Part shown: positions 1 to 64,000 of the stretch, piece by piece
Layout: each line of letters opens with the position of its first letter
Position numbering within the stretch: position 1 is the stretch's first letter
Origin: Armatimonadota bacterium
GTDB taxonomy: Bacteria > Armatimonadota > Fimbriimonadia > Fimbriimonadales > Fimbriimonadaceae
NCBI GenBank assembly: GCA_020438215.1
Contig: JAGQUX010000003.1
Coordinates: forward strand, 1 to 64,000
DNA: 64,000 nucleotides
Direction: 5' to 3'
Notes under the pieces: model-generated
What the model saw: the letters and a program-made list of their open reading frames with translations, nothing else
The model's database searches: none
Told to the model about the DNA's origin: nothing
Program-made: the position numbers and the translations under genes

Positions 1-336
1 GCGGACAAATGAGATCGTGCTGACTTCGCTGGCAAGCTGTCCGATTTCCAGGGTGCGGATTTGATCCGTGATCTCGAGTCCATCAACAAAAACACGATTG
101 GGAGTATCACTGCTGAGGTCGATCTGCACGCGCTCGAGCAGAGCTTCCAACTCTTCTCCAACTTCCCTGTTCACCCCTTGATTTTTGATCGCCCAAGCCA
201 GCGCACGGTACATCGCGCCGGTATCAAGGAGTGAGAGCCCCAGCCTCTCACTCAGAAGCCCGGCGACGGTGGATTTTCCCGCACCAGCAGGGCCATCAAT
301 AGCGATCACAAGGTCAGGGCGTGGTGACGTTGGCAT
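1..336 (-). CDS. cmk: Cytidylate kinase, N-terminal part (cut by window edge)
   Basis: Phosphorylates CMP and dCMP with ATP in pyrimidine nucleotide salvage, in the cytosol. The first 112 codons are visible. The P-loop 'AIDGPAGAGKST' lies at about residues 12-23 and is followed by 'LDTGAMYRALAW', the CMP-binding motif of Cmk. The visible end 'IGQLASEVSTISFVR' also fits the family. I start at the ATG at 334-336, which overlaps the end of aroA by 23 bases. A shorter GTG start at 307-309 would place the P-loop almost at the N-terminus and is possible. An aroA-cmk order is common in bacteria, and the overlap implies translational coupling. The C-terminal half lies beyond position 1. Confidence 0.92.
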   Translation of the reverse strand, partial: MPTSPRPDLVIAIDGPAGAGKSTVAGLLSERLGLSLLDTGAMYRALAWAIKNQGVNREVGEELEALLERVQIDLSSDTPNRVFVDGLEITDQIRTLEIGQLASEVSTISFVR

Positions 337-1612
337 AGTGGCTCCAAAACTCAGGATAACTGGTTTGTACCGAATCGGCGTTGAGGATTGTCGTCTCCCC
401 ATCAGCTATTGATCCCGCAACCGCAAAACTCATCGCCAAGCGGTGGTCGTGACGGGCATCAATGGAGGTACCGGTGAGCGGGGTTGGCCCTTCGATGATC
501 ATGCCATCGGGTTGTTCGGTGACATTGGCTCCCATCCGCTTGAGAGCATCGCAAACAACGGCAATACGGTCGGATTCTTTGACACGCATTTCTCCTGCGT
601 CTCGGATGATGGACTTACCGTGGCATTGGGTAGCGAGAACGGCAAGAACGGCGATTTCGTCGATGAGGCGGGGGACGAGATCACCGCTGATTTCAAACGG
701 CTGGAGGTTGACTTTATAGCTCAGGGATACATCGCCTACCGCTTCGCCCAATTCATCAGTTTGATTGCCGATTTCGACTGTTTGCCCGACTTGCTCAAAG
801 ACGCCTAAGATGCCCGTGCGTGTTGGATTCAGCCCCACCCTTTGGAGAAGAAGGTTGCTACCTGGCACTAGTGCGGCGAGAACCATCCAAAATGCGGCAC
901 TGCTGATATCCCCCGGTACGCGAAACGAGAAAGGTTCCCACTTTTGCCCTGGCGTGAGTGTCGTTGTGAGGCCATCCTGGTCTAGTTCAACCCCTAACGA
1001 TTGGAGCATCAATTCGGTGTGGTTGCGGCTTTGTGCTGGCTCGGTTATGGAAACCGGGGCGGTCGCATTCAACCCAGCGAGAAGCAAGCAGCTTTTGACT
1101 TGTGCGCTAGCGACCGGGCTCGTGAAGTGAATCCCCCTGAGTTGCTTACCGCGGATGGTGATCGGGGCTGTATCTCCGGAGATGTCTGCACCCATCATGC
1201 GAAGAGGGTCAATGATTCGCTTCATGGGGCGGCGGCTGAGGCTCTCATCACCCGTCAGAGTGACATTGCATCCGGGTAGCCCCGCAAAGACGCCGGCAAG
1301 TAGCCGCATCGTTGTGCCTGAGTTTCCGCAATCAATCGCAACAGGCTCGTTGTTCCAATCACCAGAGCAATCCAGTTCCGTTTCGGTGTCAGAGAGATGG
1401 CGCGAACTCTTCCCCATCATAGCGAATGCGTTTCGAGTTGCCTCGCAGTCTTCGCCGCGGAGTGTATTGCTCAGCCGAGAAACACCACCGCGATCAGATG
1501 CTTGGGCAAGAGCAGCAAAGATGTAAGCACGATGAGTGAGTGACTTATCGGAGGGGATTGCGATGGCGCCTTGGCACTTCTCTACACGCGAAATCTTGAC
1601 CACTTCACCCAT
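314..1612 (-). CDS. aroA: 3-phosphoshikimate 1-carboxyvinyltransferase (EPSP synthase)
   Basis: Transfers the enolpyruvyl group of PEP to shikimate 3-phosphate, the sixth step of the shikimate pathway, in the cytosol. The 432-residue length is normal. The substrate-binding start 'IPSDKSLTHRA' is near residue 19, 'DCGNSGTTMRLLAG' near 94, and the C-terminal 'RVKESDRIA' and 'DHRLAMSFAVAG' blocks are intact. Upstream on the minus strand a TACAGT box (1619-1624) ends six bases before the ATG, so the transcript may be leaderless. cmk follows with an overlap. Identification is secure; whether the enzyme is glyphosate-sensitive cannot be judged here. Confidence 0.97.
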   Translation of the reverse strand: MGEVVKISRVEKCQGAIAIPSDKSLTHRAYIFAALAQASDRGGVSRLSNTLRGEDCEATRNAFAMMGKSSRHLSDTETELDCSGDWNNEPVAIDCGNSGTTMRLLAGVFAGLPGCNVTLTGDESLSRRPMKRIIDPLRMMGADISGDTAPITIRGKQLRGIHFTSPVASAQVKSCLLLAGLNATAPVSITEPAQSRNHTELMLQSLGVELDQDGLTTTLTPGQKWEPFSFRVPGDISSAAFWMVLAALVPGSNLLLQRVGLNPTRTGILGVFEQVGQTVEIGNQTDELGEAVGDVSLSYKVNLQPFEISGDLVPRLIDEIAVLAVLATQCHGKSIIRDAGEMRVKESDRIAVVCDALKRMGANVTEQPDGMIIEGPTPLTGTSIDARHDHRLAMSFAVAGSIADGETTILNADSVQTSYPEFWSHYANVTTP

Positions 1613-1693
1613 GAGATCACTGTACCGCTTAGGTTCCGGGCTACCTAGAGATTTGCATCAAGCTGCGCGTTTTCCTCGTATTATGGTGTGAGT

Positions 1694-2479
1694 ATGCAAC
1701 CACAACGAGAGCAAAAACCTTGGTACCGCATCGGTAATCCGACGATGCGAGAAGACCGATTTACGAATTGCGGCATCATGGCTGGCGATTCCGCTGACCC
1801 GATGACGATGAATGGAGTGATCGCTAAGACCGGATTACTCTTGATGATGACATTCGCTACTGGGGCAGTCGGGTGGCTGTTTCCGAGTATGCCTCTCGTG
1901 ATTCTCACGGCGTTAGTGGCGTTTGGAACCGCAATTTTCGTTTCGTTTAAGCCAGACTACTCACACATTGGCGGGCCGATCTATGCTCTGTTCAAAGGTT
2001 ACGCGCTCGGTGCGATTTCGGTTCTTTACGCTTCGATGTTCGCGAATGATAAGACTTGGTCGGGAATTGTTCCGCTTGCTTTAGGCGGCACAATGGTGGT
2101 CTTCACATTAATGTTGGCGCTCTACCGAACCCGAGTAATCAAGGTCACGGAAACCTTCAAGGGTGCGGTCATCGGTGCGACACTCGCGATCTTTTTGTTT
2201 TATGCGTTTGTCTTCTTTGGCGGAATGTTCTTCCCCGGATTGAGTGACATGGGCGTATTCAAAAGCGGACCGATCGGGATTATCTTCAGCATTGTTGTTA
2301 TCGGAATTGCTGCTCTCAATCTTGCCTTGGACTTTGATCTCATTGAGCGCGGGATTGAAAGCAAAGCTCCCCGCAAGATGGAATGGTATGCAGGCTTCGC
2401 GCTTTTGGTCACTCTCGCGTGGCTCTATCTTGAGATTCTCAGGTTGCTTGCCAAGATTGCTGGTAACAGCAGACGCTAA
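1694..2479 (+). CDS. Bax inhibitor-1/YccA family membrane protein
   Basis: Polytopic inner-membrane protein of the Bax inhibitor-1 (TMBIM/YccA) family, in its longer form found in Actinobacteria and other phyla. After a soluble stretch of about 40 residues, the sequence 'MNGVIAKTGLLLMM' opens the first of seven hydrophobic segments, and a last helix ends near the C-terminus. Members are thought to be pH-gated calcium leak channels or modulators of membrane proteases; no role can be assigned here. I prefer the ATG at 1694 to the in-frame GTG at 1688, because a TATTAT box (1679-1684) lies nine bases before it. A strong hairpin terminator follows at 2498. Confidence 0.85.
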   Translation: MQPQREQKPWYRIGNPTMREDRFTNCGIMAGDSADPMTMNGVIAKTGLLLMMTFATGAVGWLFPSMPLVILTALVAFGTAIFVSFKPDYSHIGGPIYALFKGYALGAISVLYASMFANDKTWSGIVPLALGGTMVVFTLMLALYRTRVIKVTETFKGAVIGATLAIFLFYAFVFFGGMFFPGLSDMGVFKSGPIGIIFSIVVIGIAALNLALDFDLIERGIESKAPRKMEWYAGFALLVTLAWLYLEILRLLAKIAGNSRR

Positions 2480-2497
2480 TTGCTCTCTCTCAAGCAA

Positions 2498-2526
2498 AAG
2501 AGCCTCCCACTTGGTGGGAGGCTCTT
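2498..2526. terminator. Bidirectional intrinsic terminator
   Basis: A perfect 13-bp stem (2498-2510 with 2514-2526) closes a 3-base loop. It lies between two convergent genes and is A/T-flanked on both sides, so it can serve both the Bax-inhibitor-like gene and the Asp-box gene. Confidence 0.85.
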
Positions 2527-2546
2527 CTCATTTTAGTGACCGGCTC

Positions 2547-5447
2547 TTAGCGGATTTCTACATCCGCGGTGAATGTTTCTCCACCGACTTTGAGCGTGAG
2601 CTTGTACTTCCCTGCGGGAACGTACTGAGCGCGTCGAGCTTCGAAGGGATCAGCAAGAGCTTCTTCCGCTGTCTTTGGATCTTTCTTGCCGGGAGCTTTG
2701 GGGTCGCCTGCTTTGAGTAGGAGCCCGAGACTGGTGAAGTTAATGCCCTTATTGACCATAACTTCTTTGCTCACGGCTTCTTTGCCATCTTCCCCAACCA
2801 AGGAGAGAGTGCCTTTGCCATTTGCATCCTTCACCCAGAACGACCAATCAATGTTGCGCTCTCGGGCTTCGGGGTCTTGATATGCGGCACTGCGCTCGTA
2901 GCCCCACGTGTTGCGTCCTGATGGGACATCCAGGTTGTACTCGTGGAACTTGGATTCCTTGATCTTATCGCTCAGATCGTGAATCCACTTCACACTCACA
3001 ACCCAGACAGACCGCGCATGGGAGGCAATGACCATCTCTTCTGCCTTATCTTGGATTACCAAGTCGTGAACCGGAGTGTGTGGGATTCCCGTGCCGTAGG
3101 TCATCCAGCTTGCCCCGCGATCGAGCGAAACATACACGCCCATATCGGTACCGACATAGAGGATGTTCTCATCGGTGGAGTCCTCGCGGATGGTGTTCAC
3201 TGGCTCGAACGGGAGATTTGCTGCGATCGATGTCCAGGTTTCCCCATTGTCATCGCTCGCCCACACATAGGGTGTCCACTCATCTTGGCGGTAGCCGTTT
3301 TGGGTGCAGTAGATGCGTCCCTTTTTATGAGTGCTGGCAATCAATCGGGTCACCCAACGCTCTGGCGCTGGGGTGGCGATATCCTTCCATGTCAGACCGG
3401 AATCCGGGGTGTATTTGACGCTACCGTCGTCTGCACCCACATAGATCAAGCCGAATTGGAAGGGGCTCTCCGCAATCGCCGTCAGCGTTGAGTGCGGAAC
3501 ATCACCATTCGGAATGTTCTTGGTCAGGTCACCACTCAGTTCAGCGTAGCTGCGGCCGTTATTGAATGAGCGGTGCAGCTTCTGTGAACCCAGATAGATG
3601 ATATCTGGGTGGTGCGGCGAAATCAGCATCGGAGAAATCCAGTTGTAGCGCAGATCTCGGCCTTGAGCACGAGCGTTCCATCGTTCATTGGTTTCTTGAT
3701 TCCGAGCCGAGTGAGACCCAAATTGCGAAGCGGTGTAAACAATTCGTCCACCATCTCGAGGATCTACTTGAATAAAGCTTCCATCACCGCCGCCAATCGC
3801 ATCCCAGAGATTGATATCGCTGAAGCCTGGTCGGTAAGTGCTCGGTCCTTTCAGAGTGCCGTTGTCTTGAAGGCCACCGTAGATGTTGTAAGGTGTCGCT
3901 GTATCAACCGCAATCGTTGTGAATTGCCCAACAGAGAGGTTATTCCAGTGATTCCAACTGTCGCCAGCATCGTAGCTCACATAGATTCCACCATCGTTGC
4001 CGTTCAGCATTCGGTTAGGATTCTTGGGGTCGATCCAAAACGAGTGGTGGTCAACGTGGTTGCGTCGCGCGATAGGGTTCCAGCTGGCTCCGCCATCGGT
4101 TGATTTAAGGACGAGCAAACCAAGAGTGTAAACCGTATCCGGATCGTTGGGGTCAACGACTGCCTCATTCCAGTAGTAACCACCGTGATCGCCCATATCG
4201 GGCCGAGTTTTCTTCCAAGTCTTACCGCCATCATTGGTACGCCAAATTTCAGCGTTGTTCATGTCGCGATCTAGCGCATTGGGGTTCTGCTGAAGGATAA
4301 GGTTCTTGAGGCCGTCTGCGCTCATTGAGCCGTCCTTGATCCCTTTGACTACATCATCCACCTTGCTTTCGCGCGGGATGCGCCCATTGAGGAAGCGGCT
4401 CAGGTCACCGTTGTCAAGTTGCTTGATGACATCCCATGGAGCATTCAGGAATCGGGTGAGGGTGAGAGTGCCTGAGCGAACTCCCTCGTCATACGAACCC
4501 TGATCCATGTCCGGGCCCTGGTTGTCAACGAACGCGTAGAGGACATCTGGATTGCTCGGCGAGATGGCAAGTGCGGTTCGTCCCATCGCTTCACCAGACG
4601 GGAGCCCAGTCATCTTATTCCAAGTCTTGCCGCCGTCAGTTGTTTTGTAGATTGCGCTTCCGGGGCCGGATTCCAGCATATTCCATGCGCGACGATCACG
4701 ATCCCACATAGCCGCATAGGCAACGTTGGAATTGCGTGGATCAAGCACGATATCCATTGCGCCGGTGCGATGATCGACTTCGAGCATCTTGTTCCAGGTC
4801 TTGCCACCATCGGTGGTCTTATAGACTCCACGCTCACCCCACTGCGAATAGAGTGGTCCAAGTGCGGCTACCCAGACAGTATTGGGGTTCTTGCGATCAA
4901 TGACAACTCGTCCGATGTGATGGCTATCGTGAAGACCAACGTTTGTCCAGGTTTGCCCAGCGTCGGTGGACTTGAAGACGCCTGTTCCCGCATAGCTGGT
5001 TCGTTGGCTATTGGCTTCCCCGCTTCCGAGCCAGATGGTTTTCCCATCGGCGGAGACATCAATGTCACCAATACCAAACGAACTTTGGTTGTCAAACAAG
5101 GGAGTCCAGGTCTGACCTTCGTTCTCTGTTCGCCATAGCCCACCGGTTGCAAAGGCAATGTAAATCCAATTCGATTGCCCGGTTGGCACGGCAATATCGC
5201 TGACGCGTCCGCCTTGCACTTCTGATCCGACACTTCTCCAAGGGATTTGTTGGAAGATGGATTCTTTGAGCATCCTTTCCCGCTTTTCCCAAGCAGTCAG
5301 GCGAATCGACATCGGCATTGCACGATTCTCTACGGAATGGAACTGCTTGCGTTCAACATCTTTCCCAGGCGGGTTCTTGTACTGAATCCCACTTTGGTTT
5401 TGGTGTTGCATCGCAACGGTGAGTCCCCATATCATTGCAAACGACAT
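2547..5447 (-). CDS. Secreted Asp-box (BNR/sortilin-type) beta-propeller protein
   Basis: A 966-residue protein built almost wholly of Asp-box repeats. At least ten copies of the pattern S/T-x-D/N-x-G-x-S/T-W are readable, for example 'TTDGGKTWNKM' twice, 'TNDGGKTWKK', 'STDGGASWN', 'SDDNGETWTS' and 'SLDRGASWMT'. This is the VPS10/sortilin-like or sialidase-like propeller fold, often annotated as 'glycosyl hydrolase', but I see no sialidase Arg-triad and do not claim catalysis. The N-terminus has a short hydrophobic stretch, a weak signal peptide. The C-terminal ~100 residues ('PAGKYKLTLKVGGETFTADV') resemble a small beta-sandwich. A TAAGAT box (5458-5463) sits ten bases before the ATG. Confidence 0.8.
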   Translation of the reverse strand: MSFAMIWGLTVAMQHQNQSGIQYKNPPGKDVERKQFHSVENRAMPMSIRLTAWEKRERMLKESIFQQIPWRSVGSEVQGGRVSDIAVPTGQSNWIYIAFATGGLWRTENEGQTWTPLFDNQSSFGIGDIDVSADGKTIWLGSGEANSQRTSYAGTGVFKSTDAGQTWTNVGLHDSHHIGRVVIDRKNPNTVWVAALGPLYSQWGERGVYKTTDGGKTWNKMLEVDHRTGAMDIVLDPRNSNVAYAAMWDRDRRAWNMLESGPGSAIYKTTDGGKTWNKMTGLPSGEAMGRTALAISPSNPDVLYAFVDNQGPDMDQGSYDEGVRSGTLTLTRFLNAPWDVIKQLDNGDLSRFLNGRIPRESKVDDVVKGIKDGSMSADGLKNLILQQNPNALDRDMNNAEIWRTNDGGKTWKKTRPDMGDHGGYYWNEAVVDPNDPDTVYTLGLLVLKSTDGGASWNPIARRNHVDHHSFWIDPKNPNRMLNGNDGGIYVSYDAGDSWNHWNNLSVGQFTTIAVDTATPYNIYGGLQDNGTLKGPSTYRPGFSDINLWDAIGGGDGSFIQVDPRDGGRIVYTASQFGSHSARNQETNERWNARAQGRDLRYNWISPMLISPHHPDIIYLGSQKLHRSFNNGRSYAELSGDLTKNIPNGDVPHSTLTAIAESPFQFGLIYVGADDGSVKYTPDSGLTWKDIATPAPERWVTRLIASTHKKGRIYCTQNGYRQDEWTPYVWASDDNGETWTSIAANLPFEPVNTIREDSTDENILYVGTDMGVYVSLDRGASWMTYGTGIPHTPVHDLVIQDKAEEMVIASHARSVWVVSVKWIHDLSDKIKESKFHEYNLDVPSGRNTWGYERSAAYQDPEARERNIDWSFWVKDANGKGTLSLVGEDGKEAVSKEVMVNKGINFTSLGLLLKAGDPKAPGKKDPKTAEEALADPFEARRAQYVPAGKYKLTLKVGGETFTADVEIR

Positions 5448-5470
5448 AGTGCGGACAATCTTACACTTGT

Positions 5471-5500
5471 TTGCCTACCAAAACCAATTCTCGCTATACT
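5471..5500 (+). promoter_or_regulatory. Promoter of the 5508 gene (leaderless layout)
   Basis: TTGCCT (5471-5476), an 18-base spacer and TATACT (5495-5500), then only seven bases to the ATG. The expected transcription start falls at or next to the start codon, and there is no Shine-Dalgarno sequence. Confidence 0.6.
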
Positions 5501-5507
5501 CATTTTC

Positions 5508-6695
5508 ATGACACCCATGTTGATGATGCTCGCCGTGGGGGCTACTGGATATGCGCCCGCTCCTGAACTTGCGGTGATGAAGAGTCGATATTCGGCAATT
5601 GATCCTGTGATTTCCGTCTCTGCCGTTAATGGCGAAACACTTGCCGAATATAAACCGACGGAGATTGATTTCCGGAATCCCGCCCTTTCTCCAAACATCA
5701 CTAGTCAGTTGACTCGCGGCCTGCGTGATAACGCGAACCTCCGGGGATTGGGTGCTCAATTTCGCCCACTAGAAAACATCGTGAATAGCGTTCCGAGTTG
5801 GGGGGCAACCTTTGGCGGAAGCGACATGAACAAGATCGGTTTCCAAAGCGCTGATGACCTTGGGATTGCGCTTGAGTTCATTTTTGAGCCGGGTACCTGC
5901 TTTGTCCCAGATAACAAAGACTATCAGGTGATGATGTATTCCGATCAGACAGTGAGCTTTACCGCGCAATACGCGAACTTGTTTGCTTCCACTTCGCCAT
6001 TTGGACAAGGCAAAGCGTCGCTCAAAACCATGTGTCTGAATATGGCGAAAAAGGAGCCAGCGGGACATGTCAAATATTATCCGGCGGTTCTGAAAGACAA
6101 GGTTCTCCCGAAGTTAGCGAAGATTGTTGCTGATTCCAGCCGACGCGGCCCGTGGGATCAAGCCCGAGTTTGGATATATACCGACAAAGCTTCGTTGAAG
6201 GACATTCATGATCGTCTTGCTCCGCCGATTGCGCCGGGATACTACGTGCGTGGTCTACGCGATGTTAATAAATCGGGTGGCTTTGAAGAGAAGGATCTCA
6301 AGAACGCAAAGCTGTTCGATCCCGTCTTGATTTTTGCCCCTTCTGGGGATGAAGATGCGACCACGTTCCTCTTGAAGAATATTTTGGCAAACCATTCCCG
6401 AGCATTGAAATCTGCTCTGGAAAAGCCGGGCGATGAAAGCGATGCGCTTTACACATCTGCGGGCAAGGAACTCAAAGCAGAGCATTTGAACTTGATGCTG
6501 GGAACTCTCTTGGACTCCGACAACAAGGATGCCATTTCTGGGATGTTGACCTACCTGGAGAAGCATGTGCCGCTCCCCTCTCGCGATTGGGTGAAAGAGA
6601 TGAAGAACATGGTCATCGTCTTTGAGCTTGAAGATCATGAGGATGGAAATATCGCCAAACAGGCCAAAAAAGTCAAAGAACTGTACGGCATGTAA
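5508..6695 (+). CDS. Exported protein of unknown function
   Basis: A 395-residue protein I do not recognise. The N-terminus is a short hydrophobic signal-like segment ('MLMMLAVGATGYAPAPE'). The body is mixed alpha/beta without repeats. The stretch 'RVWIYTDKASLKDIHDRLAPP' and two cysteines near residues 125 and 165 stand out but match no family I know. The reading frame stays open far upstream to 5247, but that stretch lies inside the divergent Asp-box gene. The ATG at 5508 follows a good promoter by seven bases, so I use it. A strong terminator follows the stop. Confidence 0.7.
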   Translation: MTPMLMMLAVGATGYAPAPELAVMKSRYSAIDPVISVSAVNGETLAEYKPTEIDFRNPALSPNITSQLTRGLRDNANLRGLGAQFRPLENIVNSVPSWGATFGGSDMNKIGFQSADDLGIALEFIFEPGTCFVPDNKDYQVMMYSDQTVSFTAQYANLFASTSPFGQGKASLKTMCLNMAKKEPAGHVKYYPAVLKDKVLPKLAKIVADSSRRGPWDQARVWIYTDKASLKDIHDRLAPPIAPGYYVRGLRDVNKSGGFEEKDLKNAKLFDPVLIFAPSGDEDATTFLLKNILANHSRALKSALEKPGDESDALYTSAGKELKAEHLNLMLGTLLDSDNKDAISGMLTYLEKHVPLPSRDWVKEMKNMVIVFELEDHEDGNIAKQAKKVKELYGM

Positions 6696-6698
6696 AGC

Positions 6699-6734
6699 AA
6701 AAATCCCCGCTCTCATCTGAAAGCGGGGATTTTT
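6699..6734. terminator. Bidirectional intrinsic terminator
   Basis: A 13-bp stem (AAAAATCCCCGCT with its complement) around a ten-base loop, with T-runs on both strands, placed between two convergent genes. Confidence 0.9.
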
Positions 6735-6747
6735 ATGCCTGAATGGT

Positions 6748-8127
6748 TTAGGCGTCGGGATCGAAGATCGCCACAGGCTTCGTATTCTTCCAATCGCCTC
6801 GAGTGAAGTCTGGGAAGTCAATCGACTGCCCGCGATTCGCCACCGACCATTCGCTCAGCGGAGTCACCGCGCTCCAGGACGCCGCGTCGTAAACATCCTG
6901 ATCAAGTGGGAGTCCATTACGCAAGCAATACACAATGCGCCACATCATCAAGAAGTCCATGCCACCGTGACCGCCGACACGGGTCGCTAGCTCGCCTTGC
7001 TTTTTGTAGAGCGGGTGCTCGAAGTCATCAAACCAATGCTTCAGGTCACCGCCTTGTTCCCAACTATCCGTGCTCTTACTGATGCCCTCAATCGTGCAGC
7101 GGTTCGGGAACCCACCCCAAGCACCCTTGGTGCCCTGAATGTAGTTGTGGCGAGTGTACGGACGAGCAAGTTGTTCATCCCACTGGATCATCATAGATCG
7201 CCCCATGACGGTTCGGACAATACTGGTGTTGATGTCGCCGCACACGAACGGAGTCTTGTTCCATTTGTGGTCATCCGGAAAGTTCACGCGACCATAGATG
7301 CCGCGCATCATGCTCTTACAACTGACCGAACTCATGTAGTCCATTCGATCGCCCCGGTTGATGTTCATGTACTGTGCGACGGGGCCGAGTCCGTGGGTGG
7401 GATAGAGGTTTCCGTTTCGCTTTTGGTAATGAACGGTGCGCCAGCTTCCGGTTCCGCGCTCAACTTCATGCATTTGCCCGCGTAGGTCATGGATATAAGC
7501 GGCTTCTCCATGGAGGAGATCACCGAACAAACCAAGTCGGCACATATTGAGGACAAGGAGTTCTTCGCGTCCGTAATTAACGTTCTCCATCATCATGCAG
7601 TGCTTCTGGGTGGCTTCGGAGGTATCGACGAGCTTCCAGCAATCTTCGATCGTTAGAGCAGCAGGAACTTCGACAAAAGCGTGTTTGCCGTGCTGCATAG
7701 CGCAAAGAGCCATTGGAACATGCCATTCCCAAGGTGTGGCAATCACGATCGCATCGATGTCATCGCGGGCGCACATTTTCTCAAATGCGCGCTCTCCATC
7801 TACATAGAGATCAGGCTTTTTGAATCCAGCGTCTGTGACGCGCTTTGCCGCACGCTCAGCCCAGTCTTGATACAAGTCGCAGATAGCGACAACCTCAGTA
7901 CCTTCGCAAGCAAGGACTGAATTGATGTGCGTTGGGCCACGCGCACCCACACCGATGAATCCGAACCGGACGGTATCCAATTTCGGAGCATGGAAATCAG
8001 CCATTGACTTCCCTTTTCTTCGGGCAGGTCGGACAAGGGGGGCGTTTTGTTGAGAGGCAAACAATTTGCCACCGAGCATAGACAGCCCTGCTGTGCCCGC
8101 GGCGGCCAGAAACTCACGTCGCTTCAT
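6748..8127 (-). CDS. GH109-type Gfo/Idh/MocA protein, probable exported alpha-N-acetylgalactosaminidase
   Basis: GH109 enzymes cleave alpha-GalNAc with a bound NAD+ through oxidation and elimination. The 459-residue protein begins with a Tat-type signal ('MKRREFLAAAGTAG'). A Rossmann motif 'RFGFIGVGARG' lies near residue 54. The blocks 'ENVNYGREELLVLNM', 'GEAAYIHDLRGQMHE' and 'KRNGNLYPTHGLGPVAQYM' are hallmark GH109 sequences that ordinary Gfo/Idh/MocA dehydrogenases lack. Export via Tat fits folding with NAD in the cytosol. A promoter with TTGCGA (8161-8166), an 18-base spacer and TAGACT (8137-8142) stands nine bases before the ATG. Substrate is inferred from family; related members may act on other sugars. 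Confidence 0.85.
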   Translation of the reverse strand: MKRREFLAAAGTAGLSMLGGKLFASQQNAPLVRPARRKGKSMADFHAPKLDTVRFGFIGVGARGPTHINSVLACEGTEVVAICDLYQDWAERAAKRVTDAGFKKPDLYVDGERAFEKMCARDDIDAIVIATPWEWHVPMALCAMQHGKHAFVEVPAALTIEDCWKLVDTSEATQKHCMMMENVNYGREELLVLNMCRLGLFGDLLHGEAAYIHDLRGQMHEVERGTGSWRTVHYQKRNGNLYPTHGLGPVAQYMNINRGDRMDYMSSVSCKSMMRGIYGRVNFPDDHKWNKTPFVCGDINTSIVRTVMGRSMMIQWDEQLARPYTRHNYIQGTKGAWGGFPNRCTIEGISKSTDSWEQGGDLKHWFDDFEHPLYKKQGELATRVGGHGGMDFLMMWRIVYCLRNGLPLDQDVYDAASWSAVTPLSEWSVANRGQSIDFPDFTRGDWKNTKPVAIFDPDA

Positions 8128-8136
8128 GGTGTTGTC

Positions 8137-8166
8137 AGTCTATCGCGCGTGGCCATAGAATCGCAA
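8137..8166 (-). promoter_or_regulatory. Promoter of the GH109-type gene
   Basis: On the minus strand: TTGCGA, an 18-base spacer, TAGACT, then nine bases to the ATG at 8127. No ribosome-binding site fits in the remaining leader. Confidence 0.55.
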
Positions 8167-8168
8167 AG

Positions 8169-8197
8169 AAAAAGCGCGGATGTTTGACATCCGCGCT
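8169..8197 (-). terminator. Intrinsic terminator of the thioredoxin-like gene
   Basis: A perfect 11-bp GC-rich stem (8173-8183 with 8187-8197) around a 3-base loop. On the minus strand it is followed by a T-rich tail. It closes the operon that runs leftward from about 10.4 kb. Confidence 0.85.
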
Positions 8198-8208
8198 GAT
8201 CTTGTCGC

Positions 8209-8673
8209 TTACTTTGCTTCTTTGACTGCTTTTCTGAGTTCATCGAGAGTGACTTTTCCGGTTTTGCGCCAAAGAACTTTTCCGTTTTTGACAATCACCA
8301 TCGTCGGCACTTCTTTCACTTTCCAGCGATCTGCCATTTCCAGGCGACTATCGACAAGAAGGGGGTAATCAATCGTCTTGGTTTTGACGTATTTGGCGAG
8401 GTCGGCTAAGTTTTCGTCGATGCTGACGGAAACGAACTGATATCCCAACGATTTTTGCTCCTTCCGAAAGTCGTTGAGGATCGGCTCAATCTCGCGGCAG
8501 GTTCCGCACCAGGTTGCCCAGAACTCAAAGAAGTAGATTTTGTCTTTTTCCAGGGATTTGAGAGTCCATAACTTCCCTTTCGTATCCTTGATGCCAATTT
8601 CGGGCACATTGCTTTGCGCGAGAGCAAAGGTAGCTGTCGCTAATAGAGTGAGGATGAGGAAGAACTTTTTCAA
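8209..8673 (-). CDS. TlpA-like secreted thioredoxin-fold protein
   Basis: A periplasmic thiol-disulfide protein of the TlpA/ResA type. A signal peptide 'KKFFLILTLLATATFALAQ' is followed by a thioredoxin fold with 'FWATWCGTCREIEP', so the redox Cys pair is at about residues 56 and 59. The cis-proline block is 'VKEVPTMVIVKNGKV'. The frame is open further upstream, but that extension lies inside the preceding gene and would bury the signal peptide. I therefore choose the TTG at 8671-8673, one base after the stop of the YHS-type gene. The operon with a metal-site protein suggests a job in keeping cysteines or metal sites reduced. The partner is inferred from context only. Confidence 0.85.
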   Translation of the reverse strand: MKKFFLILTLLATATFALAQSNVPEIGIKDTKGKLWTLKSLEKDKIYFFEFWATWCGTCREIEPILNDFRKEQKSLGYQFVSVSIDENLADLAKYVKTKTIDYPLLVDSRLEMADRWKVKEVPTMVIVKNGKVLWRKTGKVTLDELRKAVKEAK

Positions 8674-8674
8674 C

Positions 8675-9883
8675 TTAGAACCCCCACGAGACCACAAAGC
8701 CAAGGTGTTTGCCACGTGCCAGTAGCAGGCTGTATGCCTGCTGATTCGCCATTTTGGTCAATAAGAAGTGACTGTAGTCACCATCATTAATGCCTTGGAA
8801 GATCATGTCGTTTGGCAAAGTCACGTTCACACCAAATGGGAAGACAGTTCGCCCGCCCCATGTGTTTGTCTTCACGCTGACAAAAGGAGTGATTGGTGTG
8901 TCTTTGATGTGTTTGCTCGCGGTCAGGAAGAACGCTTGCCCGCGCGGAGTGGAGAGGCGATCACTGGCCATACCAACGAGGAGACTCGGGTGATTATCAC
9001 CTTCTGGAGTAATGAACCAGCTAAACCGAGGCAGGATGAGCGCATCACCGTCACTCTTGCGGAGGTAATCGAACGGATCATCCTGAAAGCGTGGCACGGG
9101 CATCACTGCGTTATCGCTTCCGGATCGCTCAATCCCAACGTACAGCCGTGGGTTGACCGCGTAGTCGAGCGAAAAGCGGTGCTGTGCTTTCGGATCGTCA
9201 ATATTTACATAGCGGTAGGTGAAAGTCCAGGTTGCTGGTAGCCCATCGGGACCGAGGAGTTTGGCTTCACCAGCGCATCCCGCACAAGTAGGAGCCATTG
9301 TTCGATTTACTTTTGCCTCGCCGGGGGTAACTGATTTGATGCTTCCTTTAACGTTTGCGGCGTATTTGGCGGGGTTCTCGGCGAATGTCGCATCGCATCC
9401 TGCACAGCAGAAGTAGTACCGGGTGCCTTCAAAATCGGCATATCCGGCGGCATTGGCGTGAGATTCGATTTTCTCTTTCATCACCGGGCAAGTGAGAGAC
9501 TCGTTCTTTGGCGCTTGAGCATAGACTTGCGGGAACTCATCAAAAGATGTTTTGTTTTCTTCGTTCGCAAAGTAGTAGCGCACACCAGCGAAGTTAGAGT
9601 ATGCCTTGGAGCCCTTGGCATCAAGGCGTGTCTTGGCGACCGGGTCGAAGAGAGATTGGGCGACAACAACGCCGTCTTTCTCCGCATCTGCAAGTGCTTT
9701 TTCGGGATTCGCTTGGAATTTCGCATCGCATCCCGCACAACACACTTCAACGAGAAGGCCCTTGTATTGCATAGGGGCCGCACCAGGAACGATGGGGTTC
9801 CTCAGGATTGGGCAGAGTATCTGTGACTGTGCTTGCGAGAGGCATGCAATCACCAACACGAGAGTTGATAAAACGGTTTTCAT
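8675..9883 (-). CDS. Exported protein with YHS/TRASH-type metal-binding modules
   Basis: A 402-residue exported protein (signal 'MKTVLSTLVLVIACLSQAQS'). Three YHS-like modules follow. The first has 'CPILRNPI' and 'VCCAGCDAKFQANPEKA'. The second is degenerate ('FAGVRYYFANEENKTSF') and has lost its cysteines. The third has 'CPVMKEKI' and 'YYFCCAGCDATFAENPAKYA'. A further 'CAGCAGEAKLLG' pair lies near residue 200. The remaining ~190 residues are beta-rich and unfamiliar. YHS domains occur in copper and other heavy-metal handling proteins, so binding of Cu, Zn or Hg is likely but not shown. It is co-directional with a Cys-rich exported protein upstream and a TlpA-like protein downstream, which supports a metal/thiol function. 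Confidence 0.75.
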   Translation of the reverse strand: MKTVLSTLVLVIACLSQAQSQILCPILRNPIVPGAAPMQYKGLLVEVCCAGCDAKFQANPEKALADAEKDGVVVAQSLFDPVAKTRLDAKGSKAYSNFAGVRYYFANEENKTSFDEFPQVYAQAPKNESLTCPVMKEKIESHANAAGYADFEGTRYYFCCAGCDATFAENPAKYAANVKGSIKSVTPGEAKVNRTMAPTCAGCAGEAKLLGPDGLPATWTFTYRYVNIDDPKAQHRFSLDYAVNPRLYVGIERSGSDNAVMPVPRFQDDPFDYLRKSDGDALILPRFSWFITPEGDNHPSLLVGMASDRLSTPRGQAFFLTASKHIKDTPITPFVSVKTNTWGGRTVFPFGVNVTLPNDMIFQGINDGDYSHFLLTKMANQQAYSLLLARGKHLGFVVSWGF

Positions 9884-9969
9884 TCTGTTCTTTTAGATTT
9901 CACAATTATCGGCTTGTGAGGGCGCACTCATGGGAGCCATGCTCCTGATGATGAGAGCGAGTGAAGAAC

Positions 9970-10386
9970 TTAGCGCGGTGGGGCGCGAGAATGATCGGGG
10001 AGGAGGGTTGGCCCACGGGGGAATCCCTCGGGAACAGATTTGATGTCGCTCCGAGTAGGAACTTCGAAGCGAAGCACAGGCTCATTGGCATAAGAGAACT
10101 GACTGAGAGCAACCTGCAAACTGCCTGCCATTACCGCAGGTGGGGTTGCTTTTTGCTTTTTGTCAGTTGAGCCGATGCAGGGGCAAGAGTGCTTTTCTGG
10201 AGTGGCGGGCGAGGCCGGGTTGATCTCTGATCCACAGCAACAGGACGGCTTTGTCTCGCAGTCCATTTTAGTTGCAGGAATCGGTGATTGTGAGACGTGC
10301 GAAAGCCATGCGATGGCAGGTGCGACACCTACCATCATCTGTGAGAGGATAAGGATCCCCGCAAGAATTGGTCGCAGAGATTTCAC
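9970..10386 (-). CDS. Small Cys-rich exported protein
   Basis: A 138-residue protein with an N-terminal hydrophobic segment ('LAGILILSQMMVGVAPAIAW') and a cluster of cysteines in 'MDCETKPSCCCGSE', followed by 'KHSCPCIGS'. The rest is low-complexity and proline-rich, ending 'LLPDHSRAPPR'. I do not recognise the family. Six cysteines within about 35 residues of a small exported protein, next to a YHS-type gene, suggest metal chelation. A TACAAT box lies about 25 bases upstream, so this transcript has a real leader, and the gene may be the first of the three-gene operon. Confidence 0.6.
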   Translation of the reverse strand: MKSLRPILAGILILSQMMVGVAPAIAWLSHVSQSPIPATKMDCETKPSCCCGSEINPASPATPEKHSCPCIGSTDKKQKATPPAVMAGSLQVALSQFSYANEPVLRFEVPTRSDIKSVPEGFPRGPTLLPDHSRAPPR

Positions 10387-10430
10387 GCGTCTGTTACCCT
10401 TAACGCATTGTATAGGATTTTGATTCCATG

Positions 10431-10466
10431 ATGTGCAGGAAGAGGGTCGCTCTTACCTGCACATCA
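10431..10466. terminator. Long hairpin between the prepilin-like and Cys-rich genes
   Basis: A 15-bp stem with one bulged base (10431-10445 with 10451-10466) around a 5-base loop. The T-run follows it on the plus strand, although the adjacent genes run on the minus strand. It may still stop transcription leaving the prepilin-like gene or act as an mRNA end stabiliser. Confidence 0.5.
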
Positions 10467-10477
10467 CTTTTTGGTGA

Positions 10478-11209
10478 CTACTTTGCTTCTGACATAGGGT
10501 CGTACCAGTCGCGCGACGGCACCGATCCAACTGTTTGCTGCCATGTTTGATCAAAGGAGTGGTTTTTAGCGTGACCATCTGCAAAGAGATAGTTCGCCCG
10601 TTCTCCATCCAGGTCGTACCAAAGTGTCCGCGGGAGTTTTCGCATCATATCCCACTGATTCATGGCCATCATCCCGCTCACCTTTGCCGGGCTCCCCCAG
10701 AACATCGGCATAAAGTGATCTGGATTTGCGACAACGTTCGGATCGCTCCATTGAATGTGATCACGTACCGGAGCAGCAAAAATTGTCGAAGCTGGGTTGA
10801 CTGGCGTAGTCAGCGTCATTCCATTGTAGGGAGGATGATTCGCATCGAAGTACGCGTTGAGACCATAGCTAGTGAATCGCGCACCGGAACCCCAGTACGC
10901 AGATTCATCAAGCGGAGAGCGGTGGAGTAACTTTGTATTACTGTAAGGTTGAAGATCATCAACCCAGGTCTGATTATGCGCTCCCATTTTGACAATGGGA
11001 ATGCCGTCGTCATAGTCCCCCGCATAGATCATCAGGGCGAGCCCAATCTGTTTAAGATTGCTGAGATCACCAGTTTTCTTTGCGGCGACTTTTGCTTTTG
11101 CAAAGACCGGGAAGAGGATAGCGGCCAGGATTGCAATGATTGCAATGACAACAAGAAGCTCTATAAGCGTAAACGCCCTGAGTATTCGATTTTTGTTTTG
11201 AATTTTCAT
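10478..11209 (-). CDS. Prepilin-type protein with DUF1559-like C-terminus
   Basis: A type IV pilin/pseudopilin-like secreted protein of 243 residues. The class III signal has a short basic leader and '[19 protein letters not shown]', with the prepilin-peptidase site before Phe and the Glu at mature position 5. It is followed by '[20 protein letters not shown]', a style very common in Armatimonadota and Planctomycetes. The body has '[18 protein letters not shown]' and near the end '[11 protein letters not shown]', the H-x-9-DG-like motif of this group. Such proteins form large families whose function is unclear. No secretion or pilus gene lies beside it. Confidence 0.88.
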
Positions 11210-11233
11210 TTCGTGTAAGGTGTAAGCATCCGG

Positions 11234-11256
11234 GCAATGTCATGAACTGACATTGC
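11234..11256. promoter_or_regulatory. Inverted repeat upstream of the prepilin-like gene
   Basis: Perfect 9-base arms (GCAATGTCA and TGACATTGC) separated by five bases, 25 bases upstream of the prepilin-like start and just downstream of the next gene. It could be an operator or a weak terminator without a T-run. Confidence 0.4.
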
Positions 11257-11274
11257 AAGCAACAGAAGCGGAAG

Positions 11275-11715
11275 CTACGAAATGAACTGTGGAGGGGGTG
11301 TAAGAGGGACTTCGCTTTTTGGACGAAGCTTCTGCACGAGCCTAGTTTGTGATTCTCGGACAGCCACAAGAGGCTGCCTCGATACGATCACAAGAGGCTT
11401 CGTGAGAATGATGGGCTGTGCGCTATTGACCTCACGAGCTTTTGAAACATTTTCCTGTTTCTCGCTCGCTTTTTTCTCTTCGCACGCACACTGTTTGAAA
11501 TCCTTTTCGCCTAATTGAGGGGCGCGAGTAATTTCAATGGAACGACCCTCCTGATCCAGCGAAAGGTCAGCAACCTTTTGGACAGGAGCCGTGGGGCAGT
11601 GTTTCCCAATGGGGGTCGTTGGCATCCAAATGCCAGCAGAAGTGACCCCTAGGAGTGCCGCGAAAAGAAACGAGAGGAGTTTGCGCACAGATTTTGAACG
11701 TTGCCTCCGTCTCAT
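11275..11715 (-). CDS. Small exported protein of unknown function
   Basis: A 146-residue protein with a basic N-terminus and one hydrophobic segment ('LLSFLFAALLGVTSAGIW'), so exported or membrane-anchored. The remainder is rich in Lys, Glu and Pro, with a 'QCACEEKKASEKQE' stretch near the middle and a proline-rich end. I know no family for it. I choose the ATG at 11713-11715 because a TACACT box (11722-11727) lies six bases before it; an in-frame start exists 15 bases earlier. Confidence 0.55.
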   Translation of the reverse strand: MRRRQRSKSVRKLLSFLFAALLGVTSAGIWMPTTPIGKHCPTAPVQKVADLSLDQEGRSIEITRAPQLGEKDFKQCACEEKKASEKQENVSKAREVNSAQPIILTKPLVIVSRQPLVAVRESQTRLVQKLRPKSEVPLTPPPQFIS

Positions 11716-11745
11716 GCCACCAGTGTACACGAGCCTTGGTGAACT

Positions 11746-13551
11746 CTATTCCTGAACGGGGACTTCTTCTGGGAGAAGGAGATAGATCAGAGATGCTCCT
11801 GCCTTCATTTTGGGTTTGTAATCTGTCGTCACGGGCTCGAAAAGGCCGCTTTCTGAAATCACCGCAAGCACCTTTGCTCGCTCGCCATTTTCTGCTTTGA
11901 ATTTATCGGAGTCGAACTCCTTACTGAGCTTGGTCGACTTGATACTTGCACCTTGTGAAATTAATTGAGAAAGCCCCTGGAATCCGAGATCCTTACTAAA
12001 GAGCGTACGATGTTGGAAGGAGCTACTGGCGTCTGTTCCAGTACCGGCTTTGCCATCGCCCGGCAACTGGTATGCCCGCTCCCGAGTGAATACATGAGTC
12101 AGGTGGATGAGACTGAGTGTGTTGATCTCGCTGTTGGGAGTCATCGCGAAGACTTTGCCGATGCCCTCCAGGTCGAGCTCTTCCATCGTGCGTTCGGTGA
12201 GGATGTTCCCCTGTAAGACGGGAAGCTCTTGCGCTCGTGCGGAGCGAACATTGTTCCAGTTGGTATCAACCAGCACGACCCGGAAACCCTTTTCTTTGAT
12301 GAGCTTCGCCAATGCCATGCTCACTGTGTTTGCCCCAATGAACAGAACGCCTTGCGGATTTTGATCAGCGAGGCCGAGCTTACGGGCAAGCGGCGTTGCG
12401 GAAAGACCGTAGATCAGAACCGATCCAACAATAACGAAGAACACTATAGGAACCAGGGTTTCCGCGGCAGGGTGATGGATTTCCTCGAGTTCCAGTGCGA
12501 AGATCGAGGCAACCGCCGCAGCAACAATCGCGCGTGGAGCCAGCATCGCGAGGAATGCCCGTTCTTTCCAATTTGTGTTGCTAAAGAGTGTGGAAGCCAG
12601 GATGCTGAGCGGGCGTCCAATCACGATAAGAACCAGAAGGAACAGGACATGCGCGGAACCGACTTTAGTGAGCGTTTCCAACGGAATACGTGCGGCAAGC
12701 AGGACAAAAAGGCTTGAGATCAGGAGCACCTGTAAGTTCTCCTTGAACTCCAAGATGTGCTCGACTTTTACGAACTTCTGGTTGGCGAGCGCAACCCCAA
12801 GAACGGTGACAGTCAGCAGTCCGCTTTCCGATTGAATCTGGTTTGAAAGTGCGAACGTACCGATGACCACCATCAGCATGAATGGACTGTGGAGGAATTC
12901 GGGAATCCAAAAACGCCGGATGAAGACCACCATCAAGGCGGCGCAGACTAGCCCAATAGCAAGCCCAGCCCCAAGGGTGAGCATGATGGCATTGAAAATT
13001 TCGGCGCGGGGGTTGGTTGCCTCAAGGATGACTGCCTCGAATACAAGCACGGCGGCAAGAGCACCGATCGGGTCGATCATGATGCCTTCCCATTTGAGGA
13101 TGGAACCGATGCGCTTCTTGGGCCGGATTTGTCTCAGGAGCGGGCCAATGACTGTCGGGCCAGTAACAACAAGGATTCCACCGATCAGAGCGGCAACATT
13201 CCACTCCATGTCGAAGATGTAGACGCCAGCGACAGTGCTGACACCCCAACTCACGAGCATCCCCACTGTGACGAGGCTGATGACCGTGCCTCCCACCTCC
13301 TTGATATCTTTGAACTTGAGGCTGAGTCCGCCTTCAAACATGATGACGGCAACGCTAAAAGAAACGATGGAGAGGATGAGCTCACGCCCAAAGACTTCAT
13401 CGGGATTCAGGAAGCCGGTGGCTGGCCCAGCAATCAGACCAACAACAAGAAGAAGCAGAATCGCAGGAGCGCGGAAGCGCCATGCTAACCATTGCGCCCC
13501 TATCCCCAAAAGAAAGATGGAAGCTAACGCGATTCCTGTTGCTTCTTTCAT
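11746..13551 (-). CDS. CPA1-type Na+/H+ antiporter with TrkA-N domain
   Basis: A 601-residue inner-membrane cation/proton antiporter. The first ~385 residues carry about twelve hydrophobic segments. They include the CPA1 blocks 'VIMFEGGLSLKFKDIKEVG', 'LVVTGPTVIGPLLRQIRP' and 'EGIMIDPIGALAAVLVFE', where Asp is the ion-site acid. Residues ~400-520 form a Rossmann-type TrkA-N/RCK domain ('GVLFIGANTVSMALAKLI', 'VLVDTNWNNV'), which suggests gating by a nucleotide. The start has a CATACT box (13561-13566) nine bases upstream. Whether it moves Na+, K+ or both cannot be told from the sequence. Confidence 0.9.
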   Translation of the reverse strand: MKEATGIALASIFLLGIGAQWLAWRFRAPAILLLLVVGLIAGPATGFLNPDEVFGRELILSIVSFSVAVIMFEGGLSLKFKDIKEVGGTVISLVTVGMLVSWGVSTVAGVYIFDMEWNVAALIGGILVVTGPTVIGPLLRQIRPKKRIGSILKWEGIMIDPIGALAAVLVFEAVILEATNPRAEIFNAIMLTLGAGLAIGLVCAALMVVFIRRFWIPEFLHSPFMLMVVIGTFALSNQIQSESGLLTVTVLGVALANQKFVKVEHILEFKENLQVLLISSLFVLLAARIPLETLTKVGSAHVLFLLVLIVIGRPLSILASTLFSNTNWKERAFLAMLAPRAIVAAAVASIFALELEEIHHPAAETLVPIVFFVIVGSVLIYGLSATPLARKLGLADQNPQGVLFIGANTVSMALAKLIKEKGFRVVLVDTNWNNVRSARAQELPVLQGNILTERTMEELDLEGIGKVFAMTPNSEINTLSLIHLTHVFTRERAYQLPGDGKAGTGTDASSSFQHRTLFSKDLGFQGLSQLISQGASIKSTKLSKEFDSDKFKAENGERAKVLAVISESGLFEPVTTDYKPKMKAGASLIYLLLPEEVPVQE

Positions 13552-13601
13552 GAAAAAGTCAGTATGCCCAAACTACGGATTGAAACGTGAGGTGGTTTTC
13601 C

Positions 13602-14693
13602 TCAGTTTTCGATGAGTTCGTAGCGGGTGTTGCGTCTGCGCGGGGTGTAGCCTGCATCAGCGATGAGGCGTTCAAATTCTTCAGAGCTAAGGATGAACTT
13701 GTTCCCTGCTGCGCTGACAACATTCTCTTCTATCATCGTGCTTCCGAAATCGTTAGCACCATAGCCGAGTCCAAGCTGAGCGATCTTCGGCCCTTGGGTG
13801 AGGATAGACAGCTGGATATTCGCGAAGTTATCCAGGAAGATGCGGCTGACCGCAAGGGTACGCAAGTAATCGAACGCACTGGCTTTGCGCTCAATCGGGA
13901 GATTTGTTTCTTCCGGCTGGAAGCTCCAAGTAACAAATGCACGGAACGGCTGACACTCATCTTGCAGATCGCGGATGCGGTTGAGATGCTCCACGCGATC
14001 TTCCAGAGTTTCGACGTGTCCAAACATCATGCTGGCGGTTGAGCGAATTCCGAGCTTGGATGCCGTTCGCATACAAGCAAGCCACTCATCGGTGGTGTCT
14101 TTGTACGGAGCTATGATCTTGCGGACGCGATCTACCAGGATCTCTCCACCTGCGCCGGGGATGGAATGCAAGCCGGCCGCATTGAGTCGCTTGAGGCAAT
14201 CTTCCAAGGTCAGTTTGCTGATGTGAGCGATATAGATGATCTCAGCCGGGCTGAGTGCGTGCAGGATGACGTTCGGATATTTCTCTTTGATCAGGCTGAA
14301 AATGCGCTCATAGTAATCAATCTTCAGCTTGGGGTTCAGGCCACCTTGGAAGAGGATTTCAACGCCCCCCTTATCTACCGTGTCGCCGACTTTTCGCAGA
14401 ATTTCCTCGTCGGAGAGGGTGTAGCCTTCCCCGTGATTCGGCACGCGATAAAACGCGCAGAATTTGCATCGCACCCAGCAGACGTTGGTGTAGTTGAGGA
14501 TACGCCCGATGATGTAGGTGACGACATTAGGGTCGGAAACTTGCTCCCGGCGGTAGTTCGCCAATGCGGCGAGATCGTTCAGGTTTTCGTGATTGAAGAG
14601 GAAGAGAGCATCTTCGGGTGTGATGCGCTCATTTGCGTAAACCTTGTCCGCAATGGTGTCAATTGTGATTTCGGGAGACAGGGTGGATGCCAT
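13602..14693 (-). CDS. mqnC: Cyclic dehypoxanthinyl futalosine synthase (radical SAM)
   Basis: Radical SAM enzyme that cyclises dehypoxanthine futalosine in the futalosine route to menaquinone. The 363-residue length is normal. The cluster motif 'CWVRCKFC' gives Cys72, Cys76 and Cys79. 'HALSPAEIIYIAHIS', 'GLHSIPGAGGEIL' and the C-terminal 'GANDFGSTMIEENVVSAAG' distinguish MqnC from the sister enzyme MqnE. A TAGAAT box (14703-14708) is nine bases before the ATG. The other mqn genes are not in this window. Presence of mqnC implies menaquinone made without the classical MenFDHCEB route. Confidence 0.95.
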   Translation of the reverse strand: MASTLSPEITIDTIADKVYANERITPEDALFLFNHENLNDLAALANYRREQVSDPNVVTYIIGRILNYTNVCWVRCKFCAFYRVPNHGEGYTLSDEEILRKVGDTVDKGGVEILFQGGLNPKLKIDYYERIFSLIKEKYPNVILHALSPAEIIYIAHISKLTLEDCLKRLNAAGLHSIPGAGGEILVDRVRKIIAPYKDTTDEWLACMRTASKLGIRSTASMMFGHVETLEDRVEHLNRIRDLQDECQPFRAFVTWSFQPEETNLPIERKASAFDYLRTLAVSRIFLDNFANIQLSILTQGPKIAQLGLGYGANDFGSTMIEENVVSAAGNKFILSSEEFERLIADAGYTPRRRNTRYELIEN

Positions 14694-14792
14694 GCCACTT
14701 TCATTCTACTTCTGGTTCAAAAGGTGTGTTTTCAATTTGGGCTGAAAGTTGGCGAAATTGAGTCCGATTTAGACAGAAACCTGGTTCAATGA

Positions 14793-15893
14793 GTGATTAT
14801 GCAAGACGTCTCTGCGGCAAATTTGCGCGCAACCGTTGAAAAGCTGGCGAGCTACAACACTCGGAACACTCTTTCGGCAACGATGCCGGAGGCGGCTGAA
14901 TGGCTCCGGTCTGAATTCGCAAAACTTCCGCGCATGAAAACTGAGCTGATGACTTATGTAGCTCCCAAAGGTCGTCGTGTGCCGGAAGATATGGAAGTTG
15001 TGCAATGCGTTGCGACTTTGCCAGGCAAGTCCGATCGCATCTTGGTGATGGGCGGACATATGGATAGCCTCAATCTCCAAGTCGATGCGAAGACAGGTCG
15101 TGCGCCCGGCGCAAATGATGATGCGAGCGGGGTTGCTGCCACATTAGAATGCGCACGACTACTTAGCCAAAAAGAGCATGAACAGACCATTGTCTTTGTC
15201 GGGTTCACCGGCGAAGAACAAGGTTTGCTGGGATCCCGAGCTTTAGCAGAAAAAGCCAAGGCGGAAGGCTGGAAGATTGATGGCGTATTGAGCAACGACA
15301 CGGTCGGCTCAAGCTCGAACTTAGCGGGGCAGAAAGATGAGAAACACGTACGCGTCTTTAGCGAGGAAGGCGAGGATCACAATTCACGTGAACTAGCGCG
15401 ATTCCTGGAATGGGAAGTCCGGCAAGGCGGCGGTGATTTCCGTTTGAAGTTGGTTCTGCGGCGAGATCGATTTGGACGCGGAGGCGACCACACGCCGTTT
15501 GTTCAGAATGGATTCAATGCCGTGCGGTTCATCGAAGTGCATGAGGAATACACCCGCCAGCATACGCCTGATGATCTCCCTGAGCATATGGATTGGAATT
15601 ACTTGGCGAACGTTGCCAAGTGCAATCTGATCGGCTTGACTTCCCTGGCGAACGCTGGCCCCTCTCCTAGCAATGTCCGCATCAAGATGGATCAAGGGCA
15701 TAACACGACAGTGACTTGGAAATCAAACGGAGCAAAGGTGCATACCGTTTACTGGAGGGATACACGTTCCGCAGTCTGGGAAGGCCATGTTGATGTCAAG
15801 GATGCGGAAGAGGCAACAATTCCGCTGGTCAATAAAGATGATCACTTCTTTGCGGTAGGTGCGGAAGGTGGCGTGCCAACTGAGGCGCGCTAG
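14793..15893 (+). CDS. M28-family zinc peptidase
   Basis: A 366-residue co-catalytic zinc exopeptidase of the M28 type. Metal and catalytic blocks are 'VMGGHMDSLN' (His and Asp), 'GANDDASGVAATLE' (bridging Asp), 'VGFTGEEQGLLGS' (catalytic Glu pair), 'NDTVGSS' (Asp) and a late 'HTPDDLPEHMD' region (His). I see no convincing signal peptide, so a cytosolic role is possible, which is unusual for the family. The last ~80 residues resemble a small Fn3-like beta domain ('MDQGHNTTVTWKSNGAKVHT'). The start may be the GTG at 14793 or the ATG at 14799. Confidence 0.88.
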   Translation: MIMQDVSAANLRATVEKLASYNTRNTLSATMPEAAEWLRSEFAKLPRMKTELMTYVAPKGRRVPEDMEVVQCVATLPGKSDRILVMGGHMDSLNLQVDAKTGRAPGANDDASGVAATLECARLLSQKEHEQTIVFVGFTGEEQGLLGSRALAEKAKAEGWKIDGVLSNDTVGSSSNLAGQKDEKHVRVFSEEGEDHNSRELARFLEWEVRQGGGDFRLKLVLRRDRFGRGGDHTPFVQNGFNAVRFIEVHEEYTRQHTPDDLPEHMDWNYLANVAKCNLIGLTSLANAGPSPSNVRIKMDQGHNTTVTWKSNGAKVHTVYWRDTRSAVWEGHVDVKDAEEATIPLVNKDDHFFAVGAEGGVPTEAR

Positions 15894-15898
15894 AAAGT

Positions 15899-15927
15899 TT
15901 GCTTTTTAACCAAACCCTGGTTATACT
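15899..15927 (+). promoter_or_regulatory. Strong sigma-70-like promoter, leaderless
   Basis: TTGCTT (15899-15904), a 17-base spacer and TATACT (15922-15927), with nine bases to the ATG at 15937. It is one of the clearest promoters in the window. Confidence 0.7.
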
Positions 15928-15936
15928 GAGGACGCC

Positions 15937-16395
15937 ATGTCGCAAGCTCTTGATATTCATGAGGCGCTTCGGACGAACTACTTAATGCAGTCGTTGTCTG
16001 AACGCCAAATCGGAGAAATCTCTGCCATTACTTCTGTCAAGGAGTTCAATGGTGGTGATACGATCCTTCGCCAGTTCGCAAAAGACAATGATCTTCTGAT
16101 TATCTTGGAAGGCAAAGCGCGAATCAATGGCTTCTCGGGAGAATTGATTGCAGAAGCTCAGCCAGGTAGCGTCATTGGGGAAATCTCACTGATTGATGAC
16201 AAGCCTCGTTCGGCAACTGTTGTTGCCGTTGGCGATACAAAAATCGCGACGATACCTAACAGTGATCTTTGGGGACTTATGAACCGCGAACCGGAGATTG
16301 GGAAGGAGCTTCTCCTAGCAATTTCACGTATTTTGGCAGCAAGATTACGGGCAGCGAATGTAGTTTTGGATTCCGTTGTGGAACGAGCAGATTAG
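15937..16395 (+). CDS. Cyclic nucleotide-binding domain protein
   Basis: A 152-residue protein made of one CRP-type nucleotide-binding beta-roll. 'LIAEAQPGSVIGEISLIDDKPRSATVVA' (read in two parts: G-x-x-x-G-E and R-S-A-T) is the phosphate-binding cassette. It has the Glu and Arg that contact cyclic nucleotide. No DNA-binding domain follows, so it is a stand-alone sensor rather than a CRP regulator. It lies just before a GspE-N/ParA-type ATPase gene but is separated from it by a terminator. Confidence 0.85.
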   Translation: MSQALDIHEALRTNYLMQSLSERQIGEISAITSVKEFNGGDTILRQFAKDNDLLIILEGKARINGFSGELIAEAQPGSVIGEISLIDDKPRSATVVAVGDTKIATIPNSDLWGLMNREPEIGKELLLAISRILAARLRAANVVLDSVVERAD

Positions 16396-16419
16396 TATTC
16401 GGGGCAAAGCGAATTCTGA

Positions 16420-16447
16420 AAGGCGGCCGAATATGGTCGCCTTTTTT
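16420..16447 (+). terminator. Intrinsic terminator after the cNMP-binding gene
   Basis: A 9-bp stem (16420-16428 with 16435-16443, one G-T pair) around a 6-base loop and followed by a T-run. Confidence 0.8.
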
Positions 16448-16505
16448 GCTTGATCTGAATGCTGAGGAGATCTTTCCTAAGTGTGGGGAAAGTTGTGTGT
16501 GCCCG

Positions 16506-17663
16506 ATGTCGACAACGACGATGAATGAAGATTTTGCAAAGTGGCTGATCCCGACGGATGCGGCCCGTGCATTTGTCCCTGCGGATATGGCCCAGAAGTG
16601 CCGACTGCTTCCGCTTGAACTCCGGTCAGATATGTTGATCTGTGCTGGTGCTGATCCGATCCAGTTTGATGATGTTTCGCAATTGCAGTTTGCGCTTCAA
16701 AAGCGGATTACGATTGTGCGAGTGCCCAGTGAGGCTCTCTTTGACGCTCTTTGGCGGGAATACGGTCATGCACCTATTCCAGAGCTGCCGAGAATTGCTC
16801 ATGCCTTCAAGCAAGAAGTGAAGTCTAAGGCGGAGGCGATTCCGCCGGTACAGATTGACTGGGCATCTCAACCGATGAAAGTCATTACCGTGGCGAGTGG
16901 TTCCGGCGGGTCAGGAAAAACGAATACCGCGATCAATCTCGCTACGAGTTTGAGCCTGGCAGGATACAAAGTTGCGCTCTTGGACGCGAACTTTAGCTTC
17001 CCTAACGTGCATCTTGCAATGGGGATTCGCCCCAAGCACACTATCAACGATGTGATTTCTGGGCGAGTCAGTGCGTATGATGCATTCAATCCGACTTCCA
17101 GTGGGGTACATGTTCTCTGTGGAGCGCCGGGCACACCGAGCCTTGCCAACACAGACTATGCGACCCTGGCAAGATCAGGTTGTGGATATGAGAGATTCCA
17201 GAGCCACTACGACTACTTGATCGTAGATACTGGTTCTTCGCTTGACCACAAAGCGTTGAGTTTCCACCAACTAGCCGATGAAGTTTTGCTTGTTGGCACC
17301 CCTTCGATGGAATCCATGCACGATTCTTACGTTATGGCGAGCTGCCTGAAATGCTCGAACCGAGATGTGAATATTAGCTTCTTGATGAACCAAGTCTGCG
17401 ACAAGAAAGAGGCTAGGCAGCTATCGAGTCGATTCCTGGCTTATGCGAATGACCTTCCTGGTCGGCACTTGATTGATCGGGGCTTTGTCAGTGAATCAAA
17501 GTCTGTCGTCAAGGCGATGTCGGCGGGGGTTCCGGTGAGCACTCTCAATACAAAGGAAAAGCTGAGTAAGCAGTTCCAACAGCTCAGTGCGCAATACAGT
17601 CCGAGTCTTAAAATTGAAACCCAGGCTAAGAAAGTAGCCTGGGCAAAAGCGGCGAGCGAATAA
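16506..17663 (+). CDS. GspE-N domain fused to MinD/CpaE-like ATPase
   Basis: A 385-residue protein with two parts. Residues ~10-90 ('FVPADMAQKCRLLPLELRSD', 'RITIVRVPSEALFDALWREY') match the N-terminal domain of type II/IV secretion ATPases. Residues ~120-385 are a ParA/MinD-type ATPase: Walker A 'SGSGGSGKTNTAINLA', switch I 'LLDANFSFPNVHLAMG', and Walker B 'YDYLIVDTGSSL'. The extra lysine of the deviant Walker A (KGGxGKT in MinD) is replaced by Ser, which may change dimer-coupled hydrolysis. The fusion suggests positioning or control of a pilus or secretion machine, as CpaE does for Tad pili. The frame is open to 16269, but that region overlaps the previous gene and a terminator, so I start at 16506; 16521 is also possible. 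Confidence 0.8.
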   Translation: MSTTTMNEDFAKWLIPTDAARAFVPADMAQKCRLLPLELRSDMLICAGADPIQFDDVSQLQFALQKRITIVRVPSEALFDALWREYGHAPIPELPRIAHAFKQEVKSKAEAIPPVQIDWASQPMKVITVASGSGGSGKTNTAINLATSLSLAGYKVALLDANFSFPNVHLAMGIRPKHTINDVISGRVSAYDAFNPTSSGVHVLCGAPGTPSLANTDYATLARSGCGYERFQSHYDYLIVDTGSSLDHKALSFHQLADEVLLVGTPSMESMHDSYVMASCLKCSNRDVNISFLMNQVCDKKEARQLSSRFLAYANDLPGRHLIDRGFVSESKSVVKAMSAGVPVSTLNTKEKLSKQFQQLSAQYSPSLKIETQAKKVAWAKAASE

Positions 17664-17669
17664 TCGCTG

Positions 17670-18305
17670 TTACTTAATGTCGCGCTTGAACCGGATTGAA
17701 TTCATGATTCGGTCAATTGCGGCATTTCCTTCTTTGTCATCGTTTCCTGCGAATCCAAAGATGGAGTAGACGTTGCGTCCATCACCCACTAGGGCAATCT
17801 TAATGACGGAGTCACCATCTTCTTGTTTGAGAGCCACGGTTGCTTTCAGCATTGGGCGACCATCGACACTCAATCCGTTTTCAAACTTTGGCACTGAGAT
17901 TTTTGTGGTTTGCTTGACGCCAACTTTTGGAGTGACCTCGATGGACTTGCCGTCTTTCGAAAGTTCAACTTTAGCGGTGTCTTCCCCAATGCCAACGATC
18001 AGATCAACCATTACATCAGCGAGCTTTTTGTGATCGGCTTTGACTTTTTCGCGCCCGTTAAAGACGGTAGCAAAGAGAACAATATTCTCGGAGTCCAGGA
18101 TGTAGTCGGTGGTAGAAGCAACCCAATCGTTCTTATCTTCAATAACTTCGGTGGTGTCTGCCGTCAATTCGCCAGGAAGCTCCATTGAAAGGGCAGATTT
18201 GCCGACATATTGTCGTGACCAATCGAGAGATGCAACTGCAAGCCCAGCAAGGGTTGCAATTGCGAGCACAGAAAACCAAATTCGTGATGTATTTCGCATC
18301 GCCAT
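17670..18305 (-). CDS. Exported protein of unknown function
   Basis: A 211-residue protein with an N-terminal hydrophobic segment ('IWFSVLAIATLAGLAVASL'), so secreted or anchored by one helix. The body alternates short beta strands ('VVLFATVFNGREKVKADHKK', 'GRNVYSIFGFAGNDDKEGN') and ends 'RIMNSIRFKRDIK'. This resembles PsbP/LpqN-type lipoprotein folds in pattern only. I cannot name a family. The gene ends seven bases from the convergent ATPase gene. A second ATG two codons inside is possible. Confidence 0.6.
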   Translation of the reverse strand: MAMRNTSRIWFSVLAIATLAGLAVASLDWSRQYVGKSALSMELPGELTADTTEVIEDKNDWVASTTDYILDSENIVLFATVFNGREKVKADHKKLADVMVDLIVGIGEDTAKVELSKDGKSIEVTPKVGVKQTTKISVPKFENGLSVDGRPMLKATVALKQEDGDSVIKIALVGDGRNVYSIFGFAGNDDKEGNAAIDRIMNSIRFKRDIK

Positions 18306-18370
18306 AACCTAAAAGCAGAGGATAGCAAACTCTGCTCACATACCTATATGACGACTACTGTGCGCAAAAG

Positions 18371-19249
18371 CTACGATTGCTCAATATGGCTAGGGATTTC
18401 GAGAGTGATTCCTACTCGCTTGAGTTGTCTTTGCGCCAAATCCCAATCGTATCGTTCGGCTTTTGCAAGTCGCTTATCTTCTTGCTTTGCCGCATCATTT
18501 TGACCAGACAAAGTGAGGAATTGATGCAGGATCACCACATTGCTGAGGTTGTTCGGGTCGAGATCAAGCGCGAGCCGTGTGGCTCTGATCGCTTCGCTGT
18601 GCTTTTCTAATCCCCAGAACGCCAGCGCAGCCAGTGTGTAGAAGTGATCATCACCCGGATTGAGTTCGGCGGCAGCGTGAACAGCCGTCTTTGCCCCCTC
18701 AAAATCCTTGATGTCTAGCATCAAATCACCAGCCCAGTAGTGATAGAACTCATCATCGGGGGCTAGTGCAATCGCGCCTTGAATCGCGGGGAGAGCCGCC
18801 TTGGGGAAACCAGCGTTACGAAGCGTTTCCGCTAATTTGAAATGGAGATAAGGATCTTTCGGGTTCGCTTTGATGCTCTGTTCCATTTCCCCAACCGCAT
18901 CTCGCATACGACCGTACCGGCGATAAAGAGTGCTCAGCCCAATGAAGAGTTCTCCGCTTTCGACGACCTTTCGCGCCCTCTCATATTGATAAAATGCTTG
19001 TGGGAGCATGTCCGCAGATTCATAGGCGGCAGCAAGATCAAAACCTGATTCGGGTGAGCCTTGCTCAATGGCCTTTTTGAAATGTCGGATTGCTGCCTCG
19101 TAATCCCCTTCACCGAGGCTGACTTCGCCATATTCGCGACTTTCATCGGCAGACTTCCCTTCTTTGTCATGGTAACGCCCCTTGATATTGCCGCTACCGG
19201 CACCGGGCATGTCAAAGAGTTGGGTGATGTTGGAGATTTGTTCGGACAT
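18371..19249 (-). CDS. TPR-repeat protein
   Basis: A 292-residue soluble protein with about six tetratricopeptide repeats between residues ~30 and 250. Examples are 'GDYEAAIRHFKKAIEQGSPE', 'PQAFYQYERARKVVES' and 'EAIRATRLALDLDPNNLSN'. TPRs mediate protein-protein contacts; no enzymatic domain is present. It begins two bases after the stop of the upstream exported protein gene, so the two are one transcriptional unit. Confidence 0.8.
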   Translation of the reverse strand: MSEQISNITQLFDMPGAGSGNIKGRYHDKEGKSADESREYGEVSLGEGDYEAAIRHFKKAIEQGSPESGFDLAAAYESADMLPQAFYQYERARKVVESGELFIGLSTLYRRYGRMRDAVGEMEQSIKANPKDPYLHFKLAETLRNAGFPKAALPAIQGAIALAPDDEFYHYWAGDLMLDIKDFEGAKTAVHAAAELNPGDDHFYTLAALAFWGLEKHSEAIRATRLALDLDPNNLSNVVILHQFLTLSGQNDAAKQEDKRLAKAERYDWDLAQRQLKRVGITLEIPSHIEQS

Positions 19250-19251
19250 GA

Positions 19252-21054
19252 TTAGCCTGGGCTCACCGTTATGGTGGCGGGATAGTGCGCCCCACTCAGC
19301 GGGATGGTTTCAATACGTATGTTCTCGGTTTGGCCCGGTTCGAGAGTTCGCTCCCAAAGTCGTCTTTGTTCTTTGGTTTGGAGTAGACGGGCATCGATGT
19401 ATTCGCCATTGACTAAGAAGATCGCGCCGGAGTATCCTGCGCTCGCTTCAAACTCAATTTTGACTTTCTGTTTGGTTGGTTTCGGGTTGGAAACTGTGCC
19501 TTCGATCAGATACTGAACCCCAAAATTGCCAAGGAGCTTCTGCTGATCTTCGGTTCCGGAAATGGCTTTTTCTCCAATGCGGATGAAGGCAAAGCGTCCT
19601 CCGGCTTCGTATTCAAACGACTCTTGTCGGAGCGGATTGGGATAAGTGTGTTTGGGTAGGCCTTGGGTTGGAAAGTGGAAGTCAGAAATCGGGATGGCAC
19701 GTGCAAACTGCCATGGACGGGCAAAGTTACGACCGGGAAGCCAATATGGACTCATCTCACTCAGGCTGATGGCATTGGCGACGAGGATGACATCGGAATC
19801 GCCAACGCCAAGAAGATGGAGAGATGCTAGGGCAGAGATCGTTTCCCCGGGATTCATGACGCGGCTGATGATGGGGACAGCAGAATTTGGTGGGATCTCT
19901 AAGACTTCAGCGTTATGGCTGAGCCAGTTTTGGAAGAATACGTTTCCGGCTTGGTATCCAGCTAAGGTCGGGTTTTTCTCCGGCTGTGCATCCCCCATGA
20001 TTGCGACCATCGAAGCTGGCTCGCTCCCACGATTGATCACCGCGTACTGAATGATGAGAGACTGCGCGGAGCGGCTGAAATGGTGAGCAAGAAGCCTAAC
20101 GGGTGAACCGGAGCGGAACTTGCCCCAATAAAGTTGACCTGGCTCAAAAATGTTTTCTGGCTCATTGGAATACCACAGTTCATCTTCAAAAGTTCGTCCC
20201 CCGCCTTTGTTCTCGATCACAACATTCACAGTGCCAGAGACGGAGAGTCGATCGGGGGCATCGACCGCAACTTTGATTGGCAAGACGAGCCGCTCACCGG
20301 GCGCGATCGCTTTGACTTTTGGAAAGTTAGCGGTGATGACGGCACCAAGAGGCGACTCCAAGCGGGTGTTAATTGCCGTTCGCAGTGAAGAGAGAACCGT
20401 TGCTTCATCGGCTGGCTGCCCCATCACTTGTGTGACTAATTTGGTTGGTAGTTCACAGGCGGCGGCGAGAGCACTTACAGTAAGAGTCTTAGTAGTAGTC
20501 AGACCTGAGATATTGAGCCGCACCGTTCCAAGTTCGTTGGGCGTGATAACCAACTCACCGAGACTGCGCTCGATTTTCGCTCCACCGACTGGCTCCTGTG
20601 TGATTGTGGCGAGACGCGCTTCTGAGCCTGTAAATGGAATTTTTACCGATTGCCCTTTTGCGACAATGAAACCATCCTTGGGGGTGCTGAGAGCGGGTGT
20701 TGCAAGCGCCTTCCCGATGCGAGTAGCCCAAAGCTCAGTGACGCTCTCTATTGTGCCGAGTTGAGCTTGCGCTTCCGTCTTTGTGATGGTGAAAACAGGT
20801 CGTCCACCCACAAAGATTCTGCCTACGCCATTTCCAAAAACGGTAGTGACCTTCTCACCGGATTTGAAGGTGGAAAGAGTCTTGACGAAGTAGGCAGCGA
20901 GTTGATCTTCCGATTGCGCTGCGGTTTTGCTGCGGATCGTCGCAACAGGGACTTCGTTGATGACGAGAGTTGCGCCGCTTGACCAAATGTCCGCATCAGC
21001 GCTCACGAAGCCCGGAAGCGCTGCGGTCATCAGAGCCAAACTCGCCCAAGTCAC
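19252..21054 (-). CDS. Large exported protein of unknown function
   Basis: A 600-residue protein with a signal peptide ('LALMTAALPGFVSADADIWS'). The N-terminal ~150 residues contain 'GATLVINEVPVATIRSKTAA' and 'GRIFVGGRPVFTITKTEA', two similar beta units that resemble an export-associated propeptide-like module. A beta-sandwich series follows, with Fn3-like strands ('GTVNVVIENKGGG', 'KVKIEFEASAGYSGAIFLVN'). I do not recognise the family. The start codon is GTG at 21052-21054 with a TATCTT box (21063-21068) eight bases before it. It forms an operon with the TPR gene. Confidence 0.6.
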   Translation of the reverse strand: MTWASLALMTAALPGFVSADADIWSSGATLVINEVPVATIRSKTAAQSEDQLAAYFVKTLSTFKSGEKVTTVFGNGVGRIFVGGRPVFTITKTEAQAQLGTIESVTELWATRIGKALATPALSTPKDGFIVAKGQSVKIPFTGSEARLATITQEPVGGAKIERSLGELVITPNELGTVRLNISGLTTTKTLTVSALAAACELPTKLVTQVMGQPADEATVLSSLRTAINTRLESPLGAVITANFPKVKAIAPGERLVLPIKVAVDAPDRLSVSGTVNVVIENKGGGRTFEDELWYSNEPENIFEPGQLYWGKFRSGSPVRLLAHHFSRSAQSLIIQYAVINRGSEPASMVAIMGDAQPEKNPTLAGYQAGNVFFQNWLSHNAEVLEIPPNSAVPIISRVMNPGETISALASLHLLGVGDSDVILVANAISLSEMSPYWLPGRNFARPWQFARAIPISDFHFPTQGLPKHTYPNPLRQESFEYEAGGRFAFIRIGEKAISGTEDQQKLLGNFGVQYLIEGTVSNPKPTKQKVKIEFEASAGYSGAIFLVNGEYIDARLLQTKEQRRLWERTLEPGQTENIRIETIPLSGAHYPATITVSPG

Positions 21055-21079
21055 AGAACACTAAGATACCTTTTTGGAC

Positions 21080-21865
21080 TCATTTGGCCCTGGCAAACCA
21101 GAAACCGGGCGCGCGACCATTGGCAATGAATGATGCGAAGTTGGGCTGGATGGTGACTTCCTTCTTTGTGCTGCTAGCGTGAAGAAAGCCATCGCCGTTT
21201 GAATCCTTCACATAGAGCCCAACGTGGGAGAAATCGATTCCCTGACGGCGATCGACTAGGGCGATGAAATCACCGTTTTGCATTGAACCGAGGACGTTTT
21301 TGACTTTTGACTTCGGAACGAAAACAAAAGGTTGGGAAGTGAGTTTCTTTTCAATCTCTCGGATTGTTTGCTCATGCCCTTTGATATGAGGATATGAGCG
21401 AGCGTTCTGAGTCATGAAGTTAAAACTGCGGCTTTCCTGGGTAGTGAACGATTGGTTTCGCCCTGGCTCCCAAAGCCTTCCCGCTTGGATGTTTTCGTTG
21501 AGCCAATCCCTTGTGTAATGCAACCGGCTTGCATAGCCATTGACAACACCACCCCGATACCGAGATTGGGTAACCAGCGCTTTCACTGAATCATAGTCGC
21601 GGGTTTTGGAACGGGAAACCGCCCAAGCAGTTTCGACAAATGTCACGCAATCAAGGCCATCAAAGATGACAATACACTGTTCATTTCCCTGGAATTGTTC
21701 TAATGTGCCGCCAACATACGGTGTGCCAATGAACGACTTGCCCGCCGCTGCCCATCTATCACCGGGAGTTGCGGTTTTGGGCAATTGGTCAATAGCGTGC
21801 CACCCTGCCTGAACCCTCTCCCATCCTGGCGGATTTATGACGATGAGCGCGACGAGCGAGATCAT
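21080..21865 (-). CDS. DUF1460 N-acetylmuramoyl-alanine amidase-like protein
   Basis: A 261-residue DUF1460 protein, an NlpC/P60-related cysteine fold. It has the family blocks '[11 protein letters not shown]' and '[16 protein letters not shown]' (nucleophile candidate Cys73), and '[20 protein letters not shown]' with the catalytic His. The N-terminus is hydrophobic ('[13 protein letters not shown]'), so it probably acts outside the membrane on peptidoglycan or similar amide bonds. It starts inside the stop of carB1 (ATGA overlap), which couples it to an unrelated biosynthetic gene. Confidence 0.85.
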
Positions 21866-23661
21866 GCTTTTATTGTAACGGCATCATGCTCGGATTCAAA
21901 AGTGCCGTAGAAGTACGGAGTTGCCGATTCAAACTCACCTGCGCAGGTATCAACCATCTTGAAGACGGGTTCAACGGAATACTTCTGGATGGCTGCCTCT
22001 ACAAGTTGTAGAGTCTTGACCTGACTTTCATTGATCCCAAGAATCTCGGCAACCTCAGCGGGTGACTTTGCCAACTCCGAAGTGAGAAGCCGCCTCATGA
22101 CCGGGGTGATTCCCATTGCCGCTCGGATTGCCGGAGATGGGAACCCAATTTCAAAGGCTCGCTGAATGCACGTGTCAATGTCAGCTTCTGTTGCCTCCGA
22201 TTCCAGAAGTTCGGTGAGATCGCGCTCCACTTTGACGAGGTTCCCAATCTTATTGAGGAACCAGAAATCAACGCGGCTGTGCTGGTGTACTTCTTCGTAA
22301 GACCAACCGCGACGAATTGCCTCGGCGAGTGCCCAAAGTCTTTCATCAGTCGGATAAGTGAGTGCGTGCTTGAGTTCGTCGGTGCTTAGGCTCGACATTC
22401 CGGCATGGCGCAGGTCTTTCGATTTGACCTCCAGCCCCCGAATCGCTTTCATTAAGGCTGATTCAAATGTCCGGTCAATCGCCATCACTTCCCCGGTTGC
22501 TTTCATCTGCGTGGAAAGACGTCGGTCGCCAGTTGCAAACTTGTCAAAAGGCCAGCGTGGAATTTTGACAACGCAGTAATCCAATGCTGGTTCAAAACAA
22601 GCCTTTGTGGTTTTCGTGACGGCGTTATCAATCTCATCGAGTGTTTTGCCCGTTGCAATCTTTGCCGCAACGCGAGCAATCGGGTAGCCAGTTGCTTTGG
22701 ATGCCAGCGCAGAGCTACGGCTCACACGTGGGTTGACTTCGATGATGTAATAGTCAAAGCTATCGGGATTGACGGCAAGCTGAACGTTGCATCCGCCTTC
22801 GATCTTCAACGCAGAGATGATCTTGAGGGATGCTGTACGGAGCATGTGATATTCAATGTCGCTCAAGGTCTGGCTGGGAGCCACGACGATGCTATCACCG
22901 GTATGAACGCCCATTGGGTCGAGGTTCTCCATGTTGCAGACGGTAATGCAGTTCCCTGCTCCATCGCGCATAACCTCATACTCGACTTCTTTCCAACCGA
23001 GAAGACTACGCTCGACCATCAACTGGCTTCGCATAGAGAGTTTGAGCCCCTTTCGACCAATTTCCCAGAGTTCTTCTCGAGTGCTCGCAATTCCTCCGCC
23101 CGTTCCACCAAGAGTATAGGCAGGGCGCACGATGCAGGGGTAAGGAACTTCGTCGAGGATGGATTCCAGATCGGATTCGCTTTCGACAATCCAACTTTCG
23201 GGGACAGGTTCACGGATTTCGCGCATTAATGCGCGGAAGAGCTCTCGATCCTCGGCTTTACGGATAGCTTCGAGTTGGGTGCCAAGAAGTTCGACGTTGT
23301 ATTTTTCCAGAATGCCTTGGTTTGCTAGCTGGGAGGCAAGGTTGAGGCCAGTTTGCCCTCCAAGGGTTGGGAGAAGACCATCTGGGCGCTCCTTGGCAAT
23401 GACTCGCTCGCAGAATTCAACGGTCAGCGGTTCGATGTAAACCCGATCCGCCGTTTCTTCGTCGGTCATGATTGTGGCGGGGTTGGAATTGATGAGAACG
23501 ACTTCGTAGCCCTCTTCGCGAAGGCTTTTGCACGCTTGTGTGCCGGCATAATCGAATTCTGCCGCTTGACCGATGATAATCGGCCCGCTCCCGATGACAA
23601 GGATCTTCTTCAACTTGTGGCTCGGTATACCTCCGGCAGGATTACGAGGTTCGTCTAGCAT
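21862..23661 (-). CDS. carB: Carbamoyl-phosphate synthase large subunit, N-terminal half (split carB)
   Basis: The carboxyphosphate-forming half of CarB, for arginine and pyrimidine synthesis. The 599 residues align with the first half of normal ~1070-residue CarB: '[21 protein letters not shown]' (read as two short blocks), '[12 protein letters not shown]', '[13 protein letters not shown]', '[18 protein letters not shown]' and the closing '[18 protein letters not shown]'. It stops exactly where full-length CarB goes on into its second ATP-grasp half. The stop overlaps the next gene by ATGA, so this is a genuine gene end and not a frameshift. The second half (carB2) and carA must lie elsewhere. 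Split carB is known in some thermophiles and archaea. Confidence 0.9.
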
Positions 23662-23726
23662 CGAATTTTGGTCATAATGGAACCGCTTGCCGATTTATTC
23701 GGCGCATTTTTCTTTGGAGTTGGACA

Positions 23727-25472
23727 TTGTTGAAGATTGGTTCTCGACGTTTATCTAATTTTGTAGTTGTTTTGGGGGCAGTAGCGGCGTTGGCTACATC
23801 TGCGCTCGCTCAATTTGATATCCGGGTAAATGGCCCGACGAGCATCAATCCGGGGCAGCAACAAACCTATCGCGTGAGTTTCCGCACGATTGCAGATGTC
23901 AGCAACCTCCAATTCGGAGTTCGGATTACACCAAGCAATGCAATGTCCGATTTCCGGGCACAAGTCAACAAAGGCTCCGTTGTGACGGGCGGAAACTCTG
24001 GAGTCACCTATGCGCTTCCCTTCCTCGCCCGCTTTGATCGGATTGGAATGCTGGCCATTGTCACTCCAAACGCCAACTTCCGCGGATCTTTCAACCTTGA
24101 GTTTTTTGCGAAGGTCGCCGGATCGACGACCGACATCAGTACAGAAATCGTCACAGTGAGCTGTGGTCAACTTCCCGCGCCTACACTCAAACTTCCGCTT
24201 GATGATGAAATCCTGAGTCCAAGCCCAGTCTTCCGCGTCAATACTTCGACAACCATCGCCGTTCCCCTCACCTACGAAATCGAAGTGAGCGGCCCCGATG
24301 GACAAACGATTTCATCCACTTCAATGGCATCCGGAACGGATTTCACTTACTTCATGCCACTAGAAGATGGATTCCTACCGGGAGACTATTCTTGGCGGGC
24401 ACGGGCACTCGATGAAAATGGCGCACCCGGCGTTTGGAGTTCTCCTCGGACATTCATCTCTTTCGGCGGGTTCGATATGGCGGGTGCTGGCTCACAGACA
24501 TTTTTCAACAACATGTATGCCGCTGGTTGGCAAACGTTCTTTGCTGCGAGTTGGGGTGGTCACAGTAAGTGGTCGCCAGCTGCACTGAATATGCTGCGCG
24601 CCCACAATGCTGGGTGCAAAGTGGCAGCTTACTGCTTCATGAACTTTGACAACGGCTCGACCATTCCCGGGGCTCCCGCAAACCAAACAGGTGATTGGCA
24701 AGTCGATCAAGCGCTGGCGAATATCGGGTTTGTGAACAATAAATCGTCGCTTCCTTACGATCTCAAGTACTTGATGATTGATATCGAAAACCGTTTCCAA
24801 GGAACCATGAGCACCGATGATCGCGTGCAGCGCATCGCCGAGGGTGTTCAGCGCGTGCGTGATCTAGGTTTTTGGCCGATGATCTACACCCGAAACGAAG
24901 GTTTCAATCAGTGGTGGAACACATACACGGGTTTTTCAGAAGATTTTCAAGAAATGCCGCTCTGGGGCTCCAAACCCGAAGTTTCCACTGCGGTTTACAA
25001 AGATCATCTGAGTCTTGATGTTGGGAATCCGTGGGTGCGTTATGGCGGCTGGGAAGTGCGCGGCGGTAAGCAGTATCTTCTCGACTGGACAATCTTTGGC
25101 GGCCGTGTTGACTTCAACGTCTGGGATCCTGCGGTCTGGAATGTGACCAGCCCGCCTCCAGGCAACATCAACGTTTTTGCCTCCAGTCATACGATTGTTC
25201 GCCAAACCGATGGCACCTACCGAGTGAACATCACTCTTGGTAATTCTGGTTCGATTGAAGCCTACGCCGTACGTGTTGGAGAGTTGAGCTTGGGTGGAGC
25301 CTCTGTGTCTGGACGGCACCGAGTGGGGCGAATCCTTAGCAGTGGATCACGTGCCAAGGCACTTGTCTTCCCTGCCTCTGCTGGTTCGCCGGGAAGTACC
25401 GTGGCATTGAATTACAACATCTGGACTGGTCACGGGCCTCAGCCTGTTACGGTCAATCTGACGCTCCCATAA
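23727..25472 (+). CDS. Secreted protein: cohesin-like domain fused to GH25-like barrel
   Basis: A 581-residue secreted protein starting with TTG at 23727 behind a GGAG site seven bases upstream. A signal peptide ends near residue 29 ('LATSALAQ'). Residues ~30-150 look cohesin/dockerin-like ('VNGPTSINPGQQQTYRVSF'), ~160-250 are Fn3-like ('LPLDDEILSPSPVFRV', 'WRARALDENGAPGVWSSPR'). Residues ~255-480 form a TIM-barrel-like segment with 'YLMIDIENRFQG', which has the Asp-x-Glu of GH25 lysozymes. A C-terminal beta domain ends the protein. Muramidase activity is inferred from the D-I-E motif alone. Confidence 0.7.
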   Translation: MLKIGSRRLSNFVVVLGAVAALATSALAQFDIRVNGPTSINPGQQQTYRVSFRTIADVSNLQFGVRITPSNAMSDFRAQVNKGSVVTGGNSGVTYALPFLARFDRIGMLAIVTPNANFRGSFNLEFFAKVAGSTTDISTEIVTVSCGQLPAPTLKLPLDDEILSPSPVFRVNTSTTIAVPLTYEIEVSGPDGQTISSTSMASGTDFTYFMPLEDGFLPGDYSWRARALDENGAPGVWSSPRTFISFGGFDMAGAGSQTFFNNMYAAGWQTFFAASWGGHSKWSPAALNMLRAHNAGCKVAAYCFMNFDNGSTIPGAPANQTGDWQVDQALANIGFVNNKSSLPYDLKYLMIDIENRFQGTMSTDDRVQRIAEGVQRVRDLGFWPMIYTRNEGFNQWWNTYTGFSEDFQEMPLWGSKPEVSTAVYKDHLSLDVGNPWVRYGGWEVRGGKQYLLDWTIFGGRVDFNVWDPAVWNVTSPPPGNINVFASSHTIVRQTDGTYRVNITLGNSGSIEAYAVRVGELSLGGASVSGRHRVGRILSSGSRAKALVFPASAGSPGSTVALNYNIWTGHGPQPVTVNLTLP

Positions 25473-26493
25473 GCCGCCGGTAGACGGCATCATGGAATTG
25501 AGGACGAACCTGTGCGATTTGCAGGTTCTCTTCATTTGGGTGGACGCGATTCGTGAGCAGAACCGCGAAAATCTTTGCGTCAGGGTCAATCCAGATGCAT
25601 GTACCGGTGAATCCGGTGTGCCCGAAGCTTTTCGGGCCGAAGAGGTTGCCCGCAGATGAACCGGACGGGGATTTGGTGTCCCATCCCAACGCCCGAGAGG
25701 ATTTTGATGACTGCTGGATAGCCCAATCCTGCTGCCACCACTCCGGTTTTTGGCTGAGGATTGCGCTACAGAATTGAGCTAAGTCCTCGATCGTCGAGAA
25801 GAGACCCGCGTTTCCGCTCAGTCCGCCCAGGCACCTGGCTAGAGGGTCATGCACTTCGCCTTGGACGAAGTCTTGAGGCTTGCTTCCAAACTTGTTGCGC
25901 CAATCTTCATATGGCCCGGTTGGGAGACAGAGTTCGCGATCCTTGGGAACGAAAACAGTTTGGTTCATGCCCAGCTCCACAAAAAGCGGCGCGAGAACTT
26001 GATCGATGGGCTTTCCGGCAACTTTCTCCACGATCAACATGAGCAGGATGAAGTTGAGGCAGGAATAGGTGGTTTGCTCCCCTGGTTTTGCCGTCGGCTT
26101 CGTTGTGATGATTCTCTCGATCGCGGCATCACGGGTGCTGACTTGGTTCTTGAGACTAACAAGATAAGCAGGCATCCCGGAATCGTGCTGGAGAAGGTGC
26201 TTAATCGTGACTTCACCCGAAGGATAGCTCGGGAGATACTTGATCACTGGATCGGTGATTTTCAGCAAGCCTTTGCTGACCGCCCACATGACGGCAGTGG
26301 TTGTCCCCACGACTTTGGTCAGACTGGCGATATCAAACAGGGAATCGTGCCGGACGGGGGTGGAATTATCTTCGAATCGGTATGTTCCGGCGGTATCTAC
26401 CGTGATCGATGTTTTGTTTCCATAAGCCCATGCCGCGCCTGGATACGCCTTGGATTTGATTCCGGCTAAGACGACTTCGCGTGGAGTTTGCAT
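25453..26493 (-). CDS. Beta-lactamase-fold serine hydrolase
   Basis: A 346-residue protein of the class C beta-lactamase/DD-peptidase superfamily, without a signal peptide. The nucleophile motif is 'DIASLTKVVGT' (S-x-x-K near residue 53), the second motif 'TTYSCLNFILL' (Tyr-Ser-Cys rather than Tyr-x-Asn) and the third 'FGHTGFTGTCIW' (HTG in place of KTG). Likely an esterase or peptidase; actual substrate unknown. The ATG overlaps the stop of the upstream GH20 gene by one base (TAATG), and its end overlaps the convergent GH25-like gene by 20 bases. Confidence 0.85.
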   Translation of the reverse strand: MQTPREVVLAGIKSKAYPGAAWAYGNKTSITVDTAGTYRFEDNSTPVRHDSLFDIASLTKVVGTTTAVMWAVSKGLLKITDPVIKYLPSYPSGEVTIKHLLQHDSGMPAYLVSLKNQVSTRDAAIERIITTKPTAKPGEQTTYSCLNFILLMLIVEKVAGKPIDQVLAPLFVELGMNQTVFVPKDRELCLPTGPYEDWRNKFGSKPQDFVQGEVHDPLARCLGGLSGNAGLFSTIEDLAQFCSAILSQKPEWWQQDWAIQQSSKSSRALGWDTKSPSGSSAGNLFGPKSFGHTGFTGTCIWIDPDAKIFAVLLTNRVHPNEENLQIAQVRPQFHDAVYRRLMGASD

Positions 26494-29063
26494 TAGAACA
26501 CCGTGATCCCGTGGATTCGCAAGCCCGCCACTTCTGATTCAGTAGATAGGGTGATCGTATCGATCTCCTTGGCTTTGTCGGAATCCACTCTTACGTAACT
26601 CAGCGTACCATTCCGCGGTGATACAATGGTTGCGCTCATATCGGTGCGTGAACGGACGTGTTCACCGTACCGAATCGGCACCTCTCGAGATTCACCGTTG
26701 GAATAGGTCACTTTGAAATTTGCAACAGGGAGCGTGTCTTTGATCCAAGCTGCAGTGTCAATCGCAACGGCGACCGACTTCCCTGGCTTCCGCACCAGAA
26801 ATGTAACTTGGTTAGGCGATTGTGCGGCTAATCGCGTTGTGTAGCCAAAAAGCTGGATGGGAGAGAATGTCCGGAACTGAATTGAGCCAACTTTGGTCGG
26901 TGTTCCCCCTGATTTGTTATCTGGCAGAATAGCAACTCCCGGTTGCGGCTGGATAACGGCCGGAGGATCAAAGTAAAGGCGCTGAAACAGTGATTCGGCG
27001 CGGTATGGGAGTTGGTTAGGGCGTTCCTTGCGACCGCTCCACGCATAGTCAGCGGCAAGGATGTACGCAGTGAACTGCTTGAACTCCCGAATCATGTTCG
27101 TTTCGTTGCTTTCGTATCCAGCCCAAGTGGTTTGTAGGATGCCCGCACCATTAGCAATGGCGGCCTGGGTTTGTCCATAAATGTTATTGGGGCGGAACCA
27201 ATGGCTCGCGACCGGTTGCATTCCCGCCTGCTTCCATAGAGCAAGAGATTTGAACTTGGAGGAATCAGGAGTGTCGATGTAGTGCCAGTCCGCAATCATC
27301 ACGCCCTTGTCAAGCACCTTGCGTCGATTCTTTGCTTCTTCAAGAGTGTCGGCGTGGGTAGCATCTACTGCCTCCGAAGGGTGGAGCATAATGTCGCCCC
27401 ACATCATCGGTTTCACTTTGAATTCCTCTGCGAGATCAAGAAGCCAAGGGATGTGTTGTGTCCAAATGCGGGTTGTGAAGTAAGGATCGTTTGGCAATCC
27501 CCGATTGTCGATTTCATCAAGCCCAAAATGGATTGTCTTCGGCTTGAGATCAGTGATCGCCTCTGTCCAGAGATTCTTGATGAACGTACGAGCGCGAGCT
27601 TTCCGAGGATCGAAAGTGAACGGCACCTCAGGATTGATGGCGATATCGAGATTTTGTTTGTTCGCAAACGCCCAAGAACTATGTCCGAGGCTTTGGATGA
27701 GAGGCACAGGCTCAATCCCTTGCGTGCGGTACCGATCAAAGAGGCTCACAAGGTCTGATTTCGGCATCGTGATGTCAGTGGCAATCCCAGGTGTGGAGTT
27801 CCAATTCGTGCGCTCGCATTGAAGAACAACATGGTTGAACTTCATCGGCCCGAGTACCTGATCCATCAGCCAAGACTGGAACGGGAGTGCTTGTTTCCCG
27901 ACAAACATATGCACGCCACGCCAACTGACTGATGGGTAATCGGTGATTGTGCCTTTCGGGAAGCCAAGGCGACCATTTTGGACGCGAGCGAGCATCCCGA
28001 GCGTGCGAAACGCATGTCGTAAACCGGGCTCGTCCTGTCCTTCAATTTTGATTCCGCTTGAATCGGTGGTGATCTTGTAGCCTTCTGGTTTTAGTCCGAG
28101 ATTTGCCACTCTAGCGCTGATTTTGAGTTGCTGGGCTGACGATTCGCCGGTGCCCAAATCCCATCGGCGCGCAATGAATTCTTTGGTCGATGACCAGTAC
28201 GACTCGAAACGAGAATCAGAGAGTTGTGCATCCCGGCTGAAAGGGAGAATATCGCCGGTGAAGTTCATCGCTTTTGGCTCCGGCACCATCGGAAGACTCC
28301 GAAGATCAGCAGAGACTGCCGTTCCCATCGAGTTTGCCGTTGATTGCAAAATTGGCGAATCTGCCCTGTTCAGTTCGGCGGGATCGATCTTCCACTTGAC
28401 GTGATACCGAAGAGTCTGATCCGGCTTGATTTCTTGGTTTTGGAATCCCAGCCAGAGAAGCTCTTGCCCCACCGCCCAGTCGATGCTGTAGTTTCGCGCA
28501 TCCATGAGGTGCATTGGGTGATTGGAGTTCACGGCTACTGTGCCAATGGGGCCTCGGAGGCTCACTTGTTCTTCCGGTGATGACCAGATGAGTCGTTGTT
28601 CAAATGTGGAGTTGCTTTTCGGGCCGGGGCCAAGTCCGTCAATCGGTTGATTGCCAATGAGGACGTTTCCTTCTGTAAACAGAGGTGCCCAGATGCGCCC
28701 CAGCGTAACCTCTAGCATGACGGGCGACTTCCCGCGCCACATGAACTCGTAGGTGGCTTCTAGGCCATCATCCACTTGCTTATACGTGTGGATTCCGGTA
28801 ACGCGACCATCATCGCCCAGGTATTTGACGACAATCGCACCGTTGATTCCCGGCGTAATCTGGAGAGGATTCCAACTGCTGGAATAGATGCCCCGCTTCC
28901 AACCCTTTTCGTAGTATTGAAAGCCGCTTCCGGCGATAATCGGGACATTCCCAAGTTTGACTTGGAGCCCCGCGTTTCCTGCATATTCCACTTTGAGTTC
29001 CGGGCGACTCTGTATTGGCTCTAAATTGCCAAGCGTCGCAAGAGTGAAAAATGCAGGAAACAT
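26493..29063 (-). CDS. GH20-like beta-N-acetylhexosaminidase
   Basis: An exported protein of 856 residues. The central TIM-barrel part has 'DYPSVSWRGVHMFVG' and 'PKTIHFGLDEIDNRG', the latter the His-x-Gly-x-Asp-Glu signature of family GH20, where Asp and Glu form the catalytic pair. The N-terminal ~250 residues are beta-rich and the C-terminal ~170 residues look like a carbohydrate-binding module. The start lies at the ATG 29061-29063; TAAAAT (29073-29078) is nine bases upstream, in the 12-base gap to the previous gene, so this gene has its own promoter. It probably releases GlcNAc or GalNAc from glycans outside the cytosol. Confidence 0.82.
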   Translation of the reverse strand: MFPAFFTLATLGNLEPIQSRPELKVEYAGNAGLQVKLGNVPIIAGSGFQYYEKGWKRGIYSSSWNPLQITPGINGAIVVKYLGDDGRVTGIHTYKQVDDGLEATYEFMWRGKSPVMLEVTLGRIWAPLFTEGNVLIGNQPIDGLGPGPKSNSTFEQRLIWSSPEEQVSLRGPIGTVAVNSNHPMHLMDARNYSIDWAVGQELLWLGFQNQEIKPDQTLRYHVKWKIDPAELNRADSPILQSTANSMGTAVSADLRSLPMVPEPKAMNFTGDILPFSRDAQLSDSRFESYWSSTKEFIARRWDLGTGESSAQQLKISARVANLGLKPEGYKITTDSSGIKIEGQDEPGLRHAFRTLGMLARVQNGRLGFPKGTITDYPSVSWRGVHMFVGKQALPFQSWLMDQVLGPMKFNHVVLQCERTNWNSTPGIATDITMPKSDLVSLFDRYRTQGIEPVPLIQSLGHSSWAFANKQNLDIAINPEVPFTFDPRKARARTFIKNLWTEAITDLKPKTIHFGLDEIDNRGLPNDPYFTTRIWTQHIPWLLDLAEEFKVKPMMWGDIMLHPSEAVDATHADTLEEAKNRRKVLDKGVMIADWHYIDTPDSSKFKSLALWKQAGMQPVASHWFRPNNIYGQTQAAIANGAGILQTTWAGYESNETNMIREFKQFTAYILAADYAWSGRKERPNQLPYRAESLFQRLYFDPPAVIQPQPGVAILPDNKSGGTPTKVGSIQFRTFSPIQLFGYTTRLAAQSPNQVTFLVRKPGKSVAVAIDTAAWIKDTLPVANFKVTYSNGESREVPIRYGEHVRSRTDMSATIVSPRNGTLSYVRVDSDKAKEIDTITLSTESEVAGLRIHGITVF

Positions 29064-29072
29064 CAAGGCGTC

Positions 29073-29078
29073 ATTTTA
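29073..29078 (-). promoter_or_regulatory. -10 box of the GH20 gene
   Basis: TAAAAT on the minus strand, nine bases before the ATG at 29063 and two bases after the stop of the upstream gene. No good -35 is visible. Confidence 0.5.
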
Positions 29079-30449
29079 CTATCCTGCGCCGGCGAACCTT
29101 ACGAGCTTCCCATCCTTATCGATCAAGAATTTGATGATTCCGGAAGTGCTCTTTCCGTGAACTCGATAGAAAACTTCTGTGTCATCACCCACTTTGTGCT
29201 CTTTGACATACTCCATCGAGCGAATTTTGCCAAATGATCCACGGAAGCCAGCGGCAGCTGATCGTCCGCGCTGGGACATCAAGCCTTTAAGTTCATCGGC
29301 GGCATCTGCGAAGGTGGGTTTGAGGGACATGGCGTCTTCCAGAGCATCCCAAATTCGGTAGGTGCGCGCTTTATCAGGATCAGGTTGGGTTTCGTATTTC
29401 TCCGATTTGAATTTTTCGGAGTATTGTTGCCCAATTACGTAGCTCAGTCCGGTGTAGCTTTGTCCAACGATATTGGAGAGGATGACGACCGCGATCTTCT
29501 CTGATGGCATGAGGGTAATCATCGCGGACTGCCCATAGGTATTCCCTCCGTGAGTAACGATCTTTGCTCCGTTGCGTTCGTCCATCATCCAGCCATAGCC
29601 GTAGGGATAGCTCCTGCCGCTTTTTAGGGTAACAGGAGTCATTGCTGGAGCGATTGAGCCCGGTTTACCAACTCGCCCTTCCAATAGAGCCTGCGCCCAC
29701 TTCGCCATGTCCTCGATATCACAAACAATGGCACCAGCAGCTCCGGCAGAACTACCTCGCAAGATTTCCGCGTTCAGTGTGCGCGAACCAAGCGTCATGT
29801 ATCCGGTGGCACGGTTCGGAATCACCTGAGCGAATGAGTGCTGTTGCGCACTCGCCATGCCGAGCGGTTTCCAGATGCGTTCTTCAATTAAGTCATCCCA
29901 TTTGATGTCCAGCTTTTCTTCCACCATGTGTGCGGTCATCAAGAACCCAGAGTTCGAGTACGACCAGCTCGTTCCTGCCGGGAAATCAAGCGGCTTTTCA
30001 CGCACTAAATCCAAGAGCTTGTCGTAGGTGTAATCCTGACGAGGGAGAAAACCCGGGCCAAGATAGTCTGGCACGCCCGAGGTGTGGCTGAGAAGCTGAC
30101 TGACGGTCAGATTCTTCCAATGCTCTGGGCAATCGGGAAAGACAGAGCCGTACGTGTCATCAAGGCTGATTTTCTTTTCGGCGACAAGTTGCAAAAGTGC
30201 GGCTGTCCAGAACTGTTTGGTGACGCTACCAATTTCGAAAACCGTTTTTGATGAGACTCTTGTGTTGGTTTCCAGGTTCGCGTACCCGTAGGTGCCAATC
30301 TTGACAACGCGCCCATCTTTGATAACGGCGACTGCCATCCCCGGGGCTTTGACCTGCTTCATCGCCGCTTGGGCAATGTCATCTACAGCATCAGCAAAAA
30401 CAAAGGCACTCGATGCGAGGAGTGCTAAAGCAAAGGCTCTGCGCAACAT
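29079..30449 (-). CDS. Exported beta-lactamase-fold serine hydrolase
   Basis: A 456-residue class C beta-lactamase-like serine hydrolase with a signal peptide ('LRRAFALALLASSAFVFADA'). It has 'EIGSVTKQFWTAAL' (S-x-x-K), 'SWSYSNSGFLM' (Tyr-Ser-Asn) and 'VTHGGNTYGQSAM' (HGG third motif), all intact. A ~100-residue C-terminal extension with beta strands follows. It probably acts on peptidoglycan peptides or small esters in the periplasm. I use the ATG 30447-30449 because TAGAAT (30457-30462) lies seven bases upstream; the frame is open nine bases more. Confidence 0.88.
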   Translation of the reverse strand: MLRRAFALALLASSAFVFADAVDDIAQAAMKQVKAPGMAVAVIKDGRVVKIGTYGYANLETNTRVSSKTVFEIGSVTKQFWTAALLQLVAEKKISLDDTYGSVFPDCPEHWKNLTVSQLLSHTSGVPDYLGPGFLPRQDYTYDKLLDLVREKPLDFPAGTSWSYSNSGFLMTAHMVEEKLDIKWDDLIEERIWKPLGMASAQQHSFAQVIPNRATGYMTLGSRTLNAEILRGSSAGAAGAIVCDIEDMAKWAQALLEGRVGKPGSIAPAMTPVTLKSGRSYPYGYGWMMDERNGAKIVTHGGNTYGQSAMITLMPSEKIAVVILSNIVGQSYTGLSYVIGQQYSEKFKSEKYETQPDPDKARTYRIWDALEDAMSLKPTFADAADELKGLMSQRGRSAAAGFRGSFGKIRSMEYVKEHKVGDDTEVFYRVHGKSTSGIIKFLIDKDGKLVRFAGAG

Positions 30450-30497
30450 ACACTGCATTCTACTGATGGCGGCACTTTCAGGATTCAGTGTCCCGGG

Positions 30498-31229
30498 TTA
30501 GGAACGCTCAACAACCGAGTGCATGACGGGATAAGAATCCCGGCTCAGAAGTTCTTTTTGGTCACCAATCAAGCGGTATGTCTCGACTTCGAAACCGGGC
30601 TTACCAATATTACGGACTCTGCGCTGACTGCCCTCTCCAACCGTGATCATCGCTGGTGCTGACTTTTTAAGGCGTCGCTGTTCTATAACCACTTGGGGAG
30701 CCTCTTTGATCGCGCCTTCCAGCTTTATTTCAATTTGATCGCGGTGGATTCTTGCCGATATGCGAACACGAGTCTTGTAGGGATTTTTGATCACCAGATC
30801 GATGTTCGGGAAAGCCACTGCCGCATCTCGACCAGGGTCAACGTAATTGGGTGCGTAATGGTGCGGGTTGCGTTCAACAATTTCGAAACCTGCCATGAGA
30901 GCAGCATTGTAAAGGGTTGTCGAGGATTGGCAGACGCCGCCTCCCCACGCATCAACGAGTTGCCCACCAAAGCTGACCGGTGCGCGGCGATACCCTTGAT
31001 CTCTTGACCAAGACCCCACCGTATCATTGAATGAGAACTCCTCACCGGGAGCTATCCACTTGCCATCAATCTTTTGCAGGCAAAGACTGGCATTGTGGCG
31101 TTGGTTTGCTTCTCGGCCACGCAAGCTGGTTGTGTATTCCCCGATGGTCTGTTCCGGGGTTTCTTTCGCGGCAAAGCCGAGCCCAATAACGGCGATCAAT
31201 CCACAAGCGATGATCGGAATCGGCTTCAC
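30498..31229 (-). CDS. VanW family protein
   Basis: A 243-residue VanW-type protein with an N-terminal hydrophobic anchor ('IIACGLIAVIGLGFAAKE'). The VanW core runs from 'RHNASLCLQKIDGK' through 'FSFNDTVGSWSRDQGYRRAP', 'DAWGGGVCQSSTTLYNAAL' and 'ERNPHHYAPNYVDPGRDAAV'. VanW proteins occur beside vancomycin-resistance genes and in many other cell-wall contexts, but their activity is unknown. The ATG overlaps the stop of the A2M gene, so it is the last member of a three-gene envelope operon. Confidence 0.9.
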   Translation of the reverse strand: MKPIPIIACGLIAVIGLGFAAKETPEQTIGEYTTSLRGREANQRHNASLCLQKIDGKWIAPGEEFSFNDTVGSWSRDQGYRRAPVSFGGQLVDAWGGGVCQSSTTLYNAALMAGFEIVERNPHHYAPNYVDPGRDAAVAFPNIDLVIKNPYKTRVRISARIHRDQIEIKLEGAIKEAPQVVIEQRRLKKSAPAMITVGEGSQRRVRNIGKPGFEVETYRLIGDQKELLSRDSYPVMHSVVERS

Positions 31230-34200
31230 TTTTTCACCTCGACGATTGTTTGACCTGTAGTGGCATTCACATCGTGCTGGTACATCGGATAAGCACGGGC
31301 CGGGAGCGCAACTCCTGTCCCGGGTGCTTCCGCTCGCACAGCGTATTCAATGATCTGTTCGGTGTCGCCAAAGTAGCTGATAAAGAACACAGCTCGGTCA
31401 TCATAGAAGCTGTTGTAGGACCACCAGCGACCCCAATCGTAGTTATTCTCGGGCTTATCGGCCTCCACGATGCGGCAGTTTGAAGGAATGGAATCCTCGA
31501 TCGCCACATAGCGGGTTTTCGCCGGGCTCTTGACGGTGAGCCGCACCCGGAACACTTCCCCACTCTTGAACTGGGTGGTTGGCTTCGTTTCTGGGAGGTA
31601 GCGCAGAGTTCCGTTCTCAAGCTTTTGCGCTTTCATCCGGAAGTATTCGCGTTTGATCGTGAATCCTGCCGGCTGACTGATCGGCTTGGGATTGTTGTCT
31701 CGGAAAGCAACATTGGTTGAGGCGGCAACATAGACTTGTCCCGAACCGACGGTCTCAACCTTAAACTCCGTCTTGCCCGCCGGAAGTTGATCGTAAGGGA
31801 TGCGAACTTCCTGCAGCTTGTTCGGATCGATTTGGAGGGTGCGAACGGTTTTGCCGTTCATCTTGAATTCAATCTCGCCCGAGCCGCCGACAGAGTTACG
31901 AGATTGCTCGTAGGCGACGATGGAACTCACCGCCGAAGAGGTGTTCCAGGTGTCGTACCAAGACTTTCCTTGGCGTTGGCTGAGCAAAGTGCGGACGATG
32001 CGCGTAATGTCCGGGTTGGTGGGATCAATGGCGAGCATTGCTTCCAGAACACGACTCGTTTCCTTGGCATCATCGAAAGCGATGGTGTCCGTGCCGCTGA
32101 GCGATTCCAAACGCATCCTTTGCAAAGTCACCCTCGCGATACGATTGACTTCCGCGTCATTCGGGTTGTGTTTGGAGGTCAGAGCGGCGGCGAGTGCAAT
32201 TTCCGCACTTTCATAGTATCGAGAGAATTTTTCTTGATCATCGTCCTTTACCGCATCATACTTTTTGAGATACTCAACAACCTCTGGATAGTAGCCATAG
32301 CGGGAAAGAGCAACTGCGAGCGTTGATCGGCCCCAATTTGGACTCCAGATGTCGGTGGACTCCGCATTGAGAGCTTTTCTGCCCCACTCCAGCCCTTTTT
32401 CAATCATGCGATCTGGGACATTAACACCAACTTGACGAGCACGATAAAGCCCCTCAAGTGCGACCCCTGTCATCATGGCATTCGGTTCATCGTATTCGAA
32501 CCAGCCCCAACCACCTTCGTAGGTTTGAAGGTTCTTGAGGCGAGCCAGCGACTGTACGGCAATGTCATCAACCTTAGCGTCTAGCTCGGGAGTGAGAGTG
32601 CCGTTGCGTCGCATCAACTCGCGCACTTGAACGGATGGAACAAAGCGGGAAGTGGTTTGTTCGGTGCATCCGTAGGGGTACTGAATCAGATAATCAAGCG
32701 AATCCCCAATCAATGCCGTTAGCGATCCTGCAAACGTCACGGTGACATCACCCTGCACGAGATTCTCAGGGAAGTTCAGCTCGAAACTGTTCGAGTTGCC
32801 CATAACGACTTCGGAGAATGCTCCGTCACGGTATTCCGTGCCGCGTACCTTCGTCTCAATCGACTTCTCCAGCCCATCGCTGTAGATGCCAGATTTTGCG
32901 ACCATCTGGAAGCGCGCAGTGCCAGCTTTGGTGGCTTCGACTGTCCACGAAACGCTTGCCGTCGTTCCCGCTTTGACTGTGATCTTCTGGGCATTCCCAG
33001 ACTTGACTTGTGCGCCGGAAGCATCCAGACGAACATCCACTTGCAGGTCTTGATCGGTTGTATTCGCAACCGTTCCTGTAACAAGTTGGCTATCGGTTTC
33101 GGTCAGGAAAGCTGGCAGGCTCAGGCGAGCCATCAGTTCCTTTTCGGCGATGACATTACTAGTCGCTTTGCCAACTTTGGCGTCGCCTGTCAGCGCGGTG
33201 ACAGTTGCTCGCCAACTGGTCAGGTTATCGGGGAGCGGAACCTTGACCCGTGCATTTCCGGATTCATTTGTCCGAACCGAGGCACGCCAAAACGCCGTAT
33301 CTTTGAACTCGCGGCGTATGTCAACGCCTGCTTCCGACTTCTCTTCCCCATCCAGATAGATTTCGGGGAATGACCAGGCTGTATTGACGTAGGAATACCG
33401 CTTCGGGTGGAACGTGTCCATTGGGTCGTCGCGGTCTTCCATGATTTGGTAGACGCCTTCATCCACAACACCGAGGGAGACATCGGCAATAACCGGGTTG
33501 CCATCACTATCAGTGGCTTCCACCAAATAATCAACTGACTCTCCCGGTTTGACAGAGTCACGATCGGGAGTGACTTTGACCTTCAATTCCTTTGCGGCAA
33601 GACCGACTCGGAAACTTCGAGAGCTTTCCTGGAACGACTTATCCTTGATCATACAGACCGAGACATCAACGTTCGGGGCGTAGCTTTCCAGAGCATCCAG
33701 TGAGACGGTCGTCTCTGCGCCCGCGAGTTCGACAACCATCGTTTTTATGATGTCTTCCGCTTCTACCGTCAGAAGCGCGGAGCCACCGGGCTTATCCGTC
33801 TGGATCAGGATTTCGGCTTTCTCGCCAGCATTGTATTTGGGCTTATCGAGCAGGAGCCGGAGTGACGGCAAGTTGCCAGCCCCCTCATCAATTCCTCCAG
33901 AAACCCAGATGTAGGTGCGATCAGTGACGGTGTTGCCGCGCGCATCTTTTGTTGTTAGCTTGGCGATGTAGCTACCGCTTTGCTTTGGTCGGAAGGGAGT
34001 TGATCCTTGCCCTTCATTCAGCTTAACTTGCGTCCGTGATTCCAGAACCTCGGCAACATTGCGTTTGCCCCAAACTTCACGATAGAACTCGACGAGCACA
34101 GATTGCGGGAGCTTCTGGTCAACGTTTGCGCGACCAGCAATATCCAGAGAAACCGTTTCACCAACATTCGCGATATAACTCCGGAACTGTCCGGCGACTT

Positions 34201-35917
34201 CGATTTGCCCGCGGTAGACCGTTGCTCTTCCCGAGCCGTAGAAGTATCGCCCGCCGGGTTCTTCCACAGCAGCATTGAGCGTGAATGTGACATCCGACCA
34301 ATCGAAAAGTTCATCCTTTAGCTTGGCGGTTTCCAGGCGAAAGATGGCTCGTCCTTGGTCGTCAGTTGTGCCTTCAAGAGATTCGAGATAATCACCGTCG
34401 TAGCTGTAATCGCTGTCGTACCAGTCGTCAAAGTCTTCATCAAATGGACTTCCCGACCACTCACTGCGTTGATAGATGTCCGCAGTCACTTTCGCGCCAA
34501 CAACTGGTTCACCAGTGAAAGTCTCTGCTTGAACCTCGTATTCGACAATATCACCACGAACGTAGCCGCTCGACTTTGGAGTGACATTGATCGCGAAATC
34601 GGGTTTGCGATAGGCGGCGAAGGTGAGATATTCCCATTCCGTTGCGCCATCGTAAGAAACTTTAATGGAATAACTGCCCACTTCTCCAGTCGCAGGAATC
34701 TTGAAGCTGCCATAGGCGAAACCAGGGTCTTCGGCGATCATTGATGAGTTCGCAATGATGTCCCCATTAGGATCTTCGAGTTCAAAACGAACTGGCTTTC
34801 CAGAAGCTGGCATGTATCCGGTGGGAATGCGCTCGCGGATGTTGGCTTTGTAGAAAACCTCATCTCCCGGGCGGTAAACCGGACGATCCGTGACTACATG
34901 GATGCGGTACTTTTCTTCTGATTCAGAACGAGCATAAAACCATGTATAGGCTCTTGATCCGGCTCGTTTTGCCCTGACGAGAATGTTGTTCTTAGAACCC
35001 TTGGGAACCATGAACTTAGCGAGCCCATCCTGATCGGTGAGAACCGGGTTCGATGTTCCTTGGGAAGTCACGAGATCTACATCAACTCCACTGACGGCTT
35101 TCCCCGATTTGATGTCACTCACCATCGCGACAACTTGATCACCATCGTTCTTGGTGATCATGCCGATATCGGTTACAGTCAGCCAAGCGTAGTCTGTGTC
35201 GTCTCCAACTCGGGTTTTGAGAAGATAGATGCCGAGGGGCAGTTCGGCAAGTTTGTGTTCTTGAACAAACGCTCCTTCGATGTCTTTTGAAGTGAGCGGT
35301 AGCTTCTCCTCAACCACCGGCTTCAGCTTCGCCATTGTTTGCGGGTTTTGGCGTGAACGCCCGCTGGCGACGGCGTAAAGGAAATCAGAAAGGCTCCGCC
35401 CATTGAGAAGGTGTGTGTCTTCGACTTCTGAGACGGTCACGCTCATTTCAGAAGCGGTTGTCATCCCTTCGGTGCGGATGGTAATTTCTTCGCCAGGAGT
35501 GTAAACGCGTTCCCCGGCATTCATGGTTACATAGGGCGCACTTGGGTCGGTGATGATCGTAATTTCGTTCTTTTCACCTTCGACAATCTTGATTTGCTCA
35601 CCGGTTTTGGAGTGGACTTTGCCGTAAGCGGAGACGTAGTAATTCCCAGCAGGAAGCTGCGGGAACTTGAACTGACCGTTTTCATCAGTGCGGGCATTCC
35701 AGATAGCGTCTCCTTCCCAATTGCCTTCGCCTTGAAATTCAATGACGACATCGGCATTGGGGAGATTCAGCCCGTTCTCCTTCATCGTAACCGTGCCGCT
35801 GACCTGCCCAAGCGGTACCTCTCGGGTTACGCCAAGCGCAGATATCCCAACAAAGGCAAGAATCAAGAGAGCCAAAGAGAGCCAGCCTCCTGGCTTGGCG
35901 ACATCACGCAGCGACAT
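31226..35917 (-). CDS. Bacterial alpha-2-macroglobulin with thioester
   Basis: A 1563-residue protease-trapping protein of the A2M family. It carries an N-terminal membrane anchor or signal ('WLSLALLILAFVGISALGV') without a lipobox cysteine. A carboxypeptidase-regulatory-like domain comes next ('NADVVIEFQGEGNWEGDAIW', 'FPQLPAGNYYVSAYG'), followed by macroglobulin domains. The thioester motif is 'YPYGCTEQTTSR' with Cys1084. The chain ends in the thioester-domain helices and a receptor-like domain. It overlaps its membrane-protein partner gene by 14 bases and VanW by four. The usual partner of bacterial A2M, PBP1C, is absent here. Confidence 0.92.
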   Translation of the reverse strand: MSLRDVAKPGGWLSLALLILAFVGISALGVTREVPLGQVSGTVTMKENGLNLPNADVVIEFQGEGNWEGDAIWNARTDENGQFKFPQLPAGNYYVSAYGKVHSKTGEQIKIVEGEKNEITIITDPSAPYVTMNAGERVYTPGEEITIRTEGMTTASEMSVTVSEVEDTHLLNGRSLSDFLYAVASGRSRQNPQTMAKLKPVVEEKLPLTSKDIEGAFVQEHKLAELPLGIYLLKTRVGDDTDYAWLTVTDIGMITKNDGDQVVAMVSDIKSGKAVSGVDVDLVTSQGTSNPVLTDQDGLAKFMVPKGSKNNILVRAKRAGSRAYTWFYARSESEEKYRIHVVTDRPVYRPGDEVFYKANIRERIPTGYMPASGKPVRFELEDPNGDIIANSSMIAEDPGFAYGSFKIPATGEVGSYSIKVSYDGATEWEYLTFAAYRKPDFAINVTPKSSGYVRGDIVEYEVQAETFTGEPVVGAKVTADIYQRSEWSGSPFDEDFDDWYDSDYSYDGDYLESLEGTTDDQGRAIFRLETAKLKDELFDWSDVTFTLNAAVEEPGGRYFYGSGRATVYRGQIEVAGQFRSYIANVGETVSLDIAGRANVDQKLPQSVLVEFYREVWGKRNVAEVLESRTQVKLNEGQGSTPFRPKQSGSYIAKLTTKDARGNTVTDRTYIWVSGGIDEGAGNLPSLRLLLDKPKYNAGEKAEILIQTDKPGGSALLTVEAEDIIKTMVVELAGAETTVSLDALESYAPNVDVSVCMIKDKSFQESSRSFRVGLAAKELKVKVTPDRDSVKPGESVDYLVEATDSDGNPVIADVSLGVVDEGVYQIMEDRDDPMDTFHPKRYSYVNTAWSFPEIYLDGEEKSEAGVDIRREFKDTAFWRASVRTNESGNARVKVPLPDNLTSWRATVTALTGDAKVGKATSNVIAEKELMARLSLPAFLTETDSQLVTGTVANTTDQDLQVDVRLDASGAQVKSGNAQKITVKAGTTASVSWTVEATKAGTARFQMVAKSGIYSDGLEKSIETKVRGTEYRDGAFSEVVMGNSNSFELNFPENLVQGDVTVTFAGSLTALIGDSLDYLIQYPYGCTEQTTSRFVPSVQVRELMRRNGTLTPELDAKVDDIAVQSLARLKNLQTYEGGWGWFEYDEPNAMMTGVALEGLYRARQVGVNVPDRMIEKGLEWGRKALNAESTDIWSPNWGRSTLAVALSRYGYYPEVVEYLKKYDAVKDDDQEKFSRYYESAEIALAAALTSKHNPNDAEVNRIARVTLQRMRLESLSGTDTIAFDDAKETSRVLEAMLAIDPTNPDITRIVRTLLSQRQGKSWYDTWNTSSAVSSIVAYEQSRNSVGGSGEIEFKMNGKTVRTLQIDPNKLQEVRIPYDQLPAGKTEFKVETVGSGQVYVAASTNVAFRDNNPKPISQPAGFTIKREYFRMKAQKLENGTLRYLPETKPTTQFKSGEVFRVRLTVKSPAKTRYVAIEDSIPSNCRIVEADKPENNYDWGRWWSYNSFYDDRAVFFISYFGDTEQIIEYAVRAEAPGTGVALPARAYPMYQHDVNATTGQTIVEVKK

Positions 35918-37286
35918 TTTGTGCCTCCTTCTTAGGTTGTTCGAGCCATTTCAGCAAAACGAACATCGCGACACAAACTCCAGCGGCGATGAGGAAAGCA
36001 GTTTGTTTGGTGCTCCTCTCTGTCGAGAAGAGATCGGCAAGCGAGCCGTAGCTCAGTCCAACCAGGCCAGCGAGCCCGACACCTGAAGCAACGGCGATCG
36101 ACTTCCCAGTTCCGATCAGGGCGACCAGTGCAGGCCCAACCAAGAGCCCAACAAGCAATCCGACCCCGCCTTTTGATCCGAGGAACATGATGGCAAAGAG
36201 AGTCAATGCGGCAGAGAGCAGTGTTCCGATCACAACTGCAGTCTGGGAGCGGACATTGCCCTCGCGCTTCTGCGAACCCCACTCGGCGAGCATGATGACC
36301 ATGAATATCCCAACCAGAATCCCGACGAGTGCATAGTGCTGACCTATATCAAGGGATCGTGTAGCGGAGGTGTGGACATCTCGAAACACTCGGTACACGG
36401 CGAGCGCCATTAGCGGTGCAACCGAGGCAAGGCGATTGCTACCACCCATGACCAAACTGGCAATGACGGCAGATGTTGCCGCCAGCGTCATCCCGAACGA
36501 CTTATCTTCGGAATAAGCGAAGGTTGCCAAACCAAGCCAAATCAGGCTAGCAACGATGGGAAGGCTCTTTGTGTTGGAATTACCCTTCATCGCGTATCCG
36601 ATAATGATTGCGATCAGGGCTGGCGCGCCGATGAGGATAAACCCATTCAGCATTTCAAGTGGTTTCGGGAGGAAGGCGAAAGAGACGAGCACCAGTAGGG
36701 CTCCACCGATAGGAGCGATCAAGTCGGATTTCATCTTGCCGGAGTGGTTGATCACTTCGCGAACGATCATCCCAATAACTCCGATGGAAATCAGCATTGC
36801 GGGGAGAAGACTTTGGTTTGGGCCAGCGAACGCGGGCATGAAGTGGTTTGCGGCGGCACCCATTCCAGCAGCGGCGGCAAATACAGCACCTGTTCGGCAT
36901 CCCATCGCGAGAGTTGCAAATGCGGCAACGCCTCCCATGGTCATCACCCAGAATGGCCAGATATCGGCTTCGTAGGGGGCGTGTGGGAAAGGAGCAGTGA
37001 GAGCAAATCCAGCCAATGCAAGGGCCGCCCCATCGGATGGACGCCAGAGGTTTATGAGCATCAACAGGAGACCGCCGATGATCACGCCATCAAAACGAAT
37101 TGCGGAAAGCTTCTGGTTTTGAGCAAGGAAAAGGATGACGAGCCCGACACCCAAGAAAATTCCCAAACTCAAAAAATTGAGCTTCTTCTTTTCATCTTTC
37201 TTTGGCTCTTCATTGGGAGCCAGGAAGAGGCATATCACCGCGAGAACTAAAAATAACCAAGGCAAAATCTGCGCCATAGCAAACAA
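35904..37286 (-). CDS. Polytopic membrane protein in the A2M operon
   Basis: A 460-residue protein consisting almost only of hydrophobic segments, about twelve to thirteen by eye, with short basic loops ('EEPKKDEKKKLNF' near the N-terminus, 'KWLEQPKKEAQNVAA' at the end). No transporter or enzyme signature is visible. It is translationally coupled to A2M through a 14-base overlap, so it probably works with it at the membrane, for example as an anchor or a sensor. A second possible start is the ATG at 37277. I do not recognise the family. Confidence 0.7.
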   Translation of the reverse strand: MFAMAQILPWLFLVLAVICLFLAPNEEPKKDEKKKLNFLSLGIFLGVGLVILFLAQNQKLSAIRFDGVIIGGLLLMLINLWRPSDGAALALAGFALTAPFPHAPYEADIWPFWVMTMGGVAAFATLAMGCRTGAVFAAAAGMGAAANHFMPAFAGPNQSLLPAMLISIGVIGMIVREVINHSGKMKSDLIAPIGGALLVLVSFAFLPKPLEMLNGFILIGAPALIAIIIGYAMKGNSNTKSLPIVASLIWLGLATFAYSEDKSFGMTLAATSAVIASLVMGGSNRLASVAPLMALAVYRVFRDVHTSATRSLDIGQHYALVGILVGIFMVIMLAEWGSQKREGNVRSQTAVVIGTLLSAALTLFAIMFLGSKGGVGLLVGLLVGPALVALIGTGKSIAVASGVGLAGLVGLSYGSLADLFSTERSTKQTAFLIAAGVCVAMFVLLKWLEQPKKEAQNVAA

Positions 37287-37357
37287 CCCGAGCGCGTCTC
37301 CTCCGCCCTCGAAAATTGGGACGTGCGAAGTAGCCTGCTCGCATCATAAGGATATGC

Positions 37358-37397
37358 AAAAAGCCCAGCAATTCCAAAAGATTTGCCGGGCTTTTTT
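37358..37397. terminator. Bidirectional intrinsic terminator
   Basis: AAAAAGCCC (37358-37366) pairs with GGGCTTTTT (37388-37396), extended by GCAA/TTGC with one mismatch, around an 11-base loop. T-runs on both strands. It ends the leftward dienelactone hydrolase gene. Confidence 0.8.
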
Positions 37398-37415
37398 ATT
37401 CAGGTGTTGGAAAGG

Positions 37416-38180
37416 TTACTTACTGAAGATTTCACGGAAGAAATCGACCATGTGTTCCCAACTGCGCTTGTCTGCCTTTTCGTTGTAAGCAGCACCGCGA
37501 GAATTGTCGTTCCCTGCTCCTGGCTGTGTAAAGGCGTGGACTGCCCCACCGTAGTTGATGAGTTGCCAATCGATGTTCGCATCACGCATTTCTTTGGCGA
37601 AGTCTTCTTGTTGCTTCGGGGGCACGGACGGGTCATCGGCACCGTTGCAAACCATGACCTTGCCTTTGATGCTCTTTGCATCTTCTGGCGTAGGGGTATC
37701 GAGTGAGCCGTGGAAGCTCACAACACCTTTCACATCTGCTCCCATTCGTGCCGCTTCCAGCGCGCCTGTACCGCCGAAGCAGTACCCAATCACGGCAATC
37801 TTTGAGCTATCCACGTCTTCGCGTTTTTTGATGGCGTCAAGCGCGGCTTGGATTCGCTGGCGATAGAGAGCACGATTCCCTTTGTACTTCCCTGCGTATT
37901 GCCCGTTTTCGCTTTGTTTGGTGGGGCGAGTATCGCGACCGTAGATGTCCACAGCGAATCCAACATAGCCAAGATCAGCCATCATGTCCGCCCGCATCTT
38001 TTCGTAATCGGTGAGGCCAGACCATTGGTGGATGATCAAGATGGCAGGCTTCTTACCGTTGGTTGTTGGTGCCGAGATATAACCTTGAAGGGCGTCGCTT
38101 CCATCTTTGTAGTCAAAGACTTGTCCTTTCGTCGGTGTCGTCAATGTCATGGTAAGGGCTAAAAAAAGTGCGCAGGTCAT
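37416..38180 (-). CDS. Dienelactone hydrolase family protein
   Basis: A 254-residue alpha/beta hydrolase of the dienelactone hydrolase family. The Cys nucleophile is in 'VIGYCFGGTGA' (Cys134), acid 'GADDPSVPPKQ' near residue 182 and His in 'GAVHAFTQPGAG' (His215). The N-terminus 'CALFLALTMTLTTPTKG' looks like a signal peptide, so the enzyme may be exported. TAGAAT (38187-38192) lies six bases before the ATG, inside the hairpin of the upstream gene's terminator. An internal ATG at 38150 would give a cytosolic form. The natural substrate is unknown; carbonyl or ester compounds are typical. Confidence 0.87.
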   Translation of the reverse strand: MTCALFLALTMTLTTPTKGQVFDYKDGSDALQGYISAPTTNGKKPAILIIHQWSGLTDYEKMRADMMADLGYVGFAVDIYGRDTRPTKQSENGQYAGKYKGNRALYRQRIQAALDAIKKREDVDSSKIAVIGYCFGGTGALEAARMGADVKGVVSFHGSLDTPTPEDAKSIKGKVMVCNGADDPSVPPKQQEDFAKEMRDANIDWQLINYGGAVHAFTQPGAGNDNSRGAAYNEKADKRSWEHMVDFFREIFSK

Positions 38181-38202
38181 AGAACCATTCTACGACCTGC
38201 GC
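38161..38202 (-). terminator. Terminator overlapping the start of the hydrolase gene
   Basis: GCGCAGGTC (38170-38178) pairs with GACCTGCGC (38194-38202), and TAGAA/TTCTA extends the stem past one mismatch. On the minus strand the hairpin is followed by a T7 run (38161-38167). It should terminate the DUF4382 transcript, yet its left arm and T-run are already codons of the dienelactone hydrolase. Confidence 0.7.
38187..38192 (-). promoter_or_regulatory. -10 box of the dienelactone hydrolase gene
   Basis: TAGAAT on the minus strand, six bases before the ATG at 38180 and inside the terminator stem-loop. Confidence 0.45.
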
Positions 38203-38221
38203 TTGCTGATTGGTATCAGAT

Positions 38222-39880
38222 TCAGTCTTCGATTTTTGCTTTTACTGCTGTGAATGTGCCGTTGTTATAGACACCCTCGACTTCAGCATAGGGGTTGTTC
38301 GCGAGTTGGCTGAAGAACTGCTCAATCGTCAGTGTTTCGTTGTTGGAACCGCGAAGGAATGCTCCCTGCTGGATGACAACGTTAATGCTCTGGCCGCTTG
38401 AACCATTGAATCCAGACCAGGAGACGATACTCATGGTGAATGAGCGGTTGCCGAGATTCAGGTTCGATGTGTTACCGCGAGCTTCGTCATCATCGCCGCC
38501 ACCACCACCGTTGCTGTTTCGGATTTCCATCCGTTTTGCATTCAGGAACGTTCCATCGAAAGCACCTTCAACCTTGACAGGGGTTCCTGCCGAGACCGCC
38601 GCAAAGAACTCAGATTTCGTCATATCGTCGCCGTTTGCAGCGCGATAGGTTGTCGAACCGTTAGCTTTCGCTGTGATCGGTGAACCGAAGGTGTAGGCAA
38701 AGCCCGACCATTCATTGACGGTGTAAGTCAGAGTGCCTTCTGGCTCGTTATCCTCGATTGCTGGCCCTTTGGCTTCATCTTCGTTAATGTCGTCGTCTTC
38801 GAGCTTGACCTTACGAGCAGTCAGCTCATTGGTAGTTGAATTGTAGGTGCCTTCGGCCTCGACTTTCGGGTTACCAGAACCAAGCAGAGCTCGGAACTCA
38901 GCTTCACTGATCGGCAGACCACCATAGCTAAAGAACGTTGTGTTCGCAGTGAAGATCACCTTGACTGTTGCTTCCGAAGGGATGAACCCACGTACGAAGC
39001 TGGCATCAACGGTGATTCCGTTAGCGGGGACGCTAGTGGATGTCACCAGCCCCTTGACCTTGTCTTCGCCTTGGATGCCGTCTTCGATTTTCACGCTTTT
39101 GGCATCAAGTCGTCCGGTTGAAGGAGTGAATGAGCCGCGTACTTCAACAACAATATTGTTTGATAGTACAGGTGAGCCGTTTCCGTCTTCTCGGAAGATG
39201 ACGGTGGTTGCATCGGTGGTGACCAGGATGTTACGGCCTGTGCCAAGACGCAATTCAAATGTCTGCGCCGGAGCAGTACCAGAAAGGTTGCCGATCGTGC
39301 CTTTGAAATCTTCACCAACGTGACGATTCGGATCATTCAGCCCAGACGTGCTTCCTTGAGCGACAACAGGGGTGACCTTGCCGTTATTCAGCACCCATTG
39401 ACTCAGATCAAAGTCGAGAACCAAGTTTCCGCCATTGACAACATCGAATGGGGTTGCGAAGTTGACCACGACAGTTGCATTGTCGCCTGAGACAAGCGAG
39501 TCATCAAACTGCACTTGATTCCCAGTCGTTGAACCAGTAGTGAAAAGCGTCAATCGCTTATCCATGGTTACCCGTGCGGACGTGTAGCTCCCTGCTGGGA
39601 TTGATGCCACATTGAGATACTGGAACAGGCTGTTGCCATTATTGAGGCTACGCAAATCAACGCTTTGACCCGTGCTTTGGTACACGGTTGTGTTGCCACC
39701 TGCACTCACCAGATCAATTTGCTTGATGCTGACCCACACATGGTCATAACCTGCATTCAGGTCATCAGTAATAAAAACATTGAGCGGCTGACCAGAGGTC
39801 GCTGAACCGCCTCCTCCCCCACAACCCACCATAAATATGGCGAAGAGTGCGAGAAACCAAGTGAATACCTTGAACTTCAT
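38222..39880 (-). CDS. Lipoprotein with DUF4382 and DUF5666 domains
   Basis: A 552-residue lipoprotein. The signal peptide ends in 'AIFMVGCGGGGG', with the lipid-modified Cys. Residues ~30-160 fit DUF4382 ('LNVFITDDLNAGYDHVWVSI', 'SIPAGSYTSARVTMDK'). Several DUF5666 repeats follow, each with a 'VEVRGSF' or 'VKVEGAFDG' strand and a later '(D/N)AKxxKIED'-type ending ('LDAKSVKIED', 'ARKVKLED', 'AVKAKIED'). I start at the ATG 39878-39880, behind a GGAG site at the right distance; the longer frame adds only polar residues. Function unknown. Confidence 0.82.
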   Translation of the reverse strand: MKFKVFTWFLALFAIFMVGCGGGGGSATSGQPLNVFITDDLNAGYDHVWVSIKQIDLVSAGGNTTVYQSTGQSVDLRSLNNGNSLFQYLNVASIPAGSYTSARVTMDKRLTLFTTGSTTGNQVQFDDSLVSGDNATVVVNFATPFDVVNGGNLVLDFDLSQWVLNNGKVTPVVAQGSTSGLNDPNRHVGEDFKGTIGNLSGTAPAQTFELRLGTGRNILVTTDATTVIFREDGNGSPVLSNNIVVEVRGSFTPSTGRLDAKSVKIEDGIQGEDKVKGLVTSTSVPANGITVDASFVRGFIPSEATVKVIFTANTTFFSYGGLPISEAEFRALLGSGNPKVEAEGTYNSTTNELTARKVKLEDDDINEDEAKGPAIEDNEPEGTLTYTVNEWSGFAYTFGSPITAKANGSTTYRAANGDDMTKSEFFAAVSAGTPVKVEGAFDGTFLNAKRMEIRNSNGGGGGDDDEARGNTSNLNLGNRSFTMSIVSWSGFNGSSGQSINVVIQQGAFLRGSNNETLTIEQFFSQLANNPYAEVEGVYNNGTFTAVKAKIED

Positions 39881-40087
39881 AGTTGTTCTCCGTTTCTTAT
39901 CGGAACCTTGCTCCGTATCCCTCATGAGGGCCGCATACGGCGGTTTCGGACACGTCTGGGACGTTTTGTCAGATTTTGATTCCGATGCCCTACTGACCGT
40001 GGGGACGTCTGGCCCGGTTTGGACGGTTCATTTGGTGATTGCTCAGATGTGCTCTATAAGTACCGGCAAGGAGGAATTTGAAAACAA

Positions 40088-40591
40088 ATGACAACCTTAG
40101 GTGATGTATTTTTGATTCTTGGCGGACTCTTCGCCATCGGGATTGCTTGCTGGGCGGCACTGGTGCTCTCTGCGATTGCATTTCCCAACCGTGCAGCAAA
40201 AGGGGCACACGCTCTTTCCAATAAGACGGGAGGCACATTCTTCTTGGGATTTATGGTGTTCGCCCCGGCGACCTTCATTGGGCTTGTGCTGGCGAGCCTT
40301 CCGAGTCCAGCCGCCAAGATTCTTGGCTTTCTGATCTTCTTGGCGCTACTCCTTGTTGCCTTGCTGGGAGCGGGTGGAATGGTGCGGTTCGTCTCGGAAA
40401 AGCTCAAAGCAAGTGCTGGAGATGTCAGCCAATACGGATCGGTAACCCGGGCATCCGGTCTCCTCGTGGCGGCTTGTAATATCCCGTTCCTCGGATGGTT
40501 CTTACTCGCCCCGCTGATGGTCATTGGTAGTGTTGGCAGCTACTTTGGTGGCCTCAAGCAGACAGTAGCTCCTGAGGTCAATCAGGCATGA
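40088..40591 (+). CDS. Small polytopic membrane protein
   Basis: A 167-residue protein with four hydrophobic segments ('ILGGLFAIGIACWAALVLSA', 'FLGFMVFAPATFIGLVLASL', 'ILGFLIFLALLLVALLGAG' and 'FLGWFLLAPLMVIGSVGSY'). No family is recognised. An AAGGAGG site lies 13 bases upstream of the ATG, with a TATAAG box some 25 bases before that, so this gene has a conventional leader. It overlaps the next gene (ATGA), which links it to the DUF1800/DUF1501 pair. Confidence 0.75.
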   Translation: MTTLGDVFLILGGLFAIGIACWAALVLSAIAFPNRAAKGAHALSNKTGGTFFLGFMVFAPATFIGLVLASLPSPAAKILGFLIFLALLLVALLGAGGMVRFVSEKLKASAGDVSQYGSVTRASGLLVAACNIPFLGWFLLAPLMVIGSVGSYFGGLKQTVAPEVNQA

Positions 40592-42009
40592 AAATTACCC
40601 GTCGCGAAGCTCTCCTCGCGGCGGGAGGAGCCGCTTTCCTTACCGGATGTGGCCCTCTGAGCAATCGCACAAGGGCGGCCAGCCAGCAACCAGCGACTTT
40701 GCCTCGCGTGGGAGATGACCCCTACGTTTCCGCAGTCAATCGCTTTGGCTTCGGGCCAACACCCGGGCAAGTGGATCAAATGCGCGAGCACACGCTGGAG
40801 CAATGGTTTGAATCACAACTATTGCCAGATGAGTCCGAACCGCAAGAACTCAACTGGATGCTGGGACGAATGGAGATCAACTATCTTGGCCCCTACGATC
40901 TGCGAGATTGGAGGGAGGAAGCCATCGTCATGCAGATGCAGCAAGCGGCAATCCTTCGTGCGGTGTATTCGCCCTGGCAGTTACGAGAGCGGATGGTAGA
41001 TTTCTGGACGAACCATTTGAATATCTATGCCAAGAAGGGGCTGGCAGTTTATCGCAAGCCGATGGATGAACGAGAGGTTGTGCGGAAGCACGCTCTTGGC
41101 AACTTCCGCGATATGATCCACGCTTCATCAAAGTCCACCGCGATGCTGGTCTATCTGGATCAGCAGGCTTCTACCAAAGCACATCCTAACGAGAACTACG
41201 CTCGTGAGCTTCTTGAGCTCCACACCCTTGGCGTGAATGGTGGCTACACCCAGCTGGATGTTATGGAAGCAGCGCGGTGCTTCACTGGTTGGAGTGAAGA
41301 ACGGCGGTTCATGCGACCACGGGGAGCATTCCGCTTTATCGAGGGCATCCATGACAAGAAGGAGAAAACCTTTCTCGGCGAAAAGATTCCAGCAGGCGGC
41401 GGGGTTGAAGATGGAGAGCGCGTTGTCAATCTTGCGCTGGATCATCCCGCAACGGGGCGCTATCTCGCAACAAAACTCTGTCGGTACTTCCTCGGGCACA
41501 CCGATTCGAGTTCAGTAGAAGCTGTTGCAACCGCATACCGCGATAAACAAGGCGACATCCCGTCGATGATGCGCGTGGTCTTTGCGGAGTATCAAAAGCG
41601 GAACGAACCAGTGGTCAAACGACCGCTTGACTATGTGGCTTCCTCAATGCGGGCGGTTCAGGCAAGTAGCGATGCAGGTCAGGAAGTCCTCAAGCGCATG
41701 GAGCAAATGGGGCAACCGCTTTATCTCTGGCCGATGCCAGATGGCTACCCGCTAGAGACAGATTCTTGGACCGGGAGTTTGCTGGCAAGGTGGAACTTTG
41801 CTCATGATCTTGCGCATCGCTCGGTCAAGGGTTCCCTTGTCGATATCAAGAAGCTCACAAAGGAAACAGGAGCTTCGGCGATCCCTTCCATTGTCTTTGG
41901 GCAGTCGGATGGCGAACTGATCAATCACTTTGCCAGCGTCACCGCTGGCCTCGAACCGAGAATGGCGGCATCAGCTTGCCTGGCTTCTCCGGAGTTTCAA
42001 TGGCGATGA
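40588..42009 (+). CDS. DUF1800 protein, Tat-exported lipoprotein
   Basis: A 473-residue DUF1800 protein. It opens with a twin-arginine signal and lipobox ('MKITRREALLAAGGAAF', then 'LTGC'). Family blocks include 'NRFGFGPTPGQVDQMREHT', 'FWTNHLNIYAKKG', 'KAHPNENYARELLELHTLG' and 'ARCFTGW'. DUF1800 proteins almost always sit beside DUF1501 proteins, as here, and are proposed to act with them in the envelope; the biochemical activity is not known. The gene overlaps the following one by ATGA. Confidence 0.92.
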   Translation: MKITRREALLAAGGAAFLTGCGPLSNRTRAASQQPATLPRVGDDPYVSAVNRFGFGPTPGQVDQMREHTLEQWFESQLLPDESEPQELNWMLGRMEINYLGPYDLRDWREEAIVMQMQQAAILRAVYSPWQLRERMVDFWTNHLNIYAKKGLAVYRKPMDEREVVRKHALGNFRDMIHASSKSTAMLVYLDQQASTKAHPNENYARELLELHTLGVNGGYTQLDVMEAARCFTGWSEERRFMRPRGAFRFIEGIHDKKEKTFLGEKIPAGGGVEDGERVVNLALDHPATGRYLATKLCRYFLGHTDSSSVEAVATAYRDKQGDIPSMMRVVFAEYQKRNEPVVKRPLDYVASSMRAVQASSDAGQEVLKRMEQMGQPLYLWPMPDGYPLETDSWTGSLLARWNFAHDLAHRSVKGSLVDIKKLTKETGASAIPSIVFGQSDGELINHFASVTAGLEPRMAASACLASPEFQWR

Positions 42010-43310
42010 AACACAACATCAACAACCCAAATTTCTATTGCAATGGTCACGGCGAACTCAAACCTGCAGAGAGATCACGTTTTTCACGGCGGGAGGCACT
42101 GTCGCTGGGCTTGCTGGGTGCAGGACTCCTTTGGGCAAACCCAAGAACGGCATTGGCTCAAGCAGCAATCCGGAAAGGGGGCACGGGGCACACACTTGTT
42201 GTGATCTTCCTGCGGGGCGGAGCAGATGGATTGAACATCGTCACGCCATTTGCGGAGGATGAGTATTACAAGAACCGACCGTCCCTTGCGATCGCGAACC
42301 CTAAATCCGGTGGGTTGGAAAAAGATCGCTTGATTGGCTTGGACGACTTCTTCGGGATGAATCCGGCACTTGCTTCCCTTCGACAGGCGTGGGATGCAGG
42401 GGAACTGGCTTGGGTGCAAGCCGTGGGGAGTCAAGACCAAACGCATAGCCACTTTGAGGCAATGAATACGATGGAGCGTGGGCTCAAGAACCAAGCTGAT
42501 CAATCAAGCGGCGGCTGGTTGGCGAGATACTTGAATGCTACAAGTGATCAGAATCATCCGCTCCGCGCGGTCAGTTTCTCTTCAATCCTTCCGGATTCGC
42601 TCATGGGGTCACCAGCGGCACTCGCTGTGAACAACATCAGCGATTTCAAGCTGACATCGGAATCGGAGCAGTTTGCTGCCACTCTGGAGGCAATGTATTC
42701 CAACGCCACCGATCAAATGGCGCGCGCAGGAGAGGAAACCCTGCAGGTTTTGAAATCTCTGGAAGGTGTTGATCCAAACAGCTATAAGCCAAACAATGGA
42801 GCAACTTATCCCGTTTCTCAGCTTGGGCAAGGAATGAAGCAAGTTGGGATGCTGATCCGTAGAGGGCTTGGGTTAGAGGTGGCTTGCCTCGAATCACTTG
42901 GTTGGGATAGCCACGTTGCGCAAGGCACAACCGAAGGATGGTTGACAGAGCTTCTCCGTGATCTTGGCGACAGTATTGGCGCTCTTCACAAAGATCTAGG
43001 AGCGGAAATGAAGAATGTCACTGTGGTTGTCCAGACAGAATTTGGCCGCCGGGTTGGAGAAAACTCCGGGCTTGGCACCGACCACGGTTCCGCTAGCTGC
43101 ATGATGGTGCTTGGTGGAGGAATCAATGGTGGCAAGGTTTACACCGAGTGGCCCGGTCTCGCTCCTGAGCAACTTGCCGATCCTGGTGATTTGAAAGTGA
43201 CAACCGACTACCGCTCTGTGCTGACAGAGGTGATGAGCAGCCGCATTGGGTTTACCGACGCTCAGAGCCTATTCCCTGGATTCAAGCCTAATTCGATTGG
43301 CTTAGCGTAG
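42006..43310 (+). CDS. DUF1501 protein, Tat-exported
   Basis: A 434-residue DUF1501 protein of the alkaline-phosphatase-like sulfatase superfamily. The Tat signal is 'FSRREALSLGLLGAGLLWAN'. Core blocks are 'LVVIFLRGGADGLNIVTPF', 'SQDQTHSHFEAMNTME', 'GWDSHVAQG' and 'QTEFGRRVGENSGLGTDHGS', containing the metal-site Asp and His residues. I start at the ATG 42006, which overlaps the DUF1800 stop; an open frame reaches 41976. It forms an operon with DUF1800. Function in the envelope is unknown. Confidence 0.92.
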   Translation: MKHNINNPNFYCNGHGELKPAERSRFSRREALSLGLLGAGLLWANPRTALAQAAIRKGGTGHTLVVIFLRGGADGLNIVTPFAEDEYYKNRPSLAIANPKSGGLEKDRLIGLDDFFGMNPALASLRQAWDAGELAWVQAVGSQDQTHSHFEAMNTMERGLKNQADQSSGGWLARYLNATSDQNHPLRAVSFSSILPDSLMGSPAALAVNNISDFKLTSESEQFAATLEAMYSNATDQMARAGEETLQVLKSLEGVDPNSYKPNNGATYPVSQLGQGMKQVGMLIRRGLGLEVACLESLGWDSHVAQGTTEGWLTELLRDLGDSIGALHKDLGAEMKNVTVVVQTEFGRRVGENSGLGTDHGSASCMMVLGGGINGGKVYTEWPGLAPEQLADPGDLKVTTDYRSVLTEVMSSRIGFTDAQSLFPGFKPNSIGLA

Positions 43311-44315
43311 AGTTTGCATCAGCTCCGCAATCTGCATTGCATTGAGGGCGGCTCCTTTGCGGAGCTGATCCCCAGAAGCCATCAGGAGAAGAGTGTTCGG
43401 ATCGCTCGGGTCGATTCTGAGGCGCCCAACAAGAACGTCGTCCCCACCGGATGCATCAATCGGCATTGGGAAGTGATTGTTCGCTTGATCATCTTGGAGT
43501 TTGACGCCAGGAGCACTACGGATCATGTCGCGCACCTGATCGAGTGGTGGAATGGGCTGATTGTATGTTGCCGCAATCGACTCCGTGTGGGCGCGAAGAA
43601 CGGGCACCCGAACACATGTGGGAATGATTTGCAGTTCTGCATCGCCAAGAATCTTGCGTGATTCGGCGACAATCTTGTTCTCTTCGCCGTTGAAGCCGTT
43701 TTCTTCGATCGCGGAATCGTGGCTAAACACATTGAATGCACTTTGGTGAGCAAAGATCTTGGGCTCAGCGGGTTGACCGTTGAGCACCTCCTGCGTTTGA
43801 GAAAGCATCTCATTCATCGCTTCAGCACCTGCACCGCTAGAACTTTGATAGGTGCTGACAATGACCTTTTGAAGATTGCCAATCGGCATCAATCCACTGA
43901 GGGCCATGAGCAAGATGATCGCGCTGCAGTTGGGGTTAGCAATAGTCCGCTCCTCCCCGCTCAGTTGTTTCCCGTTGATCTCAGGGACAATTAATGGAAC
44001 TGACGCATCCATGCGAAAAGCAGAGGAGTTATCCACACAAAGGGTTCCGTACTTTGTGAATTCCGGAATGAATTGTCGTGAGACACTTGCGCCGGCTGAA
44101 AATAGCGCAGTTTCAAATCCAGTCAGTTTAGACTGAGAAATGTTTTGAATTATGAGTTCGCCGTAACCTGTTACATTAATGCGTTTTCCTGCCGAGCGTC
44201 CTGATCCAAACAAAACTATTTCATCGCACTGCCAAGCCCTTTCTTGAATGAGATTTATGAACTCTTGCCCCACCGCTCCAGAGGCTCCCACAATACAAAT
44301 CCGACCGAATTTCAC
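43302..44315 (-). CDS. asd: Aspartate-semialdehyde dehydrogenase
   Basis: Reduces aspartyl-4-phosphate with NADPH to the semialdehyde, the branch point to lysine/diaminopimelate, methionine and threonine. The 337 residues contain 'RICIVGASGAVGQEFI', the active-site block 'ANPNCSAI' with Cys130, and 'CVRVPVLRAHTES' with the catalytic His. I start at GTG 44313-44315, where TACGCT (44323-44328) is seven bases upstream; the longer frame adds 14 unlikely residues. It ends by overlapping the convergent DUF1501 gene by nine bases. Confidence 0.94.
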   Translation of the reverse strand: MKFGRICIVGASGAVGQEFINLIQERAWQCDEIVLFGSGRSAGKRINVTGYGELIIQNISQSKLTGFETALFSAGASVSRQFIPEFTKYGTLCVDNSSAFRMDASVPLIVPEINGKQLSGEERTIANPNCSAIILLMALSGLMPIGNLQKVIVSTYQSSSGAGAEAMNEMLSQTQEVLNGQPAEPKIFAHQSAFNVFSHDSAIEENGFNGEENKIVAESRKILGDAELQIIPTCVRVPVLRAHTESIAATYNQPIPPLDQVRDMIRSAPGVKLQDDQANNHFPMPIDASGGDDVLVGRLRIDPSDPNTLLLMASGDQLRKGAALNAMQIAELMQTLR

Positions 44316-44328
44316 GGTTTTCAGCGTA

Positions 44329-44655
44329 TCCCATGCTTCAAAACGGCCCCAGACCAAATGAAATTTGTGTTCAGGGCCACAATCGTGAATTCGTATGCAG
44401 ACTAAAGAACTATGAAATTTGCGCTCGGAATGCCTAATTTTATGAAAGTAGTCCCAGGAGGTGCGTACTTTTCCTTTGCTTCGTCCATCATATGTATCGG
44501 ACAGCGTTGTCCGAGCTATTGAGAGAGAAATATCCGCCAGTGATTGCCAGGTGTTTCGATGATCTCAGAAAAATTCACGCCGATTTCACGAAATCTGTTG
44601 TACAACCTTAACAAAGGAGTCGTCAGAATTCGTATTCGGCAAGAAAGTCAATCAC
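44329..44655. other. Intergenic region, 327 bases
   Basis: No open reading frame of interest. It holds the divergent control regions of asd and the AraC-type gene. Its clearest element is the inverted repeat at 44497-44514. A weaker run 'ttaacaaaggagtcg' near 44609 might be a ribosome-binding stretch, but it is too far from the ATG to serve the next gene. Confidence 0.6.
44497..44514. promoter_or_regulatory. Inverted repeat, possible operator
   Basis: TCGGACA and TGTCCGA arms (7 bases) separated by four bases, 142 bases upstream of the AraC-type start. The symmetry suggests a dimeric regulator. Confidence 0.4.
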
Positions 44656-45498
44656 ATGCTGCAACAAACTTTCACTAATGCAACAAATATAACACAAGAA
44701 CAAAGCGAACTATCGATCATGGATACGACTCTGGATAAGCCAGAAGAATTCCATATCCCCACCAAACCGAATACTTTCGTGCTCTCCTACTTCGAGACAG
44801 GAAACATGATTACTCGCCGAGGAAGCGAGCAACTCCATTTCCTGACTCCAAAGCGGTTCTATTGCGGAACGCTAGATGAGCCTGTTATTGGTAAATTCTC
44901 CCGCGGTCGAGTCAAGGGATTCTTGGCCGAAATTCATGAGAAAGACATTCCGCTCCTTGCTGTGATTCTCAATCGCCGTATGGAAGCGCAAGAATGCGGA
45001 CTCAGTCTCTCCAGTTTCACGTCTACCAAATCACTTGATACTGTTATTGAACTGCACGAAATGGCGATTGGGACATCCCATGAGAATCTCATGGCGGCGA
45101 TCCACTCGATTCTATCGATCTTTTGCACGATGGATGCTGGTAGCTGCGATGCATTCGAACTTGCACCGATTCCAGAGAGCATTGTTGGGACACTTCGCGA
45201 TCTGCTGTACGCAGTTCAGAAGGAGCCCAACAAAGATTGGAATCTGAAGGACTCAGCAGAGCAAGCGGCCTATAGTCAGTGCCACCTATCCCGAGCGTTC
45301 AAGAATCTCACCGGATATTGCTTCCCTGAGTTCGTGGAACGAACGCGCGCTGAGCACGCGATTCGTTTCTTGCTGAACTCAGAAATTGGACTGAATCAAA
45401 TCCAGTTGGAATGCGGATTCGGGTCGGCACAAGCAATGCGCAATGCACTGCGTACCCACACCGGGTTCTTGCCATCAGAGTTTCGAACGAAGCTCTAA
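44656..45498 (+). CDS. AraC-family transcriptional regulator
   Basis: A 280-residue regulator. The last ~100 residues carry the double helix-turn-helix of AraC/XylS proteins. The first HTH is 'LKDSAEQAAYSQCHLSRAFK' with 'NLTGYCFPEFVERTRAEHA', the second 'LNQIQLECGFGSAQAMRNA' with 'THTGFLPSEFRTK'. The N-terminal ~170 residues are a probable sensor domain that I cannot name. The ATG at 44656 or an ATG 21 codons later (at MDTTLDK) could be the start. The target may be its own upstream repeat or the neighbouring asd gene; this is inference. Confidence 0.85.
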   Translation: MLQQTFTNATNITQEQSELSIMDTTLDKPEEFHIPTKPNTFVLSYFETGNMITRRGSEQLHFLTPKRFYCGTLDEPVIGKFSRGRVKGFLAEIHEKDIPLLAVILNRRMEAQECGLSLSSFTSTKSLDTVIELHEMAIGTSHENLMAAIHSILSIFCTMDAGSCDAFELAPIPESIVGTLRDLLYAVQKEPNKDWNLKDSAEQAAYSQCHLSRAFKNLTGYCFPEFVERTRAEHAIRFLLNSEIGLNQIQLECGFGSAQAMRNALRTHTGFLPSEFRTKL

Positions 45499-45499
45499 A

Positions 45500-46672
45500 C
45501 TATCCAAGGTCAAGGATTTGGGACGCACGTTCCATATCCTTGTCCCCTCTCCCTGAGAGGTTCACAAGCACTCGCGTACCAGGCGCGAACAAACCATCAC
45601 GTTTCAATAAAGCAAAAGCATGGGCTGATTCAAAAGCAGGGATCAGCCCTTCTTTTTGTGAAACCCACTGAAATGCGCCCAAAGCTTCCTCGTCTGTTGC
45701 GGCAGTGTAACTGACTCGGCCCGAATCTTTCAGATAGGAGTGTTCCGCTCCAACGCCAGGATAATCCAATCCCGCAGAGACGCTTTCCGTTCCGAGGACT
45801 TGGCCGAACTCATCCTGCATCATATAGCTGTAGGAGCCATGCAACACCCCTGGAGAGCCGAAGCTGAGCGGAGCTGCATGTCGGCCAGATTCAATGCCTT
45901 TACCGCCTGCTTCCACCCCGTAGAGTTTCATGGCTTCATCGGGGACAAACGCATGGAAGAAGCCGATAGCATTGCTTCCCCCACCAACACAGGCAATCCC
46001 TGCATCAGGAAGACAACCATGACGTTCTAGGTACTGAGCGCGAGCTTCTCTACCGATCACGGATTGGAACTCCCGCACCATAAACGGATAAGGCTGCGGC
46101 CCAGCGGCAGTACCAATCACATAATGCGTGTCTTTGACATTAGTCACCCAGTCGCGGAGGGCTTCATTCAGCGCATCTTTCAGCGTTTTGGTGCCGCTAT
46201 CAACAGGGATCACTTTAGCGCCAAGGAGCTGCATCCGGAAGACGTTGAGGCGTTGTCGCTCCGTGTCCTCGCGCCCCATATAGACCTCACATTCCATCCC
46301 AAGGAGTGCGCAGATTGTAGCGGTGGCGACACCGTGCTGACCTGCCCCAGTTTCCGCGATGATACGGGTCTTCCCCATCCGCTTGGCAAGCAAACATTGC
46401 CCAAGAGCATTGTTGATCTTATGGGCGCCGGTGTGGTTCAGATCTTCACGCTTGATTGTGACGATCAGGCCGGTTTCTTCGCTCAGGCGGTGCGCTTCCG
46501 TAAGAGGTGTTGGTCGCCCCACATAATCACGTAGATAGCCTTTGAATTCTTTGCGAAACGCCTCTTCTGCCCAGGCTTCATTGAAAACGCGGTCAAGCTC
46601 AACGAGGGCCGGAACCAATGTTTCTGGAACGTAGCATCCGCCGTAATCACCGAATCGCGATGGGGAGATCAT
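45500..46672 (-). CDS. trpB: Tryptophan synthase beta subunit
   Basis: Condenses indole with serine to make tryptophan, PLP-dependent. At 390 residues the length is normal. '[13 protein letters not shown]', '[19 protein letters not shown]' with the PLP-binding Lys, '[13 protein letters not shown]', '[15 protein letters not shown]' and 'SGRGDKDME' are all present. It starts three bases after the stop of the upstream sugar-kinase gene. trpA does not follow, so the alpha subunit is either elsewhere or the beta chain works alone with indole. Confidence 0.96.
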
Positions 46673-46675
46673 GAG

Positions 46676-47758
46676 TTAGGCTCGGCACTCTTCAACAATG
46701 CGCGTCATTTCTGGCAGGGCGTCCAGCATCTTCTGAGTCAGAGCGAACTGGCACTTAGTTCGCACCAAGTTGTGTTCAGGGTAGTGGATACCGAAGTAAT
46801 GATCTCCGTCAAGATAGTCGGTGAGGAAACGCACGCCCTGCTGGTAGGTCATCACGATTCCGGCGTAAGGGAGTGCATCCCATTCTTCCTCGGTCAGGTC
46901 GCTTCCTAAAACATCGGCATAGCCTTCGATCACCGCCTGAAACGTCTGAAGGTTGAATTCCACGCAATCAATGTCCGGTTCATCTTCGGCGGCTTTGTTA
47001 CACGCCGTGCGAATCAGGTCGCCGATGTCGAACAGAATCGTGCCCGGCATGATTGTGTCGAGATCGAGAACGCAGACTGCCTCACCAGTTTCCTGATGGA
47101 AAAGCACGTTATTGACCTTGGTGTCGTTATGAACCGCACGAATGGTGTCGGGCCGGACATCCATCACTGATACAAGCTTTTCAGCTAAATCTTCGTTGCG
47201 ACGAGCGAAATCAATCTCGGCTGCCGCCGCCGCTTTCCGTTCTGGAGTTGCTTCGGGGATTGTTCGCTCGAACACCTCCACTCGCTGCGGAGTGTGGTGG
47301 AAACCGGGGATTGTCAGATGCAATCGAGCGTGATCCAGGTCGCCGATGTCTCGCACGAATCGCGCGAATGCAACGGCGGCTTGGTATGCCACTTCCGGTG
47401 ATTCGACAATGTCGTAGACCTTCGTGTTTTCGACAAAGCGATAGGTTCGCCAGTATTCGCCGTTATCATCCCGGTAATAGCTGAGCCCCTCATGAATGGG
47501 GACAAGCTGAAGGATTTCTTCTGGGTTGCCGCGCTTACGAAGCAGGTGAGCACAAACCCGCGCAATGTTGTCCATCATTTTCGGCGGATCAGGGAAGATG
47601 TGCGCGTTAATCCGCTGATGAACGTAGCGCTTGATGTCGCCTTCGTTATCCACCACCACAAAGCGGGTCTCGTTGATATGACCTCGCTCAATTGCTCCTT
47701 CTTCGATGACACGACCATCGATTTGGAAGTGGTGGGTTACGGAATCGGCGACTTGCAT
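46676..47758 (-). CDS. NahK-like N-acetylhexosamine kinase
   Basis: A 360-residue aminoglycoside-phosphotransferase-fold kinase most similar in architecture to N-acetylhexosamine 1-kinase (NahK). 'GHINETRFVVVD' is the nucleotide loop, 'AVHNDTKVNNVLF' the catalytic H-x-D-x4-N motif, and 'CVLDLDTIMPGTILFDIGDL' the Asp motif. I choose ATG 47756-47758 after the stop of the preceding gene, because the longer frame lies within that gene. It is followed by trpB and preceded by a nucleotidyltransferase, which together would make NDP-hexosamine. Phosphorylation of GlcNAc or GalNAc is inferred. Confidence 0.8.
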   Translation of the reverse strand: MQVADSVTHHFQIDGRVIEEGAIERGHINETRFVVVDNEGDIKRYVHQRINAHIFPDPPKMMDNIARVCAHLLRKRGNPEEILQLVPIHEGLSYYRDDNGEYWRTYRFVENTKVYDIVESPEVAYQAAVAFARFVRDIGDLDHARLHLTIPGFHHTPQRVEVFERTIPEATPERKAAAAAEIDFARRNEDLAEKLVSVMDVRPDTIRAVHNDTKVNNVLFHQETGEAVCVLDLDTIMPGTILFDIGDLIRTACNKAAEDEPDIDCVEFNLQTFQAVIEGYADVLGSDLTEEEWDALPYAGIVMTYQQGVRFLTDYLDGDHYFGIHYPEHNLVRTKCQFALTQKMLDALPEMTRIVEECRA

Positions 47759-47769
47759 AGAAAATGGGG

Positions 47770-48582
47770 TCAGCGCGACAGCTTCTCGCGCACGTATGCT
47801 AAGTCTTCTGCATAGGTCATGCCGAACCACTCAGCTGAACTCAACTTGTACCTCATTCTGAGCTTTTTCTGTTGGATTGCCTGACCGACAAATTCAGGAA
47901 GAAAAGCTTCTGTTTCTGAGTTCTCGGAAAAGTGATTTGGCAGATGCTCATCCAGGTAGTCAAAAAACGTGGGCGGGAACCCGTAAAAGTTCATGGAGAC
48001 GGGTGTATCCGGTGGCAACTCCACCTCTCCAACTCCGACTTCATTGCCTAAAATTCTTGCCCCTTGCCTTTGGATATTGGTGACTTCGCTCAGGCCGGTG
48101 ACATAGCCACCTTCGCCTCGAACCCAGCCCCGATTCACACCGCCATGTTCGGAAAGGGTGGCATCCAGACGGAATGGAATGAGGACGCCTTCGTTGTCAT
48201 CACAGTCTCGGAGGAGCTTTGCACCAATTTGAAAAGTCTCGGCTCCGTAGTGGTCATCTCCGTTGATGACGAGGCACTTCTCTTTGACTGCGTGTCGGCA
48301 ACACCACACGGCATGAGCCGTACCGAGCATTTCGGGTTGGATAACGATTTGAGGTGCCTTCCCTTCCCAGCGCGGAAGGAGTTCGCTTTCTATTCTCGGA
48401 GCTAGCACTTCTCGGGTGAGGATGACAACGCTTTCAACACCCGCAGAGCGAGCCTGTGAGACAGAGATTTCGATCATGCACTCGCCGTTTGGGCCGATAG
48501 GGGTGAGTTGTTTTGGCCCGCCGAACCGTGTACCAAGCCCTCCAGCAAGGATGATGAGGCTCAGTGGTTCGTTGGAAGGCAT
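47770..48582 (-). CDS. Sugar-1-phosphate nucleotidyltransferase
   Basis: A 270-residue NTP-transferase. 'LIILAGGLGTRFGGPKQLTPI' is the nucleotide loop, and 'CLVINGDDHYG' is the metal-site Asp pair. The rest fits the short nucleotidyltransferase group. TAGGCT (48589-48594) lies six bases upstream of the ATG. It is followed by the NahK-like kinase, so it probably activates the kinase product to UDP- or another NDP-sugar. The nucleotide is not determinable here. Confidence 0.85.
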   Translation of the reverse strand: MPSNEPLSLIILAGGLGTRFGGPKQLTPIGPNGECMIEISVSQARSAGVESVVILTREVLAPRIESELLPRWEGKAPQIVIQPEMLGTAHAVWCCRHAVKEKCLVINGDDHYGAETFQIGAKLLRDCDDNEGVLIPFRLDATLSEHGGVNRGWVRGEGGYVTGLSEVTNIQRQGARILGNEVGVGEVELPPDTPVSMNFYGFPPTFFDYLDEHLPNHFSENSETEAFLPEFVGQAIQQKKLRMRYKLSSAEWFGMTYAEDLAYVREKLSR

Positions 48583-48609
48583 ATGCAGAGCCTACCAAAC
48601 CTTGGAAAT

Positions 48610-49077
48610 TTAGTCCGTGTCGTCTTGCTGAATCTCGGTTTTGCCAATCATCGGTTGCGCCACCGCTTCTCCTAGAACTGGTTCCGGATATTGTTCTTCG
48701 AGAACAGTGAGAACACCTGTCGTTGCACCATCATCAATCGGAGTGCTTTGATCGGGGGCAACGGTATCGCCAGTTGTATAGAGATCTTGCGTGCAACCAG
48801 CAATCGGAATCAGTGTCAACCCCGCGGCACCAGCAACGATCGCCCGGCGATACCAACCATCTTTGAGTTTGAATCGCCCCTCACTTCCCTTCATGCGGAT
48901 ACAAATGGACTTCGAAGATTGGCAGAGAAGATTTTCCGCTTCCCCAGAGCTCAGTTCTTCCAAATTATGGACACTCTTCTGGCAATGAGAACAAAACCGA
49001 GACTTCTCATCGCCAGTCATCTCATCCCAGTTCTTGGGGCAAGGTTTCTTGATTTTTACGTCGTGTTGGTTGGCCAT
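48610..49077 (-). CDS. Zinc-ribbon protein with single membrane helix
   Basis: A 155-residue protein. Residues ~8-45 form a zinc-ribbon-like block ('KKPCPKNWDEMTGDEKSRF', then 'CSHCQKSVHNLEELS'). I have seen this 'CPxxWxxM...RFCxxC' pattern in many uncharacterised proteins. A hydrophobic helix follows ('AIVAGAAGLTLIPIAGC') and then a polar, probably extracytoplasmic tail. The zinc part would be cytoplasmic. I start at the ATG 49075-49077 with TAGACA (49088-49093) ten bases upstream. The function is unknown. Confidence 0.65.
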   Translation of the reverse strand: MANQHDVKIKKPCPKNWDEMTGDEKSRFCSHCQKSVHNLEELSSGEAENLLCQSSKSICIRMKGSEGRFKLKDGWYRRAIVAGAAGLTLIPIAGCTQDLYTTGDTVAPDQSTPIDDGATTGVLTVLEEQYPEPVLGEAVAQPMIGKTEIQQDDTD

Positions 49078-49115
49078 TGGCAGTGTGTGTCTACAACACA
49101 TCAAATTGTTCAAAC

Positions 49116-49149
49116 AAAAAATCCCCCAGATCATAAAACCGAGGGATTT
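49116..49149 (-). terminator. Intrinsic terminator of the PEP-CTERM gene
   Basis: AAATCCC pairs with GGGATTT around a large loop (49119-49149), followed on the minus strand by a T6 run (49116-49121). Confidence 0.6.
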
Positions 49150-49173
49150 CAGTGAGAAGACTAACTTGAAAAG

Positions 49174-49872
49174 TTAGCTTTTGCGTCGGCGGCGAGCAAG
49201 GATGCCAGCACCGAGCGCACCAAGACCGAGCATGGTTGCCGGTTCCGGAACAGGAGACGCATCGATTTGCATTGCCAAATTCCATTGGCCGGAAGTTGGT
49301 GAAGCAAAGCTTACGAACTCGTCAACCGTGATCGTTGTGTCTTCATTGAGGTCAACACCGAAGCCGTTGTTGCTTGAACCAACCGCAGTGATGGTATCGG
49401 CATAACCGAATGTCATGTTGCCGCCAAGATCGGACGTGGAGGAGACAGTTGCTTCAACCGCCAGGCTGGAGGTTGTTGATGGCATTACGAAGTTCAAACC
49501 GGTGACGGAGAACAATGCGCCGTTGCCCGCACCAGTAGAAGTGAATGTCCCGAAGTTGACCGAGAACGAAGCGACCGGTGGGTTACCAAGAATCGGATCG
49601 GTTGGATTGACGCCAGTGACTTCATTGTGGAAAGCGAAATCAACAGTAACGTCGCTAAAGTTATCTGCACTGTCTGCGAAGAGAACAATTGCGAAACCGT
49701 CGACGAGTTGCGGGTCGTTGGTCGGGAAAAGGAAGTTGTCCATGACATGGGCATTTCCTGGTCCCGAGTAGAAAGTAAATCCAGCAGAAGTGGAAACGGT
49801 GTCGTAAACAAGCGCTGCTTGTGAACTAGCAGTCACGGCCAATGCCGCAGCAAGAAAGAGGCTCTTTTTCAT
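49174..49872 (-). CDS. PEP-CTERM secreted protein
   Basis: A 232-residue secreted protein with a signal peptide ('KKSLFLAAALAVTASSQAA') and a PEP-CTERM tail: 'PVPEPATMLGLGALGAGIL' followed by 'ARRRRKS'. The tail is the sorting signal for exosortase, which is not in this window. The body is a beta-sandwich with several Ser/Thr-rich strands ('AFHNEVTGVNPTDPILGNPP'). The start follows an AAAGGAG site, spaced somewhat far. It is likely an exopolysaccharide-associated surface protein. Confidence 0.88.
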   Translation of the reverse strand: MKKSLFLAAALAVTASSQAALVYDTVSTSAGFTFYSGPGNAHVMDNFLFPTNDPQLVDGFAIVLFADSADNFSDVTVDFAFHNEVTGVNPTDPILGNPPVASFSVNFGTFTSTGAGNGALFSVTGLNFVMPSTTSSLAVEATVSSTSDLGGNMTFGYADTITAVGSSNNGFGVDLNEDTTITVDEFVSFASPTSGQWNLAMQIDASPVPEPATMLGLGALGAGILARRRRKS

Positions 49873-49965
49873 TTTTTTTGAATCTCCTTTCCTCGTGAAC
49901 CGTATGAAATTGAAATCAGGCTAACTCCAATTGAGCCAACACTGAAACCCTATGTTATCTGAATA

Positions 49966-50169
49966 ATGCGGAGAATAATCCAGGCTGAGGCAAATTCAAG
50001 TAGAAATACCAGCGGTGCGCGTACAAGGAAGAACATCTTCCGTTGTCGGTATTGCGGCGGAAACATCCAGCCTCTTCGCGACAAGGATATCTTAAGAGAT
50101 ACAGTCTTATTGATTCCTGCTTGCCCGCTCTTACTGGTCGCCTGGTTCTACTTTGCGCGGTTTGAATGA
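49966..50169 (+). CDS. Small zinc-ribbon/membrane protein (tentative)
   Basis: A 67-residue open frame. After a basic start comes 'FRCRYCGGNIQPL', a Cys-x-x-Cys knuckle, then a hydrophobic segment ('TVLLIPACPLLLVAWFYFA'). TTGAGC, an 18-base spacer and TTATCT end five bases before the ATG, in keeping with the leaderless pattern of the window. It may be a real small membrane protein or chance. I cannot name a family. Confidence 0.4.
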   Translation: MRRIIQAEANSSRNTSGARTRKNIFRCRYCGGNIQPLRDKDILRDTVLLIPACPLLLVAWFYFARFE

Positions 50170-50254
50170 TGCGAGTGCCAGCGGGTTCTGCGTTTGTTGC
50201 CAAGCGATCTCAAGTTGAAAGTATGGACTAAAGACTCGCCAGAAAACTCAGGAA

Positions 50255-50755
50255 TCAGATCTCATCCTTGAGTCTCACTATGAGATCACTACCCTCATCA
50301 AACTCTATCTGAAAACTGGCCCGACCATTTTCGTTTGATAAGGTGTAAGAGGGTTGCCACTTAGCACCAAGATAATAACAACCCCAGCAACGAGCCTCTC
50401 CAACAGTAAGACCCCGCCATCCTAATCTCACCTGACCCTCATTGAAGATGAGTGCCCATTCATCACCTTGATATGCACCAAGCGCAATACAACCATCTCC
50501 AAAATCTGAGAGATCAGAACGAACTACAATGATTCCCTCCTTACGTGAAAATGCACGGCATTCAATGGCGACTCCGTCGAGTATGCAACTGTCAATCGGG
50601 AGTTCATCACTGTAAGCAGTCGGAGTATCAATCGGATCCATGCCGCGATGGATGGCGTATCCCAAGTAGCACAGCCCCACCCCCAAAAGACACCAAATTG
50701 TCAGTGCGAAGTAGTTCCGTGGATAGATCAGTTTGCGGGCCTCGTCAGGTGTCAT
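50255..50755 (-). CDS. Membrane-anchored protein of unknown function
   Basis: A 166-residue protein with one membrane segment ('IWCLLGVGLCYLGYAI') and a soluble domain of beta strands. It includes 'RCWGCYYLGAKWQPSYTLSN' and ends 'EFDEGSDLIVRLKDEI'. I start at the ATG 50753-50755 because TATACA (50764-50769) lies eight bases upstream; a TTG 42 bases earlier would lengthen the protein. No family recognised. Confidence 0.6.
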   Translation of the reverse strand: MTPDEARKLIYPRNYFALTIWCLLGVGLCYLGYAIHRGMDPIDTPTAYSDELPIDSCILDGVAIECRAFSRKEGIIVVRSDLSDFGDGCIALGAYQGDEWALIFNEGQVRLGWRGLTVGEARCWGCYYLGAKWQPSYTLSNENGRASFQIEFDEGSDLIVRLKDEI

Positions 50756-50885
50756 CCCTGATCTGTATAGTACGTCAAGACTATTTTTCTTGTTCAAAAA
50801 AACAGGAGAACATCCGCTCTAATGTCTCTATTAGTAACCATAGAAATGGCGCGGAAATGGGGAGATGCCCGAAATCAGGTTCAAA

Positions 50886-50960
50886 TGGAGCCACTGACCG
50901 GATTTGAACCGGTGACCTGCTGTTTACGAAACAGCTGCTCTACCGCTGAGCTACAGTGGC
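50886..50960 (-). tRNA. tRNA-Thr (anticodon CGT)
   Basis: On the minus strand, the acceptor stem GCCACTG/CAGTGGC closes (50954-50960 with 50890-50896). The D-arm 'TAGCTCAGCGGTAGAGCA' and T-arm 'CCGGTTCAAATCCGG' are canonical. The anticodon stem GCTGT/ACAGC holds the loop TTCGTAA, so the anticodon is CGT, reading ACG (Thr). CCA is encoded (50886-50888). It stands alone between a membrane-protein gene and the subtilase operon. Confidence 0.95.
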
Positions 50961-51031
50961 GAAACCGTCAGTCATTATGATGGATTCCGAGCGGCTCTTG
51001 CTCAGGGCAGGCCCAAAAGGGCCAACCCTGT

Positions 51032-52228
51032 TTACGGCAAATTTAGTCGCGCCCAGTTGATGCGAACTCCAAGCTCACCTGCATACTGCGGATTCAGAGG
51101 ATCGATATCATCGCCATTGCCATCCAGCCAGTCGCGGAGCATTTCTGGCGTCATGGGCGATCGCTTGCGCAGAGCATCTGCAATCACACCGCAGGCAATT
51201 GGACATGCGAAGCTGGTGCCGGACCACTCTGACATGCCACCACTGTGATTCGTACTGATGATGCCGGTTCCTGGTGCGGCGAAATCAGTGCGAGCATGGT
51301 AATTACTAAAATCTGCTTTCACGTCGTGCGGATCTACAGCCGTGACAGCAACAACTTTATTGTTGCGAGCAGGATCCATCAGCTCATTAACCGCCTGATT
51401 CCCTGCCGCAGCCACTATAACCATTCCGTTTTGATCAGCCCAGTCTAGGATCTCACTCATGGCAAAGATTCGCCCAGGAGCGCCCAAGCTGATATTAACG
51501 AGTTCGCAGCCGTAGCGTCGAGCTACGGTCAGCCCCTTCAAGATGTTCCAACTGGACGAAACGCCCTCGCTGTTAGCGACTTTGCAATTGACTATTCGGG
51601 CATGCGGGGCCAGCCCAACAATCAGGCCGGTAACGAATGTGCCGTGCCCTACTGCTTCATCAAAAATGCCGTTTGCGTTATCATCGCGATTTTCTATGAC
51701 GTCGTAGCCAAATCGCTCCCAGCGATCAAGCGCATTGTAAGTTCCGCGTACGTTTCTCCAAAGCCGTGGCTGAAGCGGAGAAAGCCCAGTATCCAGAACG
51801 GCAACATTGATCCTTCGCTGGCCGAACAGGAATGGAGTTTGTTGATAGCTAATTTGATCAAACAAGCCTTTATTGACTTCACCGAGAGCGGCTGTATCGT
51901 ATGCGGCGGCGATTTTCCCACCGGTACGTCCCTGATCAATGGGAAGGTTATCGCCACCTTCCGGAGAATCTAAGTCCTCATTGTCTTCCACCCAAACGAC
52001 GAGCCCGGAGAGACGTAACTCTTCTTCGATGACCTCAATGTTTTGATCGGCGCGGACGCCGAACAAGGCAAAGTTGTAGTAAGGCGATTGATCCTTGATC
52101 GAGATATCAAATTGATGCGCAAGCTCTTTCGCCGAGACTCCGACGTTGAGTTGAGCGACGATTTCCCCCTGCGCCCACGAGAATGCGGCGCAGAATACTG
52201 CCAAAAGCGAGAGACTTATCCGTTTCAT
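51032..52228 (-). CDS. Secreted subtilisin-family serine protease (S8)
   Basis: A 398-residue S8 protease. A signal peptide ('RISLSLLAVFCAAFSWAQ') and an inhibitor-like propeptide precede the catalytic domain. The triad is Asp146 ('NVAVLDTGLSP'), His195 ('VGHGTFVTGL') and Ser339 ('WSGTSFACPIA'), with Asn277 ('VAAAGNQAV') as the oxyanion residue; all are intact. It is the last gene of the operon and starts inside the stop of the CHAT gene (ATGA). Placing a secreted protease with a cytosolic CHAT protease and a sigma factor is unusual; the subtilase may process an extracytoplasmic partner. Confidence 0.93.
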   Translation of the reverse strand: MKRISLSLLAVFCAAFSWAQGEIVAQLNVGVSAKELAHQFDISIKDQSPYYNFALFGVRADQNIEVIEEELRLSGLVVWVEDNEDLDSPEGGDNLPIDQGRTGGKIAAAYDTAALGEVNKGLFDQISYQQTPFLFGQRRINVAVLDTGLSPLQPRLWRNVRGTYNALDRWERFGYDVIENRDDNANGIFDEAVGHGTFVTGLIVGLAPHARIVNCKVANSEGVSSSWNILKGLTVARRYGCELVNISLGAPGRIFAMSEILDWADQNGMVIVAAAGNQAVNELMDPARNNKVVAVTAVDPHDVKADFSNYHARTDFAAPGTGIISTNHSGGMSEWSGTSFACPIACGVIADALRKRSPMTPEMLRDWLDGNGDDIDPLNPQYAGELGVRINWARLNLP

Positions 52229-54846
52229 TTCAGCGATGTTCCTTGTTTACTATAACCGTTGAAGCAGACAACTGAGGCCCAAAAATAGGGATGCTCGTAT
52301 TTCTGCTGGAGTGCTTCTCTTGCGACATTCAAGCAACTCATTACATCTCGCCCAGCCGAAAGCGATCCATAAAACGCTTCCGACCAATCCACCGAAGACC
52401 GATCATCAATAGCCCATTGCCCCGCCAGAACCCGTTCAGCACCACAGGCTAAGAATCCTCTGCTTAGCCCATCCGGTTCGTAACGGTTGATACTGCTCAT
52501 GGCTCCCGAGAAACAGGCGGCCATCGTGACATGTCCTATTCGAGCTTTAGATCTCACCAGTTCTGCCGCCTGGATTTGTCCATCACTCAAATTTATAGAC
52601 GAAAGCATGGGGTTCGATGGTTGGAAAATTCCATGAGCGGCAATGTGCAGGATATCAATGCATCCTCCTTCCAGCGAATCTCTTGCCTCTGAGATTGTTG
52701 TGCACACCTCCGCCATAGGATAAAAAGAGATCAACGTCGCGACCTCTTGGTGAACATGAGGCAAGTCCTCTGCCTCGTGATACCAAATCACCACTCTTTT
52801 TTGCGAAATCGGCTTGCTTTTCAGTTCACTACGCCCTGGTGTCAATGAAATTTGCACCGAATCGTCTCGTGCCATCGCCTGCCAAGGCACCGACCAGAAC
52901 ACTCCTTCCGGAGAAAGTCGTTTGCAAATCGTAGGATCAAACTGGAGCTTGATTTGCAGTTCATTCAAAAGCTCTTGGCACTGCTTTCCATCACTTTGGA
53001 AGCCAAGAGACGGCTCAACAAGTTCAAAGTGCAACCACCGCAGCTTTTGATCCAGTTCGCTCGCAGAAATTTCAAGCTTGGTCGCTTGGTTGTCGCGTAT
53101 GAGATAGAGATCATCTTTGACTTCAAGATAAATCCATTCTCCTGGATCATTTTTAGCATCGTACTGGTGCCAGAGCCGGTCACCAACCTCGAACGTGAGC
53201 TCGCGCCACATCCGCTGGACAGAGGCTGAAGCGGCTTCCAGGCGTTGAGAGCGCTGACCTTCTTGATTTGATGTGCGTCGTTGAATCTCAGAGCGAAGTT
53301 CTGTCAGCCTTACGCGTAGATCACCATCCAGCGGTGAAGGCTGATTGAGAATCTCATCAACAAGAGCGATTGATCGTGAACGGATAATGATCTCCCGAAC
53401 CTGGGCGATTCTTTCCGGAGTCTGGGAGGCAAGTAGCGACTCGAGCCAAGTTTGGATGGCTTCGGCTTTATTGCGCAGGTATCCAGCAACAGAAAGGTTG
53501 GACTGAACCGCCATTCTTCCCCGCCAAATCTCCTCAGCCATTTGGGAAAAGTAGCGATCTCTTTGCTTCCCTTCGCTTTGGAGCGCCTGGACGTAATACA
53601 TCTCCCAAACGAGGTCAAAGAGTGCCGGATTTTTGGCAAGCTGTTTCAGATTTTTGATGGCACTGCGAACACCGTTCTTTGCCTGGACAATTAAGTTCGC
53701 AAAAAGCATCCTCGACTGCCCATGAAGCCTCAGAGTTTCGCCCGCCTGGATCAACTCATCCAATTGCTTTCGACTGAGTTTGCGTACTGAAAATGTGTAT
53801 CGCGTGGTGATGACATCGGCAATCCAGACATCATCACCGTACTTGCGATAGTCTTGTTCTGCCCGTTTGAGTGCCACCTTGGCTGACTCATTCTTCCCTT
53901 GCCAGAATCGACAGATGGCAATCCCCTGCCAACACCCGGCGCGGTGGACAAGCATGTTTTTCGCCCATTGCTTTCTGAGTGCGGACTGGTAGGCATCTTC
54001 CGCTTCCGACCACATGTTCATCGCCAGATAAACACCGCCCAAATCATGTTCAACGCGGAAAGCTTCTTCCTCATCGGAACTGAAAGAGTTGCGCACTTCT
54101 AAGAGAGTTTTGAGAGCTAAATCGTAATGTCCATCAAGCCGCTCCGCGGCGGCGATATTGGATTGCGCGGTAGCTGCGTAGTCAGTGAGCCCAAGTGAGA
54201 GGAAACCGACATATGCTTCTTCCGCAACAGGGCGGACAAAATCAGCGGGTTTCCTGCCAAGTAGCGCAGTTGACAACCCAGTCAGAGCCATTGCCCGTTC
54301 TATGGGAGCTTCCTCCTGAGAAAGGTGACTAGTTGCCCGCTCGTACCACCCCTCAGCCTCGGCAAGCTCATCAAACCATGCGTGGGCGTTACCTGTGTTG
54401 AGGGCGATCTTTCCAGCGGTTACTTTGTCGCCTTCGCGAACGGCGATAGCAAAGAGTTCTGATCCCAAGGCGATTGCCGAACGCTTTCTGCCCGCTCGGG
54501 CAAATGAGTCGATTCCACCAAGCGCGAACTTTGCACCCTCTGCTTCTGACTGAGCTACTTTCCGGGCTTCTTGAAAAGCGTTTGCGCTCGCCAACCACTT
54601 ACCCTGTAGTTTGAGATGAAGAGCTTTGAAGCGATATCCAGCTGGCTCACAACCATCGACCTGGATAAATGCGGCACCGATTTCTGCGAGCCGGAGTGCC
54701 TCGTCGTAATCTCGGCCGGATTCAATGCGCCATTGATTGAAAAGTGCTTCTGCCAGTTCAGGAACGCCGTGTTTCCGAACAACACTTCTAGCATTAGCGA
54801 TCGAATCCGCTTTCTCAAGTAGCTTCAGGAAATCGTCACTCGTCAT
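52225..54846 (-). CDS. TPR-CHAT cysteine protease
   Basis: An 873-residue protein. Residues ~40-470 are tetratricopeptide-like repeats ('YDEALRLAEIGAAFIQVDG', 'EAEDAYQSALRKQW' and similar). Residues ~660-870 are a CHAT domain, the caspase-like protease fold related to separase. The dyad is His738 in 'ILHIAAHGIFQPSNP' and Cys778 in 'VTMAACFSGAM', spaced as usual for CHAT. No signal peptide, so cytosolic. I start at the ATG 54844-54846, overlapping the previous gene by 11 bases; the longer frame is unlikely. TPR-CHAT proteins cleave specific partner proteins, as in type III-E CRISPR and gasdermin systems. The target here is unknown; the 177-aa product is a candidate. Confidence 0.88.
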   Translation of the reverse strand: MTSDDFLKLLEKADSIANARSVVRKHGVPELAEALFNQWRIESGRDYDEALRLAEIGAAFIQVDGCEPAGYRFKALHLKLQGKWLASANAFQEARKVAQSEAEGAKFALGGIDSFARAGRKRSAIALGSELFAIAVREGDKVTAGKIALNTGNAHAWFDELAEAEGWYERATSHLSQEEAPIERAMALTGLSTALLGRKPADFVRPVAEEAYVGFLSLGLTDYAATAQSNIAAAERLDGHYDLALKTLLEVRNSFSSDEEEAFRVEHDLGGVYLAMNMWSEAEDAYQSALRKQWAKNMLVHRAGCWQGIAICRFWQGKNESAKVALKRAEQDYRKYGDDVWIADVITTRYTFSVRKLSRKQLDELIQAGETLRLHGQSRMLFANLIVQAKNGVRSAIKNLKQLAKNPALFDLVWEMYYVQALQSEGKQRDRYFSQMAEEIWRGRMAVQSNLSVAGYLRNKAEAIQTWLESLLASQTPERIAQVREIIIRSRSIALVDEILNQPSPLDGDLRVRLTELRSEIQRRTSNQEGQRSQRLEAASASVQRMWRELTFEVGDRLWHQYDAKNDPGEWIYLEVKDDLYLIRDNQATKLEISASELDQKLRWLHFELVEPSLGFQSDGKQCQELLNELQIKLQFDPTICKRLSPEGVFWSVPWQAMARDDSVQISLTPGRSELKSKPISQKRVVIWYHEAEDLPHVHQEVATLISFYPMAEVCTTISEARDSLEGGCIDILHIAAHGIFQPSNPMLSSINLSDGQIQAAELVRSKARIGHVTMAACFSGAMSSINRYEPDGLSRGFLACGAERVLAGQWAIDDRSSVDWSEAFYGSLSAGRDVMSCLNVAREALQQKYEHPYFWASVVCFNGYSKQGTSLK

Positions 54847-55369
54847 GATCCAGAATTTCCTGGGCGTTCGGCACAACTAACGTTTCCTCTAGCCCAATGA
54901 TCTGAATGCGGGAGTGATCCAAAGTGGAAACTTCAAAACGGAATGTGCCGCTTGGATCACACTCCACCGTCTCGTTTCCGAGAACGGAAAGTGCGCCCGA
55001 TTGGTTGACCTTTCCGAGGACTTCCCAGCCATCTGGTATCGCGGAATACATGATTCGCAGACTCACTTCTCCATCTTGAAAGGCGAATTGGTGCTGATTC
55101 CCACCCGAACGAGCCGCATGCATTGGCTTGAGCATCATGCTGAAATCCAGAAGACGCATAGGCTTCCGTTCAGGCATGATGGCCATTGCTTTTCGCATCG
55201 TTGCTTCTGGCACTTGCGGCATGACGGCCCTCAGCTCAGCTACGGTCATCTTGAGCTGTTCAAGACGACTAGATTCCCGATCAGTGAGTTCCCCAGCCGC
55301 ACTGAGCGGCTGATCCCCCATGGCAATATCCACCAATAAGGTGAGTCGATCATTTGGACGATTGAACAT
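54836..55369 (-). CDS. Small protein between sigma factor and CHAT protease
   Basis: A 177-residue soluble protein I do not recognise. The first ~90 residues are helical and Met/Leu-rich ('RESSRLEQLKMTVAELRAVM', 'EATMRKAMAIMPERKPMRLL'). The last ~70 residues are a small beta-sandwich ('VSLRIMYSAIPDGWEVLGKV', 'GTFRFEVSTLDHSRIQIIGL'). It starts inside the sigma gene (20-base overlap) behind an AGGGAG site and ends inside the CHAT gene. The placement suits an anti-sigma or protease-substrate role, but no known anti-sigma motif is visible, so this is inference. Confidence 0.7.
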   Translation of the reverse strand: MFNRPNDRLTLLVDIAMGDQPLSAAGELTDRESSRLEQLKMTVAELRAVMPQVPEATMRKAMAIMPERKPMRLLDFSMMLKPMHAARSGGNQHQFAFQDGEVSLRIMYSAIPDGWEVLGKVNQSGALSVLGNETVECDPSGTFRFEVSTLDHSRIQIIGLEETLVVPNAQEILDHDE

Positions 55370-55991
55370 TGTATAACTCCCTTAAGGCGCGTCGCGAAAG
55401 CCCTGATACATCTTCGCCTTCAAAGAATCCCTTCTTAATCAGAACTGACCTCAACTTCTCAATACAGCGACTTCGCGTTGGCCCTATTGAGCCAGGTGCA
55501 ATCCCCAGCGATTCTGAAATCTCATCATAAGAAAGAGGTTTCTCATCGAAGAGGGCAAGAAGGAGATCTTTGCAAATGGGTTTCAGCTGACTAAGCGATT
55601 CGATGGCGGTTTCGTGCTGCGCCCCGATAGCAACTAAGTCATCAGCGGCATCCACATCTGCTTGAATCACCTCTTCTAATAGTTCATTGTTTTCCCCGAT
55701 ATTTCGTGTTTTAGAGGAGAGACGAGATATTCTGATGGACTCTCGGCTGGCAGTGACGGTCAGCCACTTCCCAATGCGGTGACCATCATCTATCTTTTCA
55801 AGATTCTTATAAAGTGCCAGGAAAGTGTGCTGAAAGACCTCCTCGGCATCTTCAGCTTGAAGGCGCGCGGATCGGGCAACACTGTAAACCAGGTTGCCAT
55901 ACATCTCGACTAATCCTCTCCAGGCACTATCATCACCGCGCCTTGCCCTGAGCAAAAAAGAGTGGGCGAGATGCGGATCTATTCCACGCAT
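55350..55991 (-). CDS. ECF-type sigma-70 family factor
   Basis: A 213-residue sigma factor. Sigma-2 is at residues ~10-85 ('RRGDDSAWRGLVEMYGNLVY', 'EDAEEVFQHTFLALYKNL'), and sigma-4 at ~125-185 ('LSYDEISESLGIAPGSIGPT', 'RSRCIEKLRSVL'). Sigma-3 is absent, as in ECF factors. About 25 extra residues follow ('GEDVSGLSRRALRELYN'). I start at the ATG 55989-55991, which has TACAAT (55999-56004) seven bases upstream; the frame is open further, but the added residues are unlike a sigma-2 domain. First gene of the four-gene operon, so it may control its own operon. Confidence 0.92.
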   Translation of the reverse strand: MRGIDPHLAHSFLLRARRGDDSAWRGLVEMYGNLVYSVARSARLQAEDAEEVFQHTFLALYKNLEKIDDGHRIGKWLTVTASRESIRISRLSSKTRNIGENNELLEEVIQADVDAADDLVAIGAQHETAIESLSQLKPICKDLLLALFDEKPLSYDEISESLGIAPGSIGPTRSRCIEKLRSVLIKKGFFEGEDVSGLSRRALRELYNVQSSK

Positions 55992-55998
55992 GAAAAAA

Positions 55999-56004
55999 AT
56001 TGTA
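55999..56004 (-). promoter_or_regulatory. -10 box of the sigma/CHAT operon
   Basis: TACAAT on the minus strand, seven bases (TTTTTTC) before the sigma-factor ATG. No -35 hexamer of sigma-70 type is clear, so an ECF-type promoter is possible. Confidence 0.45.
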
Positions 56005-56072
56005 TCACGCTTTGCATTTGTTTGCTTATAGGTTGTGACGGCGGACAACCGCCAGACTTTGAGGAACAAAAA

Positions 56073-56450
56073 ATGAAAAACACAATGAAAGCAACTGCAG
56101 TCGTCGGACTTGCGTCCCTAGCCCTCTTCGCATTCGCGATGCTCGGTCGATACGAAGCTCGAATGAGTGGCGAAGGCGGAAAAGGCAAAGCGAAGATGCA
56201 GTCCAAGCAAAAGCGCGGCGAATACCAAGCAGAGTTTGAAGTTGAGGGCGAAAATATGCTCTCCGATGCTAGCTACTGGATCAATGTCGATGGCCAGTCA
56301 TTCTTGGTCAACACCAACGCATTCGGCTCATTCGAATTCTCTGCTCGCTACTCCAGCCCCGACCATCCGAACATCGAAGGCGGCACCCCTATCAACATCA
56401 CCAATGGCGCCGGCGATGTGGTGATGCAAGGCGTCTTTCAACAACGATAA
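56073..56450 (+). CDS. Small exported protein divergent from the sigma operon
   Basis: A 125-residue protein with an N-terminal helix ('AVVGLASLALFAFAMLG'), a basic stretch ('GKGKAKMQSKQKRGEYQ') and a beta-rich body ('SYWINVDGQSFLVNTNAFGS'). I do not recognise it. A GAGG site lies nine bases before the ATG. It is divergent from the sigma-factor gene with about 80 bases between starts, so the two may be co-regulated; it could be a target of the sigma factor or subtilase. A good terminator follows. Confidence 0.6.
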   Translation: MKNTMKATAVVGLASLALFAFAMLGRYEARMSGEGGKGKAKMQSKQKRGEYQAEFEVEGENMLSDASYWINVDGQSFLVNTNAFGSFEFSARYSSPDHPNIEGGTPINITNGAGDVVMQGVFQQR

Positions 56451-56500
56451 AACACATCACGACTGATGCAAGTACCGCTTGCGCAGCATACACGCCAATT

Positions 56501-56529
56501 GGCCGGGTTCATCACCCGGCCATTTTTTT
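56501..56529 (+). terminator. Intrinsic terminator
   Basis: Perfect 8-bp stem (GGCCGGGT with ACCCGGCC, 56501-56521) around a 5-base loop, then a T7 run. Confidence 0.9.
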
Positions 56530-56589
56530 GTGTTGTTGGGCATTCAAAATCATTCGGCCCATCACCGAGGTATCCCAGAAATCGACCCG

Positions 56590-56595
56590 TATAAT
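56590..56595 (+). promoter_or_regulatory. -10 box of hppD
   Basis: A perfect TATAAT. It is followed by a short leader with a GAGGA ribosome-binding site, unlike the leaderless genes around it. No clear -35. Confidence 0.5.
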
Positions 56596-56614
56596 CTTTT
56601 TGAGGATAAATCTA

Positions 56615-57703
56615 ATGGGTGTTGATACATTTCCAATTCGAGGCATTGACCACATCCGGCACTATGTCAACAACGCTCGCCAATCGAGCTTTTTCTACCG
56701 CGAGACGATGGGTTTCAACGTTGTCGGCTACCGCGGCTTAGAGACCGGTTCGCAAGATCAAGTTGACTATGTACTGGAACAAGAAGATGTTCGGCTGGTC
56801 TTCAGTGCACCGCTCAGACCGGGTCACCCGATGGCAGAAAAGATTGCCTATCACGGTGACTTTGTCCAAGACATTGCATTTGAAGTCGATGATGTTGATT
56901 TGGCGTACAAGCTCGCTACCGAGCGGGGAGCCAAGGGTTGGCAAGAGCCACACACGCTCGAAGATGATCATGGCAAGATTCGGATCGCCAGCATTTGCAC
57001 ATACGGCGATACAGTTCACTCGCTGATCAATCGCGACAACTACAAAGGCACCTTCATGCCGGAGTTTCGCGAGCACTTTGAACAAGGTGTTGGCATTGGC
57101 ATCAAGGGTGTCGATCACGCGGTCGGCAACGTCGAACTCGGCAAGATGAACGTCTGGGTGAAATGGTACGAAGACATTCTTGGCTTCACCAACATGCTCA
57201 CCTTCGATGACAAGGACATCTCCACCGAGTACACCGCTCTAATGTCCAAGGTGATGTCTAGCGGGAATGGTCGCGTCAAATTCCCAATCAACGAACCTGC
57301 TGCTGGCCTGAAAAAATCTCAGATTGATGAATATCTGGAGTTCTTTGGTGGTGCAGGTGTCCAGCACGTTGCGCTAATCACGGATGACATCATCCACACA
57401 GTTACCGAACTGCAAAAGCGAGGAGTTCCCTTCCTCACCGTTCCGATGACGTACTACGAAGAACTTCCTGGTCGCGTCGGAGAAATCGATGAAGATATCG
57501 AAGTGCTCTCCAAGCTCGGCATCCTGGTGGATCGTGACGATGAAGGTTATCTCCTTCAAATCTTCACCAAGCCGATCACCGACCGCCCGACTCTCTTTTA
57601 CGAGATCATCAACCGCAAGGGCGCGAAGAGCTTTGGAAAAGGCAACTTCAAGGCACTCTTCGAGTCGATCGAGCGAGAGCAGGCCATTCGCGGCACGCTC
57701 TGA
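56615..57703 (+). CDS. hppD: 4-hydroxyphenylpyruvate dioxygenase
   Basis: Non-haem iron oxygenase that turns 4-hydroxyphenylpyruvate into homogentisate, in tyrosine catabolism. The 362-residue length is normal. The iron ligands are visible: His168 ('IKGVDHAVGN'), His251 ('GAGVQHVALITDD') and Glu330 ('TLFYEIINRKG'). The C-terminal 'GFGKGNFKALFE'-type block reads 'SFGKGNFKALFESIEREQ'. The start at ATG 56615 follows GAGGA by eight bases. No hmgA or fahA lies next to it, so the downstream steps are elsewhere or the product serves pigment or quinone synthesis. Confidence 0.97.
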   Translation: MGVDTFPIRGIDHIRHYVNNARQSSFFYRETMGFNVVGYRGLETGSQDQVDYVLEQEDVRLVFSAPLRPGHPMAEKIAYHGDFVQDIAFEVDDVDLAYKLATERGAKGWQEPHTLEDDHGKIRIASICTYGDTVHSLINRDNYKGTFMPEFREHFEQGVGIGIKGVDHAVGNVELGKMNVWVKWYEDILGFTNMLTFDDKDISTEYTALMSKVMSSGNGRVKFPINEPAAGLKKSQIDEYLEFFGGAGVQHVALITDDIIHTVTELQKRGVPFLTVPMTYYEELPGRVGEIDEDIEVLSKLGILVDRDDEGYLLQIFTKPITDRPTLFYEIINRKGAKSFGKGNFKALFESIEREQAIRGTL

Positions 57704-57721
57704 TCAAGCATAAACATTAAC

Positions 57722-57766
57722 AAAAACCCCTGATTCAGAAACCTTTGGTTCGGATTAGGGGTTTTA
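57722..57766 (+). terminator. Intrinsic terminator of hppD
   Basis: AAAAACCCCT pairs with AGGGGTTTT across 57722-57765, with partial pairing inside (GATTC/GGATT). It ends only ten bases before the next start. Confidence 0.75.
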
Positions 57767-57776
57767 TCTGTTAATC

Positions 57777-58352
57777 ATGCGAATCAGGAGGATATTGTTG
57801 GCCGCCGTTGTTGCGTCTGCTATTGCAGCTGGTTCCGCTTGGTTTATTACATTTCATGCTCAGCAAGAGAACTCCCCTCAGATTATTGGAGGGATTCCTC
57901 AGGCGATACTCTCCCAATCCCCTTCCCTTCAGCTCGCATACGATCGCTACACCGAGCGTGGCTCCAAGTACATCTGGGGAACAAATGATTGCTCAGTTTT
58001 CTTGATCGACTACATGAAAGGGCAAGGCGCTCCCATCAAGAAACGCTGGACAACCCGCGAACTCTTTGAGCCCGCCAAGATGGATGTCTTTGGCTACAAC
58101 TTCTTTGGATATCCCCCCGAGCAATCCAAAGCCGGTGATCTAGTCGTTTTTCGCTACATCGGCACAGAGGGTACCGAGGTCGGTCATTGCGGAATCGTGA
58201 TTGAAGAAGGTGAGCAGAAGTACGTTGTTCACAACTCATCCCCCTATGGAGGGGTGGTCACCCAATCAGCGGATGGGTTCTTCCGTCAAGCGAAGTCGCT
58301 CAATGCCAATCTCCGGATTTTCCGCCCCAAAGCGCACGCCCACACAATATGA
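57777..58352 (+). CDS. NlpC/P60-like anchored protein, copy 1
   Basis: A 191-residue protein with an N-terminal membrane anchor ('ILLAAVVASAIAAGSAWFI') and an NlpC/P60-like cysteine-peptidase fold. 'SKYIWGTNDCSVFLIDYMK' holds the probable nucleophile Cys, and 'EVGHCGIVIEEG' the His. It likely cuts peptidoglycan peptides or related amides outside the membrane. TTATCT (57764-57769) is seven bases before the ATG, inside the hppD terminator. It overlaps its paralogue downstream by ATGA. The family assignment rests on the two motifs and general length. Confidence 0.75.
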   Translation: MRIRRILLAAVVASAIAAGSAWFITFHAQQENSPQIIGGIPQAILSQSPSLQLAYDRYTERGSKYIWGTNDCSVFLIDYMKGQGAPIKKRWTTRELFEPAKMDVFGYNFFGYPPEQSKAGDLVVFRYIGTEGTEVGHCGIVIEEGEQKYVVHNSSPYGGVVTQSADGFFRQAKSLNANLRIFRPKAHAHTI

Positions 58353-58972
58353 ACAAGTACAAAGCCTTCCGCTTCATCTTCGTCGGCACAATTTTGTTGC
58401 TCGTGGGAGTTATTGGCTACGTCCTTTCGCGAGCAGATTTTGACGATGGCTTGGGCGAATCTCAGGTTTGGCCAATTGAGCAGGATGAGATTCCAGGGGA
58501 GCCGATTGAAGAACCACAACTGATTGTCGGATTTCCTGACGATCTGAAAGCTAAAGACCCCGCAGCTAAGAAGTCATATGATCAGTACATGGATAAGGGC
58601 GGCAAGTACATCTGGGGAGCTAACGATTGCTCAATCTTTGTGCAGGATTACATGAAAGCCAGCGGTGCAAATGTCGAAAAACGCTGGACAACCAAAGAGC
58701 TTTTCCAGCCCAAAAGGATGGAGAAATACGGATATTCCTATTGGGAGCACGAGGCGGGTAACCAGTTCCCCGACGGCACGGTTCTCATTTATCGCTGGGA
58801 ATCAGGTGATCAAGGCTGGGGGCACTGCGGAATCGTCACCAACCACTTCGGCGATACCCGAGTAATGCACAACGACCCGATCAACAAAGGACTGGTTGTC
58901 GAACCGTTCAACGATTTCCTGCGAATGGCGGAGCTTCGTGAAGGCAAACTCCGCGTTTTTGTTCCCAACTAG
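58349..58972 (+). CDS. NlpC/P60-like anchored protein, copy 2
   Basis: A 207-residue tandem paralogue of the preceding gene, with the same layout: an anchor ('FIFVGTILLLVGVIGYVL'), then 'GKYIWGANDCSIFVQDYMK' (Cys) and 'GWGHCGIVTNHFGDTRV' (His). Identity to copy 1 is strongest around 'KRWTTKELFQPKRM' versus 'KRWTTRELFEPAKM'. It overlaps copy 1 (ATGA) and its end overlaps the convergent oxidoreductase gene by four bases. Function as for copy 1; the duplicates may act on different substrates. Confidence 0.75.
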   Translation: MNKYKAFRFIFVGTILLLVGVIGYVLSRADFDDGLGESQVWPIEQDEIPGEPIEEPQLIVGFPDDLKAKDPAAKKSYDQYMDKGGKYIWGANDCSIFVQDYMKASGANVEKRWTTKELFQPKRMEKYGYSYWEHEAGNQFPDGTVLIYRWESGDQGWGHCGIVTNHFGDTRVMHNDPINKGLVVEPFNDFLRMAELREGKLRVFVPN

Positions 58973-59952
58973 CTTGTCGCTGGTTTGACTGGCTTCCCTG
59001 TTTGAGCACTTTCAATCGCGGCTAGGGCAATCGCGACTGCCTTGAGGCCATCGAGACCGCCAACGGCTGGCTCCGTTCCGTTCTTGACCGCATCCACAAA
59101 TCCGCGCAGCTGCCGGTAGTAGGGGTCGGTGCTGACATGGTTCGGTGTTTCGTTGCGAGTGCCACTATCAGTATGGGTTCGGAGACTCGGGGCATTCCGC
59201 GAATCAAAATCGATCAACCCCTTGCTTCCACAGACTTCTAACGTTGTTCGGAAACCGCTCGGATCCATCCAAGTTGCTTCGACATGGGCGATCGCCCCTG
59301 ATTCAAAACTGAGCGTGATGAGAGCGTAGTCGCCTTGAACATTGGAATCAAGATTCGGGAAATTAGCTCGTACAGATTGAGCAAAGACTTGGGTGCACTC
59401 GCCGAGCGTCCAGCGAAGCCAATCTAGCTCGTGGATACCAAGATCGAGGATGACACCGCCGCTCAGTTCAGGATTCTGGAACCAGCCATCGGAGCCAACC
59501 GGCGCGCGTCCACCGCGTCGCATCCGAACGGCAGCAGGATCACCGATCTCACCGGAAACGACCACTTGATGCGCTTTCTCATGTTCGGGGAAGAAACGAA
59601 CAACGTGTCCCACAGAGAACGGAACACCTTTGGCATTGGCAGCATCGAGGATTTCGCGGCATTCTTCAACCGTGCGGGCCATGGGTTTTTCGAGGAGAAC
59701 CGCTTTGCCGGCGTCAATTGCTTCCAGCGAAAACTGCTTATGGAGATGGGTTGGCAGGCAGATATCGACGATGTCGCAGGTAGCAAGAAGGTCTTCGTAG
59801 CTATCGGTTTTCTTTGCCCCGTGATGCTTACAAAATGCGCCGAGCTTTTCCAAATCGCGGTCGTAAGCGTAAAGCTCAACATCGGGCATGTTCACATAGT
59901 GCCGTGCGTGGACATTCCCCATTCCCCCAGTTCCAACAACGCCAACTTTCAT
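58969..59952 (-). CDS. Gfo/Idh/MocA family oxidoreductase
   Basis: A 327-residue NAD(P)-dependent oxidoreductase. A Rossmann 'KVGVVGTGGMGNVHARHY' starts the protein, and 'VLLEKPMARTVEECREIL' has the catalytic Glu-Lys-Pro. 'GVILDLGIHELDWLRWT' is the C-terminal domain His motif. A GGAGGG site lies seven bases upstream. Sugars, inositols or related polyols are typical substrates; this one lacks the GH109 blocks of the 6748 gene and looks like a classical dehydrogenase. The exact substrate is unknown. Confidence 0.92.
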   Translation of the reverse strand: MKVGVVGTGGMGNVHARHYVNMPDVELYAYDRDLEKLGAFCKHHGAKKTDSYEDLLATCDIVDICLPTHLHKQFSLEAIDAGKAVLLEKPMARTVEECREILDAANAKGVPFSVGHVVRFFPEHEKAHQVVVSGEIGDPAAVRMRRGGRAPVGSDGWFQNPELSGGVILDLGIHELDWLRWTLGECTQVFAQSVRANFPNLDSNVQGDYALITLSFESGAIAHVEATWMDPSGFRTTLEVCGSKGLIDFDSRNAPSLRTHTDSGTRNETPNHVSTDPYYRQLRGFVDAVKNGTEPAVGGLDGLKAVAIALAAIESAQTGKPVKPATS

Positions 59953-59988
59953 CTTCCCTCCATGCTATCCGATTTAGGCTCAGTGCAA

Positions 59989-60903
59989 TCAGACTTCGAA
60001 GGATTCTGTTGGGGCGGAAACTGGGCGCGGCGGTCTTGCAACAAGCACTCCAATCAGAACAACGCCCACACCGGCAACTTGGAGCATCCCCAAAGGCTGC
60101 TTGAGCAACAGCCATTCCCCAAATGCGGCGATGATCGGGACGAAATAAGCCACCATGCTAGTCTTGATCGGGCCGACCTCACGCAAAGAGATGTAATAGA
60201 AAACAAACGCCACCGTCCCCGCCATAACGACGAGATAACTCAACGCGCCCCAACCTTGCGGAGTGATCGCACTGTAATCCGTGGCCAGCATATCGCGGAT
60301 GCCATACGGAATCATCACAATCGCCGCGCCAGGAAATGTTGCCGCGAATGTCCCGAGAGCAGGCTTATCTTTCGCAAGGAGTGGCTTCATCATGATGACG
60401 CTGGCTGCCCAAGCAATCGCCGCAACAAGGACAAGCACAACGCCCATCAGCTCGCCTTCCCCACGGTTCGGCTTTCCCATAATGACAGCACCAACACCGA
60501 CATAAGCAAGGATCGAACCGTAAACAAGATTCCAGCGGAAAGTTTCCTGCTTAGCTAGAATCGAGAAAATACCAATCCAAATCGGTACGGTGGCAAGAGC
60601 AATTGCACCTTGAGCGGGAGCCGCCGTGCGCATCCCTTCCAGAAACAGGATCATGTAGACTCCGCTGCTCATCAATCCGGTAGCAAAGAAGCGGAGGCGC
60701 TCCCCTTTCGCCGGAATCACGAGTTGCCCCATGGCTTTTGCTACGATGAACATGAGTGGCACCATGAGCAGATACCGCAGCAAGCCTGTGGTCGGAATGG
60801 TGAAGTCAGCGTAAACAAATTTGATCATGGAGAAGTTGAATCCCCAGATCAAAGCCACGAGAGTGAGAGCCAGAATCGGCAGAAATTCGCGGAAACGCGC
60901 CAA
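59989..60903 (-). CDS. DMT-family EamA transporter
   Basis: A 304-residue membrane exporter with ten hydrophobic segments arranged as two EamA repeats: repeat 1 starts 'LALTLVALIWGFNFSMIKFV', repeat 2 near 'MGVVLVLVAAIAWAASVIMM'. The family exports amino acids, nucleobases and drugs. The start codon is TTG at 60901-60903; TAGAAT (60910-60915) ends six bases before it, and the first ATG inside would cut off the first helix. The gene stands 36 bases from the oxidoreductase gene and may be co-transcribed with it. Confidence 0.88.
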   Translation of the reverse strand: MARFREFLPILALTLVALIWGFNFSMIKFVYADFTIPTTGLLRYLLMVPLMFIVAKAMGQLVIPAKGERLRFFATGLMSSGVYMILFLEGMRTAAPAQGAIALATVPIWIGIFSILAKQETFRWNLVYGSILAYVGVGAVIMGKPNRGEGELMGVVLVLVAAIAWAASVIMMKPLLAKDKPALGTFAATFPGAAIVMIPYGIRDMLATDYSAITPQGWGALSYLVVMAGTVAFVFYYISLREVGPIKTSMVAYFVPIIAAFGEWLLLKQPLGMLQVAGVGVVLIGVLVARPPRPVSAPTESFEV

Positions 60904-60909
60904 TCTCTG

Positions 60910-60915
60910 ATTCTA
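60910..60915 (-). promoter_or_regulatory. -10 box of the EamA gene
   Basis: TAGAAT on the minus strand, six bases before the TTG start codon at 60903. Confidence 0.5.
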
Positions 60916-60995
60916 GCTATGCAGTAGGTTCAATCTAGGGCATTGTCCTAGGTCGAATTTGGTGTTCCCCTCGTTTTTCGCCACTATTTACCGTC

Positions 60996-61736
60996 ATGGC
61001 GGTTCTGCCACAGGAGATGGTCACTCAAATTGGCCGGGCGTATCTCCAAGGTCAAGATTGGCTTCGATCACAAGGCAAAGAAGATGCCGAGTCGATTGAG
61101 GTCGCTCTTGCTGTGGAATCCAGCCGGTGGTTCTGGCGTCCTAGCCAAACCAAGACTCTTATCCTCCTCCCTGCCCGCGAACTGACGCTTCAGGAGGAAC
61201 TTTCCCACGTTGTGAAAGTCGGCTGGCTCAAGGATGGCGAGAACACTCCCCCAAACAGCTTTACGCGCTCGTTCTACTCCATCGGGCATGGTGAACCGGA
61301 AATCGTTCCCACCTTGCCGAAAGAGCAGAACAAGGACAGCAACCGCGAATGGCACGTTATGGCGGAGCTTGTCGGCTTGGATGACCTCACTCCTAAGCGA
61401 ACACTTGTCGAACGATTGGAATGGAAAGCCCGCATCTTGAAGGGGATTAAGAATCGTGGTATCTGGGTGGCAGAAGCAAGCCTCCACGGCGACCACGACG
61501 AATCGGATCTGTATGGAATTGCATGGCGATCGCATTGGCAATCACTCTGGGAAGAACTCGATAAGCCAGAGATCATTGCCTACGGAAAAGGACTCTACGA
61601 ATCCCTTGAGCGACAAGGGATTCCGGTCAGCACCTTCCTTTACGAACCGCAGACTCTCCGGCAGGATAGCCAAAAGCAGCACCAGTCCGAGATTCTGCAT
61701 CGCATCTTCAAATTGACCACGGCGACTGGCCCCTAA
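60996..61736 (+). CDS. Conserved-looking protein of unknown function
   Basis: A 246-residue soluble protein without signal peptide. It is Trp- and Glu-rich ('SSRWFWRPSQTKTLILLPA', 'EEELSHVVKVGWLKDG'-type stretch). The end is helical ('GKGLYESLERQGIPV'). I recognise no domain. TATTTA (60985-60990) lies five bases before the ATG. It is followed 33 bases later by the ABC-F gene, which has its own -10 box. Confidence 0.6.
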   Translation: MAVLPQEMVTQIGRAYLQGQDWLRSQGKEDAESIEVALAVESSRWFWRPSQTKTLILLPARELTLQEELSHVVKVGWLKDGENTPPNSFTRSFYSIGHGEPEIVPTLPKEQNKDSNREWHVMAELVGLDDLTPKRTLVERLEWKARILKGIKNRGIWVAEASLHGDHDESDLYGIAWRSHWQSLWEELDKPEIIAYGKGLYESLERQGIPVSTFLYEPQTLRQDSQKQHQSEILHRIFKLTTATGP

Positions 61737-61769
61737 GCGAAAGCTTCGCGCCAGTAAAATAGATTCCCC

Positions 61770-63680
61770 GTGCTTCTCTCTCTTGCCCATGTCCGCAAGC
61801 TGTTTGCGGCAGATATTGTGCTGGAAGACATCACTTTTCGCATTGACCGTCGCGAGAAAGTGGCTCTTGTTGGGCGAAATGGAAGCGGGAAAACTACTCT
61901 TCTCAAAGTGATCTCGGGCGAATACGAACCGGAAGGTGGCACGATGTTCTTGGAAAAGGGAGCTAAGGTCGGCTACCTCAAGCAGGTTGATTCGGTTTCC
62001 GAAACAAGAACGGTTCTGGAAGAAGCGCAGCTTGGCATTCAAGACAAGCTCGAAATGAAGTCGCGCTTCGAGGAGCTTGAGTCCAAACTCAGCAATGATC
62101 CGAGTGCAGAAGATCTCAATGAATTTTCACTTCTTGCTGCACACTTCGAAAACCGAACGTTCGATAACTCCGAGCGAGAGATGCACGCGATCCTCGCTCA
62201 CATGGGATTTACTGAGAGCGACTACAATCGCCCGACTTCAGAACTTAGCGGCGGTCAGAGAACGCGCCTTGCCCTGGCAAGGCTCCTTCTTCAAGAGCCG
62301 GATCTGCTGATTCTGGACGAACCCACTAACCACCTCGATCTTTCGGCTACCGAATGGCTGGAAGAGTGGATCATGGCGTATCCCGGTGCGGTGATCCTCG
62401 TCAGCCACGACCGTACGTTTCTGCAAAACACGGTGGAATCAGTTATTGAGATACGGCACGGAAAGTCGCACCAATACCCCGGCAACTTTGAGAAATTCCT
62501 CAAGCTAAAGGCGGAGGAACGCGCTCGCCTCATCGAAGAAGCTGAAAAGCAGCAGAAGGAAATCGAGAAGCTCGCTGAATTTGTTGATCGGTTCATTGAC
62601 TCCCAGCGCACCGCACAGGCACGCGGTCGCCGCAAAATGATGAATCGATTGATCGCCAACCGCATTGAGGTGGAAAGCGAGGAAGGGAGCATGCGGATTG
62701 GCTTCAAAGATATCCAGCGTTCTGGGGAGCAGGTGATCTGGACGAAGGGATTGCAGATCGGTTACGACAAACCGCTTGTCCCGAAAATCAACTGGACAGT
62801 CCGCTGGAAAGAAAGATGGGGTGTTATTGGCGAGAACGGTTCGGGGAAATCAACTCTGCTGAAGACCATTCTCGGAGAAGTGCCAAATCTTGGAGGCGAA
62901 GCGAAAACCGGAACAAAACTGGATATCGGCTACTTCTCGCAAGACACTGCCGAAGTTGATCCGGAGATGAGTCCCGCTCACTTCATCATGTATGAATGTG
63001 ATTTGGAAGTTGGCCCGGCTCGCGATTTACTTGCTAAATTCCTAATTACCGGCGATGATGTCTTCCGACCAAGCAAGACCCTGAGCGGCGGGGAGCGGAA
63101 CAAGCTTGTGCTGGCGGCCCTGACGTTTGCCAACCCGAATCTTTTGATTCTTGACGAACCGACTAACCACCTCGATATGGACTCTCGGGACGCGCTGGCA
63201 AAGGTTCTCAAGGATTATCCCGGCACCCTTGTCCTGATTTCCCACGACCGATGGCTTCTTGGGCAAGTCACTGATCACATCATGGATGTCAAGAAAAGCG
63301 GAGCCGTGACCTACCCGGGCAACTTCATCGAGTACCGAGCTTGGCTGCGCGATCGCGATAATCCCGAGCCAGCCACGACAAAGGCGACCCACCAAAAAGT
63401 CGTAACCGAGACCACTCTTTCTCCTCGCGAGCTCAGCAAAGAGATTGCGAGAATGGAAGGTGTTGTTGCCCAATCAGAAGACCAGGTGGCTGAGCAGGAA
63501 GCCGGCCTCAAATCCTTGGAGGATCAGCTCGCTTCCCCGCCAGAGGATGCGGACATCCTTGCGATGACGCAGGCATACCAAGCCGCTCAGGAATCACTCA
63601 ATAAAGCAATGATCGACTGGGAAGACAACTGCCTCAAGCTGGACGAGTTACGCGAACAACAAGCTCAGTTATCCAAGTGA
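61770..63680 (+). CDS. ABC-F family ATPase
   Basis: A 636-residue ABC-F protein, two ATP-binding cassettes with no membrane part. Walker A 'GRNGSGKTTLLK' and 'GENGSGKSTLLK', signatures 'LSGGQRTRLALA' and 'LSGGERNKLVLA', and two 'LLILDEPTNHLD' Walker B blocks are intact. A ~110-residue linker includes 'ARGRRKMMNRLIANRI', and a coiled-coil C-terminal domain ('LSKEIARMEGVVAQSEDQV') closes it. ABC-F proteins act on the ribosome (EttA, Uup) or protect it from antibiotics; this looks like the Uup/YdiF housekeeping type. Start GTG 61770 with TAAAAT (61755-61760) nine bases upstream. Confidence 0.93.
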   Translation: MLLSLAHVRKLFAADIVLEDITFRIDRREKVALVGRNGSGKTTLLKVISGEYEPEGGTMFLEKGAKVGYLKQVDSVSETRTVLEEAQLGIQDKLEMKSRFEELESKLSNDPSAEDLNEFSLLAAHFENRTFDNSEREMHAILAHMGFTESDYNRPTSELSGGQRTRLALARLLLQEPDLLILDEPTNHLDLSATEWLEEWIMAYPGAVILVSHDRTFLQNTVESVIEIRHGKSHQYPGNFEKFLKLKAEERARLIEEAEKQQKEIEKLAEFVDRFIDSQRTAQARGRRKMMNRLIANRIEVESEEGSMRIGFKDIQRSGEQVIWTKGLQIGYDKPLVPKINWTVRWKERWGVIGENGSGKSTLLKTILGEVPNLGGEAKTGTKLDIGYFSQDTAEVDPEMSPAHFIMYECDLEVGPARDLLAKFLITGDDVFRPSKTLSGGERNKLVLAALTFANPNLLILDEPTNHLDMDSRDALAKVLKDYPGTLVLISHDRWLLGQVTDHIMDVKKSGAVTYPGNFIEYRAWLRDRDNPEPATTKATHQKVVTETTLSPRELSKEIARMEGVVAQSEDQVAEQEAGLKSLEDQLASPPEDADILAMTQAYQAAQESLNKAMIDWEDNCLKLDELREQQAQLSK

Positions 63681-64000
63681 TGGCTTGGGAACCCAATCAA
63701 ACTCTCGATAGTCGTTCTTGACCGTACCATCCTCAAAGAAATCAACAATCGCATAGCCATTGTTGAATCCAAGGTAACCGCCATTCCACCAGCCGCCGCT
63801 AACGGCGCCGTTGCAATAGTATTCGACCCCGTGATAATCAGCACGATCGACTTGGTGCATATGGCCGCTAAAGCAAGCCTTGACATTCTTATGCTTGAGG
63901 AACAGATCTTTGATCTTGGCAAGGTCAATGTGCATCCATGCGCCAGGAACCAGCCAGTTGCCATCCTTCACGTTGTCCCCATCCAAATAAGCACATGGGC
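63669..64000 (-). CDS. Metallophosphoesterase, C-terminal part (cut by window edge)
   Basis: The last ~110 residues of a calcineurin-like phosphoesterase. 'ACFSGHMHQVDRADYHG' is the G-H-x-H metal motif of the family, and 'YYCNGAVSGGWWNGG' follows. The frame runs open to the right edge, so the N-terminal half with the other metal ligands lies beyond 64000. Its end overlaps the convergent ABC-F gene by 12 bases. Function could be nucleotide, lipid or protein phosphate ester hydrolysis. Confidence 0.85.
   Translation of the reverse strand, partial: PCAYLDGDNVKDGNWLVPGAWMHIDLAKIKDLFLKHKNVKACFSGHMHQVDRADYHGVEYYCNGAVSGGWWNGGYLGFNNGYAIVDFFEDGTVKNDYREFDWVPKPSLG

Follow-up and report, generated by a model that had tools for sequence, protein, structure and literature searches.

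What does a cytosolic TPR-CHAT protease do in an operon that also encodes an ECF-type sigma factor, a small soluble protein and a secreted subtilase? The locus lies within a 64,000-nucleotide window (the whole stretch of DNA analysed, positions 1 to 64,000 of contig JAGQUX010000003.1 of an Armatimonadota bacterium of the Fimbriimonadaceae). Four genes on the minus strand overlap by 20, 11 and 4 bases, just as the original prediction had described, and encode in order the sigma factor (55350-55991, 213 aa, ATG at 55991), p177 (54836-55369, 177 aa, a predicted soluble anti-sigma factor), the TPR-CHAT protease (52225-54846, 873 aa) and the S8 subtilase (51032-52228, 398 aa). The small exported protein predicted to be divergent from them is indeed encoded on the plus strand (56073-56450, 125 aa), and its gene is followed by a terminator-like hairpin and T run (56500-56522, plus strand) assigned by consensus match only. 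A tRNA-Thr (CGT) gene (50886-50960, minus strand) is located directly 3' of the operon, and a tandem pair of paralogous genes on the plus strand (57777-58972) encodes exported proteins that contain NDCS and GHCGIV motifs and are possibly NlpC/P60-like.

The sigma factor matches Sigma70_r2 in Pfam (1.3e-10) and sigma70-ECF in NCBIfam (1e-18), and its region-4 motif, GxIGPTRxRCxExLR, is near-invariant from phylum to phylum. The TPR-CHAT protease contains Pfam CHAT (PF12770, 7.3e-28) and TPR (4.9e-08) domains and is the product of the sole CHAT gene in the genome, whereas the subtilase matches Peptidase_S8 (4.8e-32). Both active sites are intact, as originally claimed: CHAT residues His738 (codon 52633-52635) and Cys778 (codon 52513-52515) are invariant among relatives (17/17 and 32/32), as are the catalytic Asp146, His195 and Ser339 of the subtilase (17/17).

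The gene order is far from a chance arrangement. There are 17 p177 homologues, including the window copy, in 16 of 251 Armatimonadota genomes; all 17 lie inside a sigma-p177-CHAT-S8 module, and the check for this four-gene order in other genomes finds order and orientation identical at all 16 other p177 loci of the phylum. Searching with CHAT yields further Armatimonadota loci in which p177 is present, or in which a similar reading frame, missed by the first profile, fills the gap. A second order, sigma-CHAT-p177-S8, has the same content (loci L084-L089, L091, L116 and L135). Beyond the phylum, we scanned 84,980 species genomes and then searched with profiles, which placed the module in Chloroflexota, Planctomycetota and Acidobacteriota, and in a rearranged form in Actinomycetota, where Catellatospora has S8-sigma-p177 opposite CHAT and Nocardioides has sigma-p177-CHAT. 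That the order varies while the content is kept argues for functional linkage of the module genes.

Among the variants of this organization, we note that the divergent sigma-CHAT-p177-S8 version occurs in the same genus and family (L084-L089 and L091), with L084 and L085 representing two genomes of the same genus (G148 and G165), and that G078 carries both versions (L032 and L086). At L078, L079 and L082 the spacing between sigma and p177 is enlarged by 1.6-2.9 kb. Profile searches did not detect a sigma factor near CHAT in the Meiothermus loci and some of the Chloroflexota loci. Related TPR-CHAT genes in Meiothermus and Thermaceae (L106, L107, L117 and L130) have no detectable family sigma nearby, and L107 and L117 contain short p177-like frames approximately 2 kb upstream.

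The identity of p177 is central to what the module might do. It had been described as an unknown protein, and searched alone it has no match in Pfam, NCBIfam or PADLOC, but profiles of its family reveal a relation to anti-sigma factors. The AF2 model (pLDDT 88.6) has helices at residues 5-64, a weak linker at about 65-91 and a beta-sandwich at 92-166; when used in a fold search of the PDB it returns nothing below E 0.001, just generic beta-sandwiches. A p177-family profile matches RsiW in the PDB with E=0.0033, and further family profiles match RsiW (0.001), 3hug_B (0.0016), DdvA (0.0017) and ChrR (0.0037), in all cases through the N-terminal part. We take 3hug_B to be an RslA-type anti-sigma protein. 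Anti-sigma structures thus account for five of the eight profile matches among 177,635 sequences, with ChrR counted twice and each E-value modest (0.001-0.004). The C-terminal part of the family matches the beta-sandwich of NOMO2 (1e-14, by profile).

Pfam searches of a multi-phylum p177 set give a similar picture, with zf-HC2 in 13 of 38 members (best 9.7e-07) and CarboxypepD_reg in 12 of 38, neither of them in the window protein. The zinc-ligand motif HxxxCxxC is present at the N-terminus of 22/74 p177 homologues when defined strictly, others having one extra residue between H and C, and the ligands are absent from the window p177 and from many relatives. By the zinc-ligand criterion the window p177 is not a ZAS protein, its ligands having been lost. 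In Chloroflexota, the p177 homologues at L108, L110, L113 and L114 have seemingly two consecutive zinc-finger anti-sigma motifs, and the nearby sigma factor is weakly matching or undetected. Taken by its profile matches, the p177 family combines a C-terminal beta-sandwich with an N-terminal anti-sigma domain akin to that of RsiW and ChrR. It resembles the zinc anti-sigma factors RsiW, RslA and ChrR in its N-terminal domain, but the window protein differs from all three in lacking zinc ligands and in having a CarboxypepD_reg-like beta-sandwich as its C-terminal domain. RsiW also spans the membrane and p177 does not; a hydrophobic membrane segment is found neither in p177 nor in CHAT. The p177 protein is therefore read as the probable inhibitor that holds the sigma factor.

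The closest structural relatives of the protease point in the same direction. In a Foldseek search the CHAT model (AF2; pLDDT 87.8, pTM 0.85) has Csx29 as its best PDB match (E=1e-13), followed by separase (~4e-12), and DdvA is also matched. A profile search of the PDB likewise finds Csx29, separase and DdvA (chain 8rot_B, residues 834-970, at 1.4e-06), whereas a single-sequence phmmer search of the PDB with the CHAT domain gives nothing useful. The kinship to Csx29 is not that of a member, as the NCBIfam Csx29 model scores the window protein at 23.8 bits, far below its cut-off of 300. DdvA unites in a single protein both of the domains that are separate here, which provides independent support for the anti-sigma and CHAT proteins acting in one pathway. 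The locus was said to be without CRISPR genes, and this is supported: Cas1 was not found in the 99.4% complete genome, in which the positive controls worked, and inspection of the window ORFs brought up no cas-like gene. CHAT proteases have roles in gasdermin and CRISPR defence, and together with the fold match of the TPR-CHAT protein to Csx29 this raises the alternative of a defence or programmed-death module, in which CHAT is a suicide protease and sigma and p177 only control its expression. PADLOC has no match for either p177 or CHAT, which counts against this alternative, and we return to it with the genes that carry the promoter-like motif.

If CHAT cuts p177, the family alignment suggests where. 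Arg87 (codon 55109-55111, minus strand) is the sole invariant residue of the family, conserved in 67 of 67 non-redundant, divergent homologues (below 80% identity to each other, with the start Met set aside in ranking columns), and the next-best internal columns, at 91%, are residues of the beta-sandwich. Its context is mostly [AG]-hydrophobic-R-[GSA], and it sits in the low-confidence linker just before the beta-sandwich (AF2 pLDDT ~61 at residues 81-90). Because the only invariant residue falls in a predicted linker, a kept protease site is the simplest reason for its conservation, and Arg87 is most likely the position of the CHAT cut and the prime candidate for its P1 residue. Separase cuts after Arg, and the relationship of CHAT to this Arg-cutting protease is taken to favour Arg87 further. 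Nonetheless the pairing of CHAT with Arg87 is a guess by analogy, since Csx29 needs no specific residue in its substrate Csx30 (PMC10028731), and p177, with its invariant Arg, differs in this from Csx30, which has no essential cleavage residue. Arg87 could alternatively have a structural or sigma-binding role.

The same residue bears on a second alternative, in which p177 is an anti-sigma factor released by a conformational change or by a ligand of its beta-sandwich, in the manner of ChrR, and CHAT and S8 are outputs or effectors. The layout of p177, a soluble anti-sigma domain with a C-terminal regulatory domain, is ChrR-like, and CHAT and S8 both lie downstream of the promoter-like motif at the sigma/p177 junction and could on that account be effectors. 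A ligand-sensing beta-sandwich, however, leaves the invariance of Arg87 in the predicted linker unexplained; moreover, the related protease Csx29 cleaves a sigma inhibitor, and anti-sigma and CHAT domains occur together in DdvA. We regard this alternative as unlikely and prefer cleavage of p177 by CHAT.

In the literature we found no paper that links CHAT proteases to a sigma-factor operon, apart from a remark on ECF54. According to a review (PMC8999054), ECF54 sigma factors may be subject to proteolysis, a proposal that rests on the CHAT, subtilase and carboxypeptidase proteins in their gene context, and the context group of Casas-Pastor et al. 2021, as cited in that review, is read as being without an anti-sigma factor. 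Judged by gene context as the review gives it, the loci described here are alike, in that genes for CHAT, subtilase and carboxypeptidase-domain proteins accompany that of an ECF sigma factor; sigma is found with CHAT in Catellatospora and Nocardioides, and Catellatospora also has S8. This suggests a third alternative, that CHAT or S8 degrades the sigma factor itself and that the system is kept off without an anti-sigma factor. Yet nearly all complete loci encode an anti-sigma-like protein, and S8, which has an export signal, should not meet a cytosolic sigma factor. In contrast to the ECF54 context as cited in the review, the module described here has at its core an anti-sigma-like protein, one that carries a CarboxypepD_reg-like domain; the ECF54 "carboxypeptidase" may be this beta-sandwich of p177, which is a non-protease domain. 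We think that the ECF54 anti-sigma factor escaped notice, since what can be recognised of it is the carboxypeptidase-regulatory-like domain, as far as the review's description of the group allows. Direct degradation of the sigma factor is thus very unlikely, and we return to cleavage of p177 by CHAT.

Comparison of the upstream regions of the family loci reveals a shared motif, TGTATCA-N17-CTCTT (with CTTAW as the second part in this genome). One copy (TGTATCA-N17-CTTAA, 55382-55410, minus strand) is at the sigma/p177 junction and points into p177-CHAT-S8, and this position is the same in nearly every family locus. A second copy (TGTATCA-N17-CTTAT, 56001-56029, plus strand) faces the divergent exported gene from the interval between it and sigma, an arrangement that is repeated in relatives. 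These are the only two exact matches to TGTATCA-N17-CTTAW in the 2.64 Mb genome, and both are at the operon. Among 17 relatives there are 13 exact copies, of which 8 are at the operon and 5 are located 36-161 nt upstream of exported-protein genes; two of these five front DUF4382/DUF5666 lipoprotein-like genes, and off-operon copies also front beta-propeller genes, which are exported and not killing effectors. In a relaxed form (TGTATC-N17/18-CTCT) and across all loci there are 12 junction matches in 20.5 kb compared to 24 elsewhere in 2.76 Mb; the junction windows were picked after the motif had been seen in the family loci, and the other phyla serve as the independent test. Other Armatimonadota, and Planctomycetota too, have the relaxed motif at the sigma/p177 junction, and in Catellatospora it precedes the S8-sigma-p177 operon.

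The motif and the sigma factor, including its near-invariant region 4, are conserved together, from which we infer recognition of the motif by the cognate sigma; both copies are accordingly proposed as promoters, on sequence grounds. Counting against a promoter at the junction is that the p177 start codon follows the motif after only ~12 nt, so that the transcript would be nearly leaderless. The motif was also considered as an extended -10 (TGATACA) before sigma and this was rejected, as the same motif at the sigma/p177 junction has the opposite orientation and off-operon copies face exported genes only as TGTATCA-N17-CTCTT. A search for a wider regulon in this genome with one mismatch allowed gives 13 extra sites compared to 9 control matches, none of them claimable. 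The window also contains a DUF4382/DUF5666 lipoprotein-like gene (38222-39925, minus strand) with no motif upstream, whereas genes of this class in relatives G220 and G243 have the sigma motif upstream. The genes behind the off-operon copies, exported lipoproteins and beta-propeller proteins and not killing effectors, argue against the defence alternative, as does the wide occurrence of the module within one bacterial family, and a suicide role for CHAT seems highly improbable. The preferred reading remains that CHAT controls the sigma factor through p177.

The role originally given to the subtilase, as the extracytoplasmic part of the switch, is not supported. All 30 aligned S8 proteins have an N-terminal hydrophobic export signal, and those of L069-L071 also have a lipobox-like LxGC. 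Neither p177 nor CHAT has a membrane segment, which makes an output the better reading of S8. Ten homologues of the divergent exported protein were found in the phylum, eight of which (the window copy included) are directly divergent from the sigma gene, which makes it a fifth member of the module in some of the family loci. Its gene is single-copy in this genome and is probably a target gene.

A scenario that we consider fairly probable is a cytosolic switch in which CHAT cuts p177 and the freed sigma factor acts on the motif promoters. In the resting state the N-terminal domain of p177 would hold the ECF sigma factor. CHAT would become active upon a signal in the cytosol, for which the TPR array is the probable sensor, and would cut the p177 linker, most likely after Arg87, parting the anti-sigma domain from the beta-sandwich and so destabilising it. 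The freed sigma factor would then use the TGTATCA-N17-CTCTT promoters (CTTAW here) to express p177-CHAT-S8 and the divergent exported protein and, in some relatives, lipoprotein and other exported-protein genes as well. Since the sigma gene is upstream of the junction promoter, inhibitor and protease would be induced and sigma would not, so that the output may be a pulse, followed by a return to the resting state if the CHAT signal does not last. Counting against the scenario are the missing zinc ligands of p177, the modest anti-sigma E-values and the loci in which no sigma factor was detected. The core of the original prediction is retained, with the conserved module, the anti-sigma-like domain, the linker Arg, the Csx29 fold and the motif in its favour, and the part given to the subtilase is not.

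Several known systems use parts of this logic. In type III-E CASP/Craspase, Csx29 cleaves the sigma inhibitor Csx30, with no strict residue requirement (PMC10028731), so that there too the gene for a TPR-CHAT protease accompanies those for an ECF sigma factor and its inhibitor, the role that we propose for p177. The N-terminal domain of Csx30 binds sigma and the cut is in a flexible region toward the C-terminal side, as is proposed for p177. The type III-E inhibitor is over 500 aa, however, compared to the 177 aa of p177 with its RsiW/ChrR-kind domain; type III-E CASP is tied to CRISPR, whereas here there is no Cas1 in the genome and no cas-like ORF was noticed in the window; and only here do an S8 subtilase and an exported protein belong to the module. 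In the DdvS-DdvA system of Myxococcus xanthus, anti-sigma and TPR-CHAT domains are likewise in one pathway, but DdvA has both and is transmembrane, whereas the module described here divides them between two cytosolic proteins and includes a subtilase as well. The CalpL-CalpT-CalpS system of type III CRISPR (PMC11417357) has a similar logic, in that an ECF sigma factor is freed when a cytosolic protease cleaves its soluble anti-sigma factor; CalpL, though, is a Lon-SAVED protease activated by cA4, and the system has neither CHAT nor a subtilase.

By analogy, the module seems to be a counterpart, free of CRISPR, of a switch shown to date mainly in CRISPR immunity. More tentatively, and with somewhat less than even confidence, we suggest that it occurs widely and does not depend on CRISPR: a CHAT protease of the separase/Csx29 kind would cleave the soluble anti-sigma factor after an invariant Arg, and the sigma factor thereby freed, with its own conserved promoter (TGTATC-N17/18-CTCT), would induce inhibitor, protease and secreted proteins. 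On this view type III-E CASP would have arisen from this general bacterial system or alongside it. If so, a probable substrate, cut site and promoter could be assigned to an uncharacterised group of CHAT proteases, and the published reading of the ECF54 context as being without an anti-sigma factor, as cited in PMC8999054, would be corrected. Caspase-like control of transcription would then extend beyond CRISPR, as a switch that is ancient and common among bacteria.
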